DNA from: Leeuwenhoekiella polynyae
GTDB lineage: Bacteria; Bacteroidota; Bacteroidia; Flavobacteriales; Flavobacteriaceae
NCBI RefSeq assembly: GCF_004104075.1
Contig: NZ_QOVK01000007.1
Coordinates: 1-64,000, forward strand
Length of the DNA stretch: 64,000 bases
Reading direction: 5' to 3'
The notes below the pieces were generated by a model, which worked only from the letters and a program-made list of their open reading frames with translations, had not been told where the DNA came from and did not search any database. Below, in pieces: positions 1 to 64,000 of this stretch (position 1 is its first letter; each line of letters starts with the position of its first letter). A program made the position numbers and the translations under genes.

Positions 1-235
1 CTTCATCAGAGGTTCATTTGCATTCATCTCCAGTATTCATACCTGACCAGCTCACGGCATAGCCTTTTCCATAACGCTCAATACCTTGGCGCTGCCACCA
101 AAGCACCTTATGGTGGTTTAACGCTCTCCCCTGTAGGACAACATTGGTGGGTCACTTCGACTGCGCTCAGCACAGGCGGCTCCACCATCTTATAAACAGT
201 TGCGTAACGACTTTCAGCCGGTCGTTACTCTCGGC
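1..235. other. Non-coding DNA, no gene recognised
   Basis: No convincing coding region is visible on either strand. The stretch is richer in G+C than its surroundings and contains short self-complementary patches, for example around a TTCGACTGCGCTCAGC motif near 157-172. It leads into the hairpin-prone spacer that follows. It may be part of a cassette spacer or a repeat that continues outside the window. Confidence 0.4.
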
Positions 236-424
236 ACACATATGGCTCGTAGCGTGCAAATTAGAAAATTATTTTCGGTTGAGCACAAGCCAGATTTTTA
301 AATTTTACTATTTATCTTTTCTATTGGAAATCGTCAAATTTAAAAATTTGGCGACTTATCAAAAATGCCTTAATTTCGTTTAGTTAACTAATTAGCTATG
401 ATCTATATACGTTGTTAGCGGCTG
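236..424 (-). repeat. attC-like imperfect inverted-repeat spacer, copy A
   Basis: The spacer lies beyond the 3' end of the first minus-strand gene. Its right end carries the core GTTAGC (414-419), and its outer arms (ACACATATGGCTCGTAGC near 236-253 and GCTATGATCTATATACG near 395-411) are imperfectly complementary. A smaller hairpin, CAAATT-TAAA-AATTTG, sits inside. The stop codon of the neighbouring gene (415-417) lies within the core. A bulged palindrome ending in GTTAGC/GCTAAC is the layout of integron attC sites. Family assignment is inference because no integrase is in the window. Confidence 0.45.
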
Positions 425-1557
425 TGATTTTCGTTCCAATCTATTAATGTTACTTCATTGTTTTTTATAATCATTACAGAAACTTCTCGGTCTAATGCAG
501 TTCCATAGTGATCCATACTAATCAACGTGTATTTTCCGTAAGTTTTTGTTATTGGGTCGTGAGTGTATTTATCATTGTTGAATAACGGATTTACAATTTG
601 TATTTCCTTGCCATCAATTTCTGCTAAAAATGTGCTCTCATTTAGATATGTTAGGAATAATGTTCGATTATTTATTTCAAAAGTTGAAAATAGTTGAATT
701 CCAAAAAGGTCTAAGGTTTTGTTGAATTCTTCCGATATTCCTTTATAACCGAGATTTCCTCGTTCTATTTTCAGTTGACTACTATTCGCTTTATCTAATT
801 TTCTTGGGTCAGCAATGACTTTGATTTCAGATGTTCCCATCATATGTCCTAAATGAGCCAAAATCTGGTATTGTCCATTTTTTTTGGTGACTGTGTTCGA
901 GCAAGTTAATTCCGTATAATAAGTGTCTTTACTTTTCCTGTCATAGAAGTAAATTGTTCCGCCAAATTCGCCACTACATTTTCGGTAAACAATAAAATTA
1001 TTGTCTGCAAAGAGTATTGGTATTTCCTTTAATGGTTTCTCGGCTCTTGTATTCTTCCATTTGCCAGTTGACCAAACGAACAGTCCACCGAAAATGAATG
1101 ATTTGTTAGAAGCATATAATTGACCATCTATTAGCCAATGATATTTGAACTTCTTGGTGTTCAATTTTTTTTCGAGTGTTTTGTTTCTTTCGTATGTTTC
1201 TATACTATGGCAAACAAATTTCCCATTTCCAAACAAGGAAATAAGATTGCTTTCATAGATAACAGATTGAGATTTCGGATAGTTGATATAATTATCGTCC
1301 CAATCATCAAAGTCATCCGTGTAATAGGGATTTTCAAAAACGAGTGTATCTATTTTAATTTCGATAGGATTATCGCTTATAGAGACATTAAATTCTTTTG
1401 ACTTGTACAATGAGCTTTCGGTTACGCTATCTTGAGGTTTCATTCCCAAACCAGAACTGTTATATCTAAAATTTTCAATCAGTTTTTCAAAATTTTGTGC
1501 CTGTGATTGCGAGCAAATTACAAGTGTTAATAATATGTACAGGTGTTTTTTCATCAT
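415..1557 (-). CDS. Exported hypothetical protein
   Basis: This is a secreted or periplasmic protein of unknown function, about 380 residues. The likely start is one of two adjacent ATGs at 1557/1554, giving MMKKHLYILLTLVICSQSQA, a typical signal peptide with probable cleavage after SQA. An upstream extension to 1602 would be encoded by the hairpin spacer and is unlikely to be translated. The body is rich in beta-strand-forming residues, with repeated aromatic and acidic stretches (for example TDDFDDWDDNYINYP), and has no catalytic motif I recognise. The stop codon is embedded in the GTTAGC core of the downstream spacer, as in a gene cassette. It stands alone between two spacers, so it is probably transcribed from an external or weak internal promoter. 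Confidence 0.7.
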   Translation of the reverse strand: MMKKHLYILLTLVICSQSQAQNFEKLIENFRYNSSGLGMKPQDSVTESSLYKSKEFNVSISDNPIEIKIDTLVFENPYYTDDFDDWDDNYINYPKSQSVIYESNLISLFGNGKFVCHSIETYERNKTLEKKLNTKKFKYHWLIDGQLYASNKSFIFGGLFVWSTGKWKNTRAEKPLKEIPILFADNNFIVYRKCSGEFGGTIYFYDRKSKDTYYTELTCSNTVTKKNGQYQILAHLGHMMGTSEIKVIADPRKLDKANSSQLKIERGNLGYKGISEEFNKTLDLFGIQLFSTFEINNRTLFLTYLNESTFLAEIDGKEIQIVNPLFNNDKYTHDPITKTYGKYTLISMDHYGTALDREVSVMIIKNNEVTLIDWNENHSR

Positions 1558-1690
1558 TGCCGCTAACGTTTTTGTATATGGTTTGTTGCGTGGTTTAAGC
1601 AACTAATTTAGTAAACAATTACCGACCAAGAAAGTCCGCGAGGACTTTCGTAAGTAGGAAAGAACTAGCAATAAATTATATACGGCTTAG
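1558..1690 (-). repeat. attC-like imperfect inverted-repeat spacer, copy B
   Basis: This is the clearest copy of the spacer family. The left arm GCCGCTAACG...GTATATGG (from about 1560) is imperfectly complementary to the right arm TTATATACGG...TTAGTTAA (about 1675-1694). In the middle is a perfect 8-bp hairpin, GAAAGTCC-GCGA-GGACTTTC, at 1630-1649. The element separates two minus-strand single genes: its left edge abuts the start codon of one and its right edge abuts the stop codon of the other. Similar spacers are common in flavobacterial accessory DNA. The link to integron attC sites is inference from the folding pattern and the core. Confidence 0.5.
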
Positions 1691-2518
1691 TTAATGTCCA
1701 GGAATTCCTCTATTTCTCCCGCCATTTTGACTTACTCCATATTCGTCTTTGTATTTTAAAAGTTCGTAAATAGGATTTATATCTTCCACAATAACTTCGT
1801 TCAAATCCATTAATAAAAATAGTATATCTCCGATTTCAGTTAATTTGAAATTATTTGGAACGATACCATTTCTTGTACTTGTCATTGTGTTATTATTGTC
1901 CAAGATTCCTAAATTCATTAGTTCAAAAATATCTTGTTTAAGAATTTCTGTGTCCAATGAATACGTTGCATTTTCATACCAAATATATGGTTCTTTGAGG
2001 ATTAACGTTCTGTCAAAATTATCTATTCTTCCATAAAAGGCTACAATACAGATTTTTCTATATGTGAAACTTTCCGATATATTCAGTATTTGGTTTGCTG
2101 TTTCGTAAGATATATTTTGGTCAAAAATGGTTTTTTCATAGATTTTCGATAGAAAGTGAATTTTCTTTTCTTGATATTGGTCTTTACATTTCAGTATTAT
2201 TCCTTCAAATAATTCTTCTGCGCTACTTCGTCCATTTTGATTATCGAAGAAATTATCTTGTCTTATTTGCTCTCCGTTTTCAAGTTTTTCTGTTACTCCA
2301 CTTAATATATAAACTGTTGAAGCTGAAACACGAATTTCTTGTCGATTGGATAATTGGCGGTTTACAATTTCTTTTATTCCGTGTGTTAGTGCTACTCCAA
2401 GAGCTCCGCCTGCAATAGCTCCTAATGGACCTCCAATTAGTCCTAAAGCACCACCAATTCCACCGCCAACAATGTCGGTTCCTTTATCCAAATATTTCTT
2501 TAGTTCTTCGCGTTTCAT
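1691..2518 (-). CDS. Glycine-zipper hypothetical protein
   Basis: The product is 275 residues with no recognised family. Residues about 16-45 form a hydrophobic, glycine-rich segment (GGGIGGALGLIGGPLGAIAGG), a glycine-zipper pattern able to insert in or pack against membranes. The remainder is soluble-looking, mixed alpha/beta and charged, with no signal peptide. The start ATG at 2518 is well placed and the stop falls at the edge of spacer copy B. Glycine-zipper N-termini occur in some membrane-active effectors and abortive-infection-type proteins, so a membrane-acting role is possible, but this is only inference. The gene is an isolated cassette-like unit. Confidence 0.65.
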   Translation of the reverse strand: MKREELKKYLDKGTDIVGGGIGGALGLIGGPLGAIAGGALGVALTHGIKEIVNRQLSNRQEIRVSASTVYILSGVTEKLENGEQIRQDNFFDNQNGRSSAEELFEGIILKCKDQYQEKKIHFLSKIYEKTIFDQNISYETANQILNISESFTYRKICIVAFYGRIDNFDRTLILKEPYIWYENATYSLDTEILKQDIFELMNLGILDNNNTMTSTRNGIVPNNFKLTEIGDILFLLMDLNEVIVEDINPIYELLKYKDEYGVSQNGGRNRGIPGH

Positions 2519-3365
2519 TTAATTATGCCTAACTTGTTATATCAACACTAAATATATACATATCCCCTTAAATTTTACGGGATATCAACACTTTAACGTT
2601 GTATTTTTAAAAATAGACCTTTGTCTTGGAAGTTATTTACAGAATCCTGAATCCCCTGATTTAAACTAAAAAAAGAGGATAAATCCCCTTAAAAACATCC
2701 TTCTATTCGATTGTAATTCCAGTTTTCTTCGGGTGTTTTTCGAGAAACACCCCCTTTTACCGAAGCGCTCTCGAAGGAGACCCGAACGAGACTCGAAGCA
2801 ATCTCTACTGGCTTAATGCTATTTTCCTTTTTAAATGAGACTTACACTAGTGAGCCACCAGTCACAGACTGGCGGGAGCGGGGCAAACGCGAAATTAGCT
2901 TTATTATAAAGAATTTTGAAAAATTCAAATATATTATTCTATTTAAACTTTTAAAGAAATTAACCTCTTCTGGGAAAGATTAACTGAATGAAAAGGAGAA
3001 ATTGGGAATTGTGGCAAAACTTTTCGAGAAAGCTCTTTACCTGAAATGAAGCATTTTAAGGGAATGTGTTGGGTGAATATCGAAAGTTAAATTTTAATCG
3101 GTCTATGCTATGAGCAATGACGATTTATACGCATTTACTCTTCCGAATTTCTAAAGATAGCAAAAATCTAAAAACTTTCTATTTAGCACATTACCAAACC
3201 GGCTTACAGGGAGCGGATCTCTCCACATGATTAGCGTTAGCATTTTATGTTATTAAATTATGGATAATTTTCGATTACTTCTTTTATTTCAAAGAGTCCT
3301 GCATTTCTAAACTCTTCTACAAAACTACTTATTTTAGAGTTGTGGAATCAGCACCGGGAAAATAA
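2519..3365. other. Intergenic region with hairpin and small gene remnant
   Basis: There is no full gene here. A perfect 8-bp hairpin, GGGTGTTT-ttcgag-AAACACCC, lies at 2731-2752 and is followed by CCTTTT; it could act as a terminator. Near 3258-3345 on the minus strand a short open frame ends VEEFRNAGLFEIKEVIENYP and then a stop. It looks like the 3' tail of a lost gene. A GTTAGC core at 3234-3239 next to it suggests another cassette boundary. Confidence 0.4.
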
Positions 3366-3827
3366 TTAATCCTCATTTATCTCATTATCAGGTTTCCAGT
3401 TATGTTTCTCAATAACCATCGGAGTAATTGGATATCCAAAAAACCTGGTTTTTGATCCTTCGACTTTACCGCCCATTTTTAAGATCATACCCACGGTAAT
3501 ATCTCTAGCATCAACTTTTATTCTATTTATATTCATTTGGAAAAGTTCCGTTAAAGAAGTGTTCACTAGTCTCTTACCCACCCCTAAGCCTCTTAATTCA
3601 GGATGGAGTGCCAAACGTCCCCAATGCCACTCTTCATTTTCTTTCCAAGCTGCTACCGTACCTACAACTTTGTTATTATCAATTATACACCACCATAGTT
3701 GCTCTTTGCCGTTTAAGGGAATTAGCTTTTTGGGAATGTTTTGTTCCTTATAAAAAATACTTTCCAGAAATTGTAATGCATTGAAAGATAGATCTGGAGG
3801 TAGATACTGAATTTTATAAGTTGACAT
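3366..3827 (-). CDS. GNAT family N-acetyltransferase
   Basis: The predicted cytoplasmic acetyltransferase (153 residues) would transfer acetyl from acetyl-CoA to an unknown small molecule or protein amine. It shows the GNAT core: VGTVAAWKENEEWHWGRLALHPELRG, where the last part is the beta4 strand and the start of motif A, followed by the acetyl-CoA pyrophosphate loop RGLGVGKRLV. A further strand, INRIKVDAR, follows. Length is normal for a single-domain GNAT. The gene is a lone minus-strand unit between spacers in the cassette-like region. The substrate cannot be told from sequence. Confidence 0.85.
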   Translation of the reverse strand: MSTYKIQYLPPDLSFNALQFLESIFYKEQNIPKKLIPLNGKEQLWWCIIDNNKVVGTVAAWKENEEWHWGRLALHPELRGLGVGKRLVNTSLTELFQMNINRIKVDARDITVGMILKMGGKVEGSKTRFFGYPITPMVIEKHNWKPDNEINED

Positions 3828-4135
3828 CGTAAAAATAGTTAGTTGAAAACAGATTCATATATTCAAAGCTTAATATTCCTTATAAAAAGGTACCTATTAA
3901 TTTCATTATGAAAAAACTTAAGTATATTACTTGCTTATGGCAAACTTATAACATCAACTTGATTATGGTAAGTAATATCGAGAGAAAGGAAAAAGAGATC
4001 AATGATAAAATTAGGGTTTAACCGTAATTATGTTTGTAGTATGGGCTTGCTCGAAAAGACGGTATTGAGCAGTAATTATTCCCTGACGGAACCGCATTTA
4101 TTGTATATTATTAGCACACATACAAAAACGACTGC

Positions 4136-4390
4136 ATTGTCGGGCAAATGAAGATGGGCAACTGTGTCCCAATTTCTGTTTTTGAATTTTACTTTTCGCA
4201 TTTTCTTATTTTAAGTTTTAGAATGCAAAATTCGTGTTCCTTTAAAACTGAAATGTTTCCATATCAAGGTTGTTTGTAACCAAATCGGGGTTGGGAGGTC
4301 GGGTTAAGTGTCTGCTATAACCGTTAGCAACTATGCCTTTTAGTCAATTTGCAATATCAGTTAAAAGAATGGCGAAACTCTATAGGTGAC
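4136..4390 (-). repeat. Direct repeat copy 1 (255 bp), with hydrolase 5' fragment
   Basis: This segment is almost identical to 6463-6717, with about four mismatches by eye, at a constant offset of 2327 bp. It contains the first ~20 codons of the alpha/beta hydrolase gene (start near 4200), the hydrolase-AraC intergenic spacer with a CCGTTAGCAAC core, and the last codons of an AraC gene. The hydrolase fragment is cut off at 4136. It is a relic of a tandem duplication or recombination between two AraC units. Confidence 0.85.
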
Positions 4391-5268
4391 ATTTCGGTTT
4401 TCTTTTTAAAAAGTCGGTTGAATGATTGTGGTTGTTCAAAACCTAATTCATAGGCAATTTCACTAACGGACAAATTTGTCGTTAAAAGTTTTTCTTTTGC
4501 ATTTTCAATGAGTTTTTCATGAATGTGTTGTTGGGCGCTTTGCCCTGTCAGGAAACGCAACATATCACTTAAATAATTTGCGGAATAATTGAGTTGATTG
4601 GCTAAGTATTCAACTGTTGGCACTCCCCTTTTAAGTGTTTCTGCGGTATCAAAATAATCTTTTAGCAATTGCTCCATCTTAGAAAGCAAATCATTGTTTA
4701 GGGTTTTTCGGGTAATGAATTGACGTTCGTAAAAACGATTGCAATAGTTCAAAAGCAAATCAATTTGCGAAAGAATAATATCTTGGGTGTGTTTGTCAAT
4801 ATGTTGATATTCCTTTTCTATTTTTTGATAAATCTCAATAATATTTTGCTCTTCCTGATGCGAAAGGTGCAAGGCTTCATTTAGGGAGTATGAAAAATAG
4901 CCATAATTTTTTATTGTGCTTTGTAATGGGTGTTTATTCAAAAAATCAGGATGAAAAATCAATACATATCCTGTCCCAATCGTTTCATTAAAAGCGTTCG
5001 ATTCACCAACTTCGACCGATTGAACTTGTTTGGGTGCAATAAACGTCATTGTCCCTTTGTCAAAATCATAATATTGTTGCCCGTATTTTATTTTGGATTG
5101 GATATTATTTTTTAACGATATAGTATAAAAATCAGTAGTAAAATGTTGCCAGAAATCAGCGTCTACAGCATGTATCTCTGAAACCAAAACCACACTTACC
5201 AACGGATGTAAAGGCGGTGGAAGGGATAGTAAACGATGAAATTCAGATAAAGAGTTAATTGTTTGCAT
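4357..5268 (-). CDS. AraC family transcriptional regulator (copy 1)
   Basis: This is a DNA-binding regulator of about 303 residues. The N-terminal ligand-sensing cupin-like part includes QYYDFDKGTMTFIAPKQV. The C-terminal AraC DNA-binding domain has two helix-turn-helix motifs, GVPTVEYLANQLNYSANYLS and NLSVSEIAYELGFEQPQSFN, ending SPIEFRHSFN. I favour the internal ATG at 5268 (MQTINSLSEF), because the longer form from 5304 would overlap the upstream membrane gene by 50 bases. It is a paralogue of the genes at 6684 and 8689. It probably controls the membrane protein and hydrolase encoded immediately upstream in the same direction. Confidence 0.9.
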   Translation of the reverse strand: MQTINSLSEFHRLLSLPPPLHPLVSVVLVSEIHAVDADFWQHFTTDFYTISLKNNIQSKIKYGQQYYDFDKGTMTFIAPKQVQSVEVGESNAFNETIGTGYVLIFHPDFLNKHPLQSTIKNYGYFSYSLNEALHLSHQEEQNIIEIYQKIEKEYQHIDKHTQDIILSQIDLLLNYCNRFYERQFITRKTLNNDLLSKMEQLLKDYFDTAETLKRGVPTVEYLANQLNYSANYLSDMLRFLTGQSAQQHIHEKLIENAKEKLLTTNLSVSEIAYELGFEQPQSFNRLFKKKTEMSPIEFRHSFN

Positions 5269-5614
5269 ATCTATATAAAATTCCAAAAATGAGTAAGGCG
5301 ACAATTTCTATAGTTAGCCAAAGTAATTGTTTTGAAAAGAAGCCGTGTAAAACAAATCCGAATAAACGGGCTATAACAATTCCCAAAATTAAAAAAAACA
5401 ATACTGCACACGCCAATAGTTTCCAATTACTCCATTGATTGTAAAAAATTAACAATATCCCCAAACCAGTTAGAAAACCCCATTTAACCCGAATTTCAAT
5501 CATCTGATAGGCATTTTCCGGCAAAGGAATTTTGCTGATTATGTTTGGTTTGTATGTTAGCACACAACCAGCCAAGATCATAACTACCCCAATTATTTTA
5601 ATCGGCATATTCAT
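5255..5614 (-). CDS. Small four-helix membrane protein, DUF4345-like
   Basis: The 119-residue integral membrane protein has four predicted transmembrane helices, around residues 5-21, 45-60, 66-86 and 95-114. The pattern of a first helix, then a polar IRVKWGFLTGLG segment, and two closely spaced helices resembles the DUF4345 and related DoxX-like small membrane families. Function is unknown. Its start overlaps or abuts the stop of the hydrolase at 5614, and its stop overlaps the start of the AraC gene. The three genes are therefore probably one transcript in the order hydrolase, membrane protein, regulator. Confidence 0.7.
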   Translation of the reverse strand: MNMPIKIIGVVMILAGCVLTYKPNIISKIPLPENAYQMIEIRVKWGFLTGLGILLIFYNQWSNWKLLACAVLFFLILGIVIARLFGFVLHGFFSKQLLWLTIEIVALLIFGILYRYANN

Positions 5615-6528
5615 TATGCCTGTAAAAGATTTTCCTGAAAGAAGGGTACTAATTTATCCAATGCTTCGGCTGTTGCTTCGGGTTTGTCGTATAAATCATA
5701 ATGGCTCGCCCCTTTTACGATATGGATTTGCTTGCTTTTGGAAGCTGCTTTATTGTATAATTCAAAACCATCTCTGTAAGAGCCGAATGCACCCACTTTG
5801 TCGCCAACAATAACCAATAATGGTTGTTTCAATAAAACATCGGCAAGATGAAAAGCATCAAACTTTATTAAGTTCGCCATACTTGTAAAAAGCAATTTAT
5901 TGTTCGCAGTCGGGTATTCGCCTCTTGGGGTTCTGTAATAATCAATGGCCTCCAACATATCCTTTTCCTTTATGCCTGCCTGTTTTGCTTCTTCAGCAGA
6001 ATTAGGTGTCCAATTGGTAATCATTGGCTCTGCTCCTTTTGCTTCAGCAGTTCTTTGTGAAGAAACAGCTTTTAATGTTTCTATAAAGTTTATTTCTCTA
6101 AATGCTCTACCCGTATTGGTGCCTACAACTGTTCCAACTGCTTTTATTCGCTTTTCTGTCATTGCAGCATTTGCTGCGTAACCACCACCTGCACAAATGC
6201 CCAGCAAGCCGATATGCTCTTTATCTACAAAATTTAACGTGATAAGATAATCTACTGCATAGCGTATGTCCTCTACACGGGTTGCAGGGTCTTCCAAATA
6301 TCTTGGTTCTCCGCCACTTTCGCCCTGGAAAGAGGCATCATAAGCCACTGCAATAAATCCTTTCGAGGCAAATTTTCCGGCATATAAACCAGCGGTTTGT
6401 TCTTTCACACTACTCCCAGGATGAACGCAGACAATAGCTGGATACTTTTGTGATTCATCAAAATTGTCGGGCAAATGAAGATGGGCAACTGTGTCCCAAT
6501 TTCTGTTTTTGAATTTTACTTTTTGCAT
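5614..6528 (-). CDS. Alpha/beta hydrolase, dienelactone-hydrolase-like
   Basis: A cytoplasmic hydrolase of 304 residues. It has an HPGSSVKEQ oxyanion-type segment near residues 36-44 and a nucleophile elbow GICAGGG in which the nucleophile position is cysteine, as in dienelactone hydrolases rather than serine esterases. The acid is probably in the VGDKVGAF region and the histidine in KGASHYDLYD near the C-terminus. The family includes DUF1100/YcjY-like hydrolases, and the substrate is unknown. It is the first gene of a probable operon with a small membrane protein and an AraC regulator. Its 5' end has been duplicated at 4136-4200. Confidence 0.85.
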   Translation of the reverse strand: MQKVKFKNRNWDTVAHLHLPDNFDESQKYPAIVCVHPGSSVKEQTAGLYAGKFASKGFIAVAYDASFQGESGGEPRYLEDPATRVEDIRYAVDYLITLNFVDKEHIGLLGICAGGGYAANAAMTEKRIKAVGTVVGTNTGRAFREINFIETLKAVSSQRTAEAKGAEPMITNWTPNSAEEAKQAGIKEKDMLEAIDYYRTPRGEYPTANNKLLFTSMANLIKFDAFHLADVLLKQPLLVIVGDKVGAFGSYRDGFELYNKAASKSKQIHIVKGASHYDLYDKPEATAEALDKLVPFFQENLLQA

Positions 6529-6717
6529 TTTCTTATTTTAAGTTTTAGAATGCAAAATTCGTGTTCCTTTAAAACGGAAATGTTTCCATATCAAGGTTGT
6601 TTGTAACCAAATCGGGGTTGGGATGTCGGGTTAAGTGTCTGCTATAACCGTTAACAACTATGCCTTTTAGTCAATTTGCAATATCAGTTAAAAGAATGGC
6701 GAAACTCTATAGGTGAC
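6463..6717 (-). repeat. Direct repeat copy 2 (255 bp)
   Basis: This is the intact partner of the repeat at 4136-4390. It covers the 5' end of the complete hydrolase gene, the spacer with a CCGTTAACAAC core, and the 3' end of the second AraC gene. Identity stops abruptly at 6717 inside the AraC coding sequence and continues only as diverged paralogy. That fits a recombination or gene-conversion breakpoint. Confidence 0.85.
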
Positions 6718-7604
6718 CTTTCTGTTTTCCTTCTAAAAAACTTACTAAACGACTGTGAATGTTCAAAGCCCAATGTATAAGCAATTTCACTTACTGACAA
6801 ATTGGTAGTTGATAACTTTTCTTTTGCTTTCTCAATCAATTTTTCGTGGATATGTTGTTGTGTGCTTTGCCCCGTTAAGGTTTTCAATAAACCACTTAAA
6901 TAGTTAGGTGATACATTTAGTTCCTTAGCAATATTTTGAACTGTAGGCAATCCACTTTCTACCAAACTGTCCTGATCGAAATATTCTTTAAGTATTTCTT
7001 CCAGACGATTTAATATGGTATGGTTGTGTATTTTTCTGGTTATAAATTGACGATGATAAAATCTGTCTGAATAGTTGAGTAACACTTCTATTTGTGAAAT
7101 GATGAGGGGTTGGCTAAACTTATCAATATTAGAAATATACTCCTGTTTTATACTTTGGAAAATACTGATAATTGTGGTCTCTTCTTTATCTGAAAGATGT
7201 AGCGCTTCATTGACCGAATAACTAAAGAATTCGTGTTGTTTTATAGTTTTTCTCAATGGACTTTGCCATAAAAAATCGGGATGAATGAGCAGCATCCACC
7301 CCGAAAGCTTATAATCTCCCTGTGTTTCGACTGAAAACACCTGTTTGGGAGCAATAAAAAATACAATGCCTTCATCAAAATCATAGGTTTGTTGACCATA
7401 CTTGTATTTTACCGTAGAATCAATATTTCTTTTTAAAGCAATAGAATAAAAGTCAAATATCCAACTGCTTAGCCCATCAGCTGGAAGATTCCTTATTTCA
7501 TCTAAATTTATAACACTCATCAATGGATGTTCTGGTTTAGGTAAACCTCGAAATTGATGGTACTCGCAAATTGTTTTGAAATGGTGAGGCATTGTGTTTT
7601 TCAT
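6684..7604 (-). CDS. AraC family transcriptional regulator (copy 2)
   Basis: This 306-residue AraC regulator is clearly paralogous to the copy at 4357. It has the same layout: a sensor domain with QQTYDFDEGIVFFIAPKQVFSVE, a linker with two long helices, and the DNA-binding helix-turn-helix pair GLPTVQNIAKELNVSPNYLS and NLSVSEIAYTLGFEHSQSFS, ending SPIEFRHSFN. Start codons lie at 7604 and, four codons in, at 7592 (MPHHFKTICEYHQF); both are plausible. It directly follows the NmrA-like reductase gene with a 9-bp gap, so it probably autoregulates that two-gene unit in response to a small molecule. Confidence 0.9.
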   Translation of the reverse strand: MKNTMPHHFKTICEYHQFRGLPKPEHPLMSVINLDEIRNLPADGLSSWIFDFYSIALKRNIDSTVKYKYGQQTYDFDEGIVFFIAPKQVFSVETQGDYKLSGWMLLIHPDFLWQSPLRKTIKQHEFFSYSVNEALHLSDKEETTIISIFQSIKQEYISNIDKFSQPLIISQIEVLLNYSDRFYHRQFITRKIHNHTILNRLEEILKEYFDQDSLVESGLPTVQNIAKELNVSPNYLSGLLKTLTGQSTQQHIHEKLIEKAKEKLSTTNLSVSEIAYTLGFEHSQSFSKFFRRKTERSPIEFRHSFN

Positions 7605-7613
7605 AATCTATGG

Positions 7614-8513
7614 CTACAGTTGATTATACGCTTTAGCAAAATCTTTAGCAAAATCTTTCATCTTAACTTCGCCCATATTTTTGGGTTTATGTTGGTTATA
7701 ATGTTCGTACAATAAACCACTGTTTATAGCTGCATACATTTCGGTCATAGCCGCGGCAATGGCTGGTTGCATTCCTGCAGCTTTCAGGCCCTCGGTCAGC
7801 TGATTATCTGCTAAGGTAACCCATTTTAAGTGTGGATTTCCTATAGATTCACCTAAGATTTTTGCCAATTCATAATAGGTAAGTTCATCACTTACCACAT
7901 ACCTTACTTTGTGGCCGGCAAGTGGCGAGGTAATCTCTTCGGCAATGACGCTAGCAATATCCGCCGGTGATACCCAAGCATTTATAACTTCACCTTCGAT
8001 ATTAGAAGCTATAATTCCGTTTTCCTTTGCGGAATGAACTTGCGGCAGCAAATTGTAATAAAATTCGGTAGGACGAATGTGAGTAATAGCAACATCCGAA
8101 GGCAAAACATTGAGTATGCTTTCAACATAAAAAGTACCTTGAAGTATCCCGTTACCCTCTTTCATATGAGCACCAATGCTACTTAGATTAACGGCCTTTT
8201 TCACTCCACTTTGTGCTATGGCTTGTGCGTAGTTATTCCCCAGATTTTTATAATAGGCAAGTAAATCAAGATGATGGTCAAAATAGTTTGCCGGTGGCAC
8301 CATACAAAATACAGCATCAACACCTGTAAATGCTGAATTAATAAAATCAACATCTTCTAAAGAGCCAATTGCTGCTGTAGCTCCTATAGCTTCAATGTCT
8401 TTTTGCCTTTCGGCGTTACTGCTTATCACTGTTACTAAATGTCCTTTTTGAACTAACTCCTGCGTTAGCGGTCTACCTATGTGGCCTAATGAGCCTGAAA
8501 GTGTAATTTTCAT
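7614..8513 (-). CDS. NmrA-like NAD(P)-binding protein
   Basis: The 299-residue atypical short-chain dehydrogenase has a Rossmann nucleotide-binding loop at the extreme N-terminus (MKITLSGSLGHIGRPLTQEL). This is followed by acidic/Ile strands and the VFCMVPPANYF and KKAVNLSSIGAH segments typical of the NmrA/QOR2 group. Such proteins bind NAD(P)(H) as reductases or redox sensors. The Tyr-x3-Lys catalytic pair of classical reductases is not evident, which favours a sensor or quinone-reductase-type role. It is followed by an AraC regulator in the same direction. Confidence 0.85.
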   Translation of the reverse strand: MKITLSGSLGHIGRPLTQELVQKGHLVTVISSNAERQKDIEAIGATAAIGSLEDVDFINSAFTGVDAVFCMVPPANYFDHHLDLLAYYKNLGNNYAQAIAQSGVKKAVNLSSIGAHMKEGNGILQGTFYVESILNVLPSDVAITHIRPTEFYYNLLPQVHSAKENGIIASNIEGEVINAWVSPADIASVIAEEITSPLAGHKVRYVVSDELTYYELAKILGESIGNPHLKWVTLADNQLTEGLKAAGMQPAIAAAMTEMYAAINSGLLYEHYNQHKPKNMGEVKMKDFAKDFAKAYNQL

Positions 8514-8688
8514 CTGTTCTGTTTTTTTAAGTGCATTGCAAAATTGCTCAACAAAATTCAGCAGAAACAGAAGGATTTCTGTAGCCTAATATATGGTTCT
8601 TGTAGTCTAATGTAAGGTCTATTATTTTTATTTAATTGAAGAACTAAAAACGCTGTTTTTTAAATCCGTTGCAAGCAGTAGTAATTTT

Positions 8689-9147
8689 TCAATTAAATGC
8701 TGCTCTGAATTGCAAAGGCGTTTGTTGTGTGTTTTTTTTAAACATAGTACTGAACGATTGAGGGTATTCAAATCCCAAATCATAAGCAATTTCCTTTATG
8801 CTCAAATTAGTTGCGGAGAGCAGTTCTTTAGCACTTTCAACTATGGATTTTGGAATATGGGTTTGCACATTTCTTCCTGTAGTATTTTTCAATAAATCAC
8901 TCAAATAATTAGGAGAGATATTGAGTTTCTCTGCAATATAGTTGACTGTTGGAACACCCGATAGTGTAGCGTCACTTTTTAAGTACGCATCCGTTAATTC
9001 TTCCATTTTTACTACCATATCATGCTTTACAGAACTTCTTGTCAAAAACTGCCTATTATGAAAACGCTTTGCATAATTGAGAAGCAGGTCAATATGCGAT
9101 TCTATTAAATCCTGACTGTAATGGTCAATAACTAGCAGCATCGTCAC
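8689..9147 (-). pseudogene. AraC regulator, truncated (copy 3)
   Basis: Only the C-terminal half of an AraC regulator remains (about 150 residues). The helix-turn-helix motifs GVPTVNYIAEKLNISPNYLS and NLSIKEIAYDLGFEYPQSFS and the end PLQFRAAFN are intact. The first residues of the open frame (MTMLLV) are encoded by the terminal sequence of an IS3-family element (remnant at about 9142-9181), so the native N-terminal sensor domain was removed by that insertion. It could still make a DNA-binding fragment but is most likely non-functional. Confidence 0.8.
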
Positions 9148-9181
9148 TCAACCTAAAGTGCAGTTTTTTGTTGCAAGTCCA
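9142..9181 (-). mobile_element. IS3-family element end, solo remnant
   Basis: The reverse complement reads TGGACTTGCAACAAAAAACT (to about 9162) and then continues towards GTTGAGTGAC. This matches the left end of the intact IS3-family element at 19246 with only a few differences, and similarity stops exactly after TGGA at 9181, which defines the element terminus. No transposase is left here. The remnant marks the breakpoint of the truncated AraC gene. Confidence 0.8.
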
Positions 9182-9182
9182 C

Positions 9183-9362
9183 TATGAAGAGGTAAACCTT
9201 TGAAAACAATCTATTAAAAACTATACGATATTTTAAAACTGTATTTAATGTTAAATTTTAAGCGCTCTTATTTTTACTCACCTCCCAGGACTCAAAACCC
9301 CGGGTTTCGATCAGGTAGTTACAACTGTTTTGAACTGCATAATTCACTGCTCTTTCCATTCT
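9183..9362 (-). pseudogene. HNH nuclease gene 3' fragment (duplicate)
   Basis: A short frame at 9258-9359 encodes 33 residues ending CNYLIETRGFESWEVSKNKS-A. This is nearly the same as the C-terminus of the HNH protein at 13649 (CNYLIETRGFEAWDVRKNQS-A). Downstream non-coding DNA (CTATGAAGAGGTAA and the AACTATACGATATTTTAAAA stretch) is also shared with 13584-13650, with a ~14-bp insertion in this copy. The rest of the nuclease gene is missing, so this is a paralogous relic. Confidence 0.85.
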
Positions 9363-9854
9363 TTACACTTGTCTTAATTTGTATAATTTGTTCAGCGATA
9401 AACTATACAACATAACAATTCCAAAAGTTATAAACGTCCTTACCCAATTCATATTTGCCCATTCTCTCCAAGCTGTCGTTAATGTTTGAATGTCGGCTGT
9501 ACTATTTAGGTCAAACATTATGTCGTTTCGTGGAAGGAAATAAGCAAATGTGAGCAAATCTATAATGAGAATTAAAAAAAGAGCTGAAATATTATAAAGT
9601 CTTATTTGCTTATCGTTTTTCCAAAAACGTATGACGCTATTGATTCCAAGAATATGTATTACGATGCCGAATATTTTAAATAAGTTAGATGGGCTTTTTG
9701 TCGTGAAATAATTTCTTGCTGTTTCAATAGAAGATGGAATATGTGTTCCCCAATTTGGGTCGTAAACAATTGAATTGTAAATGTTTACAAATAAAACCCC
9801 AATGTTTACTATGATTGCTAAAAATAAAACGATTTTTTTTATTTGGCTTTTCAT
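9363..9854 (-). CDS. Four-helix membrane protein, DUF1772-like
   Basis: This 163-residue membrane protein has helices near residues 7-26, 58-75, 84-107 and 137-155. The motif TTAWREWANMNWVRTFITFG before the last helix resembles the N-W-R-x4 signature of the DUF1772/anthrone-oxygenase-like family, though the match is by eye. Its start is only 5 bp from the stop of the FAD monooxygenase, suggesting co-expression. A catalytic role is unproven. Possible functions include helping oxidise an aromatic compound together with the monooxygenase. Confidence 0.65.
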   Translation of the reverse strand: MKSQIKKIVLFLAIIVNIGVLFVNIYNSIVYDPNWGTHIPSSIETARNYFTTKSPSNLFKIFGIVIHILGINSVIRFWKNDKQIRLYNISALFLILIIDLLTFAYFLPRNDIMFDLNSTADIQTLTTAWREWANMNWVRTFITFGIVMLYSLSLNKLYKLRQV

Positions 9855-9859
9855 AGCGT

Positions 9860-11005
9860 TTATTGATTAAAATTGTTAAACATATCTACGATAAATTGCA
9901 ACCCGTTTTGCTTATGAAATTTAACAGTATTCTGAATAGTAATTTCTGTAACTTCTTTTGCTCTTTTAAACATTTTGGTTTCGTAGTTTTCAAAAGCTGA
10001 CCGTACATTTTCCATATGAAGTAATTCTTCGCTTAATTCCAAAGCATCAAGCATAGCCATATTTACGCCTTCGCCTGCATATGGTGGCATTCTGTGGGCT
10101 GCATCGCCAATGATGGTTAGGTTACTTTGAGTTGTCCAATGTTGGTCAGATGAAAAATGATACAGTGGTCTTGGCACAATGGTCATTTTGTTTGTTGCAA
10201 ATAGTTCGTGATAAATTGTATTCCAATTTGAAAAGTTTGTTTCGAACCATTTTTTAACATCATTTAAATTATAAAAGTTGATTCCACTTTCTTTTACCCA
10301 ATTTGAATCTACTTTTTCGCCTGTGTAAAATGCAATGCTTCCATCGCCTTTTGTGCTTAAAATAATTGATTGTTGATTTCCAAAGGCGAATATTTTTCCA
10401 CCTTTGAGTAAACTGAAAATGTTTGGTGTGTTTTTCTCTGCATCATAAATATTCCCTTCAATAATAGTAACGCCAGAATAAATTGGCTTTATATCGCTTA
10501 AATAAGGTCTTATTTTAGAGTTTGCTCCATCCGCTCCAATTACAAAATCAGCATAAAATTGTTTTCCGTTTTTGAAAAGTAGTTTCCAACCATCATTTTC
10601 CTTTTCCATTGAATCGAATTGACTGTTCCAAATAACAGTATCGGGTTGTAACGATTCCAATAAAATTTGTCTTAAAGGTCCACGGTCAATTTCTGGTCGA
10701 TGTTCTGCTATGTGTTCTTCGGTATGATCGTCCAAATAGATTTTCCCATTGTTGTCCATAAGTCGCAACTTACCTGCATCAGGCAAATAGTTGGCGTAAA
10801 AGGCATCTAATAGATTTGCTTTTTTGAGCGCCGCTAAACCCGATTCTTCGTGTAAGTCGAGGTTTGCACCCTGCACTCTTGAATCTTTATTGATGTCACG
10901 TTCATATACCGTAATGTTACAACCGTCTTGTTGTAAAAGTCTTGCCAATGTTAAGCCACCTGGACCACCACCAACTATTGCAATTTTCTTGTATTTTATA
11001 TTCAT
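9860..11005 (-). CDS. TetX-like FAD-dependent monooxygenase
   Basis: This 381-residue class A flavoprotein monooxygenase would use NADPH and O2 to hydroxylate an aromatic substrate in the cytoplasm. It shows the dinucleotide fold IVGGGPGGLTLARLLQQDG, the ERD segment that ends the first beta-alpha-beta unit, the DG motif VIGADGANSKIRPYL, and the second FAD motif IGDAAHRMPPYAGEGVN. Segments such as ANLDLHEESG, DTVIW and the C-terminal VKNYE-like helix follow the layout of the TetX tetracycline-inactivating enzymes. It is a diverged relative, so tetracycline activity cannot be assumed. Partners are a small membrane protein downstream and an AraC regulator upstream. Confidence 0.88.
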   Translation of the reverse strand: MNIKYKKIAIVGGGPGGLTLARLLQQDGCNITVYERDINKDSRVQGANLDLHEESGLAALKKANLLDAFYANYLPDAGKLRLMDNNGKIYLDDHTEEHIAEHRPEIDRGPLRQILLESLQPDTVIWNSQFDSMEKENDGWKLLFKNGKQFYADFVIGADGANSKIRPYLSDIKPIYSGVTIIEGNIYDAEKNTPNIFSLLKGGKIFAFGNQQSIILSTKGDGSIAFYTGEKVDSNWVKESGINFYNLNDVKKWFETNFSNWNTIYHELFATNKMTIVPRPLYHFSSDQHWTTQSNLTIIGDAAHRMPPYAGEGVNMAMLDALELSEELLHMENVRSAFENYETKMFKRAKEVTEITIQNTVKFHKQNGLQFIVDMFNNFNQ

Positions 11006-11035
11006 TACCGTAAAATTTTAGATTACGGCACAAAA

Positions 11036-11794
11036 TTACTTCTTGGGTAAAGTAGTAAATTGTATAAATCGGTCGTTTTGGTTTTTGGTTAATTGTTTAG
11101 GATTTACACCCGCCATTTTTTTTACTTCCTTTATAAAATGGGCTTGGTCAGAGAAGTTTTGTTCGGGAAAAAGTTTGCCCTCTTTGATATGTTGAAATGA
11201 AGCTCTGAATCGAAGAATATTGCAATAGGCTTTTAAGGGAATGCCATATTGTTGGTTGAAATAACGATTTATTTGTCGGCTACTCCAAAACACCTTTTCG
11301 GATAGTTCAGCAACAGTCATCGATCCGTTTGAATTATAGATTAATTCAAAAAGTTTTTGTTTTCTAGTGTCTATTACACTTGGTAAAAGTGACTTGATTT
11401 GTTGCGTTGCTTTTTTACAGAATAATTCAAAATCTAAAAGGTCTAAGGAGTTAAAACTCCAAAAGTTATCAGGCAAATTTTTTCCTTTGTTCAACAATTT
11501 TGAAATATTCTGTTGCAATATATACTCTGTTACAAGTGGTTTAAAACTTATTGCAAAGGTTGTTCTGTTCGCTTTGATAGTAGATTGTTCTGGATTTGTA
11601 CCTATTCCTAAAAGTGTAATATGAAAAGGTTCAGTTGTTGATTGTGAAAAAAATACGTCAATTCTTCCGTCAGGTAAAATTACGACTTGCTTGTCGCTGT
11701 CATTTGGATTGTGTAACATCCAAAAACTCTCGACAAAGTCAGCTAGTAATTTGTCAGGTTTTGCGAATTTGTATTCTATGTCGTTACTGTCCAA
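11036..11794 (-). CDS. AraC family regulator with DUF6597-type N-terminus
   Basis: This 252-residue regulator belongs to a different subgroup from the three AraC genes to its left. The N-terminal domain has the pattern FVESFWMLHN...QVVILPDGRIDVFF seen in AraC proteins with a DUF6597-like sensor. A compact C-terminal AraC domain follows (MTVAELSEKVFWSSRQINRYFNQ, then NFSDQAHFIKEVKKMAGVNP). It lies 30 bp upstream of the TetX-like gene in the same direction, so it probably controls that gene and itself. Its start is close to a GCTAAC-type spacer. Confidence 0.85.
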   Translation of the reverse strand: MDSNDIEYKFAKPDKLLADFVESFWMLHNPNDSDKQVVILPDGRIDVFFSQSTTEPFHITLLGIGTNPEQSTIKANRTTFAISFKPLVTEYILQQNISKLLNKGKNLPDNFWSFNSLDLLDFELFCKKATQQIKSLLPSVIDTRKQKLFELIYNSNGSMTVAELSEKVFWSSRQINRYFNQQYGIPLKAYCNILRFRASFQHIKEGKLFPEQNFSDQAHFIKEVKKMAGVNPKQLTKNQNDRFIQFTTLPKK

Positions 11795-12212
11795 TTTTTG
11801 TCGCTATTTGTTGTCGGTTGGGTGGCGCTAAACTTGCCACTAACGTTTTAGTGTAACAGGCGTTGGGTGGTTCAGCAACTAAGATAGTTAAAAACATAAC
11901 CATCACGGTTGCGGGTATTTTCCGAAAGGTAAAATAGAAACAATGTTTGTCACACGGTATGAGTAACTCGTTATATCCTGATAAATATACCCAATATCCC
12001 CCCTAATTTTTCTGCAGTAACCGGAAGTTTTGTTCCTTTTCATCAATTGATAGCACTACATTCTCTATACACAATATTACTAAATACCGTTGAATACAAA
12101 AATAAACCTATCTAACAGCAGGTTAAGTCAACCCGGCGTTCATGCCAGATTTCCCTTATGTACAGGTATAGGCTGTACTTACCAGACTAACGCTTAATTA
12201 TGTACCTATTTT
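11795..12212 (-). repeat. attC-like spacer, copy C, and intergenic DNA
   Basis: Around 11828-11980 the sequence has the spacer pattern seen further left. A CCACTAACGTTTTAGTGTAAC end with GGCGTTGGGTGGTTCAGCAACT lies on the left, and a loosely complementary end (CACGGTATGAGTAACTCGTTATATC) on the right. A CTAACGC core is also found near 12184. No gene is visible in the rest of this interval. Confidence 0.4.
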
Positions 12213-13481
12213 TCATACTTTCTCCATTTGGGAACTTATAAAAGGTATTCTGGGTGCCAGGAAATAGCCTGTTAAACTTGCAAAAAAGATCGGGATAATA
12301 TGACCAAAACCAGTGAGGGTTGCTAGGAGTATTGTGGTACTCATGGGTGTGCGGGTAACGCAGGCATTTATAGCAGCCATACAACTCACTACCGCCAAAG
12401 TCAAATTTAATGCAGGAAAGAGTTGGTGCAGAATTAGTCCCAGGGTGGCTCCAACAAAAAACAGCGGAATAATAAACCCACCTCTCCAACCTGATGTTAC
12501 CGTAATTGATATAGCTATAATTTTAAAAAACAATATTGCAAACAACAAAGTCAGTGGGAAATTGCCCAAGAGGAGTTCATTAATTTCGTGATGCCCAAAG
12601 TATCGGGTTATTGGAAAGTAGAATGCTATTATTCCGAGTAAAACTCCTCCAATTAGCGTTTTGAGATAAATGGGAATTTGCCTTTTCTCGAAAATTGATT
12701 TAAAAAACTTGGTACAAAAAATAAATACCCAACCAAAAGAAGCTCCAATAATTGCAAATAGAACTGCATAGCCAAAATCAAAAATTCCTGAATATTCATA
12801 AGCTGATAGATCCCAGACGGGTCCAAGTCCTAAATGAATAATTAATGCGAAAACTAAATAGCTGAAGCAACTTGCTACAAATGCAGGAATAATTGCTTTG
12901 TAATATTCAACTGCGTGTTTGTGATGCAAAATTTCTAATGAAAACAGACTACCACCTAGAGGAGCCCCAAATAGAGCTGTAAACCCTGAAGCCATTCCTG
13001 CAATACTTAGTGATCTTAACTCTTCTCCTTTTAATCGAAACAATTTACCTAGCCAAGTTCCCGTGGACCCTGTTACTTGAACCAATGGAGCTTCTGGTCC
13101 TAAACTACCTCCTGATGCAACACACAGCAAAGAAGAGAGAATCATTGAAGGATTGCTTTTAGGGTCTAGTTTACCTTTATTAAATCGGATATTGTTGACA
13201 ATCAAGTGTATTTCTCCCGGATCTCCTATCCAATGAATTATCAAGCCTGCAAAAAGTCCGCAAATAGCCATTAATGGAATTACTTGCCAACCGCTAAAAA
13301 AAGACAATTGATGCGTCAAAAACTCAAGTCCAATCCAATACATTCCTGCAATTACTCCACCTATTAAGCCAAGTAGCCCCCATAATAAAAAGGGCCGACT
13401 GAAAACAAATGGGTTAAATCGGACAGGTTGATCTAAAATAGCTAAGTAGGTTACTAATTTTCTTCTTTGTTTTAATTTCAT
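12213..13481 (-). CDS. ClC family chloride channel/antiporter
   Basis: This 422-residue membrane protein carries or exchanges halide ions. It has about ten hydrophobic segments and the ClC signature ASGGSLGPEAPLVQ, whose glutamate is the gating position of the GxxGP(E) motif. A second conserved region, SGWRGGFIIPLFFVGATLG, corresponds to the selectivity-filter GxFxP helix. No cytoplasmic CBS domains follow, as in short bacterial ClC proteins. The gene stands alone between a cassette-like spacer and the truncated HNH gene. Physiological role (chloride, fluoride or acid response) cannot be decided here. Confidence 0.9.
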   Translation of the reverse strand: MKLKQRRKLVTYLAILDQPVRFNPFVFSRPFLLWGLLGLIGGVIAGMYWIGLEFLTHQLSFFSGWQVIPLMAICGLFAGLIIHWIGDPGEIHLIVNNIRFNKGKLDPKSNPSMILSSLLCVASGGSLGPEAPLVQVTGSTGTWLGKLFRLKGEELRSLSIAGMASGFTALFGAPLGGSLFSLEILHHKHAVEYYKAIIPAFVASCFSYLVFALIIHLGLGPVWDLSAYEYSGIFDFGYAVLFAIIGASFGWVFIFCTKFFKSIFEKRQIPIYLKTLIGGVLLGIIAFYFPITRYFGHHEINELLLGNFPLTLLFAILFFKIIAISITVTSGWRGGFIIPLFFVGATLGLILHQLFPALNLTLAVVSCMAAINACVTRTPMSTTILLATLTGFGHIIPIFFASLTGYFLAPRIPFISSQMEKV

Positions 13482-13648
13482 TGATTCATCTCTGTTTTAG
13501 GAGTCATAGCATGGCAATCAATTTCAAAATTATCAGTTTATTCTTTAAAAGTAGCAGAAGAATACGCTATATCTAACGAAACTCAACTATGAAGAGGTAA
13601 GCCTTTAAAAACTATACGATATTTTAAAACTGTATTTAATGTTAAATT

Positions 13649-14257
13649 TTAAGCGCTCTGATTTTTCCTTACATCCCACGCTTCAAAACCCCGGGTTTCG
13701 ATCAGGTAGTTGCAAGAGTTTTGCAATTGGGTGATGCCCTGAGATTTCCAACTGTCAAACGTATGATTTCCCAAAAGCGCTACCTGAATTTCTTTTTCAA
13801 AGCGTTGTTGTTGATGCTTGTGCAGTATTTCCCAATATTCCAGTATATGACCGCGTTGGTGCTCTATAAGGTCTGGAGCTGGGATCTTATCGCGTTTCTG
13901 AGCATTGATCTTAGCTGTTGCAGGCAACAGGTTCCAAAGGTCGTTGTTTTTCCAGACGGAAAAAGGAATGACGTGATCTATAGCATAGTTGCTGATCTTT
14001 TTCCCGGTCCATACACAATGTACTTGACCCTGAGTGTCAAGTATATCCTGATACAACTTTTTAGACTCCGCGATATGACGCGCGGTTATGGGACTTTTTA
14101 AAACTTCGTTGAGCACCCGATTAACAGAAAGTTCTTGGCCGGAGGCATTGACCGAAAACTCAGCCCATTTAAAGAGAATGGCATCCTGCCCACCTATAAA
14201 ACTGCCTAAAATTTTAAACGCCTCGTAATAGTCTAAGGGAATGGTGGATAACTCGGA
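13649..14257 (-). pseudogene. HNH endonuclease, 5'-truncated by IS21 element
   Basis: The remaining ~200 codons carry an HNH nuclease domain: CVWTGKKISNYAIDHVIPFSVW (His and Asp of the HNH core) and NDLWNLLPATAKINAQKRDKIP (Asn). The frame stays open upstream of the internal GTG at 14116 (…WAEFSVNASGQELSVNRVL…) up to 14254, where it runs into the end of the IS21-family element. The protein therefore once had a longer N-terminus. A native start is gone. The nuclease core may still fold, but expression is doubtful. Its 3' end is duplicated at 9183-9362. Confidence 0.82.
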
Positions 14258-14409
14258 TCAAATTGTGCCACTGATTTCGGTCGGTTAGTGCCAGGCATTT
14301 CGGTTTGAATTGTGCCACTTTCGGGTTTTTAATTAAGCCTGTATCGGTTCGATTTGTGCCACTTTAAAAGATCAAGTAAATAATACCTTGTCGCTTAAAA
14401 CTAAGCGAT

Positions 14410-15963
14410 ATGGCCAACACACTTGATCCAATGGACTTAAAACAGATAATATCCTTACACCTCGATGGGTTTAGTAACCGTAAAATTGGAGTTACCCTTG
14501 GGATCTCCCGCAATACGGTAAACACCTATATGCGTTTGTTTACGGTTAGTGACTATACTCTTAAAGAGTTGCTGACTCTTGATAATGCAACCTTAGATAA
14601 ACTTTTTCCTTCTCACAGCACTATTGACAACTCCCGGTATCAAGAACTGATGCTCTATTTTAAGGAGCTTAATCAAGCCCGTAACCATCCCGGGTTTACC
14701 TTTTTATACCATTATCAGGAGTATGTCTCCCAGTCTAAAAACCCGTATGGCTATACGCAGTTTATGGAACATTACCGCCGTAAGTATGCTAAAATCAAAG
14801 GCTCGATGAAGCTTGAGCACGACCCCGGCAAAGAGCTCTTCATTGATTTTGCGGGTAAAAAGCTTCACATTATTGATAAACAAACCGGAGAATTAGTTCC
14901 TATCGAGGTGTTTGTGGCCATTTTGCCTAACAGTCATTACACCTATGTCGAAGCCTGTAAAAGTCAGAAACGCGATGAACTGATCAACTGTTGCCGTAAC
15001 GCTTTAAATTTTTATGGTGGGGTACCTAAAGCTATTGTCTCTGACAACCTAAAATCTGCTGTTAACCGTGCCAGCAGGTATGAGCCCGAGATCAACCGTA
15101 GTTTTAAAGACTTTGCCCGGCATTACAACTGTGTGATCAACCCCACCCGAGGCTATGCTCCACAGGACAAGGCTTTAGTAGAGAATGCCGTAAACCTGGC
15201 CTACCAGCGTATCTATTACCCTATGCGCAAGATGAGCTTCTTCTCTATAGAAGAACTCAACAGGGAGATAAAAAAGCAGCTGGAGCATTACAATAACTTG
15301 TTGTTCTCTCGCAAGGAGTCCAGTCGCAGGGAACTGTTCCAATCGGTGGAGCAACAATACTTGAAGCCCCTTCCAGAGACAGCCTATGAGTTAAAAAGCT
15401 ATCGAAGGGCAAAGGTCCAGAAAATAGGGTATGTGTACTTCTCCCCAGATAAAAGCTATTACAGCGTACCCTACCGCTACATCGGAAAGGAAACCACCTT
15501 GCATTATACCCGTTCTTTAGTTGAAGTGTATTACCACTATCAACGCATCGCCCTGCATCAGCGTACCCCCTCAAAAGGCAGTTATAACACCAACAAAGAA
15601 CACCTGAGCAGCACCCACAAGTACTATAGCGACTGGAGTCCTGAATTCTTTAAAAAGAAGGCAGCCGTGCACGGGAAGCACGTGGTGGATTGTGTCGAAA
15701 AAATAATCACTGCGGTAGATTATCCTGAAATAGGGTATAAACGTGCTATGGGGCTTATTCAGCTTCATAAATCCTACGGCTCCCAGCGGCTGGACAATGC
15801 CTGTAAAAGAGCTTTACAAGCAGATGCAGCTACCTATCAGCGCATCAAGAACATTCTAAAAAACAATCTGGACAAGAGCTCGCTGTTCTATCAGGATCTG
15901 GAAGAAAATAAAACACATATCCCGGAGCATACTAACATACGCGGTGCTTCAGCTTATCAGTAA
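14410..15963 (+). CDS. istA: IS21 transposase IstA
   Basis: This 517-residue DDE transposase has an N-terminal helix-turn-helix (SNRKIGVTLGISRNTVNTYM) and an integrase catalytic core: ELFIDFAGKKLHI (first Asp), PKAIVSDNLKSAV (second Asp) and PQDKALVENAVNLAYQRI (Glu). A C-terminal beta-rich segment follows. The length is usual for IstA and the frame is uninterrupted. It is followed after 23 bp by istB. The element is probably transposition-competent as far as the reading frames show. Confidence 0.95.
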   Translation: MANTLDPMDLKQIISLHLDGFSNRKIGVTLGISRNTVNTYMRLFTVSDYTLKELLTLDNATLDKLFPSHSTIDNSRYQELMLYFKELNQARNHPGFTFLYHYQEYVSQSKNPYGYTQFMEHYRRKYAKIKGSMKLEHDPGKELFIDFAGKKLHIIDKQTGELVPIEVFVAILPNSHYTYVEACKSQKRDELINCCRNALNFYGGVPKAIVSDNLKSAVNRASRYEPEINRSFKDFARHYNCVINPTRGYAPQDKALVENAVNLAYQRIYYPMRKMSFFSIEELNREIKKQLEHYNNLLFSRKESSRRELFQSVEQQYLKPLPETAYELKSYRRAKVQKIGYVYFSPDKSYYSVPYRYIGKETTLHYTRSLVEVYYHYQRIALHQRTPSKGSYNTNKEHLSSTHKYYSDWSPEFFKKKAAVHGKHVVDCVEKIITAVDYPEIGYKRAMGLIQLHKSYGSQRLDNACKRALQADAATYQRIKNILKNNLDKSSLFYQDLEENKTHIPEHTNIRGASAYQ

Positions 15964-15986
15964 TATAACCTTTAAACACAGTAACT

Positions 15987-16724
15987 ATGAACAACAATCA
16001 GACTATTGAAAAATTAAAAGAAATGCGATTAGGGGCTATGGCTCAGCTGCACTTGCAACATCTTAAAGACAACCGCATAGCCGGGATCACTGCCGATGAA
16101 TACCTGGCTTTATTGACCGATCACCAGTGGGAAGACCGGCACAACCGCAAGATAGATAGGCTTTTAAAACAGGCCGGCTTTAAACAACAGGCCAGCCTGG
16201 CTGACATAAACTACTCACAGAACCGGAATCTGGATAAAAATATGTTTGCTCGATTAGGTAGTCTGGATTTTATAACCAGAAAAGAAAACATCATTCTTAC
16301 CGGTGCTTCAGGAGTAGGTAAGAGCTATTTAGCTCAGGCTTTAGGGCATCAGGGGTGTATGATGGAATACAAAACCATATACACAAACACAGCCCGGCTT
16401 TTTAAAAGATTAAAACTTAGTAAGGTCGATGGCACCTATCTTAAAGAACTGGGGAAACTCATCAAAGCAGACCTTCTAATCCTCGATGACTTTGGCCTGC
16501 AGAGTTTTGATAATCACGCAAGGGAAACCCTGATGGATATCATCGATGAGCGGTACAACAAAGCTTCCACTATTATATCCTCACAAATACCCGTATCCGC
16601 CTGGTATGATATTATTGGGGAAGGGACTATTGCAGATGCAATTCTGGACAGGATTGTAAACTCATCACACCGCATTGACCTAAAAGGAGAGTCTCTAAGA
16701 AAAGGAGCTTTAAAGAACGAGTAA
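15987..16724 (+). CDS. istB: IS21 helper ATPase IstB
   Basis: The 245-residue AAA+ ATPase assists IstA in target selection and strand transfer. Walker A is GASGVGKSYLAQALG (about residues 105-119) and Walker B is LLILDDFGLQ (about residues 159-168). A sensor region, ASTIISSQIPVSAW, and the arginine-containing DRIVNSSHRIDLKGESLR close the domain. The length and order behind istA are typical of the family. It was most probably co-transcribed with istA. Confidence 0.95.
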   Translation: MNNNQTIEKLKEMRLGAMAQLHLQHLKDNRIAGITADEYLALLTDHQWEDRHNRKIDRLLKQAGFKQQASLADINYSQNRNLDKNMFARLGSLDFITRKENIILTGASGVGKSYLAQALGHQGCMMEYKTIYTNTARLFKRLKLSKVDGTYLKELGKLIKADLLILDDFGLQSFDNHARETLMDIIDERYNKASTIISSQIPVSAWYDIIGEGTIADAILDRIVNSSHRIDLKGESLRKGALKNE

Positions 16725-16793
16725 CATTAATTTTATATATAATTGCAGTATCTTTTAAAGTGGCACTGTTTGACCGAAACAGCTGGCACCATC

Positions 16794-17010
16794 ACTCCGA
16801 AATAGCCAACAAAAGTACTTTTATATAAGCTTAACGCTTATCATTCCCCTTTTTGTAATCAATTCATTCATCACCCCAAAAATCACCTCTGTAGTAGAAT
16901 ATTTGTTAGAAGGTGTGATTGAGGAAAATCTTAATTCAAAAAAGAATACCATAGCCTTTGAATTTAACAGATATAAGCTGACAGCGTTACAAGATTATCT
17001 TACAAAATAA
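16794..17010 (+). pseudogene. 3' remnant of unknown gene beside IS21
   Basis: A plus-strand frame runs without a stop from the edge of the IS21 element to TAA at 17008-17010. Its product ends VEYLLEGVIEENLNSKKNTI...YKLTALQDYLTK and has a hydrophobic stretch before that (SLTLIIPLFVINSFIT). There is no start codon, and the family is not recognised. Because the other flank of the element holds a minus-strand HNH gene, the two flanks do not rebuild one gene. A deletion next to the insertion is likely. Confidence 0.35.
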
Positions 17011-17059
17011 TTTTAATTTAAGAGAAACATTACCCAGAAGTTAGGATAACAAAATTAAA

Positions 17060-17088
17060 AAGCCGTCCATTTTTAAACTAGACGGCTT
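17060..17088 (-). terminator. Rho-independent terminator of the ubiquitin/MACPF locus
   Basis: A perfect stem AAGCCGTC / GACGGCTT (17060-17067 and 17081-17088) lies 25 bp after the MACPF stop. On the minus strand it is followed by TTTTTAATTTT, the expected T-run. Confidence 0.85.
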
Positions 17089-17112
17089 AGGAAAAATTTA
17101 TAATAAACTCTA

Positions 17113-18834
17113 CTATAGAGCTATAAGTAAATAATCGCGAAGGTTATCTGGGTTTATAGTCGTAGAAGGTAAAGATCCTACAAAATCTCTTATACCATAA
17201 GTATCTAAAATATAATCATCATAGATAGAGTAACCCAATTTTGTATCGTTTTCATCACTTAACAGATAAGTCATCCCATTATACACAAATTTTTTAAAGT
17301 GTTCTCCAATATTATTAGTCATAATATCGGAACCTACACCGAATTGATTAGCAAACATAAATGTTGTAAGAACCCCTCTATACATTAATAAATCATACAT
17401 TCGAGGCCCCATCCCTAAACTAGGCATTCCATGAACAAATTCCCCAACTATTTCCAATTTATATATATCAGAATATTTATCTATTAAGTTTTCTAGAAAT
17501 ATTCTTCTAGCATCTAAATTAGGTTCTCCATTTGCATAATAAAAATTATACTCACTATTAAGATCTCTTGACATTTCTAGTATTATATTATCGCCATTCC
17601 TCGTCCCTAGATGAACAACGCATGATCCTCTTGTAATATCATCCGCTACCCTTATGTATATTTTGGGTTCTTCTAAATTTTTTATTACAAAATCGCCATC
17701 ATAAAAACGTTCGAATCGTTTACTAAGATTGCGTTCAAGCATAAAATCACTCAAAGGTACTAATCCATTTTCTGAAATACCTATTAGAGAATGTGTACTT
17801 TCATTAGAGAGAGAATTACTCCAGCCTGATAAATCTATGCTATAGTTATTAATATTTTGGGGTGCTGAAAAACTTGATATATTGCCTATACCCCCAATAG
17901 TTCTAACGGATAATTCTAAATTTGTTATTTTATTTGAAAATGATTGGCTATTTGCATAATCACGTCCAATTCCGAAGTCAGCACCAACTTCATCTTCTGA
18001 GTCATCTGAAAAACCAAAGGATGCATTTATAGTGGTATTCATAGCACTTTCCTTAGTTTCAGTTTCTTCCGTTTCTGTATAAATACCAGTATACATTGCT
18101 TGAGCCTTACCTCCCGTAACAAAATCAGTCAACACAACCCCCCCATAGACACTAAATATTTGACTTGGAGTTCTATTATATAGCAACTCCTTAAAAGAAT
18201 CAGTGAGGTAGGTCGTAGATAATTTATTTACAAAATCTGAATCTGACAACATTTTATAACGTGCCTTTTTATATAAAATGTTCAACTCTCCAAAAACACG
18301 ATTGTTTTCAGAAATTTTGGATTCGGAAAAAATCTCTTTCATTGTGCTTTTTGCTCCTATCTTAAAAAGTCCTAGGCTTAATGAAAAACCACCGTTTATT
18401 GTGTTTGTTTTTTTGGAATTGGATGTATAGCGATCAAAATTTGAGTATGCAAAAGCATCGATGTTAGTTAAGTTTAATCCGTAGCTTAATATAAAATCTG
18501 AGTAGTCAGAAGATAATTTGTTCATATCTACAACAGGAAAACCCAAATCAAGATTATTTGAATAATCGATACTTTGAAGTTTATAGCTCCTTCCCAAATA
18601 ATCATCAAATGAAATTAAACCTTTAGTGGTTGAATTTGATCGTTCAATTAATGAACTATCATTATTTTCTAATTTACTTAGTACTAATGGTGAGTTTAAA
18701 TCTCGTTCTTTAAGCACAATAACCCCATCACTTTCTATATTATTTTCCTGAACATCATTCAAACTATCCTCATCACTACAAGAAACAAGAAAAACAACAA
18801 TTAATAGGCATAAAATCTTTATTTTATTATTCAT
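17113..18834 (-). CDS. MACPF-domain lipoprotein (candidate pore-forming toxin)
   Basis: This is a predicted secreted lipoprotein of 573 residues. The signal peptide ends with lipobox VFLVSC (Cys19), which places it in the outer membrane or on the surface. Residues about 75-370 match the membrane-attack-complex/perforin fold. KARYKMLSDSDFVNKLS and DSFKELLYN are followed by YGGVVLTDFVTGG (230-242), the MACPF signature Y-G-x-x-[YVF]-x6-G-G, here with Val where many members have His. Two clusters able to form transmembrane hairpins flank it, and SENGLVPLSDFM closes the domain. The C-terminal ~190 residues are an unassigned, possibly receptor-binding domain. Bacteroidales MACPF proteins (BSAPs) are known secreted antimicrobials. 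The gene lies 88 bp after the ubiquitin gene on the same strand. The toxin role is inference. Confidence 0.8.
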   Translation of the reverse strand: MNNKIKILCLLIVVFLVSCSDEDSLNDVQENNIESDGVIVLKERDLNSPLVLSKLENNDSSLIERSNSTTKGLISFDDYLGRSYKLQSIDYSNNLDLGFPVVDMNKLSSDYSDFILSYGLNLTNIDAFAYSNFDRYTSNSKKTNTINGGFSLSLGLFKIGAKSTMKEIFSESKISENNRVFGELNILYKKARYKMLSDSDFVNKLSTTYLTDSFKELLYNRTPSQIFSVYGGVVLTDFVTGGKAQAMYTGIYTETEETETKESAMNTTINASFGFSDDSEDEVGADFGIGRDYANSQSFSNKITNLELSVRTIGGIGNISSFSAPQNINNYSIDLSGWSNSLSNESTHSLIGISENGLVPLSDFMLERNLSKRFERFYDGDFVIKNLEEPKIYIRVADDITRGSCVVHLGTRNGDNIILEMSRDLNSEYNFYYANGEPNLDARRIFLENLIDKYSDIYKLEIVGEFVHGMPSLGMGPRMYDLLMYRGVLTTFMFANQFGVGSDIMTNNIGEHFKKFVYNGMTYLLSDENDTKLGYSIYDDYILDTYGIRDFVGSLPSTTINPDNLRDYLLIAL

Positions 18835-18872
18835 ATTTATAATGTATTTAGTTACGATTTTTTAGGAATATT

Positions 18873-18929
18873 TTATTTAATAATGCTATCATAACTTTCC
18901 CAATCAAATTTTCCAGTTCTTTCTAACAT
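18873..18929 (-). CDS. Tiny frame overlapping the ubiquitin stop
   Basis: An 18-codon frame starts at an ATG overlapping the last codons of the ubiquitin gene and ends in TAA, giving [18 protein letters not shown]. It fills most of the gap before the MACPF gene. It could be a small peptide, a translational-coupling leader or chance. Composition looks protein-like, but there is no other support. Confidence 0.2.
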
Positions 18930-19204
18930 CTAAGAACCATATGCAAAACATTCTCCTTCATTATATTATAATCACTCAAAGTCCTACCTTCTTCTAGTTG
19001 CTTACCTGCATATATTAATCTTATACAATCAGGAGGTATACCTTCTTTATCTTGAATTTTTAATTTAATTCTCTCAATTGTATCGCTGGATTCAGCTTCA
19101 ATGGTTATAGTTTTCCCTGTTAGTGTCTTTACAAAAATTTGCATTGAAAAAACATTAAGCGAAAAACCGATAAAAAAAACAAAAAATAACAGTTTAGTTT
19201 TCAT
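18923..19204 (-). CDS. Secreted eukaryotic-type ubiquitin with C-terminal cysteine
   Basis: The 93-residue precursor has a 20-residue signal peptide ([20 protein letters not shown]) followed by a 73-residue ubiquitin beginning [16 protein letters not shown]. Compared by eye with human ubiquitin, 58 of the first 72 mature residues are identical. Lys6, 11, 27, 29, 33, 48 and 63, and the Leu8-Ile44-His68-Val70 surface, are all kept. The chain ends LRC at position 73, so the Arg-Gly-Gly tail needed for E1/E2 conjugation is absent. Cys40 and Cys73 are the only cysteines of the mature form. The known counterpart is the B. fragilis secreted ubiquitin (BfUbb), a bacteriocin-like protein that also has a signal peptide and a terminal cysteine. 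A MACPF lipoprotein gene lies directly downstream. An IS3 element begins about 40 bp upstream of the start codon. Confidence 0.95.
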
Positions 19205-19283
19205 AATAAATATTTATAATTTCAAACAATATATAATTTTAAATCTGGACTTGCAACAAAAAACTGGACATTAAGTTGAGTGA

Positions 19284-20160
19284 CTATGCTGCTAGTTTTT
19301 GATTATACATTTTTATTTCAAATTCTTTAATGGTTCTGTTACCTAAATAAGAATGTCTTCTTCTGGTATTGTACCAGGTTTCTATCCACTGAAAGATAGA
19401 TAACTCTGCCTGTGATCTAAGCTTGTATTTATGCCAATATACCCATTCTACTTTCAGGGATTTAAAAAAGGATTCCGCTACGGCATTGTCCCAACAGTTC
19501 CCTTTGCGACTCATAGATTGTTTTACCAGGCCATTATAGCTTTTAAGTAGATTGGTAAATTTTTGGCTGGCATATTGAATACCTTGATCTGAATGGAATA
19601 TTAAAGGTTGGGTGAGTGTGGTATTTTTAATAGCCATTTGCCAAGCTTTTATAGCAGTACCCTCGGTATTTAGGGTATCACCTAAAGCCCATCCTATAAC
19701 TTTTCTGTTAAATAGATCAATGATCACCGTTAGGTAACTCCAGCCTTCTTTAGTCTGAACATAGGTAATATCGCTTACCCATACTTGATTAGCCCTAGCT
19801 ACATTAAAGCATTGGTTCAAAAGGTTTGGTGCTGTGGGATATTTATGGTCACTATCGGTGGTGGTTCTAAATTTACGCTTTCTCTTAGCGTATAAATAGT
19901 TTGCCTTCATTATACGGGCTACCCGTGGCTTTGACACCTTAAAACCTAGGGCTTTCAATTCAGCCTTTATTCTAGGAGCTCCATAGCTCTGGTAACTATC
20001 CTCAAATATATCTTTGATTAGTGAAGAGAGCTTCTGATTTTCTTTTCAGAGGGTGCTGGGACCAGATTTCAACCAGTGGTAATAACCGCTTTTACTCACA
20101 GCTAACATAGTGCACATCTTCTCAACAGGAAATTTCATACGATGCTGTTTTATGAACCTG
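19284..20160 (-). pseudogene. IS3 transposase OrfB, interrupted by TGA
   Basis: This is the DDE catalytic subunit of the IS3 transposase. The C-terminal core is complete: VWVSDITYVQTKEGWSYLTV (Asp), LIFHSDQGIQYAS (Asp) and GNCWDNAVAESFFKSLK (Glu). The N-terminal part (FIKQHRMKFPVEKMCTMLAV, then SKSGYYHWLKSGPSTL) is in the same frame but separated by an in-frame TGA at 20046-20048. The uninterrupted downstream stretch starts at 20045, and the first usable alternative start lies near 19958. The start of the OrfB frame overlaps the 3' end of orfA, as expected for frameshift expression. The TGA probably inactivates this copy. Confidence 0.85.
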
Positions 20161-20464
20161 TATTTTTCTTGTCGCTCGCGGAGAAGATGCCAATCGCCTT
20201 TTTTAATATATCACGTTCTAATTCGGCTTCTTTAAGCTGTTTCTTTAAACGAGCTATCTCTTTTTGTTCATCGGTCATTTTAGGATTACCACGACCCGGA
20301 AAACTATTCTTACCATAACTCTTTTGCTCTTTACGCCAGCGGTAAAGAACAGCAGGTAGGATATCTAGATCCTCACAAACCTGTGCTACACTGCCTTTGG
20401 CGTAACTTAATGCTACTGCTTTCTGCTTAAACTCTAAGGTGTAATGTTTGGCTTTACGTCTCAT
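20150..20464 (-). CDS. IS3 transposase OrfA
   Basis: The DNA-binding subunit is about 104 residues, starting from MRRKAKHYTLEFKQKAVALS at 20464. An 8-codon extension to 20488 is possible but less likely. It has the IS3 helix-turn-helix (KAVALSYAKGSVAQVCEDLD, then ILPAVLYRWRKE) and a leucine-zipper-like tail (EQKEIARLKKQLKEAELERD). It overlaps the start of the orfB frame near an A-rich stretch (AAGAAAAA), a plausible -1 frameshift site. Confidence 0.9.
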   Translation of the reverse strand: MRRKAKHYTLEFKQKAVALSYAKGSVAQVCEDLDILPAVLYRWRKEQKSYGKNSFPGRGNPKMTDEQKEIARLKKQLKEAELERDILKKAIGIFSASDKKNTGS

Positions 20465-20559
20465 AATTGCTAAGTTAAAAACTTGCAATAATATTCATTC
20501 AACTCTATGTCCAGTATAATGTAGTAATTCCAAATCAAAGTCTATCTAAAAAGCATTAA

Positions 20560-21177
20560 GATTCTGCTCATTCTAGGTATTTATATGATATTTCGAATCT
20601 ATTGTTTAGTTTCATTCAGAAGAGCCTAAACTTTTACCTAAAAGAAGAACAATTAATTGATTTATATATCCATGAGGTGACTCCCCTATTTGAGGTCTAT
20701 CCAGATCTAAATATTCCGGATGAACTGCACATAGATGAAGCAGATCATAGCGTTGATGCAGGAGCCGCTTTTGGCTATGTTGAAGTGAGTATGGGACTTG
20801 TAGAACTGGAAGACCCACCCATCCAAATTTTCGTTCTTGCTCATGAGCTCTCCCATATTGCTACCCTTACCCAAGCAGCGGCATTCAATCTAGGAGGTGA
20901 AATCCCAGCCGGGTCTGAGACCAACGACTATAAAAAAGCAGAATATTTAGCCGATTTAATGGCATTTTACTTAATCTCAAAAAACGAACCCGAGACCTAT
21001 GATCTGTTAAAAGAAAAATTGGATTATTTGGAAGAGTTGCTGGGGAATGGTGATTTTACCCATCCATCAGGAAGTTCCAGAATTGAATCCTTAATGAAAT
21101 ACCTAAAAGGAATGGATAACACTTCGAAAGAAACTGCCTTTTCTAATAGATTTAGAACGATATGGAGTATGAATTAA
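20560..21177 (+). CDS. M48-like zinc metallopeptidase, 5' end uncertain
   Basis: This is a predicted soluble zinc protease. The motif HELSH (HExxH) occurs at residues 81-85 counted from the TTG at 20602, followed by AEYLAD (residues 113-118), where Glu114 would be the third zinc ligand and the Asp completes the M48-type E-x3-D arrangement. There is no signal peptide and no membrane helix. No in-frame ATG precedes the conserved part. The frame is open from 20560 and could start at TTG 20602, or the true 5' end was lost when the IS3 element inserted 28 bp further left. It is otherwise an isolated plus-strand gene. Confidence 0.65.
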   Translation, partial: DSAHSRYLYDISNLLFSFIQKSLNFYLKEEQLIDLYIHEVTPLFEVYPDLNIPDELHIDEADHSVDAGAAFGYVEVSMGLVELEDPPIQIFVLAHELSHIATLTQAAAFNLGGEIPAGSETNDYKKAEYLADLMAFYLISKNEPETYDLLKEKLDYLEELLGNGDFTHPSGSSRIESLMKYLKGMDNTSKETAFSNRFRTIWSMN

Positions 21178-21249
21178 TTTTATAAGCTTACCGAATCAGT
21201 CTAAGGTATCAATCTTTAAACTATATCATTTTTCTTCTATCCGAAATTG

Positions 21250-21441
21250 TTACAAGCTAATGTTAGCTGTTTGTAATAATACCTCGCTGATATACTTAGC
21301 CCAATTACTCAAGCCTCTCTAATTCTTTTTCAAGTGGTATTTCTTAATGCTATTACCTTTATAGAGATAGACGGTATCGGTACTGATTGGAGCTCCAGCT
21401 TTAAATAGTGCAAGGGTCAAAATAAAAACGAAGCTTTTCAT
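21250..21441 (-). pseudogene. Small secreted cysteine-protein pseudogene
   Basis: The frame begins MKSFVFILTLALFKAGAPIS, a signal peptide, then STDTVYLYKGNSIKKYHLKK-N. It hits a TAG stop at 21319-21321 and continues in frame RGLSNWAKYISEVLLQTANI-SL to TAA at 21250. Intact relatives in flavobacteria read YHLKK-x-C-RGLSNC. Here the first Cys codon appears replaced by the amber stop and the second by Trp. The family comparison is from memory. Confidence 0.55.
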
Positions 21442-21632
21442 CAGTTGATCACGTTAGAGCTAGCGGTAAGGTATTCAATTTATAGGTATTAACGGATCTT
21501 TTATAAACCCTAACTCTATCACTATTGCAGGACAAAACTTTTTTAGATCCCGCAGCAACTGAAGGTTAGAATTAATAGTTTGTAGAATAACGGTAGAGGA
21601 TTTTTCACGAATTATTTAATTTAATATTGTAT

Positions 21633-22244
21633 TTATAATTTAGCTTTTATTTCATTTTTTAATTGGTGCAAATCATCAAGATTGATCTTTTTTTGCTTTG
21701 AAAATAAGTTTTTAGCAGTCTGAGTAAAGTAGGTATGTCTTTCTAAAAAATTTATATTAAGTAGAATCCATTCCAAATCTGTTAGGTCTAAAGCGTTCAG
21801 TAATCTCCACTCTTGTCTAAGTTTTGCATTTTTTTCTTTAAAGGAAATCTGGCCTAAATGAGCCAGGTCAGCATCACATATGATCTTTTGAATTTTAGTT
21901 TGAGGCTCAAGCTTTAACGACGTAGCCAAGATCGTTAAGCACACATCGAGAATCACATCGGCGGCGATTCCCTGCAATTCTAGAAATTCTCTTGCATATT
22001 CAGCGCTAATTTCTTCGTGCATAGTAGCCCCCATCAGATGACCTACATCGTGAAAATAAGAGGCAATGCGGAGCACTGCAAATTCTCGCTCATTTAAATT
22101 TTCAGCATTTCCTATCAGATTTGAACTGGATACTACATCTAGTGTATGCTGCCAATTATGAAACGGTAAATCCTTACAAACACTTTGTTTTATAAGTGAT
22201 TCACAATAACGTTTGGTAGCATTTATAATATCTGAAAAAATCAT
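21633..22244 (-). CDS. HD-domain phosphohydrolase
   Basis: This cytoplasmic protein of 203 residues has the metal-binding HD signature. His33 (HNWQHTLDVV), the HD pair His65-Asp66 in SYFHDVGHL and a later Asp in CDADLAHLG (about residues 146-154) are the expected ligands. HD proteins hydrolyse nucleotides or cyclic nucleotides, and the substrate is unknown. It lies 6 bp downstream of the PAP2 gene on the same strand and is probably co-transcribed with it and the glycosyltransferase. Confidence 0.85.
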   Translation of the reverse strand: MIFSDIINATKRYCESLIKQSVCKDLPFHNWQHTLDVVSSSNLIGNAENLNEREFAVLRIASYFHDVGHLMGATMHEEISAEYAREFLELQGIAADVILDVCLTILATSLKLEPQTKIQKIICDADLAHLGQISFKEKNAKLRQEWRLLNALDLTDLEWILLNINFLERHTYFTQTAKNLFSKQKKINLDDLHQLKNEIKAKL

Positions 22245-22250
22245 TACCCT

Positions 22251-22829
22251 CTAAAATTTATAACTAAATCCTATCATATGGTTACCTTCAAAACTCGAAT
22301 AACTGAGTTGCATATGTTTTTGTTGATATTCTGTGGTAAAAAGCAAATTGCTTCCCAACCCAATAGCGGCTCCGGCTATAATATCTAGAATATCATGTTT
22401 TCTTGAATCGATTCTACTTGCTGCCGTAAAACCCGCTAATAGATAAGCCGGTATGCTGTACTTAAAGCCGTAGCGTCTGTGTATATATCCGGCACTATGA
22501 AAAACCGTCGAAGTATGGCCTGAAGGAAAAGAGTTATCGTTACTTTGGTCTGGCCGTGTTTTGTTTATGCTCATTTTTAATCCATAAGTAACAGCTTCAG
22601 TAACTACAAATCCTTTTGTAAATTGCCAAGCTCCTTTTTTATCTCCTTTTAGTAACGTTGTACCTAATGCGGCAACAGGTAGCGCAATAAGAATTACATC
22701 ACCTATTTTTTGATTTGTTCCTATTATAGGCTGTGTTTCACTGGTGTCTTGAGCATTTAGTTTACAACACTGTAAACTGATCATAAGCACCAAAATGAAA
22801 AAAAGGACAGGTTTAAAATGGTTTAGCAT
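22251..22829 (-). CDS. PAP2 family membrane phosphatase
   Basis: The 192-residue membrane-bound acid phosphatase of the type-2 phosphatidic acid phosphatase family acts on lipid phosphates or pyrophosphates outside the inner membrane. The three catalytic blocks are present: KMSINKTRP (K-x6-RP), PSGHTS, and SRIDSRKHDILD (SR-x5-H-x3-D). A signal-anchor helix is at residues 6-24, and the protein ends in an outer-membrane-like aromatic Phe (KF). It sits between an ArnT-like glycosyltransferase and an HD hydrolase. An undecaprenyl-phosphate recycling or lipid A modification role would fit that neighbourhood. Confidence 0.88.
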   Translation of the reverse strand: MLNHFKPVLFFILVLMISLQCCKLNAQDTSETQPIIGTNQKIGDVILIALPVAALGTTLLKGDKKGAWQFTKGFVVTEAVTYGLKMSINKTRPDQSNDNSFPSGHTSTVFHSAGYIHRRYGFKYSIPAYLLAGFTAASRIDSRKHDILDIIAGAAIGLGSNLLFTTEYQQKHMQLSYSSFEGNHMIGFSYKF

Positions 22830-22866
22830 ATATATAGTTTATATTTTGAATGATATAACTCAGGCC

Positions 22867-24519
22867 CTAATCGTTGTAATACATGATCCATTTTGAACTC
22901 ACTTTTTTATTCTTAAAGAGTTCTGCTAAATGAGAAATAGGTTTGCTTAAACCCCGCTTTTTTCGGGCTAATAAATACGTATTTTTCTTTTTTGCGAGTG
23001 CTGTAAGCTTTAATAGTGTTAATGAATCCTTCTCATCCCAAAGGTTTTCCTGCCACTGGCTATCGTTTTGAAATTGCACCTCACGGGCAGTAGTATTATG
23101 CTTGTTTTTTAAGGTTATAGGATATTCACCAGTGTAGAAAGGTATTGATGAGAGTAAATAATCATCTATTACAATTGTTTTATCGGCTCCATCTGATTTT
23201 AAATTGATAAAGCGAGTGAGCTCTTTAGTAGAATTTATTAAAGCACTATTGTTTTTTAATATCGAAGGAGAAATCACGAGTAACACCAAATTGAAAAGTG
23301 CTGCCAGAAATGCTGTTTTCAATACGTCGTGAATTTGTATTACATAAAAAAAAGCGCACACAATAAGAATTACACTAAAAGCAAGCAACGATGTGGTTAT
23401 GGGTATTTTGATGAATACGGGTTTAAAATACCAACACCCCAGAATACTAACTAAGATTACTCCCAGCAAAATTAAATAGGTCCCATTTATATACTTTCTT
23501 GTTTTAGAAGTCGAAGTATAGAGTCGGGTGGCAATAATTAGTGCTAGCATCCAGAAAACCGGAAGGATGTATAAAATTAATTTGGTCTTAAAAAGCGAGA
23601 AGATTAATAAGAGAACTAGACTTGAGTAAAATAAAACCTGCTCTTCTTTACCCAATTTAGCTAATGCTTTTAACTTGAGTCTAAAATTGAATAAACTACC
23701 TATTAACCAAGGAAGCAAAAGGCCTATCAAAATAGGTATATAATACCAAAAAGGTTTACCCCTGTTGAAAGAATCAGAATTTATTCTGCTTAAAAGTTGT
23801 TTCTCTACAAAATAGGTCCAAAGTTTTGGGTTTTCTATCATTACCAAAATATACCAGCTGGCTCCTATTGCAATACAAATACAAATCCCGAGAACAGCAT
23901 GCATGCTTAGTCTCGTTTTTGTTTTAAAAACCAACTTATAGGTCACGATATAAACCGTTATAAAAACAAGCGCAACAGGACCTTTTGTTAACAAGGCCAA
24001 GCCTATCGCAGAGTAGAAAAGATACAGAAAGGACAGTGTTCCTTTTTGTGTATAATACTGCCAGCAATAGATGCTTGCTAATATGAATGTGGTTAAGTAA
24101 GCATCTGTTGTTAGATTTCTGCTAGATATGAGTACTAAAGGCATCGAGAAGTAAATCAACCCCGATAACAAACTGATTCTCTTATTTTGAAAAAGGAGAT
24201 TAGAAATTCCATAAACAAAAAGTAATTGAAGAAGAATAGCTACTTGCAAGAAGAAACGAGCTCCAAATTCGGTAATGCCAAAAAGCTTGTATCCCAAAGC
24301 CGTTAAATAATAGGTGATGGGCGGTTTGTGAAAATGGAAGATTTCTAACAATTTCGGATTTAAATAATCGCCAGATAAAAACATCTCCCTGCCTATTTCG
24401 GCATAACGGGCTTCGCTGGTTTCTGCAAGGCCATAGGAGCCTAAATCTAGAAGTAACAGGACTAATATAACTGCAAGAAAAAGTCCGTATATGTAATCTA
24501 TTGAAGTCTTAAATTTCAC
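22867..24519 (-). CDS. ArnT-like GT-C glycosyltransferase
   Basis: This 550-residue polytopic inner-membrane protein of the PMT/ArnT (GT83-like) family transfers a sugar from a polyprenyl phosphate donor to lipid A or another envelope acceptor. The first extracytoplasmic loop has the acidic motif SYGLAETSEARYAEIGREM, with the DE/SEARY catalytic signature of ArnT proteins. Eleven or more hydrophobic helices follow, and a soluble C-terminal domain starts around residue 440. It is the first gene of a run with PAP2 and HD genes. The sugar is unknown. Confidence 0.88.
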   Translation of the reverse strand: MKFKTSIDYIYGLFLAVILVLLLLDLGSYGLAETSEARYAEIGREMFLSGDYLNPKLLEIFHFHKPPITYYLTALGYKLFGITEFGARFFLQVAILLQLLFVYGISNLLFQNKRISLLSGLIYFSMPLVLISSRNLTTDAYLTTFILASIYCWQYYTQKGTLSFLYLFYSAIGLALLTKGPVALVFITVYIVTYKLVFKTKTRLSMHAVLGICICIAIGASWYILVMIENPKLWTYFVEKQLLSRINSDSFNRGKPFWYYIPILIGLLLPWLIGSLFNFRLKLKALAKLGKEEQVLFYSSLVLLLIFSLFKTKLILYILPVFWMLALIIATRLYTSTSKTRKYINGTYLILLGVILVSILGCWYFKPVFIKIPITTSLLAFSVILIVCAFFYVIQIHDVLKTAFLAALFNLVLLVISPSILKNNSALINSTKELTRFINLKSDGADKTIVIDDYLLSSIPFYTGEYPITLKNKHNTTAREVQFQNDSQWQENLWDEKDSLTLLKLTALAKKKNTYLLARKKRGLSKPISHLAELFKNKKVSSKWIMYYND

Positions 24520-24602
24520 CTTTATAATTTTTAAAGTACAAAGGTCAAACCCAATTCTTTTGAAAATCTAAAGTTGAATAGTAAGAGCTTGTAGAATAAA
24601 AA

Positions 24603-24637
24603 AAAGTAACTGAAACACATTGCATTTCAGTTACTTT
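24603..24637 (-). terminator. Rho-independent terminator
   Basis: A perfect 13-bp stem, AAAGTAACTGAAA / TTTCAGTTACTTT (24603-24615 and 24625-24637), is followed on the minus strand by a run of T. It ends the PepSY-like gene. Confidence 0.9.
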
Positions 24638-24661
24638 AACTAACCAATAATCAAACAAAAA

Positions 24662-25117
24662 CTAATCTTTTTCTTCAATAAGTTCTTCTTTAAGCTTTTT
24701 TCCGTCTAGATTAAAAGCGACTTCCAGTGTTTTTTCACCTTTTTCAAGTTCAAATTCATAAACACTTCCCGCAGCAGTTTCTGAAATTTCTGCTTCTTTA
24801 ATTTTATAAGTATTGAATTCTGAATCCAGAGCAGATTTTATTTTCTGTGGAATTTCCTTTTTTGAAATCTCGTGTTCTGTTTCGAGCCATTTCCCGTCTG
24901 ACGCAAAGTTTGCAGAATACTCGGTTTTATTCATTTTAAATTCTGCTTCCCACTCTGAGTCAGAACCTTTTTCCCAATCAACCTTTTTTACCGAAGGGAA
25001 TTTTTTAGCAAATGCGGTTTTAACTGGTTTTGGAATTTCATTTGTTTGTGGCGTTGTAAAACTTACAATTCCTGCTGCAACAAATGCGATACTAATAGAT
25101 GCAATTAATGTTTTCAT
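24662..25117 (-). CDS. PepSY-like exported protein (DUF2874-type)
   Basis: The 151-residue periplasmic protein has a signal peptide (MKTLIASISIAFVAAGIVSF) and two tandem PepSY-like repeats of about 55 residues. They start near IPKPVKTAFAKKFPSVKKVDWEKG and IPQKIKSALDSEFNTYKIKE, each with the alternating WE/FE strands typical of the putative-beta-lactamase-inhibitor-like family. Function of the family is not established. It lies behind the RND efflux operon and has its own strong terminator. Such proteins often respond to envelope stress and may be in the same regulon as the two-component system upstream. Confidence 0.8.
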   Translation of the reverse strand: MKTLIASISIAFVAAGIVSFTTPQTNEIPKPVKTAFAKKFPSVKKVDWEKGSDSEWEAEFKMNKTEYSANFASDGKWLETEHEISKKEIPQKIKSALDSEFNTYKIKEAEISETAAGSVYEFELEKGEKTLEVAFNLDGKKLKEELIEEKD

Positions 25118-25190
25118 AATTTTAATTTTTTAATTTAATATCAAAGCTACAAGCCAATTCTAAAGCGGGTTTTAAGGAAATCTAAAGTTT

Positions 25191-28187
25191 TTATTCTTTT
25201 AAAAGTTTGAGAATTGTAGGCAACACAATGAGTAAAAGTGGTAGAGCAAATATTAAACCGCCTATGACAGCAATGGCTAGAGGTTGGTGCAACTGTGCAC
25301 CTGCGCCGATACCTAATGCGAGTGGGGTAAGTGCCATTATTGCCGCAAGTGCCGTCATTAATTTGGGCCGCAATCGCGCTGCAATCGCGTATTCTATTTT
25401 TTGTTTATGGGTGAAATTTGCATCAGAATCCTGATATTGACGGTATGTAAATATGGAGTTTTCACCTATTATCCCAACGATCATTATAATACCTGTATAA
25501 CTCCCTACATTGAGCGCCGTACCGGTGATGTAAAGACTTAATAACGATCCTGCAACACCCAGAATGGCGATTGTAATAATAGCCAAAGCGATTTTTACTC
25601 GTTTAAATAGAAAGAGAATAACGATAAAAACTAAAATTATAGCGGTTATTAAAATAGTAAGTAACTCTTTAAAAGCTTGCTGTTGTTCTTTATACGCTCC
25701 GCCATACTCTAAAGTATAACCTGCGGGTAAACTCAACTTTTGAGTGAGTGTGGTTTTAATCTCGGCAAGGGTAGAACCCAGATCTCTATTGTCTAATCGT
25801 GCGGTAACAATCCCTAGCGATTTTTGATTTTCCCGGTTGATCTCTGCTATCCCTTTTTGAGGAGTGATCGTTGCAACTGTATTTATGGGAACAGAATTGC
25901 CATTGGGAAGTAAAATTTCGGTATTTTGAAGTGTAGAAATTTTGGTTTTATTGGCATCGGGATAGATAAGGCGAATATCGCTTAATTGTTCTTTTGTGTT
26001 GAGCGAACTCACAACCGTACCTTGTATCTGAGTTTGTAATTGTAATTGAAAGTCTGAAACGCTCAAGCCTAATTGTGTCAATTTTGCCGCATTGGGAACT
26101 ATATTTAAAGAAGGACCGGGCAAAATAATTCCGTCATTTACATCGGCTGTTCCCTGTACCTGTTCTACCAGAGCTGCAATATTTTGTGATAATTCTTCAA
26201 GTTTTGCTGCATCTGTACCAAAAACTTTAATTTCTATAGGTTGTGCAGAACTCATTAAATCGCCCAGCATATCCCCTATAACTTGCCCGAAATCTACCGT
26301 AAGTTGTGGCAGCTTTGCTTCAATTTTTTGCCGAATCTCATTAGAAACTTCATCGGTGGTTTTTGTGCGGGAATCTTTCAGTTTTATTAAATAATCCCCA
26401 CGGTTGGGTTCTGTAATAAAAAAGCCCATTTGAGTTCCTAACCTGGCTGAATATGCTTCTACTTCGGGCTGTTGATCTAAGATAGTGTTTACAATTTGCA
26501 GCATCCTGTCGGTTTCTTCAAGAGTAGTTCCTGGGTCGCTGTTGTAATCTAGAACAATACTTCCTTCGTCCATTTCCGGTAAAAAACCAGATGGTAATTT
26601 AGAAGGAACAAGTACTAAAATGATAGCACATAAAATAAAAAAAGTAAGTCCGATGATGGGTTTTTCAAGCACATTATGAATCCATTTTGTATTAGGCTCG
26701 TGTTTCTTTATCGTTCGTTTGGCACCTTTTTTAATGAAGAGTATGGCTAATACGGGCACAACGAGCCACGTGACCAGAAAAGAGGCGGCTAAGGCAATAA
26801 TCATTGTAAAAGCCATTATTTTAAAATAAGCGCCTGCGACACCAGTCATTAAAACGAATGGAATAAAAATCACCAGTGTACTTAAGGAAGATCCTATCAT
26901 AGCAGGAAACAGGTGTTTAATCGCTTCATGAGCAACCCAACCTATGGTTTCTTCAGGATGTTCTTCTTTTATTTTATGAATTTGTTCAATTATGATCACA
27001 ACATCATCTATCATAAGTCCTATAGCCGCTGCAACGGCTCCCAGCGTCATAATGTTGAAGGTATAATTTACCGCATCTAGAATAATGAGCGTTAGCGATA
27101 AAGAAACCGGAATGGTAAACAGCACCACCAGACTTGCAGAAAATGATCGTAAAAAAATAATTACGACCACTAGGGCAAGTGCGAGGCCAATCCATAAAAC
27201 ATCTTTAATACTCGATATACTGGTATTTACAAAATCTGCCTGCTTATAATAAGGTTTTAAAACTATGCCTTTGGGCAAAATAGTGCCAAGCTCCTGTACC
27301 TTTTGCTCAATGGTATTGTTTACATCAATAAGATTTGCGGTGGGCTGTTTAATGATAGCAATCGTAGGAACGTTTTTTCCGTTAGCGCGTATTTTTACAT
27401 ATTCTTGCACTTCGGCGACTTCGATATTTGCAATGTCTTTTAAACGTACCTGTGAAGAAGGAGCGCTTAAAACGACAAGGTCTTCCAGATCAGATAGGTT
27501 GTTAATCGCATTATCTGTAAGCGTGAGATACATACGCTCATAATCAGTTATGTATCCATTGGCTTGTAGTAGGTTTGCATTTGCTATAGCCGTTTGTATG
27601 GTTGCAATAGAGATGCCTAAAGCCTTTAAGCGTTCAGGTTTTAAAACCACGCGGTATTCTTTGTCTTTTCCGCCAATGATCACTACATCTGCAACACCAT
27701 TTGTAGCCGAGAGATAAGGTTTAACTACAGTACGCGCGATCTTCTTTAAATCTACCTGAGAATAACCATCACCTTCTATAGAATAGCCCATAACTGGCAA
27801 AATAGAAGGATTCATTTTTTCTACTGAAAATGTGGTATTGGGTAAAACACTCCCCTGCGCCTGATTGATAATAGATTCAATCTGAGATTTTGCCGTATTT
27901 ATATCGGTATTCCAATCGAGAAAAACCGAAATTTCAGTACTTCCGCGCGAAGTTGTGCTGCGCAGGTATTGCAGCCCATTGGTACGTCTTAGACTATTTT
28001 CTAAAGGTTTGGTAACCGCAGTCATCATCTTATCTACCGGTTGTTGCCCGGCATCTGCAATGACTTTTATTTTAGGAAACGTGATATCTGGAAATAATCC
28101 GGTTTTTAAATTAGTATAAGAAAAGACTCCTCCTGCCAAAAGTAAAATTGCAATTGCCAGAATGGGATATTTGTAGCTGTAATGCAA
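25191..28187 (-). CDS. RND efflux permease (AcrB/CusA type)
   Basis: This is the inner-membrane proton-driven efflux pump of a tripartite system. The 998 residues have the RND topology, with one N-terminal helix (YPILAIAILLLAGGVFSY), a large periplasmic loop, six helices, a second loop and five helices. The helix-4 motif GLMIDDVVIIIEQIH contains the paired aspartates of the proton relay. It is a little shorter than typical AcrB. The substrate class (heavy metal or hydrophobic compound) cannot be read with certainty. The adaptor gene lies 8 bp upstream and TolC before that, so the three form an operon. Confidence 0.92.
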   Translation of the reverse strand: MHYSYKYPILAIAILLLAGGVFSYTNLKTGLFPDITFPKIKVIADAGQQPVDKMMTAVTKPLENSLRRTNGLQYLRSTTSRGSTEISVFLDWNTDINTAKSQIESIINQAQGSVLPNTTFSVEKMNPSILPVMGYSIEGDGYSQVDLKKIARTVVKPYLSATNGVADVVIIGGKDKEYRVVLKPERLKALGISIATIQTAIANANLLQANGYITDYERMYLTLTDNAINNLSDLEDLVVLSAPSSQVRLKDIANIEVAEVQEYVKIRANGKNVPTIAIIKQPTANLIDVNNTIEQKVQELGTILPKGIVLKPYYKQADFVNTSISSIKDVLWIGLALALVVVIIFLRSFSASLVVLFTIPVSLSLTLIILDAVNYTFNIMTLGAVAAAIGLMIDDVVIIIEQIHKIKEEHPEETIGWVAHEAIKHLFPAMIGSSLSTLVIFIPFVLMTGVAGAYFKIMAFTMIIALAASFLVTWLVVPVLAILFIKKGAKRTIKKHEPNTKWIHNVLEKPIIGLTFFILCAIILVLVPSKLPSGFLPEMDEGSIVLDYNSDPGTTLEETDRMLQIVNTILDQQPEVEAYSARLGTQMGFFITEPNRGDYLIKLKDSRTKTTDEVSNEIRQKIEAKLPQLTVDFGQVIGDMLGDLMSSAQPIEIKVFGTDAAKLEELSQNIAALVEQVQGTADVNDGIILPGPSLNIVPNAAKLTQLGLSVSDFQLQLQTQIQGTVVSSLNTKEQLSDIRLIYPDANKTKISTLQNTEILLPNGNSVPINTVATITPQKGIAEINRENQKSLGIVTARLDNRDLGSTLAEIKTTLTQKLSLPAGYTLEYGGAYKEQQQAFKELLTILITAIILVFIVILFLFKRVKIALAIITIAILGVAGSLLSLYITGTALNVGSYTGIIMIVGIIGENSIFTYRQYQDSDANFTHKQKIEYAIAARLRPKLMTALAAIMALTPLALGIGAGAQLHQPLAIAVIGGLIFALPLLLIVLPTILKLLKE

Positions 28188-28195
28188 ATTTTTCT

Positions 28196-29110
28196 TTAGT
28201 TGGTGATTTTTATAAATGTTGAATCTTGCATTTGGTAAGCACCTTGGGTTATGACTTGATCGTTAGGTTTTAAACCTTCAGCAATGATCCCGGTAATGGT
28301 ATCGTTTTTTAGTGTAGGTATAACTGCAGTTTTAACCGCGAGCGTATCGTGTTCTACCTTTAGAACCCAGTAATCGGTTAAAAGTTCATTGGTTTGTAAA
28401 GCCGATTTTGGGATGGTGAGCACATCTTTACTTTCCTTGTCTAGAAGTTTAACCTGTACAGAAAGCCCTTCAGGTAAGTCTGTATTAGGTAGTTCTATAA
28501 GGTAAGTCTGGGATTGTGAAAACGCATCAACAGTTGCTAATTTTTTTGTAATGGTTGCCGCTATATGCGATCCGTCAGGTATGAGTATCTCACACGGCAA
28601 ACCTATTTCTATTTTATTCCTGTTTTCAAAAGGTACATTAAGTTGTATAGCTAGTGACTGGGGTTGTACTACACTTGCAAGAATATCCCCTTCGGCGATA
28701 TAATCATTTTTAGTAACGGAAAGGGTTTTAATGATACCCGAAGCATTACTTTTTAATGCCATTGAACCTATAAATCGAGCTAGCGAACTGTCTATTTTTA
28801 CAGCATCGCGTAGCGCATCTTGTTCTTTGGTGCGCACGGTAGCAAAAACCTGCCCGTTATAAATAGCATCACCAACTTTATAACGCATTTGTGTAACATA
28901 ACCCGTCACATTTGACCGAATGTCCTCTTTACGTTGATAAATGGTCACACCATTAAAGGTTAAATATTCTTGCAAATCACCGCGTCTTACCAGTGCAGTT
29001 GTAACATCTATAGCTGCCTTTTTTGTATTAACCGTTGGTTCACTCTTTTTACAGCTTAAAAAGCATGTACAAAGAGCCAGATTAAGCAGAAGGATAGTTT
29101 TTAAGTTCAT
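28196..29110 (-). CDS. RND periplasmic adaptor lipoprotein
   Basis: This 304-residue membrane-fusion protein joins the RND pump to TolC. The signal peptide ends in lipobox CTCFLSC. A biotinyl/lipoyl-type barrel-sandwich region (VTGYVTQMRYKVGDAIYNGQ and LKSNASGIIKTLSVTKNDYI) is followed by a beta-barrel and a membrane-proximal domain. The alpha-hairpin between the two lipoyl halves is very short (about 25 residues), which is usual for some Bacteroidetes adaptors. One base separates it from the outer-membrane factor gene. Confidence 0.9.
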   Translation of the reverse strand: MNLKTILLLNLALCTCFLSCKKSEPTVNTKKAAIDVTTALVRRGDLQEYLTFNGVTIYQRKEDIRSNVTGYVTQMRYKVGDAIYNGQVFATVRTKEQDALRDAVKIDSSLARFIGSMALKSNASGIIKTLSVTKNDYIAEGDILASVVQPQSLAIQLNVPFENRNKIEIGLPCEILIPDGSHIAATITKKLATVDAFSQSQTYLIELPNTDLPEGLSVQVKLLDKESKDVLTIPKSALQTNELLTDYWVLKVEHDTLAVKTAVIPTLKNDTITGIIAEGLKPNDQVITQGAYQMQDSTFIKITN

Positions 29111-29111
29111 A

Positions 29112-30398
29112 TTACCAGTTGATAAAATTGTATTGATTTTGAAGCAACCATATATTGGTTTGCATTTGTATTTGGGTATACTTATTTAGTTTGTAACTCT
29201 GTATAACATTGAGATAATCTACAATAGAGATTTGCCCTTGTACGAGTTTGCCTTTATAGATTTCCAGAATACTTTGTTGCTTTTTTAATTGGTTATCCAG
29301 CAGCAATTTGTTTTCGCTCAAAGCATCCAATTGATTGGTTATGCTTTGTAAATTATTAGTCAATTGTACTGCGGCATTGGTCTTATAAAACTCAAGATTC
29401 TGTTCTTTCAAGAGATTTTGTTGGTGCGTAAACTTGCGTTGTTTGCCGTCGTAGATAGGAATGCTTATTTGTAATCCCGCGCTCATCCCTATTTTATGAG
29501 TGATGTTGGGTATTTCGACAGCATTAAGACCGGTGTTGCCGTAAGCGGTGATTTGCGGCTTATAAGCATTGTCAAAAACCGCTTCATCTGCTTTGATCTG
29601 CAAACTGTCATTTTTAAATTTCCGTAGATAAAAATTCTCTTTTTTTGCAGAAGAAGCTGTATTAAAGTGGGGTTCAGAAATGATGATATTAGCTTGTGAT
29701 GTAATTCCACTTAAAGTGAAAACCTGATTTAGGGCAACTCTCAAATTGCTTTGAATTTGCTTTAACTCCAGCTTTTTACTATCTATATCAAGTTGTAGAA
29801 ATAAGTAATCACTTTCTTGTAGAATTGCGTGTTTTACGAGCACTTCAATAACCTGAAGTCGATTTTGAAGATCTTTTAAGATTTCTTGAGTAAACTGTTC
29901 TTGCAATTGCAATTGGTAAGCCGTTACATAAGCGTCTGAAATAGTCTTTTTAAGGTTATGCTCCACCTCTTGCGCCGATAAGGAGAGGGTATTATTTTTA
30001 ATTTTATTTTGAAACAGTAAATTAGCTGTCGCTGCCTTATTAAACAGCTGTTTGGTAACATTTAGTTGTGCAGAATAAAGTCCGCCATTGGTAATCCCTA
30101 CATCATAGCCATAAGCCGAAGAACTCGGTGCAATACTTGTGCTAATCACCCGGCCATTGTTATTAAAATAGGGGGCAAATAACACGTCTGATGTTGCATT
30201 GACTTGAAAAGAATTTTGCTGGGCTTTAATTATAGATTCTTGCAAAGCACCTATTTTTTGCAAATTTTCATTTTCTGATAATGCAGGAGCATTTGCCAGA
30301 GCTTGAGCGATAAAAAAATCAAGATTCGCTGTGCGTTGTGCATTTATAAATTGAAAAAGGAAGAATGCTAAAATGAGGATACGTGATCTCCAAAACAT
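29112..30398 (-). CDS. TolC-like outer-membrane efflux protein
   Basis: This outer-membrane channel of 428 residues, with signal peptide FWRSRILILAFFLFQFINAQ, carries two repeats of the OEP family. Both have long amphipathic helices (for example LQNRLQVIEVLVKHAILQES and QQNLLKEQNLEFYKTNAAVQ) and short strands between them (LNVTKQLFNKA and QISIPIYDGKQ). It is the first gene of the RND operon. Length is normal. It should pair with the adaptor and permease downstream. Confidence 0.9.
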   Translation of the reverse strand: MFWRSRILILAFFLFQFINAQRTANLDFFIAQALANAPALSENENLQKIGALQESIIKAQQNSFQVNATSDVLFAPYFNNNGRVISTSIAPSSSAYGYDVGITNGGLYSAQLNVTKQLFNKAATANLLFQNKIKNNTLSLSAQEVEHNLKKTISDAYVTAYQLQLQEQFTQEILKDLQNRLQVIEVLVKHAILQESDYLFLQLDIDSKKLELKQIQSNLRVALNQVFTLSGITSQANIIISEPHFNTASSAKKENFYLRKFKNDSLQIKADEAVFDNAYKPQITAYGNTGLNAVEIPNITHKIGMSAGLQISIPIYDGKQRKFTHQQNLLKEQNLEFYKTNAAVQLTNNLQSITNQLDALSENKLLLDNQLKKQQSILEIYKGKLVQGQISIVDYLNVIQSYKLNKYTQIQMQTNIWLLQNQYNFINW

Positions 30399-30500
30399 GG
30401 GTTGAGTTTAAAAATTTACTCAAATGTATCTTGTAATTCTAAAGGATTTTTAAAGAAGAATAGTCTAACTGAATGAGTTGACTTCTATTATAAAAAATAA

Positions 30501-30524
30501 ATACCCCGAGCCATGCTCAGGGTA
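30501..30524 (-). terminator. Terminator after outer-membrane receptor gene
   Basis: Stem ATACCC-GAGC / GCTC-GGGTAT with one internal mismatch and a CAT loop, followed on the minus strand by TTTATTTTTT. It lies between the receptor and efflux genes, indicating separate transcripts. Confidence 0.8.
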
Positions 30525-30581
30525 TTGTTACTGAAATCAATAAATTTTTAAATTAAAGAAACCTTACGCTCAGGCCATTGA

Positions 30582-33005
30582 TTAAAACTTATAATTAAAA
30601 CCTAAACGCACGATCTGAGTTTCATAGTAATTTTCGTAAACTGCAGTAAAACCCTCACCGGTTAGCCGTTGTCTTAAGCCAAAACGGTTAAATATATCTG
30701 TTGCAGAAAGTGTGAGTTCCCCGCGCTTTTCCCAAATGGACTTTTTAAATCCAAAGTCTACTGAATACCGCGCCAGTTGCTCACCTTGCGGAATATTCTT
30801 TTTTGAATAATATAAACCGGTAAGTTGCGCTTCCATCTGTAACGGAAGCTGAACAGTATTGGTAATCTTAAAATCTCCAGCAATATCACGGGATTGTTCA
30901 ACAAAAAAAGGGCGCTCGTATGGAAATAGCAAAGTTCCCTGAAAGGCATCAATTGCATTTTGATACACATTAAAACTGGAAGTTAGTTTCCAGTAATCTG
31001 CTAAATCCTGACTGAATAAAACTTCGATTCCTGTATTTGTGCTCTGCCCCGTGTTCTGATAAATACGATTTACAATATCATATTGTGGGTTACTATCATC
31101 TATACTAAAAATTCGCTGATACGCTCCATCAATATTGCGATGATAAATTGCAGAAAATAATGAGCCATTATCCCAGGAATACCGATGTGCCAATTCTACC
31201 GTATTGGTAAATTGTGGTCTTAAATACGGGTTACCCACCTTCAGCAATTCGGGGTCATCATATTTCGGAAATATTCGTAATTCGGGTTCTCCCGGACGAT
31301 CGATTCTTCGGTTGTAAAAAACTGAAAGTTTATTTTCTGAATTCAACTTATACGTAAATCGAACGCTGGGAAACAACTCAAAATAATCATACGCATCGTT
31401 AGTGTTATAATAGGTATTTTGCGGATCTAAAGTGTACGCGACTTCGGTTTGCTCGGCACGCAGGCCGGCTTCGATATCATAATTTTCCTTTTCCATTAAG
31501 TAATTAACGTAAGCGCCGTAAAGGTTTTCGCTCCACTTCGAATAATCACCCAGATTGGGATAAATAATAGACTGGTTGCCGCGCATAATCGTATAATCTA
31601 CGGGCAATCTTCTAAACCTACCTTTTGCTCCCAGCTCAATCTTACCACTGCTTAGAGCACGTGTATAATCTACTGAGCCACTTGTAGTATACTCTATAGC
31701 CCTAATATTCGTTTTATCACGACCAATTCGTACAGCAGAGCTGTCATTCAAGAAATAACTTTCATCTTCTAAACCACGAGTATATTGAAGGTTTGCAGAT
31801 AAAGAATGGCCGGCCTGTTCAAAATTATGTCCATAATTAACTGCTGTGTTTATGAAACTGGTAATCTCTTCTTCCTGCCAGGTGTAGAGCCTTTTTCTGG
31901 TATTTTGATTGAGGTTGATAAATGCCACCTGCGAGGTGTCTATATGCTTTTCCCGGTCAAACATCCCTGAAAAGGTAAGCATATCGTTGTCGCTCAATTG
32001 ATAATCTACTCCGCCAGAAATTATAGAACGAAACTGCTTTCGGTTTTCGGGAACCTGCGAAATAATATTACGACCGTCGTCGTAAAAGCGTGTTGTAAAT
32101 TCATTATTAGGTAAAGCTTCCTGAATAATAAACTGACTTTGTAAAAAGTAATTCAATTTACCCGTCCTGTAATTTAGATTAAGACTCGGAATCAATTTAG
32201 GATTAACAGAATAGCTTCCAAAATCTGTAGGTGTGTCGGGTTTACGCTTGCCTAAAGCCCCCAGGCCAAAAGATAAACCTGCATCACCATTAAAGCCGGT
32301 CTGCTTTTCTTTTTTATAAATGATATTTACAATCCCGGCAAAACCGTTAGCATCATATTTAGCCGAAGGATTATTTATGATCTCTATACGCTCAATATTT
32401 GCTGCCGGGATATTTGAAAGGCCTTTTTGATTACCAAAACCCGTAAGACTTGATTGTTTTCCATCTATAAGAATAACCACTTTATCACTCCCTCGCAAAA
32501 CCACTTTGCCATCCTGATCAAAAGCAACGCCGGGCATCGTTTTCATAGCATCCATAACCGAACCGCCGGCTTGCGCCAGATTCTCATCTAGGCTGAATGA
32601 TTTCTTAGCTAGATCTGCACTTACCGCAGCTTGTTTTGCAAGGATTTGAACTTCAGTTAATGCTTCTGCCGAAGGCATCATCTGGATTTTTCCTAAGTCA
32701 AAAATGGGATTGAGACCGCCAGCAGTAATTTTTTTCTGAATGGTCTCATAGCCTATAAATGAAATTTCGAGAATATAATTTCCTTTTGGGATTCCGCTTA
32801 AGTTAAAAGCTCCAAGCTCGTCCGTTATGGTTCCGCTGATGATGCTTTCGCCTTGCGGCTTTTTTAAAACAACATTGACAAAGGGTAAAGGTTGTGCTGA
32901 TTCTTCGGTCACACTTCCTTCTATCAATACGGTTTCTTGGGCTTCTGCAGTAAATGGAGCTAAGAGTATTAAGAAAAATAATTTGAGACGTGCTAGTACT
33001 TTCAT
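30582..33005 (-). CDS. Outer-membrane beta-barrel receptor, TonB-plug type
   Basis: This 807-residue outer-membrane protein has a signal peptide and a carboxypeptidase-regulatory-like domain (about residues 27-105, VTEESAQPLPFVNVVLKKP). A TonB-receptor plug follows (FSLDENLAQAGGSVMDAMKT to NGFAGIVNIIYKK), then a ~550-residue barrel of the Bacteroidetes OMP_b-brl_3 type ending in Phe (NYKF). It may import a siderophore, metal complex or peptide. It lies between the two-component system and the RND operon, so it is likely a target of that regulator. The ligand is unknown. Confidence 0.88.
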   Translation of the reverse strand: MKVLARLKLFFLILLAPFTAEAQETVLIEGSVTEESAQPLPFVNVVLKKPQGESIISGTITDELGAFNLSGIPKGNYILEISFIGYETIQKKITAGGLNPIFDLGKIQMMPSAEALTEVQILAKQAAVSADLAKKSFSLDENLAQAGGSVMDAMKTMPGVAFDQDGKVVLRGSDKVVILIDGKQSSLTGFGNQKGLSNIPAANIERIEIINNPSAKYDANGFAGIVNIIYKKEKQTGFNGDAGLSFGLGALGKRKPDTPTDFGSYSVNPKLIPSLNLNYRTGKLNYFLQSQFIIQEALPNNEFTTRFYDDGRNIISQVPENRKQFRSIISGGVDYQLSDNDMLTFSGMFDREKHIDTSQVAFINLNQNTRKRLYTWQEEEITSFINTAVNYGHNFEQAGHSLSANLQYTRGLEDESYFLNDSSAVRIGRDKTNIRAIEYTTSGSVDYTRALSSGKIELGAKGRFRRLPVDYTIMRGNQSIIYPNLGDYSKWSENLYGAYVNYLMEKENYDIEAGLRAEQTEVAYTLDPQNTYYNTNDAYDYFELFPSVRFTYKLNSENKLSVFYNRRIDRPGEPELRIFPKYDDPELLKVGNPYLRPQFTNTVELAHRYSWDNGSLFSAIYHRNIDGAYQRIFSIDDSNPQYDIVNRIYQNTGQSTNTGIEVLFSQDLADYWKLTSSFNVYQNAIDAFQGTLLFPYERPFFVEQSRDIAGDFKITNTVQLPLQMEAQLTGLYYSKKNIPQGEQLARYSVDFGFKKSIWEKRGELTLSATDIFNRFGLRQRLTGEGFTAVYENYYETQIVRLGFNYKF

Positions 33006-33066
33006 AGTTAGAAATTTGTACCAAAATAGTATTGATTTCTAAAGAGAATTTAAAGTTGGCCTTAAA

Positions 33067-34341
33067 TCAATGGGTAAATCGAATTTTAAATGTATGAAAG
33101 CCAGTAGTCGTTTCTGGCGATTTAGTAAAGCTATATGATGGGGTGAAACCATAATAATCGCAGATTTTCTTAACGATTGAAAGGCCCAGACCACTTGAAT
33201 CTCTCTTGGTACTTTCTTTATAAAACCGGTCAAAAACCTGCTCAGGATGTGCGAGTTCGCTGTTTCCACTATTTACGATCTGCACGCTGTTTTTAAAGAA
33301 ATTAACTTTGATAGGATGATTTTCTAAATTGTGTTTTACCGCATTTGAAATTAAATTATTGGCCAATACTTGCGCCAAAGAGCGGTCCATTTTTACAGTA
33401 AGTTCTTCGTTATGCTCAATTTTAAAATCAATAGAAGCCAGTTCTTTGAAATTAAGAAGCACCTCCTGAAACAACTCATTTATTGAAACGAATTGAGGGT
33501 CTGCAAACTGGTTGTTATCTATTTTTGCCAGAATAATCAGGCGTTTATTCAAGTTTTTTAACCTGCGTATATCGTTTTGTAAAGAGTCAAGTTGCTCATA
33601 CTGAAAATCATTAATTTTGACCCCATTAAAAAGGGTCTCGATCTTAGCCTGCATAATGGCAAGCGGAGTTTGCATCTCGTGCGATACATCTTCAGTAAAC
33701 TGCTTTAAGTTTTGATAATCTGCATGTACTTTGGTGGTTAATAATATTACCTCCCGGTTGAGATCGTCAAACTCTATAATGTCAGATTCAGTTAAGGTGA
33801 GAGGTGTTTCAGATTTTATAGAGAACGCCTTAATCTTAGCCAGGTTCTTGAAAAAGGGATTCCATAGTGCGGCATTACGGCTTTTATTGAGGTAAAAGAG
33901 GAACACAAAAGCAACGAGAATAATAGCAAGAAAGGTGAAAACAATGGCGAAAAGGATATTTTCAGATTCAATTACCATGGCTCTCACTGTAATTTTATAT
34001 TCCTGACCATTTATTTCCTTGGTTCCGGATAATTCCCTGAATAATTCAATTTCATCTTGTAACGGATCATAAATTAAGGTATCGTTTAGAACTGCAGGTT
34101 GAGGGTCCTTTACTTTTTCAACAACCATTATAGGAGGAATTCCTTGTAAGTCGGGTTTTGAAATAAGTAGATGTTCCACTCGGTCTTTATTAGAAAATAG
34201 CTCTTCTTCAATCTCATTTTCAAGTAGGGATTTCAATGACAAGTAAAGGGCTACCCCAGAAAATATCATAATGATACTACTTGTTATTAAAAAGGTTTTA
34301 GATGCCTTTTGCAGTAAATGAATTTTTTTTTGATCAGCCAT
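33067..34341 (-). CDS. Sensor histidine kinase
   Basis: The 424-residue membrane-bound kinase has two transmembrane helices (about residues 15-35 and 133-155) around a ~100-residue periplasmic sensor loop. A HAMP-less linker leads to the dimerisation H-box FTEDVSHEMQTPLAIMQAKI (His phospho-acceptor), then the ATPase domain with N-box NNLISNAVKHN and G-box SSGLGLSIVKKICDYY. Its start is contiguous with the response-regulator gene. It probably senses envelope or metal stress for the adjacent receptor and efflux genes. Confidence 0.93.
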   Translation of the reverse strand: MADQKKIHLLQKASKTFLITSSIIMIFSGVALYLSLKSLLENEIEEELFSNKDRVEHLLISKPDLQGIPPIMVVEKVKDPQPAVLNDTLIYDPLQDEIELFRELSGTKEINGQEYKITVRAMVIESENILFAIVFTFLAIILVAFVFLFYLNKSRNAALWNPFFKNLAKIKAFSIKSETPLTLTESDIIEFDDLNREVILLTTKVHADYQNLKQFTEDVSHEMQTPLAIMQAKIETLFNGVKINDFQYEQLDSLQNDIRRLKNLNKRLIILAKIDNNQFADPQFVSINELFQEVLLNFKELASIDFKIEHNEELTVKMDRSLAQVLANNLISNAVKHNLENHPIKVNFFKNSVQIVNSGNSELAHPEQVFDRFYKESTKRDSSGLGLSIVKKICDYYGFTPSYSFTKSPETTTGFHTFKIRFTH

Positions 34342-35016
34342 TTATTCAGCGGTAAATATGTAACCCGAACCATAAGCGGTTTGTAGGTATTTAGCTCCTT
34401 CGGTAGTTAGTTTTTTTCGGAGATTATTTATATGAACATAAATAAAATCAAAACTATCTAGCATGTCGCTGTCGTCGCCCCAAAGATGTTCTGCGATAAT
34501 AGATTTGCTTAAAACCCGCCCCTGATTTGTAATAAAGAAAAGCAACAAATCATATTCTTTGCGGGTAAGAACAATGGGTTCTTCATTTACATAAGCAGCA
34601 CGTGCAATCGTATCCAGACGGATCTCTTGAAAAACCAACTCAGCGTCACCTCCAAATTTTCCACGGCGTAAAACAGCTTTAATACGCGAATTGAGTTCTG
34701 CCAGATGAAATGGTTTTGTGATGTAATCATCTGCACCGATATCGAGCCCTTCTAATTTATTTTCTAAAGAATTGTTTGCAGATATAATAATTACTGCACA
34801 CTTTTTATGCTGTTTTTTGAGCGCTTTAAGTAAATCAAGTCCACTGCCTGTTACGAGATTGATGTCTAAAATTATAAGATCATACTCGTACATCTCTAAC
34901 TTTTCTGAAGCCTCCAAATAGTCTGACGCTACCTCACATAAATTGGATTCCTTACTGAGGTATTTTGCAATAGACTCCTGTAGTTCAATCTCGTCTTCAG
35001 CGATAAGAAATTTCAT
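34342..35016 (-). CDS. OmpR-family response regulator
   Basis: This DNA-binding response regulator has about 224 residues. I chose the ATG at 35016 (MKFLIAEDEIELQESIA). The longer frame from 35037 would begin at TTG inside poorly conserved sequence. The receiver domain shows acidic residues EDE, phospho-acceptor Asp in LIILDINLVTGSG, and Lys in ITKPFHLAELNSRI. The C-terminal winged helix (LTRKEYDLLLFFITNQGR...IYVHINNLRKKL) is OmpR/PhoB type. It is first in a two-gene operon with its kinase. Confidence 0.93.
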   Translation of the reverse strand: MKFLIAEDEIELQESIAKYLSKESNLCEVASDYLEASEKLEMYEYDLIILDINLVTGSGLDLLKALKKQHKKCAVIIISANNSLENKLEGLDIGADDYITKPFHLAELNSRIKAVLRRGKFGGDAELVFQEIRLDTIARAAYVNEEPIVLTRKEYDLLLFFITNQGRVLSKSIIAEHLWGDDSDMLDSFDFIYVHINNLRKKLTTEGAKYLQTAYGSGYIFTAE

Positions 35017-36107
35017 AAATCTAAACTTTAATATCAAAGTTAATGCTTCTTTCTAAAGAGATTCTTAAGTGTATTTTTTGTAAGAGATAACTAGTTTGAC
35101 AAAATCCTCATATAAATGTAATTATCCTTAACATCTTGAAATTATTCAATCTGTAGATCCTCGTATATTATAAGCTGACTTTCTGGACTTACTTATTTTG
35201 AAGTTTAAAAGTATGATATTCAATAATAAGTATGAATATCGTTTTACACATACAAAAAGATACGATCAAACCCGATGTAAAAAAAGCAATCACAGTTCTA
35301 AAAGTTGAAAAAAGAAGACGGTAAAGCAGAACCCCATGCGTATACCTTGTTTGTAGATTTTACCAGTCAAAAAAACTTAGAGTTATCTCAATTCCACTTT
35401 CCTTCTCTTGTAGAGCATGGAAAAGTGAAGAAAGCAAGAGCTTGCTTTTCAGAATATTGGACTTGTTAAATAGCTTTCATATAAAGTAGACAAGGATTTT
35501 ATTTTCAAGAAAAATACCGTTTCTTATCTCTGTACAGGAGACGTAGACATTGACGCTGGGTATCGTCTTATAGATACAACGACTCCATTTATGATATTAG
35601 TTACACTCACTTCTGGATGCAGGTCTTATTCTTATGGGCTGCAAGCTTGCGATGCAACAAGTAAAATTTTTATCGAATTTTGGCTCTCAACAGCTTTGGA
35701 AAATTTTAAAAACCCCATTAAAATTGATGAAGTGACAAAATTATGATGAAGCAAATATCTAAAAATGAATTCAAGAAGATACCTATCCACAAAACAAATC
35801 AAAAGATTTTAAAATTCGCTGTGAAATATTAAATTTTCGATTTGTGTGCGTAAACAATGTGTTTTTAGATATTTCGGAGTTTTAATAATAATTAAAAAAA
35901 GCCCTGTAAATGTTGACCTATTTCATTAAAGTTTAAAATTCATCTTCTCAAATTTAAAAAATTCTCACCTTAAAAAAACCGTTTTTTATTGTATATCTGT
36001 TCATCTAGATTTGATCTTCCTAATGATTATTACTAAATAGATGTTTAACTTCTAAATCAGGCCTGCCCAACAGTGAAAATCACATGCCTGTTCTAGCAAT
36101 ATAAAAT
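35017..36107. other. Decayed coding DNA, two frame fragments
   Basis: There is no intact gene. A plus-strand frame from ATG 35232 (MNIVLHIQKDTIKPDVKKAI) stops at 35322. If one base is added in the A-run just before that, it continues EDGKAEPHAYTLFVDFTSQK to TAA at 35467. A second frame without start, about 80 codons, ends at 35745 (PIKIDEVTKL) and contains GDVDIDAGYRLIDTTTPFM. Neither family is recognised. They look like remains of one or two lost genes. Confidence 0.4.
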
Positions 36108-36158
36108 GAGGAGTGATTTTAATTTGCAAGCTAGAACCGCAAATTGGAATCACTCCTC
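36108..36158 (-). terminator. Long hairpin terminator
   Basis: Arms GAGGAGTGATT-TTAATTTGC and GCAAATT-GGAATCACTCCTC pair over about 20 bp around an 11-base loop. On the minus strand it is followed by ATTTTAT. It ends the polysaccharide-type operon. Confidence 0.8.
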
Positions 36159-36199
36159 TTTAATACACACTAAATTTTGAATTGGATTTTTCTATATTT

Positions 36200-38713
36200 T
36201 CAACTTTTAGTAGTGGTTTGCTCTTTTAGCATTTTAATAAAATAACCTCCTACTACAGAGCGCGCTTTAAATCCGACTTTACGGGAGTTGGTTGTTTCGT
36301 GCCAATCACTTAACGGAACACGGTCTGGAGTATAATTTGCAAAATTCCACATAGGAGTCATAAGTTTATTAAAATCTTCTGGATTTTCTGCCAGAGTAGC
36401 CGTCCATAAAACCCAATCCGATTTAGTATACGTTTTACGACTATCTAGTGGCAAGCCATAGTCTTCCTGTTTCGTCAGGTAATAAGCAACTTCTGTTTGC
36501 TGTACCTCTTCAGGAAAAATATTTAAGTTTAAAATATCGTCCCAAACTAAATTATACTTTTGACTCCATGTATCATCACTTTCAAAAGCCAGCACATAAT
36601 GGTCACCGTCTGCTGCAATAGCTTTCCACTTTAGAGCCATATCTTTAGCAGCACGTAAATACTTATCTCCTATATCAGATTTGCCCAACATACTGGCCAA
36701 TTTACCATAAGAGGCAATAGCCATAATTGCTTTTACAGAAAGATTTGCGTTACGTGCTAAATGCCCAGCAAAGTCATCCGTAGAAAGTTGATTTGCCGGG
36801 TCAAATCCGCTTTTCATTAAATAATCTGCCCAAATCGTTAACGTGTTCCAATGCTTATTAGCGTAGTCTGCGTTGCCTTCTTCTTTAGCTATAGCAGCCG
36901 TTAGTATGAGCATATTTCCCGCTTCTTCAACTGGCATATCCTCACCATATGTTTGCCCGGTCGCAATGGGATATGTTCCCAAATCGTGAGCCGGAAAGGG
37001 TTTTTTCCATCTTCCGCTTTCACTATATTCAAAAATACCGTTAAGCATTCCTTTCAATAAATCTGGGTTGTACACTAAAAATAATGGTGCTGAAGGGTAG
37101 GTCACGTCTACTGTGTTAATAGATCCATTACTGTTATTTTCTTTTGAAAGAAAAAGAATTTCTCCCTTAGGAGATTCCACCAAAACATGTGCAGCAATGG
37201 CCTGTCTATATGCGATGACGCAAAGGTCTGCGTATTTTTTACCGCCAGCTTCAAGGGCATCGTTATATAATTTAGTATCAAATGTTTTAACGCGATCCAT
37301 TACATCTCCATAATCTGCATAGGCATGTGACAAAAGTTGGTCAAAAGACGCAGTTTCTTTTTTATGCCAAGGTTTTAAAGATTGACCAAAATAATTAACA
37401 GACTCTCCTTCATCGTACCCTAACAGGAATATGCAATCTGCAGAACTTTCTATTTCACCAAGATCTGCGATGGTATTCATGATCAAACCTGTTTCAGGAA
37501 TCACATCTGATTCAAAACTTGTATCTCCTACAAATCCAATTAAAGATTTTTTTGAATCACTTATGTATTGAATAACATTTTGTGACGGAGAAGCAACATA
37601 AAAATGCCCCCAATCTACACGAAGATCGTCGCCTTTTTTCTCCAGTACGGGTTGATCTGTTGTACCTACTTTTAAGGTAAGTAAACCGTCATGCACATAT
37701 TTTCTAGCTGTGAGCTTTTGGCTAGGAGTATTTGCCGCTATGTTTCCTGAAGCGCCAAGATAAACTCTTACTTTATGCTTTTTACCATCATTAGAAACGG
37801 CATTGACTGTTAAATAAGTTACCGGTCTGGCATAAATTTTTAGATCTTCAATTAATAAAGGTGAAGTAAATGTAGCTGTGAGATCTGTGCCTCCACATAT
37901 AAAACTATAACTAGTTTGATTTGCAGTAAGCGATACATTGGTTTGCTTTGTTGTCTTAACACCATCAAGACCGGGTATTTTAACTTCTTTTACAAGCCCA
38001 GCATCCAGCCATCTGCCTCCGGCAGTATTTTTAATATGAATGGCAAGAATATTTTCTTTTTTTCTTAAAGACCTTAGGGCTTCGTCATTAAGAGGAATGT
38101 ATTTAAAACTGTGTTGCCATCCTTTAAAATCATAAATTTCAATTCCATTTATATAGACTTTTACGTCATCGTCGTGACGCAGTTTAACGTAAAGTTTTTC
38201 AACATCAATTTGCTCGAGATCAAAACTTCTACGATAAAAAAGTTCATCACTTTCCCAAATGGTTTTTGCTTCTGATCTATCGTCAGTAAAAGGAGCTTCT
38301 CCCGTTTTCCAGTTAGATGCATCATAATTTGCCTTGAACCAGTCACCCTTTTGTTTTTCTTCGGTATAGAGAACTTTGTAGGATTGCTCATCGCTTGCAG
38401 GTAAAAGCGTTTTGTAAACTTTAGACTCCATACCTAAAAAACGATAAAGTTCTCCATCAACTTCTGCAATACCTACCAATGACTGATCCTGCTCGGTCCA
38501 GTGCTTAGTACTTGAAGCATTTAATTTATCGCCCATAGACCAGATACTAAAATTAGGATTATGCGTAACTAAGGGATAAGCAGGAGCTCGCAATTGAGCG
38601 CTATTATCTGTTGAAGCTATTGCAGACTGCTCATTATCTTTTACTGAAACACAAGCCGTAAATACTTGTAATGAGATGAGTAGTTGTATTAAGTAACGAA
38701 AATAGGTTGTCAT
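36200..38713 (-). CDS. GtaA/DUF4965-type surface lipoprotein
   Basis: The product is about 837 residues. I place the start at ATG 38713 (MTTYFRYLIQLLISLQVFTA), which gives a signal peptide with lipobox VFTAC. A longer form to 38761 would overlap the upstream gene. The order is a short DUF4964-like segment (RAPAYPLVTHNPNFSIWSMG), an inserted beta-sandwich (about residues 100-240), then DUF5127 and DUF4965/DUF1793-type alpha/alpha regions (AYADYGDVMDRVKTFDTKLY, and DWVLWTATLA near the end). Families with this layout are annotated as glutaminase A-like, but in Bacteroidetes loci they may be glycosidase-like. It is the only enzyme in this operon. Confidence 0.8.
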   Translation of the reverse strand: MTTYFRYLIQLLISLQVFTACVSVKDNEQSAIASTDNSAQLRAPAYPLVTHNPNFSIWSMGDKLNASSTKHWTEQDQSLVGIAEVDGELYRFLGMESKVYKTLLPASDEQSYKVLYTEEKQKGDWFKANYDASNWKTGEAPFTDDRSEAKTIWESDELFYRRSFDLEQIDVEKLYVKLRHDDDVKVYINGIEIYDFKGWQHSFKYIPLNDEALRSLRKKENILAIHIKNTAGGRWLDAGLVKEVKIPGLDGVKTTKQTNVSLTANQTSYSFICGGTDLTATFTSPLLIEDLKIYARPVTYLTVNAVSNDGKKHKVRVYLGASGNIAANTPSQKLTARKYVHDGLLTLKVGTTDQPVLEKKGDDLRVDWGHFYVASPSQNVIQYISDSKKSLIGFVGDTSFESDVIPETGLIMNTIADLGEIESSADCIFLLGYDEGESVNYFGQSLKPWHKKETASFDQLLSHAYADYGDVMDRVKTFDTKLYNDALEAGGKKYADLCVIAYRQAIAAHVLVESPKGEILFLSKENNSNGSINTVDVTYPSAPLFLVYNPDLLKGMLNGIFEYSESGRWKKPFPAHDLGTYPIATGQTYGEDMPVEEAGNMLILTAAIAKEEGNADYANKHWNTLTIWADYLMKSGFDPANQLSTDDFAGHLARNANLSVKAIMAIASYGKLASMLGKSDIGDKYLRAAKDMALKWKAIAADGDHYVLAFESDDTWSQKYNLVWDDILNLNIFPEEVQQTEVAYYLTKQEDYGLPLDSRKTYTKSDWVLWTATLAENPEDFNKLMTPMWNFANYTPDRVPLSDWHETTNSRKVGFKARSVVGGYFIKMLKEQTTTKS

Positions 38714-38753
38714 ATTATTTAAATGTTTGCGTGATCTATTGTTTTTATATTGG

Positions 38754-40199
38754 TTATTCATCTTTAGTCTCCAGGGCTATTTTTCTAAATCGGTGATTAG
38801 ATTTGTCACCTATATAGAAGGCCCCCTCCTCCTCGTCGTATGCAATACCTGTGGGCTGATCAAAACGAGCTTCTTCTCTAAGATCTCCATTGACATAACC
38901 CCAGGGATCGGGGTTTATACTTGAACTACCTCTACCTGCAAACGTAGTCACACTACCTTCTGGAGTTAATATTCTAATGTCGTGATTGTATTGCTCTGTA
39001 AAGTAAAAGTCATATTCATCTGTTTTACCTGCTTCTACATAATCTTCATTTTTCACAAATACACCTTGATATGGAGTATTTAACCGCACACCTGAGCCTA
39101 CCCCATCTTGATAGCCCGCACTTCCTAATCTACCACAAACTAAATAGGGTTGGTTAAACTGTTTCTTTTCCCAATTGTAATCAACACGAAGAATATAATG
39201 CTTGTTAATGATCACGATGTAAGCATAGTTTCCAGAAGGATGAATAAAGGTCTTATATTCCCAGCCGGGATCTTGTACGACAAACAATTGCTCATAATCC
39301 TTATCACCTAATCCCTCTTCAAAATATTTATTGAGATCAAATCGAAAAAACTGTCCTTTTTCATAACTGTTGAAATAGAGCTCCCCATTAACCGGGTGGA
39401 CAGAGGCGCCATTACATTGTCTATATCTCGTAATAATTTCTCGATCCTGCCAATCCTTATCACGAGATAACCGGTAGGTGGCCCGATCATTTTCACCGCC
39501 TCGATCTTCAGCGATAATCATGTATTTACCATCATTTGTGAAATCTATACTACGTGGTCGATTAAAATCGGATCTCTTTTTGGTAACTGTACTGTCTTCA
39601 AAATTAATCAGATAAAGACCGTTATTAAAATCGAATACAGCCCATAGGTGTTTTGGATTTAACGGATCAAACTTGATAAATGAGGGTTCCCAGAACCCAC
39701 TTGCTCTGTCAGTATCATTTTCAGCTGTGAACCTACCATCTTTCCAAGGCTCATCACCTCTATCATTTTTATAGCCGATCAAGTTAGAAACAACCATCTT
39801 TCGCTGATAGTCAAAATTGGCATCTGCATATGCAACGACTTTATTTTCTTCTTGACCTATACGGACCTCTATATCACCTCCAAATGCTTGCTTAGGTATG
39901 AGGCAATAAATAGACTCACCATTTACACTAATTACAACAGCCTTTTTACCTCCTACAAGAACCGATACAAGATCTACATCTGTTCCAAAATTCTTTCCGT
40001 AGATAACCAAACGTTGTCCTGCTCCACCAGATTCTGGTGTGAACCCAGTAACTTCAACAGGTGCCGAAGCATCAAATGGCGGAAAAACCATTTCTTCCTC
40101 ATCATCATTTTGACACCCGTTAAAAAGCATACTTACAAAAGCAAGTGCCAGGCAAAGAACCTGTAAACTACTAGTTTTATAAATTTTATTTAAATACAT
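38754..40199 (-). CDS. IPT/TIG and NHL-repeat lipoprotein
   Basis: The surface lipoprotein of 481 residues has lipobox SMLFNGC. It carries an N-terminal Ig-like IPT/TIG domain (VTGFTPESGGAGQRLVIYGKNF, about residues 49-130) and NHL/six-bladed propeller repeats (RSIDFTNDGKYMIIAED, NGELYFNS, and FDQPTGIAYDEEEGAFYIGD, followed by KSNHRFRKI). It probably binds a glycan at the cell surface. It is between the SusE-like gene and the GtaA-like enzyme gene and overlaps or abuts the latter. The ligand is unknown. Confidence 0.85.
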   Translation of the reverse strand: MYLNKIYKTSSLQVLCLALAFVSMLFNGCQNDDEEEMVFPPFDASAPVEVTGFTPESGGAGQRLVIYGKNFGTDVDLVSVLVGGKKAVVISVNGESIYCLIPKQAFGGDIEVRIGQEENKVVAYADANFDYQRKMVVSNLIGYKNDRGDEPWKDGRFTAENDTDRASGFWEPSFIKFDPLNPKHLWAVFDFNNGLYLINFEDSTVTKKRSDFNRPRSIDFTNDGKYMIIAEDRGGENDRATYRLSRDKDWQDREIITRYRQCNGASVHPVNGELYFNSYEKGQFFRFDLNKYFEEGLGDKDYEQLFVVQDPGWEYKTFIHPSGNYAYIVIINKHYILRVDYNWEKKQFNQPYLVCGRLGSAGYQDGVGSGVRLNTPYQGVFVKNEDYVEAGKTDEYDFYFTEQYNHDIRILTPEGSVTTFAGRGSSSINPDPWGYVNGDLREEARFDQPTGIAYDEEEGAFYIGDKSNHRFRKIALETKDE

Positions 40200-40270
40200 A
40201 ATTATAGATTTTTAATTCATACACGTAATTGGGTTGTACCCCAATTTTAACTGTATTTTTTAGTGCTTTT

Positions 40271-41257
40271 TTACCATTCTATTTGCTGATCTTCATCTGG
40301 AATCTGCGTGTTCAACTGTCGTTCTAAGATCAATGATCCCGAAACTTTATAATTAATAGCGACATTATCAACCAGTGTATAATCGGTAAATTGATAATCA
40401 ATGTTATTAATGGTCAAATATCTATGTAATAAATAGGGGCGTATTTCATCCATACGTTCTGTGATGGTATAACTGGCATCTTTATTTATTTGAAAATTCA
40501 TTTCAGGATTTTCAGCATAAAATATAACCCCGCCGGTTTCATCAAAATTTGCATACACTTTATAATTGCGACGATCCTGACGATCTTCATCTATACTTCC
40601 GGCATAAAAGAAAACGGTATTTTCATCTACCACATAAGATCTAATTTCTGATTTTACAACAGGTGTCTCGTTTTCATAACCTTCCATAACCGTCTTTAAA
40701 GCAGTACCACTATACGTTCCTGAATAATCATTAAAAGGGTTAATACGCAAAAGTGCCTTCCGGTAATTTTTACGAGGGTTTGCGACGTAGTCATAAGATG
40801 GATCGTCTTTTATAGTTAAAGGAAGTACCCACTTGTCAACCATATCGATACCATTCAATGAAAAATCGATCCCCATAAGCGAAGTGTTCTCTCCCGCTTT
40901 GATCTCTACCTGAAAAGGAATCGTATAATACTTACTATCTAACTGTCTGTAATAAAAATCTTCCCGATTCTGAAAACGTTCATAATTAAGAACCTCTAGT
41001 GTATCTGCATCTACAGCAACTTCTACAGTAATGTCTTCGCTATTTGTTTTAGAGCCGCTCACGATTAATGGTTGCTGAAATGTTGTTTTTTCAGACTCCT
41101 TATAGCGTATGTATATATCGGTAACACCACCACTGGTTAATGGTGCTTTGAATGATACGTAATTCTCAAATTGTTCTTCGGTCCACTCATCGTTGCACGA
41201 GGTGCAGAGTATTAGCTGCACCAGGCAAAGAATTAGTATTAATGGTTTATTTTTCAT
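40271..41257 (-). CDS. SusE/F-position lipoprotein (DUF1735/DUF4361)
   Basis: This 328-residue surface lipoprotein has signal peptide MKNKPLILILCLVQLILCTS and Cys at the lipobox. The N-terminal half is DUF1735-like (YVSFKAPLTSGGVTDIYIRY), and the C-terminal half matches the DUF4361 layout (YSGTYSGTAL, then NKDASYTITERMDEIRPYLL). Such proteins occupy the SusE/F position and help bind glycans outside the outer membrane. It is 10 bp after SusD. Confidence 0.82.
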   Translation of the reverse strand: MKNKPLILILCLVQLILCTSCNDEWTEEQFENYVSFKAPLTSGGVTDIYIRYKESEKTTFQQPLIVSGSKTNSEDITVEVAVDADTLEVLNYERFQNREDFYYRQLDSKYYTIPFQVEIKAGENTSLMGIDFSLNGIDMVDKWVLPLTIKDDPSYDYVANPRKNYRKALLRINPFNDYSGTYSGTALKTVMEGYENETPVVKSEIRSYVVDENTVFFYAGSIDEDRQDRRNYKVYANFDETGGVIFYAENPEMNFQINKDASYTITERMDEIRPYLLHRYLTINNIDYQFTDYTLVDNVAINYKVSGSLILERQLNTQIPDEDQQIEW

Positions 41258-41267
41258 GATATTTTTA

Positions 41268-43325
41268 TTAATCGTTATAATTCCATCCCGGGTTTTGTGT
41301 AAGGCGGTTGTTTCTTTTAAGCTCTGTTAAACTTATAGGCCAAAACCACATTTTATCTGAGAAGGTGGTTTCTAATGCCCATACAGCAACGGGTTTATGA
41401 AAAAGATCGCGTTCTTCTTCACTCATAATAATATTGCAGCCATAAATAGGTAGAGCCTCTTCGACATCAGCATCCATCCATCGGCGTAAATCGTAATAGC
41501 GCTGACCTTCAGCTAAAAGTTCAATAAAACGTTCTTCTTTTAGTTGCTCTCTCAATGCATCTTTATCATTATAAACAGCCAGCGGATAATCTGGTACCCC
41601 ACCGCGTATGCGTACTGGGTGTATTCCTCTTTGAAGTTCTGGAATTGTACGGGCTATAATGTGTGTGCCTCCATTCCAGGAAGGAATATTATATGACCCG
41701 TCTAACTCATTTAAAGCTTCGGCATACATAAGTAAAATATCTGCGTAGCGAATGGCAGGCTCAGGTTTGAAGACGATCTTATCAATGCTTCCACCTTCAT
41801 ATGTATCATTAGGATGAACATATTTTTTGATACCAAAACCCGTTCTTAACCAGTATGCATTAGATGAATTGAATCCGTTGCCCTTGGGGTTATTGCGGTA
41901 ATAAAAAACCTGCTGATTGCGGTTACGTTCCTGAGATTCATTTAATAAAGACCAAAAACTCCCATTGTAAGCAACAGACGCATAAAAGCGAGGCTCCCGG
42001 TTTGCATATTGTAGTGAAACACCTGGCAATAACGGTTTAAACATACCGGCATCAACGTCCTCTTGTGTTACATAACCACTTGCACGCTCAGAGCCGTCCC
42101 CACGACCGATCTCGCTGTCCTTACCGGGTACATCTGTACCATCATTCATGGCATAAGCATCTACAACTTTTTGAGTTAATCCATGAGTATTCCACCCTGT
42201 TGCAGATCTTGGCAATTGGTGCGCAACCATATCTCTTATTGTTTCTGAGACCTGATTATTACCTCTGGTAAAAATCAATTCAGGATTTCCTGAGGGAGGT
42301 AAAGTCCCGTCAAAAACTTGTGCATAGGATTTTTCAGGATCTATATTATCCCAACCCTCAGGCCAAGATTTTTCTGAAAAATTACCATCATCCGGAGGAA
42401 TAACCGTTGCATCATCACCTGTTTCCTGAACGGGCACAGTATACAGCTCATACACTCCTAGATCGATGACATCTTTTGCCGCGGCTGCTGCCTGAGCCCA
42501 TTTTTCTTCTTGATAATCTGATGCAAGTAATTTTTTACCCTCGTCATCCATTAATAAAGAGGCAAAATTAGAGTTGTTTCCGTTTGCTAGTGGACTAGCT
42601 GCGTAAATCAGGACTTTTGCCCGGGTTGCCAGGGCCGCTCCAACAGATGGTCTTGCAGAGCCATCCTGACCCCGAACCAGACCTAATGTTTGCATTTCTT
42701 GCGCAGCAAGAAGCATTTCACTACTTATAAAGGTGGTACACTCTTCGTAAGTGCTGCGCGGTACAGCCAGATCATCGTAACTATCTGCATAATCTAACCC
42801 TTCATCAGGTAGCAGTGGAATTGGGCCATATTTACGCAATAACAACCAGTATAAATAAGCTCGTGCAAAACGTGCTTGCCCTCTATAGTCTTCTATCTCT
42901 TCGGCAGACATTTCTTTATTCATATAAATTTTATGAATAAAGGTCGATGCGTTACGAATACCACGGTAACATTGTGTCCAAGACTCTTGCTTGTCGTTTT
43001 CAGAATACTCTCCCATCTTAAACATGTTGTAGGAAAGCTCATTTTTAGACGGGTCGTAATCGCTATCGCGGTCTCCATAATACATATCGTCAGCAAAGTT
43101 GTGAGGAGTGATTCCCTTACTGGCCACATCTGCATTCATTCCTCTTAATTCTTCAAATACATTAGCCAGCCATTCTTCAGAATAAACCTTACTCTCAAAT
43201 ACCTTTTCTTCTGTTAATCGATCTTTAAAATAGGTGCTAGAATCCAGGTAATCATCATTACAAGAAGTTATAAGACTAGTGCCGCATACGAATATCAGAA
43301 CAGTATATACTATTTTTTTAATCAT
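41268..43325 (-). CDS. SusD/RagB family nutrient-binding lipoprotein
   Basis: This is the outer-membrane lipoprotein that covers the SusC channel and captures the ligand. I prefer the ATG at 43325 (MIKKIVYTVLIFVCGTSLIT, with lipobox SC following), giving 685 residues. This is long for SusD (usually 500-600) because of inserts near residues 300-380. TPR-like helical segments include RNASTFIHKIYMNKEMSAEE, and the conserved end is IRYADILLMYAEALNEL with LTQNPGWNY. Its start is just after or overlaps the SusC stop. Confidence 0.92.
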   Translation of the reverse strand: MIKKIVYTVLIFVCGTSLITSCNDDYLDSSTYFKDRLTEEKVFESKVYSEEWLANVFEELRGMNADVASKGITPHNFADDMYYGDRDSDYDPSKNELSYNMFKMGEYSENDKQESWTQCYRGIRNASTFIHKIYMNKEMSAEEIEDYRGQARFARAYLYWLLLRKYGPIPLLPDEGLDYADSYDDLAVPRSTYEECTTFISSEMLLAAQEMQTLGLVRGQDGSARPSVGAALATRAKVLIYAASPLANGNNSNFASLLMDDEGKKLLASDYQEEKWAQAAAAAKDVIDLGVYELYTVPVQETGDDATVIPPDDGNFSEKSWPEGWDNIDPEKSYAQVFDGTLPPSGNPELIFTRGNNQVSETIRDMVAHQLPRSATGWNTHGLTQKVVDAYAMNDGTDVPGKDSEIGRGDGSERASGYVTQEDVDAGMFKPLLPGVSLQYANREPRFYASVAYNGSFWSLLNESQERNRNQQVFYYRNNPKGNGFNSSNAYWLRTGFGIKKYVHPNDTYEGGSIDKIVFKPEPAIRYADILLMYAEALNELDGSYNIPSWNGGTHIIARTIPELQRGIHPVRIRGGVPDYPLAVYNDKDALREQLKEERFIELLAEGQRYYDLRRWMDADVEEALPIYGCNIIMSEEERDLFHKPVAVWALETTFSDKMWFWPISLTELKRNNRLTQNPGWNYND

Positions 43326-43335
43326 CTTTTTAAGT

Positions 43336-46300
43336 TTACAGGTTAACACTAATTCCCATGGTTATAGATTTTATTGGAGGATAGTCTTCTCCTCGCGGCG
43401 TGGCCAATTCTGGATCCCAAAGTTTGAACTTAGACCACGTCACTAAATTGGTCCCCACCAGATATAAGCGGAGGTTTTGAACTCCAATTCTGGCAGTAAT
43501 ACTTTCAGGAAGTTGATAGCCAAAATCAATAGTTTTAAGACGTAGATATCTGCCGTCTCTTAACCAAAATGTAGATTCTCTAAAGTTGTTAGGATTTGGG
43601 CCAAAACTCAATCTAGGATAGGAAGCATTAGGATCTTCTGTTGAAGGATCACCAGAAATATCTGCAGATATCCAGCGGTTATCTCCCATAACCCCTTTCA
43701 TCACCTGTCCCCACTCTCCTTCGCTAAATGCATGAACCGTTTTTCCGTAGGTAGAAAATGTAGATTTACCCGCTCCTTGAAAGTGTACACCTAAACCAAA
43801 ACCTTTCCAGTTAGCAGAAGCTCCTAAACCGTAGATTAGATTGGGACGTCTAGTAGCACCTATAGCAACGCGGTCACCATCATTTACAACACCGTCACCA
43901 TTTACATCTTTATACTTTATATCTCCGGGCTGGTACACTCCAAAAGTTTGGGTAGGACTGTTTCGTATATCGTCATAATCTTTAAACAGCCCCAAAGCAA
44001 TTAAACCTCTGGACTGATCTACGCGGAAGCCTTCTTGGTTCTGATAGGCGTAGACATTATTTTCTTCATCGCGTTCTAAAATCTCATTCTTACTGTAGGT
44101 GATGTTACTACGGGCAGTAAGGGTAACTTCTCCCAGCTGTTTCCGGTACTGAAAACGACCGTCAAAACCTTGTGATTTTACAATACCTACGTTTGCTCTA
44201 GGCGTACTTTCTAACCCGACCATAGCCGGTAAAAAGTTTCTGGTCATATAAATACCTGAGCGCTCTTCTTTAAAGAAATCTAAGTTTGCTGTAACCCCTC
44301 GGGTTTCGATATCAAAACCAAGATTTTGTTTTGTAGCCACCTCCCAAGTAACATAAGATGAAGCTACCTGTGAGTAGATGATTCCGCCATAATACCTGTC
44401 TGAACCATAATCTGCCCATTGATAACCCCCGGTGGGCTCGAGAGGTTGAATGAGATTACCCTCATTATCCCGACGAAATAGTTCTGAAATGGTATATAAA
44501 TAAGGGAAACGTTCTCCTCCCGCTAACTGGTCGTTACCTGCTTTACCATAAGAATACCTAATCTTAAAAAGGTTGATCCAACTCAAATGATCTTTTACAA
44601 ATTTTTCTCCGGCAATATTCCAAGCAAATGAAATCGCTGGAAAAAAACCATACTGCTGTCCCGGTGCAAAATTCTCAGAACCGGTATAACCAAAATTAAA
44701 ATTTACCATATATCGTTCATTCCAATTGTAAAGAAGTCGTCCCGCTAGAGCCTGATTTCTTCTGGAAATCCCGTTCTTAATATCCGTACCAAGATCTACG
44801 GTTTGTATAAAGGCATCACGAGTAAATCGCAATGCTCCACCCACATTATGATTACCAAAACTACGGTCATAATTAACCATCAGATCATAAAACTCAAGTC
44901 TGTTACCGGCTGAATTACCCGATTGAGTAAGTTCACTTGGAGGTGAAACTTGAGTAAATACCAGGTCTCCGTTTGCATCACGCGCCCTTGCAGCACGCCA
45001 TTGCTCTGGCCACTTGCGACGTTGTATGTTATTTATATTCTCGATGTCATAGCCCACGATACCACGCATACGAAGTCCTCGCGTAATAAAATTAAAATCC
45101 TGTTCTATGGTAACGTTAGTTTGTACCTTATTAACCCAGTTCTCATTAAACCCCGTTTGAGTTGCCATAACCCAAGGGTTGGTCTGGTTTCCCGTTCCTA
45201 TTGAAGGTACATAACCGTTTGAATACAATACCGGTGTACGTATGGGTGAATACCCAAACAGGGAGCCCCAGAAATCAACATCACCCAATCCCGGGCTGTT
45301 TCGTTTACTTATAGAACCTGCCACACCTACTTTTGCAATCGTTGTAGGAGTGATATTAAAATCTGCGTTAAGGCGATAGTTCCAGCGTTTGTAATTGGCA
45401 TTGGTATCGTAATCATCTTTTAGTGATTCATCTATTTTATACATTCCACCTTCATTAATATAACTTCCTGAAACGTAAAATCTAGAAGTTGGCCCTCCAC
45501 CACTCATATTTAAATTTGCACGATACGTCATCGAGCCATCGCGTAGCAGTTGATCTTTCCAATCTACATTAGGATATAGATCAGGGTCTAAACCCAATCG
45601 TAAAATTTCTAGTTCTTCAGGTTGATATATAGGACCTTCATTACGCGTAATACGTGCTTCGTTTAACAAATTTGCATAGGTTATACCATCTTCAAAATCT
45701 GGTGTAATCGTACGTGTATTGTAAATAAATTCATCTTTAAAATTGATCTGAATTTTACCATCGCTACCTCTCTTTGTTGTAATTAATATAACACCATTTG
45801 CCCCTCGTGAACCGTACATTGCAGTTTCAGCTGCATCCTTTAAGACGGTAATAGACTTTACATCTTCAATATTCAGCTCATTTAAATCACGTTCAATATT
45901 ATCTATTAAAACCAACGGACTACTGCCTCCACCAAAAGTAGAAATCCCACGAATCCAGAATTCTGAAATATTTCTACCGGGTTGTCCAGATTGAATCATT
46001 CCCATTACACCAGGTACATTACCAGCTAGCGCATTTGATACACTAGAAGTTGGGTTTGTTTTCATATCTTCCATATCAACGGTTGAAACTGCACCGGTTA
46101 AGGAAACCTTCTTTTGCCTACCAAAACCTACAACAACAACCTCTTCCAGACTGTCTGCATCTTCTTTTAAAATTATATTCAGATTGGTTTTACCATTTAC
46201 AGGAATTTCTTGCGTAGCAAAGCCAACATACGAAATGACTAAAATGGCATCTTGATTTTTAACTTTAAGGGAGAACTTTCCGTCAAAATCAGTTATAACA

Positions 46301-46797
46301 CCATTGACCGTACCTTTTTCAAGAATACTTGCGCCAGGAAGTGGTACGTTGTCGAGAGCAGTGATTACCTGACCTTTTATCTCAATCTCTTGGATATTAG
46401 TTTTTGAAACTGGTTTTTCCTCTATAATTTCATTGATTTTCTTAATGGTAATAATGTGATCTGAACTAATATCGAAATCAAGATCACCTTTATTAATAAA
46501 ACGTTTTAGTAAATTCTCAATATTAAACTCTCCTTTTCGTAATTGTATTTTGGGCGTATTTTTAAAAGAGTTTATAGAATATATAAACCTGTAATCAGTC
46601 TGCTCTCTAATCATATGAAATACTTCATTAATAGTCACCACCTGATCTTTGGAGATGGTGATTTTATCCTGAGAGTATGAAGATTTTGGCGATAAGCCAA
46701 ACGCAGTAATGCACAGTAAAAAAATAAATGTTTTCATAAGTAACAGCAGCAATTTCTTTGGATAGGAGAATTGCGAACGGGGTAATTTAATTTTCAT
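43336..46797 (-). CDS. SusC/RagA TonB-dependent transporter with STN domain
   Basis: This outer-membrane transporter of 1153 residues has a signal peptide, an STN sensor domain (about residues 45-110, TISKDQVVTINEVFHMIREQ) and a carboxypeptidase-like domain (GQVITALDNVPLPGASILEK). The SusC motif SLEEVVVVGFGRQKKVSLTG is followed by the plug (GNVPGVMGMIQSGQPG to ANGVILITTKRG) and a ~900-residue barrel ending WSKFKLWDPELATPRG and ITMGISVNL. The STN domain signals to a FecR anti-sigma factor, and a FecR gene lies immediately upstream. Substrate is unknown but probably a glycan or glycopeptide. Confidence 0.95.
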   Translation of the reverse strand: MKIKLPRSQFSYPKKLLLLLMKTFIFLLCITAFGLSPKSSYSQDKITISKDQVVTINEVFHMIREQTDYRFIYSINSFKNTPKIQLRKGEFNIENLLKRFINKGDLDFDISSDHIITIKKINEIIEEKPVSKTNIQEIEIKGQVITALDNVPLPGASILEKGTVNGVITDFDGKFSLKVKNQDAILVISYVGFATQEIPVNGKTNLNIILKEDADSLEEVVVVGFGRQKKVSLTGAVSTVDMEDMKTNPTSSVSNALAGNVPGVMGMIQSGQPGRNISEFWIRGISTFGGGSSPLVLIDNIERDLNELNIEDVKSITVLKDAAETAMYGSRGANGVILITTKRGSDGKIQINFKDEFIYNTRTITPDFEDGITYANLLNEARITRNEGPIYQPEELEILRLGLDPDLYPNVDWKDQLLRDGSMTYRANLNMSGGGPTSRFYVSGSYINEGGMYKIDESLKDDYDTNANYKRWNYRLNADFNITPTTIAKVGVAGSISKRNSPGLGDVDFWGSLFGYSPIRTPVLYSNGYVPSIGTGNQTNPWVMATQTGFNENWVNKVQTNVTIEQDFNFITRGLRMRGIVGYDIENINNIQRRKWPEQWRAARARDANGDLVFTQVSPPSELTQSGNSAGNRLEFYDLMVNYDRSFGNHNVGGALRFTRDAFIQTVDLGTDIKNGISRRNQALAGRLLYNWNERYMVNFNFGYTGSENFAPGQQYGFFPAISFAWNIAGEKFVKDHLSWINLFKIRYSYGKAGNDQLAGGERFPYLYTISELFRRDNEGNLIQPLEPTGGYQWADYGSDRYYGGIIYSQVASSYVTWEVATKQNLGFDIETRGVTANLDFFKEERSGIYMTRNFLPAMVGLESTPRANVGIVKSQGFDGRFQYRKQLGEVTLTARSNITYSKNEILERDEENNVYAYQNQEGFRVDQSRGLIALGLFKDYDDIRNSPTQTFGVYQPGDIKYKDVNGDGVVNDGDRVAIGATRRPNLIYGLGASANWKGFGLGVHFQGAGKSTFSTYGKTVHAFSEGEWGQVMKGVMGDNRWISADISGDPSTEDPNASYPRLSFGPNPNNFRESTFWLRDGRYLRLKTIDFGYQLPESITARIGVQNLRLYLVGTNLVTWSKFKLWDPELATPRGEDYPPIKSITMGISVNL

Positions 46798-46839
46798 AAA
46801 TTTGTTAGGTATTTGTTAGTGAATATCTAATATTAATAC

Positions 46840-46890
46840 TTGAGAGAGACGAAGTTGAGTCCATCGCCAAATGTTTGACTTCGTTCTCTT
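46840..46890. other. Hairpin between fecR and susC
   Basis: Stem AGAGACGAAGT / ACTTCGTTCTCT around a long loop, with T6 on the plus-strand side. It lies between the FecR stop and the SusC start. It could be a partial terminator or processing signal separating regulator and transporter transcripts. Its T-run is on the strand opposite to the flanking genes, so terminator function for them is uncertain. Confidence 0.4.
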
Positions 46891-46892
46891 TT

Positions 46893-48053
46893 TTATTCTA
46901 TTGCAATTTCATTTTTTTCAATTTTGTAGTTATTAATTATTCCTAAGTTCTTTATCTGCAACAGTATTTGATCGATATCTTGATTCTTACTCAGAATTCC
47001 TACAAATTTTTCTTGCCGCACATTTTCATTTAAAAAATTGAATTTTACATCGTACCATCGAGAAAGTACTTTGGTTATTTCTAGGAGGGATTTATTGTCA
47101 AAACTAAAAATTCCTTCTTTCCACGAAGTTTCATTATAAATATCAATCGATTTCGTTATGATCCTATTGTTATTTACATCATATTTTGCTTGTTGACCCG
47201 GCTCAAGAATCTGTTCTATTTCTTCAACATTTAATTTTATTTTCCCTACTACCAAAGTGGTAAGAACATCTGCATCATCATTGTAGGCTTTAATATTAAA
47301 TTCAGTTCCCAAAACTTCTACTTTCTGATCACTGTTATAAACTATAAAAGATGCTCCCTCGTGTTTTGTAGCTGATGATACATCAAAATAGGCCTCTCCA
47401 TACTCCAGTTCTACCTCGCGAGAATTTCTTGCTTTAAATTGAGTAGGATATTTTAAACGACTATCAGAATTGAGCCAAACTTTTGTACCATCTGATAAAA
47501 TGATTGAAAATTTTCCTCCTCTCGGCACCGTTAAATAGTGATAGGCAATTTCTTTACTCTCCTTACTATCTTTGGTATCTGTTAAATATTCAAGTAAGGT
47601 TCCATTAGTTAAATAGCCACTTTTTTGAAATATTTCTTTTGCTCCAAGCTGTATTTCAGATCCATCTTCCAAGGTTAATGTGGCTTTATCTGTTCCTACT
47701 TTTATCTCTTTTGAAGATGTAGATGCACTATTAACTATATAGTTACCATACTGAAAACCGACTATTAAAATTAAAACTACAAGAATAGCTGCCGCATATC
47801 TACTGAATAACCTACGTTTTTGAATATGCCGCAATCTTTTGCGTTTATCAATTGAGGTTAATAAGTTTTGTAAAGCCAGATCTGTATTGGGGTTATTAAT
47901 ACTGTATGTAATCGTGTAATAATCTTTTATAAAAGATTCTAATTCTTGTTTATTAGAAGGCTTTTCTATCCAATCAGACAATGATCTCAAATCTTCCTGA
48001 GAGGCTGTATTTGTTAAATATCTTATTAAAGTTTGTTCTATTTTACTCTCCAT
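46893..48053 (-). CDS. FecR-type anti-sigma factor
   Basis: This inner-membrane regulator of 386 residues has an N-terminal cytoplasmic anti-sigma segment (YLTNTASQEDLRSLSDWIEK), one transmembrane helix near residues 84-103 (FSRYAAAILVVLILIVGFQYG) and a periplasmic FecR domain (YHYLTVPRGGKFSIILSDGT, KVWLNSDSRL). A C-terminal DUF4974 secretin-like domain follows (LLEITKVLSRWYDVKF). It should relay the state of the STN domain of SusC to the ECF sigma factor encoded divergently at 48192. Confidence 0.93.
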   Translation of the reverse strand: MESKIEQTLIRYLTNTASQEDLRSLSDWIEKPSNKQELESFIKDYYTITYSINNPNTDLALQNLLTSIDKRKRLRHIQKRRLFSRYAAAILVVLILIVGFQYGNYIVNSASTSSKEIKVGTDKATLTLEDGSEIQLGAKEIFQKSGYLTNGTLLEYLTDTKDSKESKEIAYHYLTVPRGGKFSIILSDGTKVWLNSDSRLKYPTQFKARNSREVELEYGEAYFDVSSATKHEGASFIVYNSDQKVEVLGTEFNIKAYNDDADVLTTLVVGKIKLNVEEIEQILEPGQQAKYDVNNNRIITKSIDIYNETSWKEGIFSFDNKSLLEITKVLSRWYDVKFNFLNENVRQEKFVGILSKNQDIDQILLQIKNLGIINNYKIEKNEIAIE

Positions 48054-48191
48054 CTTTTTTGCTAATCTATACTAGTAATACAATTGAAATAATCTACACC
48101 CTTGCTTTGGTTAACATTTTTTTTAATTTTTATTATAATTTTTTTAATATTAAACAATTAAACGTGTGTTTTTTTAACTATATAGCACCTT

Positions 48192-48767
48192 ATGTATAAC
48201 GACAACCTGACTTTAATAAAACGTCTACAGAATGGAGAAGAAGCTGGTTATGCATTGCTTTTAAAACTTTATCATAAAAAATTGTTTGCTTATGTATATA
48301 CATTTACGCATAACCATGCTCTCACAGAAGACATTATTCAAAATGTATTTTTAAAACTATGGGAGTACAGAAGTAGACTTAATCCTGAATATTCCATTAA
48401 GAACTTTCTGTATAAAAGCTGCTACAATGAGTTTATAAACTACTATAAAAAAAATAATCACTTAACTCCTTTTGACAAGGTGTACCTAAATACAGTTGAA
48501 TCTGTAGTACATAACAATGATATAGATATCCTCGAGAGAAAAAAGGAGATCATTTTTGAGGGGGTTTCATTATTGCCCGAAAAATGTGCTGAGATCTTTA
48601 TGCTTAGTAAAAAAGATGGTTTATCTAATACTGAAATTGCTGATTATCTTAAAATTTCAAAAAAGACGGTAGAAGGTCATTTAACTAAGGCATATTCTAT
48701 ATTGAGAGAACAATTGGGAGCTAAACTTATGAGCATCTTTTTCCTGCTGTTTAAAAAGCTTAAATAA
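48192..48767 (+). CDS. ECF sigma factor, FecI/RpoE-like
   Basis: The 191-residue alternative sigma factor has region 2 (YALLLKLYHKKLFAYVYTFT, then EDIIQNVFLKLWEYR) and region 4 (LLPEKCAEIFMLSKKDGLSN, then TEIADYLKISKKTVEGHL). Together they form the minimal two-domain structure of FecI-like ECF sigmas in Bacteroidetes (sigma-70 family ECF10-like). It is divergent from fecR and probably drives the SusC/D operon when the glycan signal is present. The C-terminal hydrophobic tail (MSIFFLLFKKLK) is short and of unknown use. Confidence 0.93.
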   Translation: MYNDNLTLIKRLQNGEEAGYALLLKLYHKKLFAYVYTFTHNHALTEDIIQNVFLKLWEYRSRLNPEYSIKNFLYKSCYNEFINYYKKNNHLTPFDKVYLNTVESVVHNNDIDILERKKEIIFEGVSLLPEKCAEIFMLSKKDGLSNTEIADYLKISKKTVEGHLTKAYSILREQLGAKLMSIFFLLFKKLK

Positions 48768-48875
48768 ATAGAAAATAGAATTACAACATTAAACTGGACA
48801 GAGAGTTGCGTGAATAGTATGGCATATGAAGTAACCATAACCATATTTAAGATTGAAAAATCAATCAAACAAAAA

Positions 48876-49392
48876 CTAAATTGACCAGAAATGAGTATTG
48901 ATTTGAGTATTCAGTCTATCCAAAGAGGAATTGAAGTCTTCGATTTTTTGTAATTCTACCTTAGTTAAATATTCTCTCCTGTTTTTTTGAAATGAAGTTT
49001 TAAACCGAATAAAAGGATCTTTTGAAACTTCATTGTGATACTCAAAAAGCTCTGTTAAGGTTTTGAATAATCTATCTTCCCCTAGAAATTTGGACCGTAT
49101 AGCCTGTGCAGTAATAAACTTGTTTTCACTCAACATATCTTCATAAGCTTGGTAAACCTTACAGCGAATTTGCTCTAGGTATTTATTCACTAATCGGGCT
49201 TGCTCTCTTGTACCTTTAATGATTCCACGTTCAGAATAAATCCCATTCAGCAATTGCAATTCGCCTTTGTAGACTAAAATTTGCTCGTTTACCATCTACA
49301 GTGATGCGAGCATAGATTGGAACGTGCTCATTTTTAATCCGTGAGGTGTTAACCCAAAAAATCAGGCTAAATGTTGACCGGGTCTTCATCAT
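48876..49392 (-). pseudogene. Tyrosine recombinase (integrase), decayed
   Basis: The N-terminal frame from ATG 49392/49389 (MKTRSTFSLIFWVNTSRIKN, then IYARITVDGKRANFSLQRR) is the arm-binding domain of a Bacteroidetes conjugative-element integrase. It shifts frame near 49250 and continues ERGIIKGTREQARLVNKYLE as the SAM-like core-binding domain. After EYHNEVSKDPFIRFKTSFQK a large internal deletion has removed part of the core-binding domain, and the catalytic domain with its Arg-His-Arg-Tyr residues is missing. It sits close to a tRNA-Arg gene, a common integration site. Confidence 0.82.
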
Positions 49393-49469
49393 TTTTCGTC
49401 TTTAATTACACAATTTTAAAGACGAAAGTCAAACTATAACATATTAAATATAAGCATTTTAAATGCTTA

Positions 49470-49509
49470 TTCGGTCAACACTTTTTATTATTTAAAACTG
49501 TTGACCGAA
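49470..49509. repeat. Inverted TGTTGACCGAA repeats
   Basis: Perfect 11-bp arms TTCGGTCAACA (49470-49480) and TGTTGACCGAA (49499-49509) flank an AT-rich centre. A related TGTTGACCG lies near 49371-49379 at the integrase start and TGTTGAC again at 49511. Repeated sites beside an integrase relic suggest recombinase- or excisionase-binding arms, or the operator of a lost regulator. Confidence 0.55.
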
Positions 49510-49567
49510 TTGTTGACATTTTATAGCAAATACGATCAAATTTTATGAATACCACAAAAACATAAAA

Positions 49568-49593
49568 CCCTGTAAATTAGATGATTTACAGGG
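49568..49593 (-). terminator. Terminator of tRNA-Arg
   Basis: A perfect 10-bp stem, CCCTGTAAAT / ATTTACAGGG, with a 6-base loop, followed on the minus strand by TTTTATG, 29 bp after the 3' end of the tRNA. Confidence 0.85.
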
Positions 49594-49621
49594 TTTTGAT
49601 TTAGTTTATAAGCTAAATTTG

Positions 49622-49695
49622 TGATCGCAGCAGGATTCGAACCTGCGACCGTCTGCTTAGAAGGCAGATGCTCTATCCAACTGAGCTATGCGACC
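49622..49695 (-). tRNA. tRNA-Arg (anticodon TCT)
   Basis: The minus-strand sequence folds as a cloverleaf. The acceptor stem is GGTCGCA / TGCGATC with one G-U pair, the D-arm contains AGCTCAGTTGG, and the anticodon arm is CTGCC-TTCTAA-GCAG with anticodon TCT. The T-arm GCAGG-TTCGAAT-CCTGC is perfect. It lies next to an integrase relic, so its 3' end was probably an attachment site. Confidence 0.95.
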
Positions 49696-49827
49696 CTTTT
49701 TGCGGGTGCAAATATAATGCTTTAACTAAAAAGTGAAAGCATTACTTGACAAAAAAATTAAAAATATACAATTACAAAAGCCAGATCGTTAATAATCTGG
49801 CTCTTGTAATTAAAAAAATATAAGAAA

Positions 49828-50646
49828 CTAAGCTGCCATAGGCATTGGGTAAATCTCTGCAAAAACTTCAGATTCTTCAACTGAAGCAGCTACAGGAATT
49901 AGAGACAACACATTATAATTAAACCAGATGATCATCAATCTCAATGGGATTTCAAGAGAATCCTTTAATCCTAATTTAGAATCGTCTACATGTACCCAGC
50001 GGTTTAAAGCTTGCTCGTGAATGACTTGCATAACCTGAGTTTTTCCGCCCATATATTTTTTAAGTCTGATGAATAGTTCTACATCAAACAACCATTTGCT
50101 TAAAAAACTTTTAGCATAAATCACCGGTATCAGTTCTTTCTTAAAAACCTTAGCGCCACACTGCGTGTCTTGTATAGGCAAACCTAAAATAAGGTAAACA
50201 CACATTTTGATCACTTTAGAAAAAACAGCCCGCAACGGATCTTTTTTAATCCCACCGCCGTCGTTATCTTTTGCTCGTGAGCCAAAAACCATTTTTAGGG
50301 TCGCATTGCGCTTTAAAGTGTCATCCAGGGCTATAAAATCTTCAAAATCTGTAGAAAGATCTGCATCTATAAAGCCTATATGCTCAATATCTGATTTAGT
50401 ATGTAGGTATCGTGCTCCGGCTCTTACAGCAGCTGCTTTGCCAGAGTTACGTTTCATATCTATAACTGAAACTTTTTGCTGATCTGTTTGTTGTATTCCT
50501 TTTAATACATCTAAAGTTTTGTCTTTACTCCCATCATTTACAAAACATAAATGGTAATTTTCTGAAGATTGGATGAAGTTTATAAAAGCCGATTTGTTGA
50601 TTCGGGTTTCTTCATTGTAGCAAGGAATTATAATAGCAGTTTTCAT
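49828..50646 (-). CDS. GT2 family glycosyltransferase
   Basis: The 272-residue cytoplasmic or membrane-associated GT-A enzyme has IIPCYNEE at the nucleotide-sugar site, VNDGSKDKTLDVL and IGFIDADLSTDFEDF (the DxD-type metal/substrate motif) and later IQDTQCGAKVF. This layout is that of dolichyl/polyprenyl-phosphate sugar synthases (GT2, DPM1/GtrB-like). It may charge undecaprenyl phosphate with a hexose for the exopolysaccharide genes to its right. It is transcribed divergently from the PTPS-related membrane protein gene. Confidence 0.9.
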   Translation of the reverse strand: MKTAIIIPCYNEETRINKSAFINFIQSSENYHLCFVNDGSKDKTLDVLKGIQQTDQQKVSVIDMKRNSGKAAAVRAGARYLHTKSDIEHIGFIDADLSTDFEDFIALDDTLKRNATLKMVFGSRAKDNDGGGIKKDPLRAVFSKVIKMCVYLILGLPIQDTQCGAKVFKKELIPVIYAKSFLSKWLFDVELFIRLKKYMGGKTQVMQVIHEQALNRWVHVDDSKLGLKDSLEIPLRLMIIWFNYNVLSLIPVAASVEESEVFAEIYPMPMAA

Positions 50647-50830
50647 AATTTGAGGTGTTTTATCGATTAATTACACTGCAAACATACCGGGGTATCGAAC
50701 CCTAACCCCTTGATTTTCGATGGTTAAACCGCTACTTTAGTTGAAAACCGTTTATCGACAGATGAGTCATTCATCGAATGTTATATCTTAGCTGAGTAAG
50801 AAATACAAACAGTTGCATACGTATTATTAG

Positions 50831-53800
50831 ATGAGAAACACTCCAAACAGGTATTTGATTATTGCCCTTCTTATAGGTGTGGTGTTTCATGGCTTTGGAA
50901 TCTTTTTTACATTAGAAGGCACCTATGATGCACTCATTCATCTGTTCTTTGCAGACCATTATGCGACACACTGGTTTGAACCGTGGAACTACAGCTGGTA
51001 CACCGGCTTTACCGTTATGGGCTATCCGCCGCTTGTACATCAGGCTATTGCCGTTCTCTCGCTGATTGGCGGACTCAAATTCGGGATGTTTTCTGTTGCT
51101 ATTGTTGGAGTTATCCTTTTTATTACGGGAGTTTACCGCTTTGCACTGCTTATCACGGCTAATCCCAATTCTGCAGGGTATGCGGCAATTTTGGCTGTGT
51201 TTTCTTCTTCTTTTGTTGAAACCCTGCATATATTTGGTCAATTACCCAGTATTATTGGTGTTTCGATCCTGATGCATTGCTTACCCGAAATTTATCTGTG
51301 GCTTCTTACCGGCCGAAAAAAATACTTCCTTACTTCGCTTTCGTTACTGGCGGTAACTATTTGCTCTCACCACGTGACTCCTATTTTTGGGATGGTGTTC
51401 TTTATCTTTCCGTTGATAGGAATGGCGGTTATGGATCAGGCGCGGTCGCAGGTAGCTTCGATGAAGGCAATCACCTTTAGAGTATTTCTTACTGCTTTTT
51501 TTAAATTACTGAAGCGTATGATCGCTTTTGGTTTTACAGCGTTGTTTCTGATCATTACCTGCATTCTACCGTATTGGGTAAACACTAAAAACAATCCCAT
51601 CACGCAAGTTCCTATTCCACATGGATCGCGCGATAATTTTCTGGAAATCACATCTAGCGGACTCGTTTTCTTTTTGATTCCCTGGGGAATTTTATTGCTG
51701 CTGATGCCGTATTTCTTTTACCGGTATTACAGTAAACGCTACTTATTTTTTGGGTTATCACTTACCATGTTGACCATTCTGGGAACCGGTGGCACTACTC
51801 CGATTCCGAAGATGATCCTGGGAGATAATGCCTTTAATATCCTCACCTTAGACCGTTTTACATTGTGGGGAAGTATTCTGGTTTTACCCCTGTTTGGGGA
51901 GTTTGCCTATCGCTTCGCAGAAGGGGATTATAAAACTTTTTTAAGCACCAAATTGGGCGGACTCTACCATCGTATTCTCGCTGGTTTTATGGCTGCTGTT
52001 TTTTTAGGAACAACTGTTTTTACACTAACCTTAAGCAATTTTAGACCTTCACAGCCAACACCTATAAAAATGCTGCCTATTGTTAATTTTCTCAATCAGG
52101 ATATGCATTATAAGTGGCGCTTTTTGCCACTGGGTTTTGGCGATCAAATCGCCTGGCTTTCTGCACAAACTGATGCGATGACCGTTGACGGAAATTATCA
52201 TTCTGCCCGTCGTCTTCCTGAATTGACAACCCGCGCTATTGAACGGCTGGAGAACTCCAAATTCCGTGGCGTTGAAGGTATTGGTTCGTTGCAACAATTT
52301 TTGACTGTTCCAGAGAAATACAATCTTAAATATGTCTTTTCTAACGATAAATTCTACGATCCTATACTTTATTTTGCAGGCTGGCAACGCCTGGGTTTAT
52401 TAGAAAATGGTATAATGGTTTGGGAAAAACTGGGTGTCCCTCCTATGCCCGAATTGATGCCGAAAGATGACATCCCGTTATTTCTTATTTTAATGTGGGG
52501 CATCATTCCGTTATCAACAGTTTTAGTGGCTTTTGTGATTAATATTCAGTCGATCTGGTTACGCGCACTTCGGTCTAAAAAACCTAAAAAACCACCCTAT
52601 ATGCAGTGGAAAATTGATTTTTCCGCTTCCGCGAAAACCTCACAAAAACGATCACAATTTCTTTTTAATATTGCGCATTTTTATGGCTTGATCGTGGTCT
52701 GTTGCTTTGCTTTTGGCATTTATACATTCTATCTCAAAAATGCCGATCAGGTTTCGCCTAAAAATGTAGTAGAGGCTTATTTTGATGCGCTTGATTTTAA
52801 AGAACTGGAACGTGCCTATTCGTATTTTGATCCACAAAGTGATAAATCGCTCGACCAGTTTATGCTGGAATTTGCTGTCACAGACGGACTTTTAAACAGC
52901 TACGCCAAGCTTGATGCGATTAGAGTTGCAATCACCAAGGAAACCGACAGCAATGCACTGGCAACCGCAAAAGCATCGTGGATCACGCCACTCGAACTCA
53001 TCAATACCACCGAAGATCTGGAACTCGTTAAACGCTCCGGCAAATGGTATGTAAAACCGAAGAAACCGGAATTAGACCTTCCGCCAGATCAGTTGATCAC
53101 CATTACTGAAACCGATTTTTACAACCACGGAAGACGCAGAATAACTTCAGAGCAAACCTATCACGAGGATATTCTCAAGCAACCGGTTTTAGAGGTACTT
53201 TCTGCCCGTTTATTAAAGGTGAATAACGACTATGTAATTGTGGGTGAAATTCAGAATGTAGATAATGTTCCCGCAGATGTTTCGGTAAAAGGTACCTTAT
53301 ATGATGAGGAAGATCTCGAGTTGGCAACTTACAATGCTAAATACGAGATGAAACATAAGCTAATGCCTAAAGAAATAACTTCGTTTAAAATAGAATTTGA
53401 AGGCACGGCGTGGATCAATCCTGACGAGCATATTCCACTTACTTTTGACCCAGATCAGTTTACTCCTATTGAATTGGATGGCAAGCCTGTGAATTTTGAT
53501 TTACATGTTTCCGGCAATGTAGCCAATACCGATTTGTACAAACGCGTGGCTATTAACAGTATCGAAGTGAAAGATGACCAGCTCACAACCACATTATTCA
53601 ATCCCGGTACGCAGCAGGCGACGATTCCACAGTTGTTGTTATCCTATTATGATGACGAGCATCAATTGCAATGGGTCTCGCATCATTTTCTGCAAGAAGG
53701 TGTTAGACAGCAACGCAAGCAACAGGTTTCAATCGCTTTAAATAAACAGGAAACCCAACTCATATCAGACTCGATGCAGGCCATTTTTGTAAACGGATTG

Positions 53801-53932
53801 CCGAATACTGAAATCGCTCGTAAGGTTATCCCTCAGCGAGATATTTCGCAAGAAGATGCTGTGCAAATCAAATTGAACGGCGGAGGCTTTCTCAAAGTTG
53901 AAATCAATAGTTATCTTGGTAATCCCCGATGA
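50831..53932 (+). CDS. Large PTPS-related membrane protein with FxLYD-like domain
   Basis: This 1033-residue polytopic membrane protein has about ten to eleven helices in residues 1-420, with motifs such as YPPLVHQAIAVLSLIGGLKF. The helical part resembles GT-C-like 6-pyruvoyl-tetrahydropterin-synthase-related membrane proteins. A soluble segment (residues 420-550) is followed by two more helices (about 555 and 620). The extracytoplasmic C-terminus has an FxLYD-type beta domain (VLSARLLKVNNDYVIVGEIQ). It may build or transfer a glycan. Its last 4 bases overlap the next gene (ATGA), so they are translationally coupled. Confidence 0.75.
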   Translation: MRNTPNRYLIIALLIGVVFHGFGIFFTLEGTYDALIHLFFADHYATHWFEPWNYSWYTGFTVMGYPPLVHQAIAVLSLIGGLKFGMFSVAIVGVILFITGVYRFALLITANPNSAGYAAILAVFSSSFVETLHIFGQLPSIIGVSILMHCLPEIYLWLLTGRKKYFLTSLSLLAVTICSHHVTPIFGMVFFIFPLIGMAVMDQARSQVASMKAITFRVFLTAFFKLLKRMIAFGFTALFLIITCILPYWVNTKNNPITQVPIPHGSRDNFLEITSSGLVFFLIPWGILLLLMPYFFYRYYSKRYLFFGLSLTMLTILGTGGTTPIPKMILGDNAFNILTLDRFTLWGSILVLPLFGEFAYRFAEGDYKTFLSTKLGGLYHRILAGFMAAVFLGTTVFTLTLSNFRPSQPTPIKMLPIVNFLNQDMHYKWRFLPLGFGDQIAWLSAQTDAMTVDGNYHSARRLPELTTRAIERLENSKFRGVEGIGSLQQFLTVPEKYNLKYVFSNDKFYDPILYFAGWQRLGLLENGIMVWEKLGVPPMPELMPKDDIPLFLILMWGIIPLSTVLVAFVINIQSIWLRALRSKKPKKPPYMQWKIDFSASAKTSQKRSQFLFNIAHFYGLIVVCCFAFGIYTFYLKNADQVSPKNVVEAYFDALDFKELERAYSYFDPQSDKSLDQFMLEFAVTDGLLNSYAKLDAIRVAITKETDSNALATAKASWITPLELINTTEDLELVKRSGKWYVKPKKPELDLPPDQLITITETDFYNHGRRRITSEQTYHEDILKQPVLEVLSARLLKVNNDYVIVGEIQNVDNVPADVSVKGTLYDEEDLELATYNAKYEMKHKLMPKEITSFKIEFEGTAWINPDEHIPLTFDPDQFTPIELDGKPVNFDLHVSGNVANTDLYKRVAINSIEVKDDQLTTTLFNPGTQQATIPQLLLSYYDDEHQLQWVSHHFLQEGVRQQRKQQVSIALNKQETQLISDSMQAIFVNGLPNTEIARKVIPQRDISQEDAVQIKLNGGGFLKVEINSYLGNPR

Positions 53933-55161
53933 AAATAAACAAAGCTTACATATTGATTTCTGGTGTGCTGCTACTTTTAGGCTTTACTGTAATTCCAAAT
54001 CTTCAAAGCAAAGTACAAACCGCTGTGCTTCTAACCGAGCAATCAGAATATACGGTGGGAAAACCCATCTCACTTTCTTTTAATACTGAGGCTAAAACCA
54101 CGCAGCTTATTGTTTCAAATGCTTTGGGAACATCCATAATACAAGCTGAAGAAAGAACTGGAACGGATGAAATTCAATTCTCAATTGCCGAACCTTTTTG
54201 CACAAGTTCAGGTGTTTTTAACTGGACATTAATAGCAAAAGAACAAGCCTTGTTAAACGGGAAACTTCAGCTCAACGCAGATACAACACAAATAGCAAAA
54301 CTAGAATCGTATTTGGGTCCGCAACGTATTGCCGCTGGTGGCGAAGATTTTGCCCAATTCACAATTTTGCCTACAGACATTTATGACAACCCGCTGCCCG
54401 ATGAGACAGAAATTTCTTTAAATACCGGTTATGCGAGCAACTCAAATGTTGAAACTTTAGAAATTCAAGGATTTATAAGTTGGAAAAATGTGTATTCTAC
54501 CTTAAAATCAGGACGCATTTTTGTGGCTGCACATAGTGACACCACGACATCAAAACTACAAACCATTTATGTAGATGCTAATTTGGCGACCGATTTCAAC
54601 ATAGATTTTGAAAGACCCAATACGTATGCAGATGCAGACCAGATCACTACGCTAAGAACCGATGTAATCAAAGACCGGTATAACAATACAATCCCTGATG
54701 CTACGCTGGTTAATTTTGTAATTAAAACCAAAAGTGGCGCAATACTACAAACTTCTGGAAATACTATAAATGGTATTGCACAAGCACAAATACAACATCC
54801 TGCAACACCCCAAAATTGGATGGTAACAGCTTACATCACGGGCATTGCAAAGAGTAACCCTATTACCATACAGTACAAACCGGCGCTCAATGATATTCCA
54901 TTAATTTGGGATGCAACAACCAGAAAACTCAAAATTGGTCCACTTAACGGTATACTCGGTCAGACCTTACCAGAAGGAACTGTTGTTAGCTTAAAAATCA
55001 AAAACAAAACCGGAGAAACAGAAACCTTAACCAAAAAGACCGAAGCCGGTCGCGTAGCTTTTGAATTGAAAAAAGCCTTTTACCCGTCTGGAGCGTATTC
55101 CTTAGAAATATGCGTTTTGGGCGTAAGCAAAAACTTAGAATCTGTACTATTTAAATCGTAA
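53929..55161 (+). CDS. Secreted Ig-like-repeat protein
   Basis: The 410-residue exported protein has an N-terminal signal anchor (YILISGVLLLLGFTVIP) and three or four Ig-like/invasin-type beta-sandwich repeats (SEYTVGKPISLSFNT, LGPQRIAAGGEDFAQFTILP, YADADQITTLRTDVIKDRYN). The repeats follow the Big/bacterial Ig pattern D-x-x-G/N-N-P-V-P. A surface matrix or adhesin role in the polysaccharide cluster is likely but unproven. It is translationally coupled to the gene before it. Confidence 0.75.
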   Translation: MKINKAYILISGVLLLLGFTVIPNLQSKVQTAVLLTEQSEYTVGKPISLSFNTEAKTTQLIVSNALGTSIIQAEERTGTDEIQFSIAEPFCTSSGVFNWTLIAKEQALLNGKLQLNADTTQIAKLESYLGPQRIAAGGEDFAQFTILPTDIYDNPLPDETEISLNTGYASNSNVETLEIQGFISWKNVYSTLKSGRIFVAAHSDTTTSKLQTIYVDANLATDFNIDFERPNTYADADQITTLRTDVIKDRYNNTIPDATLVNFVIKTKSGAILQTSGNTINGIAQAQIQHPATPQNWMVTAYITGIAKSNPITIQYKPALNDIPLIWDATTRKLKIGPLNGILGQTLPEGTVVSLKIKNKTGETETLTKKTEAGRVAFELKKAFYPSGAYSLEICVLGVSKNLESVLFKS

Positions 55162-55174
55162 TCTCGATTATCGA

Positions 55175-56701
55175 GTGAAAAATCAAAATAAAAACATATA
55201 CCGTGCATTACTTATTCTTTCCTTCATTGGGTTGAATTTACTTATCGTTTTTGCGATAGGCCAGATTATGACGTACCTCAACACCGGTGCAGATAAGAGT
55301 AAAATGCTCAATCTTGCGCTGAAAAGTGAACGTGTTTACAAACCGCATCTCATCTGGAGCGATACCCTCAACCCTAGCAGACCGCTAGAAAAACCAACTC
55401 AAAAACGCGTAGCGCAAGATTATCTGAATGCCTGGTATGTGCGTGAAGTTGCTTTGGCAACTAACGAGTTTAAAGGAATTGATGATTATTATACAGCAAG
55501 TGCCAGACAAAAAGTTGAACACCTGTTGAAGCAAAATATAAACGCACTAACACGTATAGAAGGCACGAGTCTCAATCACAATCTGGAACTAGAATTTTAC
55601 AGCGCAGACGGTCAGTTTATCAGTTTTAAAGATTTCGGTGTGCAGGAAGCACAGCGGATTTTTAGTGAAAATAATTTGCTGCTTCAGCATACTACTACGG
55701 CTTCCTATCGCGTAATTATGCTGCTTGAAGATGGGTTTTGGAGAATCCGACAGCTGGTTCGCATTCCGCAGCAGGATTCTATTGTACCGAAGAAACAAGT
55801 GGTTAAAAAAGAATTACCAGATCCAATTAAAGCCATCAATTACTATCCCCAGCAAAACCCGTGGGATACATTTGGAACTGATTTTCAACCTGCTGTAATC
55901 CAAACTGATTTTAAAAAAATCAAAGATCTGCAGTTTAATACGATTCGAATTTTTGTAGGATATGAAGATTTTGGTAAAGCCGAAGTAACTCCTGAAAAAC
56001 TCAGTAAGCTCAAAAAACTAATGGATCTCGCTGACGCAGAAGATCTTCAGGTCATTGTTACCTTATTTGACTTCTACGGCGATTATTCGGTCATAGACTG
56101 GTCAAGTACTTTTAAACATTCCAGAGCTGTCGTAAACGCTTTAAAAGCCCATCCGGCGTTGCTCGCCTGGGACTTGAAAAACGAACCCAATCTGGATTTT
56201 GAATCTCGCGATAAAGATCTGGTGCTGTTCTGGCTTAAAAATCATTTAGCCTATTTAAAAAGTCTTGATCCTGCCACGCTGCTTACAATTGGCTGGTCTG
56301 ATTCAGCTTCAGCTTCTTTGCTTTTAGATGATGTTGATCTCGTTTCTTTTCACTCGTATCAAGATTTTGCAAGTTTTACAACTTCTTATAAAGAATTAAA
56401 AGCTCAAACTAACAAGCCGTTGATGCTTCAGGAATTTGGACTTCCCACCTACTCCGGCATTTGGAATCCTTTAGGCGCTGATGCAGAAGAACAAGCCGAA
56501 TATTACAATGAGTTTTTAACTTTCGCGAAAGCTGAACAACTGCATTATGCGCTATGGACGCTTTATGATTTTAAAGAAATTCCAACTGCTGTAGTCGGGC
56601 GATTACCCTGGCGGAAAGCCAAACAAAAGCATTTCGGTTTAATTGATGGCAATGGTGAAGCAAAACCAGCTTTATCAATTGTAAAAGACATTCAGGATTA
56701 A
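55175..56701 (+). CDS. GH5-like glycoside hydrolase, membrane-anchored
   Basis: This 508-residue enzyme begins at GTG 55175 with a signal anchor (residues 8-35). An N-terminal domain, about 75-200, follows, then a TIM-barrel of GH5/cellulase type. The acid/base Glu337 is in AWDLKNEPNL and the nucleophile Glu420 in KPLMLQEFGLPTYSG; both strand ends match the clan-A pattern. It probably cuts or trims the polysaccharide made by the neighbours, as hydrolases do in exopolysaccharide operons. It is the third gene of the plus-strand run. Specificity is unknown. Confidence 0.82.
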   Translation: MKNQNKNIYRALLILSFIGLNLLIVFAIGQIMTYLNTGADKSKMLNLALKSERVYKPHLIWSDTLNPSRPLEKPTQKRVAQDYLNAWYVREVALATNEFKGIDDYYTASARQKVEHLLKQNINALTRIEGTSLNHNLELEFYSADGQFISFKDFGVQEAQRIFSENNLLLQHTTTASYRVIMLLEDGFWRIRQLVRIPQQDSIVPKKQVVKKELPDPIKAINYYPQQNPWDTFGTDFQPAVIQTDFKKIKDLQFNTIRIFVGYEDFGKAEVTPEKLSKLKKLMDLADAEDLQVIVTLFDFYGDYSVIDWSSTFKHSRAVVNALKAHPALLAWDLKNEPNLDFESRDKDLVLFWLKNHLAYLKSLDPATLLTIGWSDSASASLLLDDVDLVSFHSYQDFASFTTSYKELKAQTNKPLMLQEFGLPTYSGIWNPLGADAEEQAEYYNEFLTFAKAEQLHYALWTLYDFKEIPTAVVGRLPWRKAKQKHFGLIDGNGEAKPALSIVKDIQD

Positions 56702-56736
56702 GCTGTTCAACTCTTAAATTTGCTGCAAAGTACTTT

Positions 56737-57351
56737 ATGAAATTATTCGATATAGAACCAGATGCTTCAAAAAATCTGCTACCAAAAGACGGTGTAGTAA
56801 ACTATTACGGGAAACTGTTTTCTCAGGAAGAAGCTGTCTTCTATTTTCAGTATTTAATGCATCATATTGATTGGCGTAACGATGAAGCAGTGATGTTTGG
56901 GAAAAAGATCATTACCAAACGTAAAGTAGCCTGGTATGGCGATTCCCCCTTTTCATACACCTATTCGAAGGTTACTAAAAAAGCGCTCTTATGGACTAAA
57001 GAGTTGAAAAATCTTAAACTAAAAATTGAACAGGAGACCGGTGAACAATTCAACTCATGTTTGTTGAATTTGTATCACGATGGTAGCGAAGGAATGGGCT
57101 GGCACAGTGACGGGGAAAAAGATCTCAAAAAAAATGGAGCAATTGCTTCAGTAAGTTTTGGAGCAGAACGAAAATTTGCTTTTAAGCATAAAGATACTCA
57201 AGAAAAAGTGGACTTAAATCTAGAAGACGGGAGTTTGCTAATTATGAAAGGTGCCACGCAAACACACTGGCTACACCGCTTACCACCTACTACCAAGGTA
57301 CATTCAGCACGAGTAAATCTAACTTTTAGAACGATTATTGAGTCATTTTAA
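56737..57351 (+). CDS. AlkB-type 2-oxoglutarate/Fe(II) dioxygenase
   Basis: The 204-residue enzyme is an AlkB homologue (2OG-FeII oxygenase) that removes alkyl groups from DNA or RNA bases. Iron ligands are His123 and Asp125 (WHSDGE) and His180 (THWLHRLPPTTK). The 2-oxoglutarate-binding Arg lies in ARVNLTFR (Arg192/Arg198). NLYHDGSEGMGWHSD is the family hallmark. It starts 35 bp after the GH5 gene and may be read from the same transcript, but its role does not fit the polysaccharide genes and it may be a passenger. Confidence 0.92.
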   Translation: MKLFDIEPDASKNLLPKDGVVNYYGKLFSQEEAVFYFQYLMHHIDWRNDEAVMFGKKIITKRKVAWYGDSPFSYTYSKVTKKALLWTKELKNLKLKIEQETGEQFNSCLLNLYHDGSEGMGWHSDGEKDLKKNGAIASVSFGAERKFAFKHKDTQEKVDLNLEDGSLLIMKGATQTHWLHRLPPTTKVHSARVNLTFRTIIESF

Positions 57352-57375
57352 ATCTAGAATTTCTACCAAATAAAG

Positions 57376-57410
57376 AACCCCAAACGCTTTTAGGGAAAGC
57401 GAGAGGGGTT
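57376..57410. terminator. Bidirectional hairpin terminator
   Basis: Stem AACCCC...GGGGTT with inner CGCTTT / AAAGCG, lying between convergent genes (AlkB and GT4). Confidence 0.6.
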
Positions 57411-57441
57411 ACAACCAAATCGAAGTGGGGTGAAAGGTTCC

Positions 57442-58653
57442 TTAAATTGAAATCAGGTTTTTTGCTCTTTTTGACTCTTTCTGTTCTATAATTTGTTTGA
57501 ATACATCTACATATCTATCTGCAATAGTACTCATAGGCAGTGCCGTAGCTGCTTTATAATTTGCCTTACCCATCTCAACACGATATTGAGGATTAGCTAA
57601 TACTTTATATAAAGCAATAGCGAGATCTTCAATGTTATTCGGTTCAAAAAAATGAGCTTTATAGCCTTCCTCTCGCGATAAAATTCCCAGGTCGCCAAGG
57701 TCTGGCATGATTACAGCTTTACCGTAACTTCCTGCCTGGTGCAAAACGCCACTGCTTCCTGTTGTAGAGGTATATGGGAAAACCACAACAGCACTCTCTT
57801 CAAATAAAGCAGGAACGTCTTCTTCTGCTACATAGCCCGTAAATCGCAGTTGCTTAACGTGAGCATATTTTTCTTTCATACTATCTAAATATCCTTTCAC
57901 ATTAGGATTATCTGTACCTGCAATCACAATCTCAATATCTGCCTTAACATTTTTGCGAAGATGTTCTACCGCCTCAATAAGCATTTCTACTTTTTTATAA
58001 GTACCAAACTTTCCAAAAGTCATTACTTTCATAGGGCCATCCGGTAAATCATAGTTAGGCTCTGCAGGAAGCTCAAAAGTTCCGTGCGGAATAAGACCTA
58101 CGTTATCTGCATTGTATTTTTCTTCAAGAATAGAAACGTATTTACTGATAGTTAACGCAACAAAATCAGCTTTTAGAAGGATACGCGTTAAATTTGTGCC
58201 TATAAAACCATAAGCTTTTTGCAATATCTTATTGCCTGTAAAACCAGCCTGATCAAGGTCTACCTGCTCCATTATATTGTGTAATAATACGACACTGGGT
58301 ATACCCATTAACTTACAGATGCCCGGGAGTAAAAGTCCTAAAGCAGCAGGGATTTTTTTATCCCCAAATTTCATAAACTGAAGGTTGAATAAAACACCGT
58401 CAGGTACAGTTTGACGTATTGCTCTTAAAACACTTTGTACATTAAAATAGCTGTTAAAACTCCAGCAAGGCTTTACCGTAACTTTACAACCTTCAATATC
58501 CAGATGCATATTTACGTCTGCTTCTGGAGCATCCGTTAAAAGAATCAATTCTTCGATCTCGTTATGCTTTCTGAAGGCTTTTACTAAATAATAAGCATAT
58601 TCATTTAAAGTAACTTTACTTGGTGGAAATGCAGTGACTAATGCTAATTTCAT
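57442..58653 (-). CDS. GT4 family glycosyltransferase
   Basis: This 403-residue GT-B fold retaining transferase has an N-terminal acceptor domain (MKLALVTAFPPSKVTLNEYA) and a C-terminal nucleotide-sugar domain with the signature DIEIVIAGTDNPNVKGYLDS, RFTGYVAEEDVPALFEESAV and VVFPYTSTTGSSGVLHQAGS (the E-x7-E-like donor region). PelF and other exopolysaccharide polymerases belong to GT4. With the flippase and the TPR-barrel protein it forms the likely core of the pathway. The donor sugar is unknown. Confidence 0.92.
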   Translation of the reverse strand: MKLALVTAFPPSKVTLNEYAYYLVKAFRKHNEIEELILLTDAPEADVNMHLDIEGCKVTVKPCWSFNSYFNVQSVLRAIRQTVPDGVLFNLQFMKFGDKKIPAALGLLLPGICKLMGIPSVVLLHNIMEQVDLDQAGFTGNKILQKAYGFIGTNLTRILLKADFVALTISKYVSILEEKYNADNVGLIPHGTFELPAEPNYDLPDGPMKVMTFGKFGTYKKVEMLIEAVEHLRKNVKADIEIVIAGTDNPNVKGYLDSMKEKYAHVKQLRFTGYVAEEDVPALFEESAVVVFPYTSTTGSSGVLHQAGSYGKAVIMPDLGDLGILSREEGYKAHFFEPNNIEDLAIALYKVLANPQYRVEMGKANYKAATALPMSTIADRYVDVFKQIIEQKESKRAKNLISI

Positions 58654-59079
58654 TGTGATTTGGTTTTTAATTCTGATTCAAAATTGCGACTAAGCAACAG
58701 ATTATCAGGTGTAAAAACGATAACAGGTAAATCACTGTAGTCGAATGGTAGTTGTTGAACGTTGAATGGAAAATGGTAGAACGTTGAGAACTTGAATTGA
58801 ATCTACTAAATGAAATCAAATAGTACCATTCACAAATACAGGAGAACTGACGAAATATATAAAAACGAAAAACCCGCGCTCTCGCGACGGGCCTTTCTCC
58901 CAACTTAAACTCGTGAATCAATTATGATTTGGGGCAATCAATAATCAAAAATGCTTAGTATCCGGTTATTATGATTTGGGTATTTTGAAGTTTGGGTCCA
59001 GTTACTAAATAGATTTAGGGCTTTGAGTTTAAATGGAATCAATCATGATTTGGGGAAATCAAAATATAATTTGGGGGAA
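58654..59079. other. Intergenic region with repeated ATGATTTGGG motifs
   Basis: There is no gene. The motif ATGATTTGGG(G) occurs three times (near 58923, 58970 and 59046) and as a variant ATAATTTGGGG near 59067, spaced about 21-76 bp apart. A GC-rich hairpin, CCCG-CGC...GCG-CGGG (about 58872-58890), reads as a terminator on the minus strand. The repeats may be an operator or a leader of the GT4 transcript. Confidence 0.5.
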
Positions 59080-59388
59080 TTATACAGCTTTAATAGGGTT
59101 CTTTATATTAGCAAGTTCAAGTGGCTTGTGTGCATAAATCGTAACACCGGTAAAGTTCACTTTCTCGAGTTGGTATAATCTTAAAATTGCAGCAGGTAAT
59201 TCTGATGCTACCTGTTCTGATTTTTTCAATTCAGTTTTAAAATTCATATCTGAATTTTCAAGAACAATCTTTACGCTTTCAGCGCTAATACTTGTTGTTT
59301 CAAGAAATGGTTTTGAATCTTTAGTATCATTAGCTAGAAGAGCAGTAGACACAAAAAAGAAAATAAGCAGCGTAGTAATTTTAAGCAT
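59080..59388 (-). CDS. Small exported protein
   Basis: The product is about 102 residues starting at ATG 59388 (MLKITTLLIFFFVSTALLAN), a signal peptide. The upstream extension to 59433 is not needed. The mature protein is mostly polar with several Lys/Glu pairs and no cysteines. No family is recognised. It lies between the flippase and GT4 genes in the same direction and may be a matrix or accessory protein of the cluster. Confidence 0.6.
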   Translation of the reverse strand: MLKITTLLIFFFVSTALLANDTKDSKPFLETTSISAESVKIVLENSDMNFKTELKKSEQVASELPAAILRLYQLEKVNFTGVTIYAHKPLELANIKNPIKAV

Positions 59389-59555
59389 TTTGTTGGGGGT
59401 TTTGTTTGTAATACATCCCAAATATACAACCATTCATCTATTAAAAGCAATTATTTTCGATGAAATACACATATTTTAGCATTTTATTGATATGAATTAA
59501 TCTTGATACGATTTCTAGATGCTTTCTTACAAAAAAATCTTACAAGTATTTTAAA

Positions 59556-60779
59556 TTAATGCTCTGTTTTGATAAAAAATAGGATTTGAGCAAGCAAAAG
59601 TAGAATCATACTTAATATTTGCATAAAAACAACTTGTATAAGATCGGTATGAAGAAAGACTATCAAACTTATTTGAAGGAATCCGCCTACGAAACTTATA
59701 AATACGGATTTGTATTTTCCTAAGGATAAAAAGTAATAGGTAAACAGATTAGCGATCGCAAACATTCCTGTAGCCAAAGCATAAGGTCCCAGTAATGAAG
59801 CTACTTCCAAATATGCTTCGCCAAACATTATTGTAACGATAAGTTGTGGAGCTATAAAGCACGTAGCTATAACTGAGGCTGCAAGAATACTTATATAACC
59901 AATATATTTATATAGGATCTTACGCGTGTCTTCGCCATTTTTCTTTTTCTCAACTACAACCGGCAACAAAATCATCACAAACATCCATGCAACAAAATAA
60001 ACCACGCGACCTATAAGTGCCAGTGAGGCATACAATCCGGCTTCCCTGGCATCAAAATAATGCTTGACCATCAAGATGTCACTGTTGTTAATTAAGATCT
60101 GCGTCCCCTCATAAAAAGCTGTAATGAGAAAAAAGTTCAATACCTCTTTATTCAGTTTTGTATCGAGTTGACCTGTTGCTTTTTGGGTTTTATTTTTTGG
60201 GAATTGCGCCAGTATCAGAGAAAGTCCTACTCCTATCGCAACGCCTATAGCAGGTTGTTTGTGGAAAAGAACTATCAGCAAAATCGTAAGAACCAGCCTG
60301 CTCCACATTTCGATTTGATACGTCTTGGCAAGACTCAGCATATCTTGATTTCCCTGAAAAATACCACGGTTGATACTCATTACAAAGTATAACGGTACTG
60401 AAAGACCAAACACTACAAACATAGCCTGTGACTGCGTCTGAAAAACTTCCTGAAAGGATGAGGAGAAGATCACAAAACAAGCTCCCAGTAAAAATCCGAT
60501 GTGGGTTCCCCATTTTTTAATTTTCTGTAAAAATAAAAGTTGCTCTTGTTCATTCATCAAAACAACAAAACGTGCCGTCCCTAACTGAAAGGTCATTGCG
60601 GCAAAAGATAAAACCAATAATAAGGTTATTAAGATTGCAGCATCGGCAAATGCTTCTGGTCCCAGAATACGGCCCAGAATCAAATTATAGACATAGTTAC
60701 CTGCGTTAACAAGTAAAGCACTCAGCATAAAAAGCTGTTGATGCGAGATTTTATAATTGATAAATGGTATAGCAAGCAT
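59556..60779 (-). CDS. Wzx/PelG-like polysaccharide flippase
   Basis: This 407-residue polytopic inner-membrane protein has about 12 transmembrane helices in the MOP/oligosaccharide-flippase pattern (LILGRILGPEAFADAAILIT, AFYEGTQILINNSDILMVKH). It exports lipid-linked oligosaccharide or assists polymer transport. Its position between a GT4 gene and a STAS/TPR-barrel pair matches the gene roles in exopolysaccharide operons. Length is typical. Confidence 0.88.
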   Translation of the reverse strand: MLAIPFINYKISHQQLFMLSALLVNAGNYVYNLILGRILGPEAFADAAILITLLLVLSFAAMTFQLGTARFVVLMNEQEQLLFLQKIKKWGTHIGFLLGACFVIFSSSFQEVFQTQSQAMFVVFGLSVPLYFVMSINRGIFQGNQDMLSLAKTYQIEMWSRLVLTILLIVLFHKQPAIGVAIGVGLSLILAQFPKNKTQKATGQLDTKLNKEVLNFFLITAFYEGTQILINNSDILMVKHYFDAREAGLYASLALIGRVVYFVAWMFVMILLPVVVEKKKNGEDTRKILYKYIGYISILAASVIATCFIAPQLIVTIMFGEAYLEVASLLGPYALATGMFAIANLFTYYFLSLGKYKSVFISFVGGFLQISLIVFLHTDLIQVVFMQILSMILLLLAQILFFIKTEH

Positions 60780-60811
60780 AACTGTTGTTTTTGGCGTTAG
60801 TTTGATGAGGA

Positions 60812-61132
60812 TTATGCGGCAAGCATAGGAACAGTAAAATCTTTATTATCTAATAAATATTTCTTTCCGGCAAGGCCGAAACTACCTCGTACAGAAGCAT
60901 TCTCAACTCCTCTGAATAAGATGAGCTTTCCGCTATTTCTATAATTATTTTGCAACTGAACCAGCTTCATTACCGTGGTTAGTGTAAGTTCATTTAAGAC
61001 GCTTAGGTCAATTGTTATTTTCTTTTGGTTTCTGAAATCTTCATTAATAGTTGCAGCTAGTTCAGAAACAGATTGTGCTTTTAAGATGCCGCGTATTTGA
61101 ATAGACTGTGGAGTTGTGATAAATGAATACAT
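60812..61132 (-). CDS. STAS-domain protein
   Basis: The 106-residue cytoplasmic protein starts at ATG 61132 (MYSFITTPQSIQIRGILKAQ). It has a single STAS (anti-anti-sigma type) fold: IRGILKAQSVSELAATINED, then KKITIDLSVLNELTLTTVMK. In SpoIIAA-like proteins a Ser follows the first LS strand. Here the corresponding loop has Thr in LTLTTVM, so phospho-switching is uncertain. It lies 32 bp upstream of the flippase gene in the same direction. A regulatory role in the polysaccharide locus is inference. Confidence 0.8.
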   Translation of the reverse strand: MYSFITTPQSIQIRGILKAQSVSELAATINEDFRNQKKITIDLSVLNELTLTTVMKLVQLQNNYRNSGKLILFRGVENASVRGSFGLAGKKYLLDNKDFTVPMLAA

Positions 61133-61458
61133 AGTGGTAGTTTTTAAAAGTTTATACTGCAAATGTGCGCTGCATATCCATTTTATTGATCTGAATTTCG
61201 TTAAGCAGAATTTTACTGTAGACGAATGGTATAAATAGCAGTGTTAAACCGTAAATAGCTAAAAAACTGTCGTTCTAATAGTATTAGCTAGTTTTTTAAG
61301 AACCGGATCAAGTTCGTTTTGAAAGATGCTATCCTATAAATGAGGCAGTCAGAATTGGTAAAAAGCCGTGAGATGCAGATAAGTGTCGGTAAGTGGTAAA
61401 TCCCTATAGATTAAAAATGTAAGTATCGCTGCTAACTTGCTAACACCAAATCTTAGTT

Positions 61459-63507
61459 ATGAAAACGCTATTTACATCAGTCTTATTAATTGTATTTCTT
61501 TTTAGTGCTCAGGCACAAGAAATGACCGCCGGTTTCAAGTATTTAGAAACAGGACAAAACCAAAAAGCAGCATTATTTTTTGCTGAAATCTTAAAGGAAT
61601 ATCCTGAAAACAAAACCGCTCAACTGTGTTATGCACGTGCTTTAGGTCTGGGCGGGAATCCTGCTGAAGCTTTAGAGCTTTTTAAAGAAATGCGTGTAGA
61701 GTATCCCGGAGATCTGGAAATTAACCTCAACTATGCAGAAGCTTTTTTATGGAATAACGACTTTAAAAAGGCCGTGCCAGTCTATAAAGAACTGGTAAAA
61801 AACAATCCAGAGAACTTTGGCGCATTGCTGGGTTATGCTAACACACTTTCTAATCTCAAAAAATATGATGCTGCACTCACTTATATAAAGAGAGCTTTAT
61901 CAGCTGATCCCGGAAATGCAAATGCTTTGGTTTCCAGAAAATATATAAGATTAGGAAAAGCAGGCCAACTAGCGAAAGCTAACCAAATAGACCGTGCTCT
62001 TGCCCTACTCGATTCTAATCTAATAGATTTCCCTAATGATCGTGATACTGAACTTAATAAAATAGCGATCTATTTACCTAACGAGAATTTTGAGGAAGCA
62101 ACTCGTATTTATTCAGGTTTCAATACTTCTACAAAAGATAGTGTTACCGGTAAAATAGGTTTGGCTTTGGTTTCTCATTTAGCCGAAAAAGATAAAAAAG
62201 CCTTGACTTTTGCTACGGAAGCTTTTAATATGGCTCAGCAATTCAAAAAAGATTCTTTGGTATTTCTTCCGGCAGCAGAGCGCTATACGCAAGCCTTAGT
62301 ATGGAATGCTAAGTATGCTGAAGCAAAGCAAGAAATAACAACTTTATCTGAAGATTTTCCGCAGCACAAAACAGTATTAGCTTTACAAGCGATGTTAGGT
62401 ATGTATACGGGAGATTTTAAGACTTCATTAGAAGCTTATCAAACCATCTTGAGCAACGATTCTACCTCTTTTGATGGAAATCTAGGTATTGCAAATGCTT
62501 ATCGTGCTGCAGACAATCCGCTAGAAGCATACACTTACGCACAAAAAACCTTAACCTATTATGAAGGTCAGAAAGATGCATTAGGCTTGATCACTAAATT
62601 AGATCTTTCTTATGCTCCTGTTGTGGGCACAAGAGCTTCAGTGACTAAAGATAATGGTGAGAATACAGCATATAGCTATGGAATTAATATTGCGCTTCCT
62701 TTTTCAACTGCTTTTAAAACAGAAGCCTTATACGGTTATCGTACTACCCGCAATGGAATTAGCGGTCAAGAAGCCCACGCTCACGAATTAGGTATGAAAC
62801 TGAATTACATGGTTGCACCTGGTTTTGAACTGGAAACACAAGCCGGATTCATTAAAGCATTCACTGCAGATAAAGATTATACAGATGTACAAGGCTCATT
62901 AAGTTTAAAAACGAAGCCGGCTAAACGTCAAAATCTTGAAGTTGGGTATAGAAGAGCATTACAGAATTTTAATGCGGAATTGATTGAAGAAAAAATCGCT
63001 CTAAACGATTACTTTTTAAACTATAACTGGGGGATTACAACGCGCTTAGGCTGGTATACTTCTATGATTTACACCGCGCAATCTGATGCGAACAATCGCA
63101 AACTTTTGTTTACTTCTTTGTATTATGGATTGACCAAAAAGCCAGCCTTAAAAATGGGTTTCAATTACCAGTATTTAGGGTATAAAAATCAGGTGAATAT
63201 GTTGTATTTCAGTCCATCTAAATATCAAGCTACTGAAGTTTTTGCAGATTTAATGCTTAATGACTTAGGCTCTTTTCAAATTCACGCTGTTGCTGCCGGT
63301 GGTTATCAGTTTGTAGAAAGCCAAAAAGCAACCAGTATTTTTAGAGCAGAACTCAATGTGAATTATACCCTTTCTTCACAATTCAATCTTGGCTTTTATG
63401 CAAAGTATAGCAATATAGCTTCTGCAGTGGCAAGTGGTTTTGAATTTGGTGAAGCTGGTATTACACTAAGATGGTTACCGTTTAGTAAACCTATGTTTAA
63501 GAAGTAG
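61459..63507 (+). CDS. TPR and beta-barrel outer-membrane protein (YaiO/PelB-like layout)
   Basis: The 682-residue exported protein has a signal peptide (MKTLFTSVLLIVFLFSAQAQ) and about nine tetratricopeptide repeats (from AGFKYLETGQNQKAALFFAE through NALVSRKYIRLGKAGQLAKA). The C-terminal ~280 residues contain antiparallel beta-strands ending WLPFSKPMFKK, the YaiO-family outer-membrane barrel pattern. The layout (periplasmic TPRs plus barrel) is that of polysaccharide export proteins such as PelB and BcsC-like secretins. It is transcribed divergently from the STAS/flippase/GT4 run, with a 326-bp intergenic stretch as the control region. Confidence 0.85.
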   Translation: MKTLFTSVLLIVFLFSAQAQEMTAGFKYLETGQNQKAALFFAEILKEYPENKTAQLCYARALGLGGNPAEALELFKEMRVEYPGDLEINLNYAEAFLWNNDFKKAVPVYKELVKNNPENFGALLGYANTLSNLKKYDAALTYIKRALSADPGNANALVSRKYIRLGKAGQLAKANQIDRALALLDSNLIDFPNDRDTELNKIAIYLPNENFEEATRIYSGFNTSTKDSVTGKIGLALVSHLAEKDKKALTFATEAFNMAQQFKKDSLVFLPAAERYTQALVWNAKYAEAKQEITTLSEDFPQHKTVLALQAMLGMYTGDFKTSLEAYQTILSNDSTSFDGNLGIANAYRAADNPLEAYTYAQKTLTYYEGQKDALGLITKLDLSYAPVVGTRASVTKDNGENTAYSYGINIALPFSTAFKTEALYGYRTTRNGISGQEAHAHELGMKLNYMVAPGFELETQAGFIKAFTADKDYTDVQGSLSLKTKPAKRQNLEVGYRRALQNFNAELIEEKIALNDYFLNYNWGITTRLGWYTSMIYTAQSDANNRKLLFTSLYYGLTKKPALKMGFNYQYLGYKNQVNMLYFSPSKYQATEVFADLMLNDLGSFQIHAVAAGGYQFVESQKATSIFRAELNVNYTLSSQFNLGFYAKYSNIASAVASGFEFGEAGITLRWLPFSKPMFKK

Positions 63508-63540
63508 GTTTAACAAGTAAGCAAATACAAATTACCTCTT

Positions 63541-63585
63541 AAAATGCGAGTTCATAATCTGAGTTATGAGCTCGCATTTTATTTT
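63541..63585 (+). terminator. Strong terminator after TPR-barrel gene
   Basis: Arms AAAATGCGAGTTCATAA and TTATGAGCTCGCATTTT pair over 17 bp with one wobble and a 6-base loop, then ATTTT. It ends the polysaccharide cluster. Confidence 0.9.
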
Positions 63586-63643
63586 AATCTAGACACATAA
63601 TTTAAACTTTACTTAAATAGTATTCTAAACGTCTTTATCAAAG

Positions 63644-63651
63644 TACATTTG
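63644..63651 (+). promoter_or_regulatory. TACATTTG (-7 box) promoter
   Basis: TACATTTG matches the Bacteroidetes -7 consensus TAnnTTTG, about 114 bp upstream of the DoxX-like start. No clear -33 TTG was confirmed. Confidence 0.5.
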
Positions 63652-63764
63652 TGTCGTGCTTAGATTTAATCATAAACTACTTTGGGGCAAGCTCACGAAG
63701 CATTAAACTTAATGAGACAAGTCTCAAAGCATTTAAATCTCAATTATCGAGCAAAAGATATACT

Positions 63765-64000
63765 ATGAAAACTTCAACTACTCAAAACGTATTTCGGGTA
63801 ATTCTAGGTGCTATGATGACACTGGCTGGTATAGGTCACCTCACTTTTCAACGGGATGAATTTCAGGCACAGGTGCCACGCTGGCTGCCAACTGATCCTG
63901 GCTTTATAGATTTTGTAGTTTTAGCTTCCGGTGTAACGGAAATTCTTCTGGGTCTCGCATTGATTTTCCTTATTAAATACAAGGTGAAGATTGGACTTTT
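63765..64000 (+). CDS. DoxX-like membrane protein, 3' end outside window
   Basis: The visible 78 residues (MKTSTTQNVFRVILGAMMTL, then AGIGHLTF) begin with a transmembrane helix with a G-x3-H-L pattern. A loop FQAQVPRWLPTDPGFIDFVV and a second helix follow (SGVTEILLGLALIFLI). This matches small DoxX/DUF4267-like membrane proteins, which have four helices. The gene runs out of the window. ATG 63765 is the only good start. Confidence 0.75.
   Translation, partial: MKTSTTQNVFRVILGAMMTLAGIGHLTFQRDEFQAQVPRWLPTDPGFIDFVVLASGVTEILLGLALIFLIKYKVKIGL

Follow-up and report, generated by a model that had tools for sequence, protein, structure and literature searches.

The ubiquitin toxin of Bacteroides fragilis, BfUbb, reportedly carries a C-terminal disulfide and binds a peptidyl-prolyl isomerase (PPIase). 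BfUbb is cut at Met1 and inhibits strains of B. fragilis, and the data suggest that no immunity protein is needed (PMC5705921). The accessible portion of a further BfUbb paper describes a protein that lacks the terminal Gly-Gly and ends in cysteine; in vitro, its recombinant form inhibited ubiquitination and, if conditions were non-reducing, entered into a complex with human E1 (PMC3352274). Tyr119 of the PPIase is given as the residue that sets sensitivity to BfUbb in the available part of a paper citing the PPIase work (PMC12396204), and according to the excerpt at hand of another, certain B. fragilis strains are the sole producers of the ubiquitin toxin (PMC6671954). The BSAPs of Bacteroides are likewise bacteria-killing proteins (PMC12853789, in its accessible part; PMC5705921), and B. 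fragilis 638R makes both kinds of toxin from separate loci (PMC5705921). In the same accessible part, proteins that share D2 and D3, the C-terminal part of 3KK7, are placed together in one BSAP group, and the receptor of Bt_3439 is given as unknown (PMC12853789).

Here, a gene for a BfUbb-like ubiquitin is found directly upstream of a BSAP-type gene in the flavobacterium Leeuwenhoekiella polynyae, within an analyzed stretch of 64,000 nucleotides (the window). The features discussed below are as follows.

18923..19204, minus strand: gene for a ubiquitin of the secreted type, 93 aa plus stop (open reading frame; PF00240, E=1.3e-27)
19145..19204, minus strand: signal peptide of 20 aa, predicted by eye, with a V-F-S end preceding ubiquitin Met1 and at the same place in alignment A3
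18926..19144, minus strand: mature ubiquitin of 73 residues
19025..19027, minus strand: codon of Cys40, a position held by Gln in human ubiquitin; Cys40 is invariant across the 6 sequences of alignment A3
18926..18928, minus strand: codon of the C-terminal Cys73, with no Gly-Gly after it; the C-terminal Cys is invariant in A3
18835..18922, minus strand: 88-bp spacer between the ubiquitin and MACPF genes (hairpin z=-0.03, 90 of 200 shuffles equally stable)
17113..18834, minus strand: gene for a MACPF pore-forming lipoprotein of the BSAP5a family, 573 aa (NF053771.1, PF20785, PDB 3KK7)
18778..18780, minus strand: codon of the lipobox cysteine, Cys19 (LVSC), followed by SDED (from the sequence)
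18109..18147, minus strand: MACPF signature region YGGVVLTDFVTGG (alignment A5)
17060..17088, minus strand: terminator-like hairpin with a T-rich stretch after it, behind the MACPF gene (z=-3.13, 3 of 200 shuffles equally stable)
19265..20515, minus strand: IS3-type insertion sequence, ends approximate (open reading frames; rve domains; inverted repeat I1)
14356..16766, plus strand: IS21-type element on the other side, with istA/istB-like genes (open reading frames; transposase domains; inverted repeat I10, 17/17)
20602..21177, plus strand: M48-like peptidase gene without its lipoprotein 5' end (82% identity to the copy in genome G144 from residue 25 on)

The ubiquitin reading frame is intact over 93 codons, and membership in the ubiquitin family is indicated by both the PF00240 profile match and the beta-grasp fold. 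The AlphaFold model (pLDDT 95.3) superimposes on ubiquitin with an rmsd of 0.4 over 73 residues. An NCBIfam identity as Rad23 was discarded, scoring 46.3 bits against a cutoff of 207.3. The first-pass annotation had described a mature protein identical to human ubiquitin at 58 of 72 residues, with all seven lysines, the Ile44 patch and a bacterial signal peptide; the alignment gives the same count (81%), the lysines and L8, I44 and V70 are all kept, and the 20-aa signal peptide, as judged from the sequence and from A3, ends directly at Met1. The chain terminates in V-L-R-C and, as the conjugating-type Gly-Gly is absent, the usual conjugation would be impossible. With a low GC content (0.287 and 0.31 in the ubiquitin and MACPF genes, where the window as a whole has 0.365) and a patchy distribution, these features bear out the proposal of a secreted-type, BfUbb-like ubiquitin in a flavobacterium. 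Searches by Foldseek and VIA-align returned no entry titled BfUbb among the matches listed; a PDB search gave, among the matches listed, other ubiquitin entries; and a Bacteroides 16S probe matched 0 of 344 genomes in the order of a Bacteroidales MAG.

Contaminating DNA, the concern raised at first pass, is an unlikely source, since the locus sits in a 173,556-bp contig (173.6 kb) of a complete genome and has relatives in cultured flavobacteria. The ubiquitin gene is the sole ubiquitin match in its own genome (4.79 Mb; rated 100% complete and 0.01% contaminated).

Cysteines are rare in these proteins: among 105 aligned ubiquitin rows, any cysteine within positions 1-72 occurs in 8, Cys40 in 7 and a cysteine at positions 73-77 in 9. 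Both Cys40 and a cysteine 1-4 residues past position 72 are found in six rows, all from the same family (the window copy, Tenacibaculum sp., Flavobacterium sp. KJJ, F. tagetis, F. notoginsengisoli and genome G601). These six form one Flavobacteriaceae clade (support 94/86, not starred) with a single change of state, in a tree from which columns 40-41 were omitted and whose alignment held no tail, although a basis of 72 columns resolves little. Within the clade, the window and Tenacibaculum copies are sisters with a support of 99/77 when columns 40-41 are included and 95/48 when they are not. At first pass, a grouping with BfUbb and other bacterial copies bearing signal peptides was to count as support; the window copy groups with the Tenacibaculum and Flavobacterium copies, but human ubiquitin is its nearest row on the measures of both identity (81%) and path, and the bootstrap of the first tree was still unsettled. 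The proposed gene transfer, from eukaryotes at some point, is likely, but the immediate source of this copy may be another bacterium, given the grouping with flavobacterial copies. In three Flavobacterium genomes (L030, L073 and L091) and in G601 the ubiquitin gene lies at one conserved place, the 20-kb locus of G601 being collinear with the other three, which suggests that ubiquitin in the Flavobacterium genomes examined was inherited and is not freshly mobile. The copy of Flavobacterium sp. KJJ (L030) has extra cysteines at positions 19 and 57, where a second disulfide would be possible.

In the ubiquitin fold, strands 41-45 and 66-71 lie side by side, which brings residue 40 near residues 72-73; both strands are present in the predicted model. 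The co-occurrence of two cysteines in an otherwise cysteine-poor, putatively exported protein suggests a disulfide that pins the tail, and a Cys40-Cys73 bond of this kind, resembling that reported for BfUbb, is probable from the sequence. Because the tail of the window copy falls three residues short of the length seen in most relatives, the geometry of such a bond is uncertain. The terminal cysteine also bears on a quite different reading, with a eukaryotic target (protists, or else an alga or animal as host) in which the protein would act as a mimic that jams conjugation enzymes, for example through disulfide bonding of this cysteine to the one in the active site of E1. The retention of 58 of 72 human residues, of every lysine and of L8, I44 and V70 would suit such a mimic, as would the inhibition of ubiquitination by recombinant BfUbb and its in vitro complex with human E1 (PMC3352274, in the portion available). 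However, pairing of Cys40 with the tail Cys would hide the free thiol that this mode of action requires, BfUbb inhibits B. fragilis strains (PMC5705921), and the neighboring gene belongs to an antibacterial toxin family; we therefore regard a eukaryotic target as improbable.

That neighbor was assigned to the NCBIfam equivalog family NF053771.1 ("BSAP5a family pore-forming toxin") with a score of 584.5 bits (cutoff 500; E=2.3e-175, residues 4-573). Pfam placed MACPF_D3 (PF20785) above cutoff on the 573-aa lipoprotein and returned no D2 domain model, and PF01823 (MACPF) scored 18.3 bits, under its cutoff of 21.5. Among solved structures, none but the Bacteroides MACPF protein 3KK7 (E=3.5e-56) was hit at E<=1. 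The YG...GG of the MACPF signature is kept, with the T-H of three relatives replaced by G-V (alignment A5). The lipidated N-terminal cysteine by which BSAPs are recognized is predicted here from the LVSC lipobox, and acidic residues behind a lipobox cysteine, such as the SDED found here, can act as an export signal. The accessible text of PMC12853789 describes a signal that comes after the cysteine. The AlphaFold model of this protein was left out of the evidence because it was poor (mean pLDDT 42.2), and PADLOC returned no match for either the ubiquitin or the MACPF protein. Plasmid relatives of the MACPF protein occur in Bacteroides and Phocaeicola (11 records with 30% identity over 74% of the query, and one more over 21%), and Pedobacter cryoconitis carries a relative with 34-35% identity (G695:C4:337980).

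The MACPF gene follows the ubiquitin gene on the same strand after 88 bp, and the spacer (18835-18922) contains no hairpin beyond chance in 200 shuffles. The sequence suggests a bicistronic unit in which the two genes would be co-transcribed up to the hairpin behind the second, which was not among the results of a stricter terminator scan; a sigma-70 promoter scan yielded no more than chance. On both sides lie insertion sequences, which we take to be of the IS3 and IS21 families, and between them the only open reading frames of at least 60 aa are those of ubiquitin and the MACPF protein, leaving no third gene of that size. The two genes could be unrelated cargo, each working alone, or the ubiquitin could serve some other purpose at the cell surface, for instance in adhesion or as a protease inhibitor. 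Apart from the flanking elements, this would fit the varied roles suggested by the many bacterial ubiquitins fused to surface anchors and the finding that the genes stand side by side in no other genome examined, with the Pedobacter cryoconitis relatives of each on different contigs. We nevertheless consider it unlikely, in view of the shared strand, the 88-bp spacing and the terminator-like hairpin solely after the second gene, and because both toxin kinds are present in B. fragilis 638R, though at separate loci (PMC5705921).

The insertion sequences also raise the possibility of decay, in which a locus damaged by transposons would no longer yield an active product. A gap of about 60 bp separates the IS3-type element from the ubiquitin start codon downstream of it, the transposase reads toward the ubiquitin gene, and the M48-like gene beyond the element lacks its 5' end. 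Neither reading frame of the pair is broken, however, and the key residues, the signal peptide and the lipobox are all preserved; decay is hence highly improbable. In the congeners L106 and L107 and in Tenacibaculum (L018), a gene of the same M48-like kind closes a row of SusC/SusD genes, with Pfam run on L106 and part of L018. The Tenacibaculum ubiquitin gene also adjoins this M48-like gene, together with a gene for a 218-aa lipoprotein, so that the window and Tenacibaculum ubiquitins, sisters in the tree, have a common genomic neighbor. There, the ubiquitin and 218-aa lipoprotein genes are flanked by two copies of the M48 3' end (97.7% over 399 bp; L018:8727-10751), in the manner of an inserted cassette. 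Near the end of the IS21-type element, window positions 16840-17012 hold an open frame of about 55 codons without a start. A 40-bp match of window positions 16982-17021 to the SusC gene of two congeners was considered as a remnant of a replaced operon and rejected, as it amounts to 85% over 40 AT-rich bases in another frame and the protein search was negative. The idea that the producer protects itself through loss of that SusCD operon is weak, because 11 of the 13 genus genomes, the producer among them, lack its SusD gene (E<=1e-60).

Ubiquitin matches at E<=0.001 were found in 6 of 299 family, 7 of 395 phylum and 1 of 13 genus genomes, counts that include the own genome in each case (it is the sole genus match) and two weak matches. 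A scan of contigs gave 261 ubiquitin-encoding stretches, and among the best 80 of these, 66 have a predicted export signal directly ahead of ubiquitin, defined as a hydrophobic stretch with A, G, S or C immediately preceding Met1. The 66 loci span 12 named phyla (one archaeal) and one unplaced record, which makes the first-pass view that this combination was known only from B. fragilis too narrow. All 18 records not titled MAG pass the export rule (one is a single-cell genome), and all 14 failures are MAGs, for which eukaryotic contamination is possible.

Among 82 fused ubiquitins (alignment A7), an autotransporter beta-domain is present in 18, a T9SS sorting domain in 7 and an IPTL-CTERM motif in 6 by Pfam or 7 by NCBIfam. 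Many large surface-type proteins begin with a ubiquitin domain, and some of them contain Ig-like or adhesin repeats. In five copies of the window's family (L002, L003, L004, L005 and L007) the ubiquitin runs into a C-terminal region with the Pfam T9SS sorting domain (checked singly for L002, L003, L004 and L007), and these may therefore use type IX secretion. In Pedobacter cryoconitis four ubiquitin genes stand in tandem (L040:9186-10588), all with a signal peptide and none with Gly-Gly, and three viral-collection contigs (L097, L098 and L099) have an identical ubiquitin region between a signal-peptide-like stretch and a short IPTL-CTERM-like tail. No phage record had a ubiquitin match, and no plasmid held a DNA relative of the cassette at the limits used. 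Two plasmid ubiquitin matches were obtained, in Ruminococcus albus (68%) and Pseudoalteromonas (31%); on a 420-kb plasmid of R. albus 7 a ubiquitin family gene lies three genes upstream of a dockerin gene (L129:3941-4681).

The adjacent pair was seen in no genome examined besides its own. The MACPF gene was absent from all four named genomes of the Cys40 clade that were tested and from the other genomes of the 299 in the family. It was present in 1 of 8 other ubiquitin-bearing genomes versus 6 of 395 phylum genomes (own included, and with a different query), and co-occurrence of the two genes across genomes is too sparse to test.

Since the ubiquitin gene adjoins a gene of a bacteria-killing pore family, the two products may be weapons against rival bacteria, a function suggested for each by kinship. 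We put the probability at roughly 60% that the pair is a two-gene antibacterial cassette, BfUbb-like ubiquitin plus BSAP, aimed at close relatives. The signal peptide would export the ubiquitin, with cleavage at Met1, and the Cys40-Cys73 disulfide would form in the oxidizing periplasm, pinning the short tail to residue 40. Acting as BfUbb reportedly does, the ubiquitin would then bind and disable a periplasmic PPIase of closely related competitors, while the BSAP5a protein, as a putative surface lipoprotein, would open MACPF pores in receptor-bearing cells; the producer might be spared through a resistant target or a missing receptor. A more far-reaching version, a counterpart of perforin and granzyme, is a long shot: the BSAP5a pore would breach the outer membrane of a competitor and so let the disulfide-locked ubiquitin of 8 kDa into the periplasm, there to disable an essential folding enzyme, with ubiquitin serving as an exported interaction domain across many prokaryotic phyla and BfUbb as one specialized branch.

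The bacteriocin-like role suggested at first pass is plausible and gains strength from the BSAP5a-family gene, which had gone unmentioned; this toxin-family neighbor and the two-cysteine clade make the locus more interesting than it had seemed. BfUbb-type ubiquitin is now seen in flavobacteria, including cultured ones, against the exclusivity to B. fragilis stated in the available text of PMC6671954. The delivery route of BfUbb, left open in the 2017 BfUbb paper (PMC5705921), becomes testable in a simple two-gene setting, and export signals on ubiquitins from 12 named phyla alter the background against which eukaryote-to-bacteria transfer is judged. Among titles and abstract openings, with subscription journals thinly covered, no published report of a ubiquitin/BSAP pair or of widespread exported ubiquitins was found.

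Overall, as far as the published description of BfUbb allows comparison, the window ubiquitin shares with it a leader ending at Met1, high human identity, the lack of a terminal Gly-Gly and a C-terminal cysteine, as well as a low-GC segment and a gene carried by a minority of relatives. It differs in being closer to human ubiquitin (58/72, 81%, against a reported 48/76, 63%, for BfUbb), in its length (73 residues against 76), in its Flavobacteriaceae host and in the adjacent BSAP gene. The MACPF protein resembles the BSAPs, the BSAP5a family NF053771.1 and Bt_3439 (3KK7) as a lipoprotein with a MACPF-type region and a D3 C-terminal domain, whereas its gene lies in a flavobacterium and is coupled to a ubiquitin gene, and Pfam did not report D2. 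The autotransporter, T9SS and IPTL-CTERM ubiquitin fusions mostly share the export signal directly ahead of Met1; unlike the window ubiquitin they have C-terminal surface regions and, among the rows examined, only that of a Chitinophaga MAG (L028) has Cys40.
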